Assembly: GCA_021846065.1 (NCBI GenBank)
Contig: JAJZCP010000034.1
Location: 1-10,057, forward strand
DNA from: Acidobacteriota bacterium
Lineage (GTDB): Bacteria > Acidobacteriota > Terriglobia > Terriglobales > Acidobacteriaceae
Reading direction: 5' to 3'
Length of the DNA: 10,057 nt
Below are positions 1 to 10,057 of this stretch, piece after piece (the stretch's first letter is position 1; each line of letters opens with the position of its first letter). The notes below the pieces were generated by a model. The model saw only the letters and a list, made by a program, of their open reading frames with translations, did not search any database and was not told the origin of the DNA. The position numbers and the translations under genes are program-made.

Positions 1-476
1 ACTGTTAGCAACAACGGCCGTACATAATTGTCGAAGACCAGCTTCGAAAACCCGTAGACATTCAGCGGCCGCTCATTGCGGGGCTCCGGCGCAAAGTCTT
101 CACACAGCCCATAGACGGCGGCCGTAGAGGCGTACACAAAGGGAATCGCGCGATCGAGCGCGAAATGCAGCAGCTCCTTGGAATACGTAAAGTTGTTGTC
201 CATCATGTACGCGCCGTCATCTTCCAGCGTGTTGGAGCAGGCCCCCTGGTGCAGGATGGCGCGAATTGGCGTCTTCGCAAATTTACCCTGCTGCAGCGCG
301 CCGCGAAACCCCGCCTTGTCCATGTAGTCGGCGAATTGCGCGCCTTCCAGATTGCGGAATTTGGCCGTATTCGTGCGCAGGTTATCCACGCAGAGAATGT
401 CTGTTTCTCCGGCATGGTTCAGCTCGTGGATCAGATTGCTGCCGATGAAACCGGCGCCGCCGGTGACGACGATCAT
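1..476 (-). CDS. hldD: ADP-L-glycero-D-manno-heptose 6-epimerase, N-terminal part (runs off left edge)
   Basis: HldD converts ADP-D-glycero-beta-D-manno-heptose to the L-glycero epimer, the last step in making the LPS inner-core heptose donor in the cytoplasm. About 158 codons are visible, roughly half of the usual ~310-330 residues; the C-terminal substrate-binding part lies outside the window. Seen directly: the Rossmann NADP loop TGGAGFIG at residues 5-12, the HQGACSNTLEDDGAYM stretch at 76-91 typical of this family, YASTAAVYG at 115-123 with the catalytic Ser/Thr region, and the YxxxK catalytic pair Y141/K145 in NVYGFSK. The ATG at 476-474 overlaps the hldE stop as ATGA, so the two are probably translationally coupled and transcribed leftward as one operon. 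Other extended-SDR sugar epimerases share the fold, but this motif set and the hldE neighbour make HldD nearly certain. Confidence 0.95.
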   Translation of the reverse strand, partial: MIVVTGGAGFIGSNLIHELNHAGETDILCVDNLRTNTAKFRNLEGAQFADYMDKAGFRGALQQGKFAKTPIRAILHQGACSNTLEDDGAYMMDNNFTYSKELLHFALDRAIPFVYASTAAVYGLCEDFAPEPRNERPLNVYGFSKLVFDNYVRPLLLT

Positions 477-1963
477 GCTTGCTCCTGCGAAGTGTCGGCC
501 ATGCGGCGGACGATGTTAGTGGTGCTGAAACCGGCGACCGTGGGCACAATGGCGACGCGGCCGCCGCGCTCCCGTACCAGGTCAGCGCCGACCACAGTCG
601 CTTCTGTATAGTCGCCGCCCTTCACCAGTACATCCGGCTGCACCGCGCGGATGGTCTCAAGCGGCGTGTCTTCATCGAAGATCACGATGGCGTCGGTCGA
701 GGCCAGCGCGGCCAGAACACGCGCGCGCTCGGTTTCGCCGACGATCGGCCGCTGCGGACCCTTCAGCCGCTGCACCGAGGCGTCACTGTTAATGGCCACC
801 ACCAGATGGTCGCCCATGCGGTGCGCATCCTCCAGCAGCGTGATGTGCCCGACATGCAGCAGATCGAAGCAGCCGTTGGTGAAGACGATTTTTTCGCCGC
901 GATTGCGCCACTGTGCGGCGCGTATGGCCAGCGCGGCCCGGTCGACAATCTTCTCCTGGGTGCTCAGCGAAAACTCCGCGGCCAGAGCAGCCATCAGGCT
1001 GTCGCGTTCGATCGGCGCCGTGCCCACGCGACTTACAACAATGCCCGCGGCAACATTTGCCAGCTGGATGGCGCTTTCCAGATCGAGCCCGGCGGCGGCG
1101 CAGGCTGTCAGAACCGCGATCACGGTGTCACCGGCGCCGGATACGTCGTAGACTTCGCGCGCCTGTGCCGGTGCATGCAGATCCTCGCCCGGCTCCCGGC
1201 ACAGCACGCGAATCCCGCGCTCGCTCAGGGTTACGGTGAGATATTCGAGCCCAAGCTGCGCCAGAAGCTGGCGTCCGGCCGCGATCAGCCCGTCACTCTC
1301 CTGCGGGCCGGTTCCTGTGCATGCGGCCAGCTCCTGCAGGTTGGGGCAGATGGTCGTGGCGCCGCGGTATTTGTCAAAGCTGTTGCCCTTGGGGTCAACC
1401 AGAACGGGGACATTGCGCGCGCGTGCCTGCGCAATGATGGCTGCGCAGACCCCCGGCGGCAGAACGCCCTTCGCGTAGTCGGAAAGGATGACGCAGTCGC
1501 AGCCGGCAATCTCCGGTTCGACTGCGGCCAGCAGGGAGGCAATGTCCCCGCCGGATGCCGCTTCGGGTGCTTCCACATCCAGCCGCATCAGTTGCTGATG
1601 GCCGGCCATGACGCGTGTCTTGGAGATAGTGGCGCGCGGCCACGAGCAGCAAGCTGCAACGCGGATGTCCGCATCCCGCAAAAGGCTGCGTAGGCGCTCA
1701 CCGTCTTCATCTGCCCCGAGAAATCCTGCCAGCGACGTCTGTACACCCAGGCCGCGCAGGTTCATCGCGACATTGGCCGCTCCCCCCGCCACATAGGTGC
1801 GCCGCGCGGAACGCAGCACCGGCACCGGCGCCTCCGGCGAGATGCGCGAGACTTCGCCCCAGAGATACTGGTCCAGCATCAGGTCGCCGACGACGAGGAC
1901 GCGAAACCGGCGAAACCCCGATTCGACCAGCGCAGATACTTCGTGCAGGTTTCGGATCATCAT
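473..1963 (-). CDS. hldE: Bifunctional D-glycero-beta-D-manno-heptose-7-phosphate kinase / heptose-1-phosphate adenylyltransferase
   Basis: HldE phosphorylates D-glycero-D-manno-heptose 7-phosphate at C1 and later adds AMP to the heptose 1-phosphate, supplying HldD encoded just downstream. From the ATG at 1963 the protein has 496 residues, close to the usual ~475. The N-terminal PfkB/ribokinase domain shows [20 protein letters not shown] from about residue 25, the GGAAN loop at 60-64 and DVSGAGD at 273-279 with the expected catalytic Asp279. The C-terminal cytidylyltransferase-like domain shows [13 protein letters not shown] at 361-373 with the HxGH nucleotide-binding motif, and KGGDY and GFSTTNIV near the end. 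The open frame extends upstream to a TTG at 1990, but the ATG pair at 1963/1960 fits the family start better; no strong ribosome-binding site favours either. The stop overlaps the hldD ATG. In many bacteria the two activities or genes are unlinked; here they are fused and adjacent. Confidence 0.96.
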
Positions 1964-2187
1964 TAGACATCTGTATCTTACCCGTCGCAAAGCCGCGGTC
2001 CGCGCTCTACCGGATGCCCCCCTGCCGGCCCACCAGAGTCCCCTGCCGGGAACCAGCGAACCGCAATATGGTCACGCAGCCTGCGGCGACCCGGTTTTTG
2101 TGCATCCCGCTGGTGCCGGAGGACGAACCTTGCACCCGCGCGGTATCATGGGGCGGCTCTGTACAGCCGTTCCAGGGAGAAACCAAT

Positions 2188-3303
2188 ATGAGCAAGGTGC
2201 GGGTTCTGGCGGGCACGCGTAAGGGAGCCTTCCTCTTGACGGCTGATGGAAAGCGCGACCAGTGGAAGGTCAGCGGGCCGCATTTTGGCGGCTGGGAGAT
2301 GTACCACCTGAAGGGTTCGCCTGCCGATCCCGACCGTATCTATGCCTCGCAGTCGAGCGGATGGTTCGGCCAGGTGGTTCAGAGGTCCAACGACGGCGGC
2401 GAAACCTGGGAGCCGGTGGGCAACAAGTTCGCCTATGAAGGCGAAGCGGGCACGCACCAGTGGTACGACGGCACGCCCCATCCCTGGGAGTTCAAACGGG
2501 TGTGGCATCTTGAGCCCTCTCTGACCGACCCGGACATCGTGTACGCCGGCGTCGAAGACGCGGCCATCTTCCGCTCGACCGATGGCGGCCAGAACTGGCA
2601 GGAGAGGCCGGGCCTGCGCCAGCACGGTACAGGGCCGCACTGGCAACCGGGGGCTGGCGGCATGTGCCTGCACACCATCATCCTTGACCCCGCAGACGCG
2701 AGACGCATGTACATCGCCATCTCCGCCGCCGGAGCCTTTCGCACGGACGACAGCGGTGAGACCTGGAAGCCGATCAACAAGGGGCTGCATTCGAAATTTC
2801 TCCCCAATCCGTACGCGGAGGTGGGCCATTGCGTCCACCACATCGCCGCGCATCCGTCCCGGCCCGGTGTGCTGTTTATGCAGAAGCACTGGGATGTAAT
2901 GCGCTCGGACGATGCGGGCGACACATGGCGCGAGGTGAGCGGCAACCTTCCGACGGACTTTGGCTTTGTGATCGACGTGCACGCGCATGAGCCGGAGACA
3001 ATTTATGTTGTGCCGATCAAGAGTGACTCCGAACACTATCCCATCGATGGCAAGCTGCAGGTGTTTCGCAGCCGCAGCGGTGGCGAGGCGTGGGAGCCGC
3101 TGACCCATGGACTGCCGCAGCAGCACTGTTATGTGAACGTGCTGCGCGACGCGATGGCTGTGGACCGCTTGCCGGACTGCGGCATCTACTTCGGCACCAC
3201 CGGCGGGCAAATCTACTGCTCCCCGAACGGCGGCGACACCTGGCGGCCCATCGTTGAAAATCTCCCGGCCGTGCTGTCGGTCGAGGTGCAGACGCTGCCA
3301 TGA
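2188..3303 (+). CDS. Asp-box (BNR/sialidase-like) beta-propeller protein, cytoplasmic
   Basis: A 371-residue WD40/YVTN/BNR-like propeller protein of unknown function, often labelled glycosyl hydrolase or exo-alpha-sialidase by homology. Six Asp-box motifs (S/T-x-D-x-G-x-x-W) can be seen: SNDGGETW 67-74, STDGGQNW 130-137, TDDSGETW 186-193, SDDAGDTW 240-247, a degenerate SRSGGEAW 295-302, and SPNGGDTW 345-352, spaced about 50-63 residues apart as expected for propeller blades. No signal peptide or membrane segment is present, so it should stay in the cytoplasm, which argues against a secreted sialidase. I see no clear sialidase catalytic set (FRIP arginine, Tyr/Glu pair). The ATG at 2188 is preceded by AGGGAGA at 2174-2180; the frame is open back to 2014, but that part is proline/arginine-rich and unlike the family start. 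Its stop overlaps the next gene as ATGA, so it is coupled to the MoaD/ThiS-like protein. Enzymatic function is not assigned. Confidence 0.9.
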
Positions 3304-3602
3304 TTCGGGTAGAGCTTCCGGCGCACCTGCGGACGCTGGCGCAGGTGCACGGCGAGATTCAGCTCCCGCCCGACGGAATCGCCAGCCTGGCGTCGCTGCT
3401 CGACGCGCTCGAGACGCGCTATCCCATGCTGCAGGGGACCATCCGCGACCACCAGACGCTCGCGCGGCGGCCCTTCCTGCGCTTCTTTGCGTGCGAGGAA
3501 GATCTGTCGCACCTGCCGCAGGATAGTCTGCTGCCCGCCAGCGTTCTGGAGGGCCGCGAGCCGCTGATTGTTCTGGGCGCCATCGCCGGCGGAATGCATT
3601 AA
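3300..3602 (+). CDS. MoaD/ThiS-family ubiquitin-like (beta-grasp) protein with GG-Met-His tail
   Basis: A 100-residue protein of the MoaD/ThiS sulfur-carrier family. The start [14 protein letters not shown], the central [18 protein letters not shown] (33-50), the [14 protein letters not shown] block (57-70) and the end AIAGG match the uncharacterised MoaD/ThiS-like group found beside BNR-propeller genes, as I remember it. True MoaD and ThiS end in a bare Gly-Gly that is adenylated by MoeB/ThiF and then carries sulfur as a thiocarboxylate; here Gly97-Gly98 is followed by Met99-His100, so the tail would have to be trimmed or the protein does not act as a classic carrier. The ATG overlaps the propeller stop by ATGA. 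No other Moco or thiamin gene is in the window, so a role in those pathways is not supported by context. The TAA stop is fused to the ribosome-binding site of the next gene. Confidence 0.88.
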
Positions 3603-3607
3603 GGAGG
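3603..3607 (+). promoter_or_regulatory. Strong Shine-Dalgarno deciding the VOC-protein start
   Basis: TAAGGAGG at 3600-3607 contains the stop codon of the MoaD-like gene (TAA, 3600-3602) followed at once by GGAGG. The ATG at 3615 lies 7 nt after GGAGG, an ideal spacing, whereas the in-frame GTG at 3609 is only 1 nt away. The ATG is therefore chosen as the start. It is the strongest ribosome-binding site seen in this window. Confidence 0.75.
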
Positions 3608-3614
3608 AGTGTGT

Positions 3615-4025
3615 ATGGAGCTGAATACGTATCTTCTGTTTCACGGCAATTGCCGCCAGGCGCTGGAGTTTTACGAGCATGCACTCGGCGCGCGCATTGA
3701 GTCCGTCTTTACCTATGCGGGCAGCCCGATGGATGGCGGAACGCCGGAAGGGTGGGGCGACAAGGTGATGCACGCGCGCATCACCATCGCCGGCCAGATC
3801 GTCATGGCGTCCGACGCGCCTCCGGACCGCCAGCAGAAGCAAGGTGGCTTTTCCATGTCCATCAGCGTCAGTGATCCCGCTGAGGCGGATCGTGTCTTTC
3901 AGGCGCTGACAGCCGGAGGCCAAATCACCATGCCGATGCAGGAGACCTTCTGGGCGAAGCGGTTTGGGATGTTGGTGGATCGTTTCGGCATCCCCTGGAT
4001 GGTGAACTGCGAAAAGACGATGTAG
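3615..4025 (+). CDS. VOC-superfamily protein, PhnB/3-demethylubiquinone-methyltransferase-like
   Basis: A 136-residue protein of the vicinal oxygen chelate (glyoxalase/bleomycin-resistance) superfamily, of the PhnB-like type. Seen directly: the opening YLLFHGNCRQALEFYEHALGA (6-26) that forms the first beta-alpha-beta unit, HARITIAGQIVMASDAPP (53-70), and the closing FWAKRFGMLVDRFGIPWMVN (112-131) that is highly typical of PhnB-type members. His53 and Glu110 sit where family members often place metal ligands, but the metal site cannot be confirmed from sequence alone. The substrate is unknown; members of this group are mostly uncharacterised despite the ubiquinone-methyltransferase name sometimes attached to them. 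It is the third gene of the propeller/MoaD-like operon, 12 nt after the previous stop, though its strong own ribosome-binding site means it need not depend on coupling. The repeat array starts 12 nt after its stop codon. Confidence 0.88.
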   Translation: MELNTYLLFHGNCRQALEFYEHALGARIESVFTYAGSPMDGGTPEGWGDKVMHARITIAGQIVMASDAPPDRQQKQGGFSMSISVSDPAEADRVFQALTAGGQITMPMQETFWAKRFGMLVDRFGIPWMVNCEKTM

Positions 4026-4037
4026 CCCGCAGTCCCG

Positions 4038-4269
4038 TTGCCCTTGCCGTTGCCGTTGCCTTTCTTGTTGTCATTCCCGAAGGGAATCTGCTTCTGCCGT
4101 TGTTGTTGCCGTTGCTGTTGCTCTTGCCGTTGTTGTTGCCCTTGCCTCTCTTGTTGTCATTCCCGAAGGGAATCTGCTTCTGCCTTTGCTGTTGCTGTTG
4201 CTGTTGCCGTTGCCTTTGCCGTTGCCGTTGCCTCTCTTGTTGTCATTCCCGAAGGGAATCTGCTTCTGC
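4038..4269 (+). repeat. Left half of palindromic repeat array (three direct copies with TTGCCN tracts)
   Basis: Three perfect copies of a 28-bp unit lie at 4070-4097, 4156-4183 and 4242-4269. The core is CATTCCCGAAGGGAATCTG, whose ATTCCC/GGGAAT arms pair around a GAA loop, followed by CTTCTGC. Start-to-start distance is exactly 86 bp both times. The 58-nt spacers (4098-4155 and 4184-4241) and the leader 4038-4069 consist of TTGCCG, TTGCTG, TTGCCC and TTGCCT hexamers, contain no A on this strand, and end in TTGCC(T)nCTTGTT before each copy. The array follows the VOC gene directly. The low-complexity spacers exclude CRISPR. Long open frames across it (runs of Leu/Pro, Cys or Ala/Val) are products of the repeat, not proteins. 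Confidence 0.95.
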
Positions 4270-4298
4270 ATGCAATCCGCGACTGCTACGCTACGGCC

Positions 4299-4616
4299 AT
4301 GCCCCGCCGGGAGTATCACTTTTGGGTCTATATCCTCTCCAGCCGCTCACGGAATGTCTACATCGGAATGACCAATGATCTGAGGCGCCGGGTCGCCACC
4401 CATCGGGAGCCTGTCCACGGTACGCACACGGGGCATTACGCCATCCATCGGCTCGTGCATTTCGAACATTTCCAATACGTGAGCAATGCCATTAATCGCG
4501 AGAAGCAGCTGAAGCATTGGACACGGGCTGAGAAAATCGGCCTCATCGAACAGGCCAATCCGACGTGGGAGGATTTGTCTCTGAAGCTGGATACTCCGCT
4601 CGTGTCCGGAGAGTGA
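4299..4616 (+). CDS. Single-domain GIY-YIG endonuclease embedded in the repeat array
   Basis: A 105-residue protein consisting of one GIY-YIG nuclease domain. The two motif strands are VYIL at 10-13 and VYIGMTNDLRRRVATH at 20-35, supplying Tyr11, Tyr21, Gly23, the Arg29-31 cluster and His35; INREKQLKHW at 65-74 carries the conserved metal-binding Glu68, and NPTWEDL at 87-93 is the usual C-terminal signature. Length and layout fit the small COG2827-type proteins, often misnamed UvrC N-terminal domain proteins. The frame is open upstream to 4038 through the low-complexity tracts, but homology begins at the ATG at 4299; no Shine-Dalgarno is visible before it. The TGA stop touches the right inverted repeat. 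From family knowledge it should cut DNA at one strand or as a dimer; that the flanking ATTCCC-N3-GGGAAT palindromes are its targets is an inference from the arrangement. Confidence 0.9.
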   Translation: MPRREYHFWVYILSSRSRNVYIGMTNDLRRRVATHREPVHGTHTGHYAIHRLVHFEHFQYVSNAINREKQLKHWTRAEKIGLIEQANPTWEDLSLKLDTPLVSGE

Positions 4617-4641
4617 GAAGCAGATTCCCTGCGGGAATGAC
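4616..4641 (-). repeat. Inverted copy of the palindromic repeat, right arm of the GIY-YIG unit
   Basis: Reads AGAAGCAGATTCCC-TGC-GGGAATGAC on the plus strand, the reverse complement of the direct copies except for one base in the hairpin loop. It is the only inverted copy in the window and begins at the final A of the GIY-YIG stop codon. Confidence 0.93.
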
Positions 4642-4676
4642 AACCAGAAAAGCAAAATCCTGTGTCCGTTCTTGCT

Positions 4677-4863
4677 GTCATTCCCGAAGGGAATCTGCTG
4701 TTGCCTTTGCCCTTGCCTTTGCCCTTGCTGTTGCCCTTGCCTTTCTAGTTGTCATTCCCGAAGGGAATCTGCTTCTGCTCTTGCCCTTGCCCTTGCTTCT
4801 GCCGTTGCCGTTGCTGTTGTTCTTGCCTTTTTGCTGTCATTCCCGAAGGGAATCTGCTTCTGC
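4677..4863 (+). repeat. Right half of palindromic repeat array (three direct copies)
   Basis: Copies lie at 4677-4704 (two mismatches in the last five bases, CTGTTGC for CTTCTGC), 4751-4778 and 4836-4863 (both perfect). Start-to-start distances are 74 and 85 bp; the 74-bp step is exactly two hexamers shorter than the 86-bp step on the left. Spacers 4705-4750 and 4779-4835 are again TTGCCN-type hexamers with a single A in total. The stretch from 4864 to 4984 that follows holds no recognisable gene; only a possible promoter element near its end is noted. Confidence 0.93.
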
Positions 4864-4972
4864 CCCTGCCTTTCGTTTGCCCGAGAGAATGACCATCAGC
4901 ACCCCTGGCTGCGTCCCGGGTTTCCTTTGTGCTGTCCCCCCTTGAAGAAAAGCAGCGAAGCAGCCGCGGGAC

Positions 4973-4978
4973 TAAAAT
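4973..4978 (+). promoter_or_regulatory. Possible -10 element placed for a leaderless htpX mRNA
   Basis: TAAAAT ends 6 nt before the htpX ATG at 4985, so transcription driven by it would begin on or next to the A of the start codon. No good -35 hexamer is found 16-18 bp upstream. A GGAGG at 4979-4983 is also present but only 1 nt from the ATG, too close to work as a normal ribosome-binding site. Sequence pattern only. Confidence 0.3.
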
Positions 4979-4984
4979 GGAGGC

Positions 4985-5854
4985 ATGGGCAACACTCTGA
5001 AAACTGCTTTCCTGCTTACGGTTCTCACTCTTATGCTGATCGCCATCGGCGGGCGCATTGACGGCCAGAATGGTCTGATCTTCGGCTTTCTGGTTGCCGC
5101 AGCCATGAACTTCTTCAGCTATTTCTATTCCGACAAAATTGCCCTGCGCATGTATAAGGCGCAGCCTGTTTCGCGGGAGCAGCTGCCGCGCGCCTACGCC
5201 GTGGTGGAGCGCATGACGCAGAAGCTGGGCCTGCCGATGCCCAAAATGTATGTCATCCCCACGGAGTCGCCCAATGCCTTTGCGACCGGACGCAATCCAA
5301 AGCATGCCTCCATCGCGGTGACGCACGGCATTCTGAACCTGCTGAACGATGACGAGCTGGAAGGCGTGCTGGCGCATGAACTGGGCCACGTGCGCAACCG
5401 GGACATCCTCACCAGCTCCATTGCGGCCACGCTGGCCGGGGCCATCACACTGATCGCTCGAATGGGCTACTGGGCCTCGCTGTTTGGGGGCTTTGGCGGC
5501 GGCAGCGGGCGTGGCGGCCGGGATCGCGGCGGTCTGGGATCGCTGTTCCTGCTGATTGTGGCGCCCATCGCCGCCATGCTGGTACAGCTTGCCGTTTCGC
5601 GCTCGCGGGAATATGAAGCCGACGCGACCGGCGCGCACACAACCGGCAATCCCTATGCGCTGGCCAGCGCGCTTGAAAAGATTGATGCCTACTCGAAGCG
5701 CATGCCACTGGTGGCTTCGCCCTCGTCGGCACACCTATTCATCGCGCAGCCATTTGTCGGGGGCGCCATGCTGGCGAATCTTTTCTCGACGCATCCGCCG
5801 ATGGCCAAGCGCATTGAACGGCTGATCGGCCGCACCTCGGTCAACGGGTTATAG
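4985..5854 (+). CDS. htpX: HtpX-type M48 membrane zinc metalloprotease
   Basis: A 289-residue inner-membrane protease that in other bacteria degrades misfolded or damaged membrane proteins alongside FtsH. Hydrophobic segments are at about 7-22 and 30-48 near the N-terminus and 142-160 and 185-203 after the active site. The zinc-binding HELGH is at 131-135 with catalytic Glu132, and SREYEADATGA at 207-217 gives the third ligand, Glu209, and the conserved Asp213. SPNAFATGRNP (95-105) and FSTHPPMAKRIERL (267-280) are family signatures. A glycine/arginine-rich insert (167-184) replaces the loop between transmembrane segments and is shared, as I recall, by acidobacterial homologues. The start MGNTLKTAFLL matches the family, and no alternative in-frame start with good spacing exists. 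It forms an operon with the DUF4149 gene 3 nt downstream. In Enterobacteria htpX is under Cpx or heat-shock control; no such box was recognised here. Confidence 0.95.
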   Translation: MGNTLKTAFLLTVLTLMLIAIGGRIDGQNGLIFGFLVAAAMNFFSYFYSDKIALRMYKAQPVSREQLPRAYAVVERMTQKLGLPMPKMYVIPTESPNAFATGRNPKHASIAVTHGILNLLNDDELEGVLAHELGHVRNRDILTSSIAATLAGAITLIARMGYWASLFGGFGGGSGRGGRDRGGLGSLFLLIVAPIAAMLVQLAVSRSREYEADATGAHTTGNPYALASALEKIDAYSKRMPLVASPSSAHLFIAQPFVGGAMLANLFSTHPPMAKRIERLIGRTSVNGL

Positions 5855-5857
5855 ACG

Positions 5858-6367
5858 ATGCAGACGCTGATCCGCAGTCTGATTCTGCTGGCGCTGGCCG
5901 TTTGGGTCGGCGGCCTGCTTTACTTCGGCGCCGTGGTTGCGCCGGTGGCATTTGGCACCATCATGCCCATGATGAGCGACCCCGCCGTGGGCCTGCACGT
6001 GGCCGGGACCATGGTGCGTACCTCGCTGCTGCGGCTGCATGACATCGGCCTGGTCTGCGGTCTGGTTCTGCTGCTGCTCATCATCCTGGAGAAGACACTG
6101 CGGCTGACGCGCCGCTCGATCGCTCCGCAACTGGTGCTGCTGGCGATGATGCTGGCGCTCACGGCCTATTCGCAGTTTTCGATCATTCCCCGGATGGAGG
6201 CGCTGCGCCTTGCCGCCGGGCCGGCGATGGATAATCCTGCGGCCACCAATCCGGACAAAGAGCAGTTCAACCGGCTGCACGGCACTTCCACAAACATGGA
6301 AGGCGCGGTGCTGCTGGGTGGCCTGGTGCTGATCGTTCTCTACGCGCGGCCGGAGCAGGCCGTCTGA
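5858..6367 (+). CDS. DUF4149 integral membrane protein
   Basis: A 169-residue protein of the DUF4149 (TMEM205-like) family with no known biochemical function. Four hydrophobic segments are visible at about 6-33, 59-78, 90-109 and 147-163. The opening VWVGGLLYFGAVVAPVAF (15-32), the basic-flanked RLHDIGLV turn (59-66) and FNRLHGTSTNMEG (137-149) before the last helix are the recognisable family features. It begins 3 nt after the htpX stop, so the two are almost certainly cotranscribed, and a link to membrane protein quality control can be inferred but not shown. From 6368 to 6519 there is no gene; the next gene has its own ribosome-binding site. Confidence 0.85.
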   Translation: MQTLIRSLILLALAVWVGGLLYFGAVVAPVAFGTIMPMMSDPAVGLHVAGTMVRTSLLRLHDIGLVCGLVLLLLIILEKTLRLTRRSIAPQLVLLAMMLALTAYSQFSIIPRMEALRLAAGPAMDNPAATNPDKEQFNRLHGTSTNMEGAVLLGGLVLIVLYARPEQAV

Positions 6368-6519
6368 CCGTAAGCCGCTGACGTACACTGCTGTTTGGTG
6401 GCTGCCGCCAGCCAACCGGCCAGAGCCTTACGCTGCCTGGCACTGGCTGCGGAATTCCGTACCGGCGCGCCGCAACCATATCCCCATAAAGTTCACTCCA
6501 ACGCAACGACAGGAAACGC

Positions 6520-7605
6520 ATGAAGACCGGAATTATCGGCCGGCCGCAGGTTGGCAAGACATCGCTGTTCAAAATTCTCACCCGCGCCCGCCTGGAAGAT
6601 CGCGGCTACTCCAATCCGAAAGAGATTCACCTCGGCGTGGCCCGTGTGCCCGACGAGCGGCTGGAAAAGCTGGCTGCGCTGTACCAGCCCAAGAAGACCG
6701 TATTCGCCACTGTGGAGTATGCCGACGTCGCCGCCATCGGGCAGGAGTCGCTGAAGGAGCCGAATCTGCTGGCCAGTCTGCGGAATGTGGACGCACTGAT
6801 CCACGTGATCCGCGCCTTCGACGACCCGTCCATCCCGCTCGACGGGCCGATCGATCCGCTGAAAGAGATTCGCGACGTGGAATTTGACCTGATGCTGAGT
6901 GATCTGGCGCAGATTGAAAAGCGCATGGAGCGTCTGGAAAAGGATCTGAAGAAGCAGCGCACGGCCGAACTGGAAGCTGAACACGCCCTGTTGACCCGCG
7001 CCCGCCCGCATCTCGAAGCAGAAAAGCCCTTGCGCGCTATGGAGATGAGTGCGGACGAAAAGAAGTTGATTCGCGGCTTTATGTTTCTGAGTCAAAAGCC
7101 GGTGTTGTATGTCCTGAACATCTCCGAAAGCGCCACGCTCGGTGACGATCTGGAGAACGCGGTTAAGAAGTACGGCCTGGAAGAGATTGCGCGCCAGCCC
7201 GGCGCCGGGGCCACTGCCATCTGCGGCAAGGTAGAGGCAGAACTGGCCGAGATGCCCGAAGAAGACGCAGCCGAGTTTCTTGGCAGCTACGGACTGAGGG
7301 AGAGCGGACTGCACCGGCTCATCCGCAAGAGCTATGAGCTGCTGGGGCTGATCTCGTTCTTTACCGTGGGCCAGGATGAGTGCCGCGCGTGGACCATTCC
7401 GGTCAAGTCGCGCGCGCAGAATGCGGCGGGCGCCATCCATACCGATCTGGAGAAGCACTTTATCCGCGCGGAGACGATCCACTGGGATACGCTGCTGGCC
7501 GCAGGATCGGAAGCGGCGGCGCGTGCGTCCGGCACGCTGCGTCTCGAGGGCAAGGACTATATTGTGCAGGATGGTGACGTCATGCACATCCGTCACAGCG
7601 GTTAA
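6520..7605 (+). CDS. Divergent YchF/OLA1-type P-loop ATPase (DUF933 C-terminus)
   Basis: A 361-residue member of the Obg/YchF family, ribosome-associated NTPases that prefer ATP. Seen directly: P-loop GRPQVGKTS at 7-15 (canonical YchF has GLPNVGKST), a helical coiled-coil arm at about 125-190, the NISE motif at 200-203 matching the YchF NxxE that replaces NKxD and removes guanine specificity, and a TGS/DUF933 C-terminus with ECRAWTIP (287-294), AAGAIHTDLEKHFIRAE (302-318) and LEGKDYIVQDGDV (342-354). The segment after the second strand reads EYADVAAIGQESLKEPNLL (66-84): the DxxG glycine is Ala and the usual GLVKGASKGEGLGN glycine-rich switch region is missing. It may therefore be a lineage-specific paralogue rather than the housekeeping YchF. 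AGGA at 6511-6514 precedes the ATG by 5 nt. The ZIP transporter follows 18 nt after its stop. Confidence 0.9.
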   Translation: MKTGIIGRPQVGKTSLFKILTRARLEDRGYSNPKEIHLGVARVPDERLEKLAALYQPKKTVFATVEYADVAAIGQESLKEPNLLASLRNVDALIHVIRAFDDPSIPLDGPIDPLKEIRDVEFDLMLSDLAQIEKRMERLEKDLKKQRTAELEAEHALLTRARPHLEAEKPLRAMEMSADEKKLIRGFMFLSQKPVLYVLNISESATLGDDLENAVKKYGLEEIARQPGAGATAICGKVEAELAEMPEEDAAEFLGSYGLRESGLHRLIRKSYELLGLISFFTVGQDECRAWTIPVKSRAQNAAGAIHTDLEKHFIRAETIHWDTLLAAGSEAAARASGTLRLEGKDYIVQDGDVMHIRHSG

Positions 7606-7623
7606 CCCGGAGGCGCGACGCAC

Positions 7624-8343
7624 GTGAACCCATCGTTTGGGCTGGTTCTGCTGATGGGCCTGATCGCTGGACTGGCCGACATGGCCGGCGGACTGCTCCT
7701 GCTGCGCGTGCGTTCGGAGCGTTTTCTGCACGGTTTCGTCGCGTTCGGAGCGGGCTTTCTCATCTCCGTGGCGCTGGTTGAAATGGTGCCGGAGAGCTTT
7801 GCCCTCTCACCCAAAACTGCACCCCTGTGGTTTCTCGCGGGCTTCTGCTTCATTCATCTGCTGGAACACACCCTGGTCGCCCACTTTCACTTTGGCGAGG
7901 AAACCCACGCCGAAGAGCTGGTGCGCCGGTCGACCGCCTACTCCATCACATTTGGCCTGGCCGCGCATACGTTCTTTGACGGCATCGCGATTGCCAGCGG
8001 CTTTCGCGTGTCCAGCGCGCTCGGATGGCTCATCTTTGCGGGCATCCTGCTGCATAAGCTGCCGGAGGGATTTACGGTGGCGAGCGTGATGCTCGCCAGC
8101 GGCCGTGGGGCACGCACGGCCTTTCTGGCGGCGACGGTACTGGGCGTGGCCACAGTGGCAGGCGTGGCTGTCATCTATGTCTGGCCCGGTCTGGTAACGG
8201 CTGGCTTGCCGCTCTCGGCCGGCGTGGCACTTTACGTGGCCGGCACCGATCTGCTGCCGGAGGTCAACCGCGCGCACGGCCTGCGGTATCGCATGCTGTT
8301 TTTTGCCGGCGTCGTTGCGTTTCTGCTGATCCGGATGGCTTGA
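7624..8343 (+). CDS. ZIP-family metal transporter
   Basis: A 239-residue inner-membrane protein of the ZIP (zinc/iron-regulated transporter-like) family, which moves Zn2+ or related divalent metals into the cytoplasm. About seven to eight hydrophobic segments cover 5-27, 34-52, 66-82, 108-126, 132-150, 167-187, 193-210 and 223-238. The two metal-site helices are clear: HTFFDGIAIASG (115-126) and HKLPEGFTVAS (144-154), with His115, Asp119, His144 and Glu148 as likely ligands; EMVPE (53-57) is a further family signature. A histidine-rich loop (His78, 82, 87, 89, 95) may bind metal before or after transport. It starts with GTG at 7624, with GGAGG at 7609-7613 ten nt upstream, and follows the YchF-like gene by 18 nt, so both may share a transcript. 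The metal cannot be told from sequence; no Zur or Fur box was recognised. Confidence 0.9.
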   Translation: MNPSFGLVLLMGLIAGLADMAGGLLLLRVRSERFLHGFVAFGAGFLISVALVEMVPESFALSPKTAPLWFLAGFCFIHLLEHTLVAHFHFGEETHAEELVRRSTAYSITFGLAAHTFFDGIAIASGFRVSSALGWLIFAGILLHKLPEGFTVASVMLASGRGARTAFLAATVLGVATVAGVAVIYVWPGLVTAGLPLSAGVALYVAGTDLLPEVNRAHGLRYRMLFFAGVVAFLLIRMA

Positions 8344-8371
8344 GGCGGAGGCGCGCTCGGCCATCACGCGG

Positions 8372-8545
8372 GTGCTGCCGTATCCGTCAGCTGCCGTTTT
8401 TGGCCTGCGGGACGCGGCCCGGTTCTCGTGGCTTGAAATCGGTTACTATTGCGGGGTTGCGTTTCTGGGCGGCCCGCTGGTGATAGCCGTGTTTGTTGCG
8501 ATCGCCGCGGCAGCCGGCAGATGGCCGGTTATGGCCTGCGAATAG
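8372..8545 (+). CDS. Possible small single-span membrane protein (57 aa)
   Basis: Between the ZIP and SDR genes an open frame starting with GTG encodes 57 residues with one plausible transmembrane helix, roughly from GYYCGVAFLGGP to FVAIAAAA (24-48), followed by Arg-Trp. No Shine-Dalgarno is well placed: a GGAG at 8347-8350 is over 20 nt upstream. No homologue is recognised. It could equally be a chance hydrophobic frame in non-coding DNA. The rest of 8344-8595 shows nothing else recognisable. Confidence 0.22.
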   Translation: MLPYPSAAVFGLRDAARFSWLEIGYYCGVAFLGGPLVIAVFVAIAAAAGRWPVMACE

Positions 8546-8595
8546 AAAGAGAGCCTGATGCCGCTGCATAAAGAAGGTCGCCCGTGAGGGCAGGA

Positions 8596-9402
8596 ATGCG
8601 AGCCCTCATCACCGGCGCCAGCTCCGGCATTGGCGAGGAGTTTGCCCGGCAACTGGCGGCGCGTGGTTGGCCGCTCGTCCTGGTGGCGCGGTCGGAAGAT
8701 CGCCTCAGCGCAGTACGTGCCTCCATCACAGCGAACGATCCGCAACTGGACGTCCGTGTGGTCGCGCTGGACCTCGCCGTGCCCGGAGCGCCGGCCGAGC
8801 TGTTCGCGCGCCTGCGCCGCGAGGGTGCGCCCGTCTCCCTATTAGTGAATAATGCCGGCTTCGGCGCCTTTGGTGACTTTGGGGCGCTTGACGCTGTTCG
8901 TCAGCGGCGCATGATCGATCTGAACGTTGCGGCGCTGGTCGAGCTGTCGCACGCATTCCTTGCCCAGGCAGACAGCGGCCGCCAGGCCGGCGCGCCGCGC
9001 CCCGCCATCGTGAATATTGCCTCCGTGGCCGGGTTTGTGCCGCTGCCCTATAGCGCCGTCTATGCGGCCACCAAGGCATTTGTGGTCAGCTTCTCGCTGG
9101 CGCTGGCGGAGGAGGCTCGGCCGCGCAATGTGCAGGTGCTGGTCGTAAACCCAGGTTCCACCCAGACCAACTTTTTTGAGGTTGCCGGCAATACGCCCTT
9201 CAGCCATCCCGCTCGCATGCAGACCAGCGCGCAGGTGGTGCGGGAATCCTTGCGGGCCCTGGACCGCGGCCGGTCGATGGTCACAACGGGCGCACCGAAC
9301 CGCCTGATGACTCAGATGACGCGCGCACTGCCGAAGGCGCTCATCACGCGGGTTGTAGCGGCTGCGATGCGCAAAAGCGGTGTGCATCGCAAGGGTGGAT
9401 GA
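8596..9402 (+). CDS. Short-chain dehydrogenase/reductase (classical SDR, NADP(H)-type)
   Basis: A 268-residue cytoplasmic NAD(P)-dependent oxidoreductase. The cofactor loop TGASSGIG is at 6-13, an Arg after the second strand (ARSEDRL, 31-37) suggests NADP(H), NNAG is at 85-88, and the catalytic set is Asn110, Ser143, Tyr156 and Lys160 in YAATK. NPGSTQTNFF (185-194) is the usual post-catalytic PG motif. It resembles the DltE/YqjQ-like broad group; the substrate cannot be predicted. Two starts are possible: ATG at 8596, giving the family-typical MRALITGASSGIGEEFARQL with GAGGG at 8586-8590, or an in-frame GTG at 8584 with AGAAGG about 7 nt upstream that adds four residues. The ATG is preferred. 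No operon partner is obvious on either side. Confidence 0.9.
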   Translation: MRALITGASSGIGEEFARQLAARGWPLVLVARSEDRLSAVRASITANDPQLDVRVVALDLAVPGAPAELFARLRREGAPVSLLVNNAGFGAFGDFGALDAVRQRRMIDLNVAALVELSHAFLAQADSGRQAGAPRPAIVNIASVAGFVPLPYSAVYAATKAFVVSFSLALAEEARPRNVQVLVVNPGSTQTNFFEVAGNTPFSHPARMQTSAQVVRESLRALDRGRSMVTTGAPNRLMTQMTRALPKALITRVVAAAMRKSGVHRKGG

Positions 9403-9420
9403 CCGTGGATTCGCCTTTTG

Positions 9421-9443
9421 TTTGGTGGGTGCAGTTACCCCGG
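9421..9443 (+). repeat. 23-bp direct repeat, copy A
   Basis: Identical over 23 bp to 10035-10057. It contains GGTGGGTGCAGTTACC and a short potential hairpin (GGGT, six-base loop, ACCC). It begins 18 nt after the SDR stop and lies 116 nt before the response-regulator start. Similarity extends a few bases further left if a 4-nt gap is allowed (GCCTTTTG against GGCTTTT). Whether it is regulatory, a mobile-element footprint or part of a repeat family cannot be told. Confidence 0.8.
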
Positions 9444-9558
9444 TTGGGCTTTCGTAATGTTTGCGTTCAGGTACTTTAGGTGTATTCGAACTTGACCGAG
9501 GCAACTGTGTCCGGCGATTGTACATCTGTCACTTTGTTTCAGTGAGGAATATGACTGC

Positions 9559-9927
9559 GTGATACTCGTGGTGGACGATAACCCGGTACAGGCCCTAACC
9601 CGCAAGGCCATTCTGGCTAGTGCGGGTTTGCATGTGATGACTGCCGACTCGGCTGAGGCTGCGTTTGCCGCTTTGGACGGCGACCATCAGCACGACATCA
9701 CTCTGGTGATCACGGACCACATCATGCCGGGCGAATCGGGCTGTCACTTCGTCAAGCGGCTTTGGGAGCGACGCAGCGGATTGCCGGTCATGGTGCTGAG
9801 CGGTCTGGCCGAGGCTGCAGAAGATTATGTCGGTCTCGATATCACGTTTCGTTCCAAGCCAATCCGGCCTGACGAATTAATTGCGCTGGCCACCCATATG
9901 AGCGCGCGCCACGCAATCGGCGCTTAG
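9559..9927 (+). CDS. Stand-alone response-regulator receiver domain protein
   Basis: A 122-residue CheY-like receiver with no output domain. The acidic pocket is Asp6-Asp7, the phosphoacceptor is Asp53 in VITDHIMPGESG (50-61), Ser81 in MVLSG is the switch Ser/Thr, and Lys100 in FRSKP completes the set, so it should be phosphorylatable. Without an output domain it probably signals by protein contact or as a phosphorelay intermediate. The partner kinase is not in the window. The start is GTG at 9559, with GAGG at 9544-9547 eleven nt upstream; the nearer ATG at 9551 opens a three-codon frame (ATG ACT GCG TGA) that overlaps the GTG. A weak promoter may lie upstream (TTGACC at 9492-9497), but no convincing -10 matches it. 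The gene sits between two copies of a 23-bp direct repeat. Confidence 0.9.
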   Translation: MILVVDDNPVQALTRKAILASAGLHVMTADSAEAAFAALDGDHQHDITLVITDHIMPGESGCHFVKRLWERRSGLPVMVLSGLAEAAEDYVGLDITFRSKPIRPDELIALATHMSARHAIGA

Positions 9928-10034
9928 CGTTCATCGGCAGGAAACGCATCCCCCCTCCGGCGCTATCCCCCACGCGCCGCATTGCCGCCCGCCGCACCGT
10001 CTGCGACAATCATTAGTTACGAGCTATGGCGGCT

Positions 10035-10057
10035 TTTGGTGGGTGCAGTTACCCCGG
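10035..10057 (+). repeat. 23-bp direct repeat, copy B, ending at the window edge
   Basis: Exact copy of 9421-9443, 614 bp downstream and 107 nt after the response-regulator stop. It reaches the last base of the window, so the full repeat may be longer. The sequence between the response regulator and this copy (9928-10034) holds no recognisable gene. Confidence 0.8.

Follow-up and report, generated by a model that had tools for sequence, protein, structure and literature searches.

The window, by which we mean the whole 10,057-nucleotide stretch of acidobacterial DNA analysed here, contains a small gene for a GIY-YIG nuclease of 105 aa lying between a direct and an inverted copy of a palindromic repeat. 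This arrangement had been claimed in the original prediction and was confirmed, the two copies being located at 4241-4263 and 4620-4642. The features of the locus are listed below (G030 and G101 are related genomes).

3609..4025, + strand: left neighbour, glyoxalase/3-dmu-9 domain (Pfam); anchors the gene-free site in G030
4069..4091, + strand: further repeat copy, exact 23-mer
4155..4177, + strand: further repeat copy, exact 23-mer
4241..4263, + strand: left bracketing repeat, exact 23-mer, hairpin in DNA folding; TGTC tag 4241-4244, ATTCCC 4245-4250, loop GAA 4251-4253, GGGAAT 4254-4259, tail CTGC
4299..4616, + strand: GIY-YIG nuclease gene, 105 aa, single-domain (PF01541, E 5.8e-13)
4620..4642, - strand: right bracketing repeat, inverted, tag outermost, loop GCA on its own strand (sequence match)
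4676..4698, + strand: further repeat copy, exact 23-mer
4750..4772, + strand: further repeat copy, exact 23-mer
4835..4857, + strand: further repeat copy, exact 23-mer
4985..5854, + strand: right neighbour, peptidase M48 (Pfam); anchors the gene-free sites in G030 and G101

The repeat has the form TGTC-ATTCCC-GNA-GGGAAT-CTGC (23 bases), and seven copies surround the nuclease gene. Exact copies of the 23-mer TGTCATTCCCGAAGGGAATCTGC begin at 4069, 4155, 4241, 4676, 4750 and 4835, always on the + strand; besides the bracketing pair, five direct copies sit within 250 bp. The copies on both sides had been described as identical, which is true of the six direct ones, whereas the inverted copy has a different loop; the short loop of three nucleotides was correctly described, being a GNA triloop in the window. 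With regard to the repeat limits, the match to the 3' tail of the right copy does begin on the final base of the stop codon (4616), but the other limits needed shifting by one or two bases, with the left copy starting at 4241. A TGA within the right repeat (4638-4640, at the arm/tag junction) lies in the reading frame of the nuclease gene, whose own stop comes eight codons earlier. Of 184 homologues, 120 were listed, and 37 of these have a C-terminus that is exactly ADSLRE or ADPLRG; by protein-level comparison for those 37, these residues are the inverted right repeat read in the gene frame, with the stop at the arm/tag junction. A scan of the window against Rfam at gathering scores gave no known RNA family. 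TTGCC(G/T/C)-like hexamer arrays were seen between the repeats (4030-4240 and 4699-4870), and similar tracts lie beside the repeats of G030 and G101.

The window protein exceeded the Pfam cut-off for GIY-YIG and is hence a member of that superfamily. Pfam gave this domain alone, without the HUH tyrosine transposase domain of the RAYT type, and the one NCBIfam match, to group I intron endonucleases, fell below the cut-off. A role as an anti-phage defence gene was rejected, as PADLOC matched 0 families. The closest homologues are 79% identical among the matches listed (the best 120 of 184). Alignment of 50 relatives revealed that Y11, Y21, G23, H35, E68, N87 and W90 are invariant and R31 nearly so; we take Y11, Y21, R31, H35, E68 and N87 to be the catalytic residues of GIY-YIG enzymes. 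A C-terminal NPxWxDL motif is kept in 105 proteins compared from the set with flanking repeats. The AlphaFold2 model displayed a GIY-YIG fold (pLDDT 86.6), and a PDB search with it gave a sole match at E <0.001, the UPF0213 protein 1zg2 (BH0048), followed by weaker matches to Slx1 chains (E 0.02 and up) and then to a UvrC domain. The GIY-YIG fold is thus common to UPF0213, Slx1 and the window nuclease, with low similarity to 1zg2 in sequence (E 4e-05).

Tagged repeats in related genomes and beside other nuclease genes

A scan of nine related genomes for the window repeat, with the three loop bases free and at most one mismatch, showed that six carry it, in 2 to 102 copies (G001 56, G002 102, G116 49, G003 2, G030 35 and G101 93), so that many dispersed copies exist in relatives; G127, G076 and G151 had zero. 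A reversed-pattern control gave zero matches in the nine genomes, and chance occurrence was ruled out by the copy counts together with this control. When the GNA loop was fixed and up to two mismatches were allowed, three of 14 genomes were positive, with 58, 122 and 3 copies. A subfamily of the window type with an AAA loop instead of GNA was seen on contigs C10 and C13 of G001, some of it in short tandem arrays with a spacing of about 40-60 bases.

A search for the nuclease family found it in 94 of 150 genomes, with 1-9 matches each. The repeat is present in each of the four searched genomes (G001, G002, G003 and G116) whose nuclease matches P0001 over most of its length at 60% identity or more. 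It also occurs in G030 and G101, which lack a nuclease of this kind, and both count against the pairing: G101, with 93 copies, is absent from the 94 positive genomes (a small assembly of 2.6 Mb), and the sole nuclease match of G030, with 35 copies, is 45% identical (a small assembly of 2.8 Mb).

We then considered 109 nuclease loci, comprising 20 from genome contigs, 28 from the family search, 60 further ones and the window; L051 and L065 were left out as duplicates of L001 and L004, and nine loci are from other phyla (L007, L009-L011, L013, L015-L017 and L019). The detector sought GTCA[TC] followed by a palindrome, up to 250 bases upstream or 350 bases downstream of the nuclease match. It was designed post hoc, after the data had been seen, with the background taken from scrambled tags and from YchF flanks. 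Tagged palindromes adjoined the nuclease in 107 of the 109 loci (314 matches), at a density of 4.84/kb versus 0.73/kb further out. Control flanks of YchF genes from the same family of genomes gave 0.34/kb (6 of 30 loci; the end of four of these genes was placed 6 bases off), and four scrambled tags near the nuclease gave 0.42-0.56/kb (24-28 of 109 loci). A first, stricter detector (loop up to 24) had found repeats in 73 of the 109 loci, 12 loci having been read on the wrong strand; with the same reservation, a looser scan of the other 36 revealed tag-like motifs in 35, which by eye mostly had longer inner stems. No flanking tagged repeat was found by the wider detector at L068, where the tag-like motif forms no clear palindrome. 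Among the 105 loci with full flanks, repeats were two-sided in 87, one-sided in 17 and missing in one (L068); the 87 comprised 59 with inverted repeats and tags outward, 12 inverted with tags inward and 16 direct. The proposed partnership of nuclease and repeat was hence borne out well beyond the window, and the pairing is both genuine and general. At L018, L019 and L020 the nuclease gene is decayed, with stops or a partial match, yet tagged repeats still adjoin it.

A further pattern, with 8 free bases instead of 7 (an odd loop class), matched in 17 of 20 genomes with a detected nuclease versus 9 of 20 where none was detected, with 84 versus 26 matches, G019 and G020 supplying 49, which makes for a weak test; the negative genomes with a few matches include G051 (8) and G024 (5).

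To other GIY-YIG genes the association does not extend uniformly. PF01541 was searched in six acidobacterial genomes, four of them already in the 109-locus set. The UvrC-type genes of 624-679 aa (L262, L263, L265, L266, L267 and L270) had chance-like matches only, and no repeat with TGTCAT plus a pyrimidine arm. The short nuclease loci L258-L261, L268, L269 and L271-L273 had tagged repeats on one side or both (L258, L259, L261 and L268 are the same as L060, L123, L062 and L069). G132 has two further short GIY-YIG frames (L264 and L274, about 140 aa each), which had no flanking repeats and probably belong to another subfamily.

Outside the phylum, homologues proved to be mostly flanked as well. 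In Alphaproteobacteria, tagged palindromes were found in 25 of 30 loci (3.74/kb versus 1.12 further out; three scrambled tags, 6-12 of 30 loci), and in Bacteroidota in 28 of 30 (5.83/kb versus 0.20; three scrambled tags, 5-9 of 30), leaving five and two loci, respectively, where they were missing. Tags pointed outward from inverted repeats in 10 of the 13 two-sided alphaproteobacterial loci; no such preference was seen in the 23 two-sided loci of Bacteroidota (nine outward). Many alphaproteobacterial copies read CGTCAT...ATCCA, with ATCCA at the untagged end.

Matched arms, hairpin form and gene-free sites

The arm adjoining the tag varies among loci (CCT, CCC, TCC, TCT and others). In 77 of 89 two-sided loci, the arm triplet is identical on the left and the right, compared with a mean of 25.2 and a maximum of 40 in 10,000 shuffles. 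Whether paralogues are flanked by matching copies had been proposed as a check, and they mostly are: in 19 genomes with several two-sided loci, the arms agreed in 39 of 43 comparisons inside one locus and in 17 of 60 between loci. That the repeat varies by locus yet matches across each gene fits a cognate pair. Likeness of the repeats also tracks likeness of the nuclease proteins (Mantel r 0.33, reached in 0 of 5000 shuffles, n=87), a correlation of which linked inheritance alone could account for a part. In G004, the CCC type makes up two of 51 repeat matches, and both adjoin one nuclease paralogue (C373:1936-2202); in G030, the two matches to the pattern with 8 free bases flank its single nuclease match (C150:4733-5023), 45 bases ahead of it and 509 bases beyond it.

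The form of the hairpin was tallied with a pattern that left 11 bases free between the arms, in the 150 listed matches from G132, G155, G004 and G017 (out of 279 in eight genomes). Watson-Crick arms were present in 141 (CCT/AGG, TCT/AGA, TCC/GGA or CCC/GGG), the pattern itself having fixed pyrimidine versus purine in two arm positions and C versus G in one. An inner two-base stem was found in 145, GA on both sides in 139 and a GNA loop in 126, with 0 TNC loops; among the 57 distinct sequences, the corresponding counts were 49 for the arms, 52 for the inner stem, 47 for GA/GA and 43 for GNA. The compensating changes in the arms argue for their pairing, and the preference for GNA and GA points to a hairpin on the TGTC strand. 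Beyond the GNA loop of the window repeat, many other subfamilies have a tandem GA mismatch below the loop. DNA folding gave the expected hairpins at modest energies, which is a weak argument (z of -1.9 for the window repeat and -0.1 for the CCT type).

A comparison of relatives for empty sites had been proposed as a check of the original prediction, and gene-free sites were found in two close relatives, G030 and G101, whose YchF is in both cases 97% identical to that of the window. In G030, the same two genes enclose a site that holds one complete repeat and a truncated inverted remnant but not the nuclease. In G101, the M48 side is kept and the repeats follow each other as in the window (direct, inverted and direct) without a nuclease, the bracketing repeats being 39 bases apart versus 356 in the window. 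The nine bases before the inverted repeat of G101 match the end of the gene at seven positions, a weak hint at loss rather than gain of the gene. Other GTCATCCTGACC-type repeats stand in G101 (L276) at the place of the glyoxalase-type gene, only the end of which seems to be left.

P0001 is 70% and 69% identical to the nucleases of G001 and G116, whose YchF proteins are 42% and 41% identical to that of the window; G127, G076 and G151 have a YchF 86-87% identical to the window's, yet no window-type repeat. These sequence comparisons offer a lead to horizontal transfer of the nuclease. We keep it as a mere lead because near-full-length YchF matches fall into two groups of identity to the window (about 65-97% and about 38-43%), and YchF itself may be the transferred gene.

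Known systems and the proposed two-part system

Like the window protein, Ssn of Neisseria is a single-domain GIY-YIG protein; it is accompanied by NTS repeats. Such nucleases, from Neisseria and others, reportedly cleave single-stranded repeat DNA according to a paper of 2025, and the nuclease-repeat principle itself is said to be already published for them; what is added here is the link to CGTC REPs, the private pairing of paralogues and the gene-free sites. The window gene differs from Ssn in being bracketed by its own repeats, and its cleavage activity is putative. The form claimed for the neisserial dRS3 repeat, ATTCCC-N8-GGGAAT, agrees with the published description, which gives a 20-bp repeat with 6-bp inverted ends in almost 700 copies (PMC3898611). 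Many copies with ATTCCC...GGGAAT are common to dRS3 and the window repeat; the loop is 8 bases in Neisseria versus 3 in the window, and the phylum is different.

The CGTC REPs are CGTC/TGTC-tagged repeats of five phyla whose stem almost always starts with AT; they have a short loop and an unpaired tail, are dispersed, often as dimers of opposite orientation, and 'apparently lack a dedicated transposase' (Di Nocera, De Gregorio and Rocco, 2013; PMC3733652). The TGTC-ATTCCC of the window repeat shares with that superfamily the tag next to a palindrome starting with AT, and the ATCCA untagged end of CGTC REPs was seen in many of our alphaproteobacterial copies. The four families described there have a stem of 8-9 bp and a loop of 4-5 bases; because of its 6-bp stem and 3-base loop, we filed the window repeat in none of them. 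Acidobacterial repeats further differ in a tail that is often CTG(C), and here a GIY-YIG gene adjoins the repeats.

In REPtrons, as at the window locus, a gene is flanked by a dispersed tagged palindrome; there, the enzyme (RAYT) is an HUH tyrosine transposase and the tag is GTAG (PMC3733652), in contrast to the GIY-YIG nuclease and the TGTC tag of the window. Among the literature matches listed, no title or abstract opening tied such repeats to GIY-YIG proteins, and a term search of the RepRanger article (PMC12306157) gave no word starting with GIY or nuclease.

It is probable, in our judgement, that gene and repeats form one two-part system, a small GIY-YIG nuclease with a REP-type repeat that it recognises. 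Direct support comes from the pairing, the matched flanking repeats, the private pairing of paralogues, the conserved hairpin and the gene-free orthologous sites. Recognition of the repeat by the nuclease is very likely, and single-strand cutting is likely by analogy with Ssn. As single-stranded DNA or RNA, the TGTC strand would fold into a hairpin with a GNA loop, to which the nuclease would bind; like Ssn, it would most likely nick this strand at or near the tag, on single-stranded DNA of the lagging strand or of transformation or repair intermediates. Through recombination and repair, such nicks may cause copies of the repeat, and occasionally the bracketed gene, to be copied or lost. GIY-YIG enzymes hydrolyse and, to our knowledge, none joins ends; spreading of the repeat would therefore need host repair. 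A nuclease acting on the hairpin would also explain the GNA loops and tandem GA mismatches, both unusually stable in single-stranded DNA.

The abundant dRS3 repeats and the Ssn nuclease with its NTS repeats in Neisseria would suit a control of DNA uptake, in which single strands that enter the cell or become exposed would be cut by the nuclease at the repeats and transformation thereby shaped, the repeats being marks and not selfish; we think this unlikely, since the patchy distribution, the several paralogues and their private repeats resemble mobile pairs more than a housekeeping role. A homing-type gene, copied into gene-free repeats that its nuclease cuts, the repeats being targets spread by other means, is distinctly unlikely. 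It would account for the bracketing by target-like repeats, for the occurrence in 94 of 150 genomes with 1-9 matches each and for the gene-free sites of G030 and G101, but leaves unexplained why each paralogue has its own repeat family and why one genome can hold from tens up to roughly a hundred copies with a common hairpin; the 7/9 resemblance in G101, weak as it is, fits loss and not gain.

The position of the right copy at the stop codon, and the fact that the window repeats are intergenic hairpins, could also mean that they are transcription terminators or mRNA-stabilising hairpins, or that the gene just lies in repeat-rich intergenic DNA. We hold this to be highly improbable: the YchF flanks are at background (6 of 30 loci), the UvrC-type genes are without such repeats, and left and right repeats match yet differ among paralogues of one genome.

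The two-part system would provide a candidate enzyme, now in three phyla, for CGTC REPs, a question left by the survey of 2013 (PMC3733652). We suggest tentatively, at somewhat less than an even chance, that the dedicated enzymes so far missing for CGTC/TGTC REPs in at least three phyla are the single-domain NPxWxDL-type GIY-YIG nucleases. Each pair would be a selfish two-part system whose repeat is spread by its own hydrolytic hairpin nuclease instead of a transposase, with one private repeat family per paralogue. If so, REP-like spreading would have evolved around an unrelated nuclease fold, and the naturally paired hairpins would constitute a code book for sequence-specific hairpin nucleases; matched nuclease-repeat pairs can be swapped in vitro.

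Elsewhere in the window, an exact 23-base direct repeat with GGGTGCAGTTACCC was noted at 9421-9443 and 10035-10057, the second copy forming the very end of the window.
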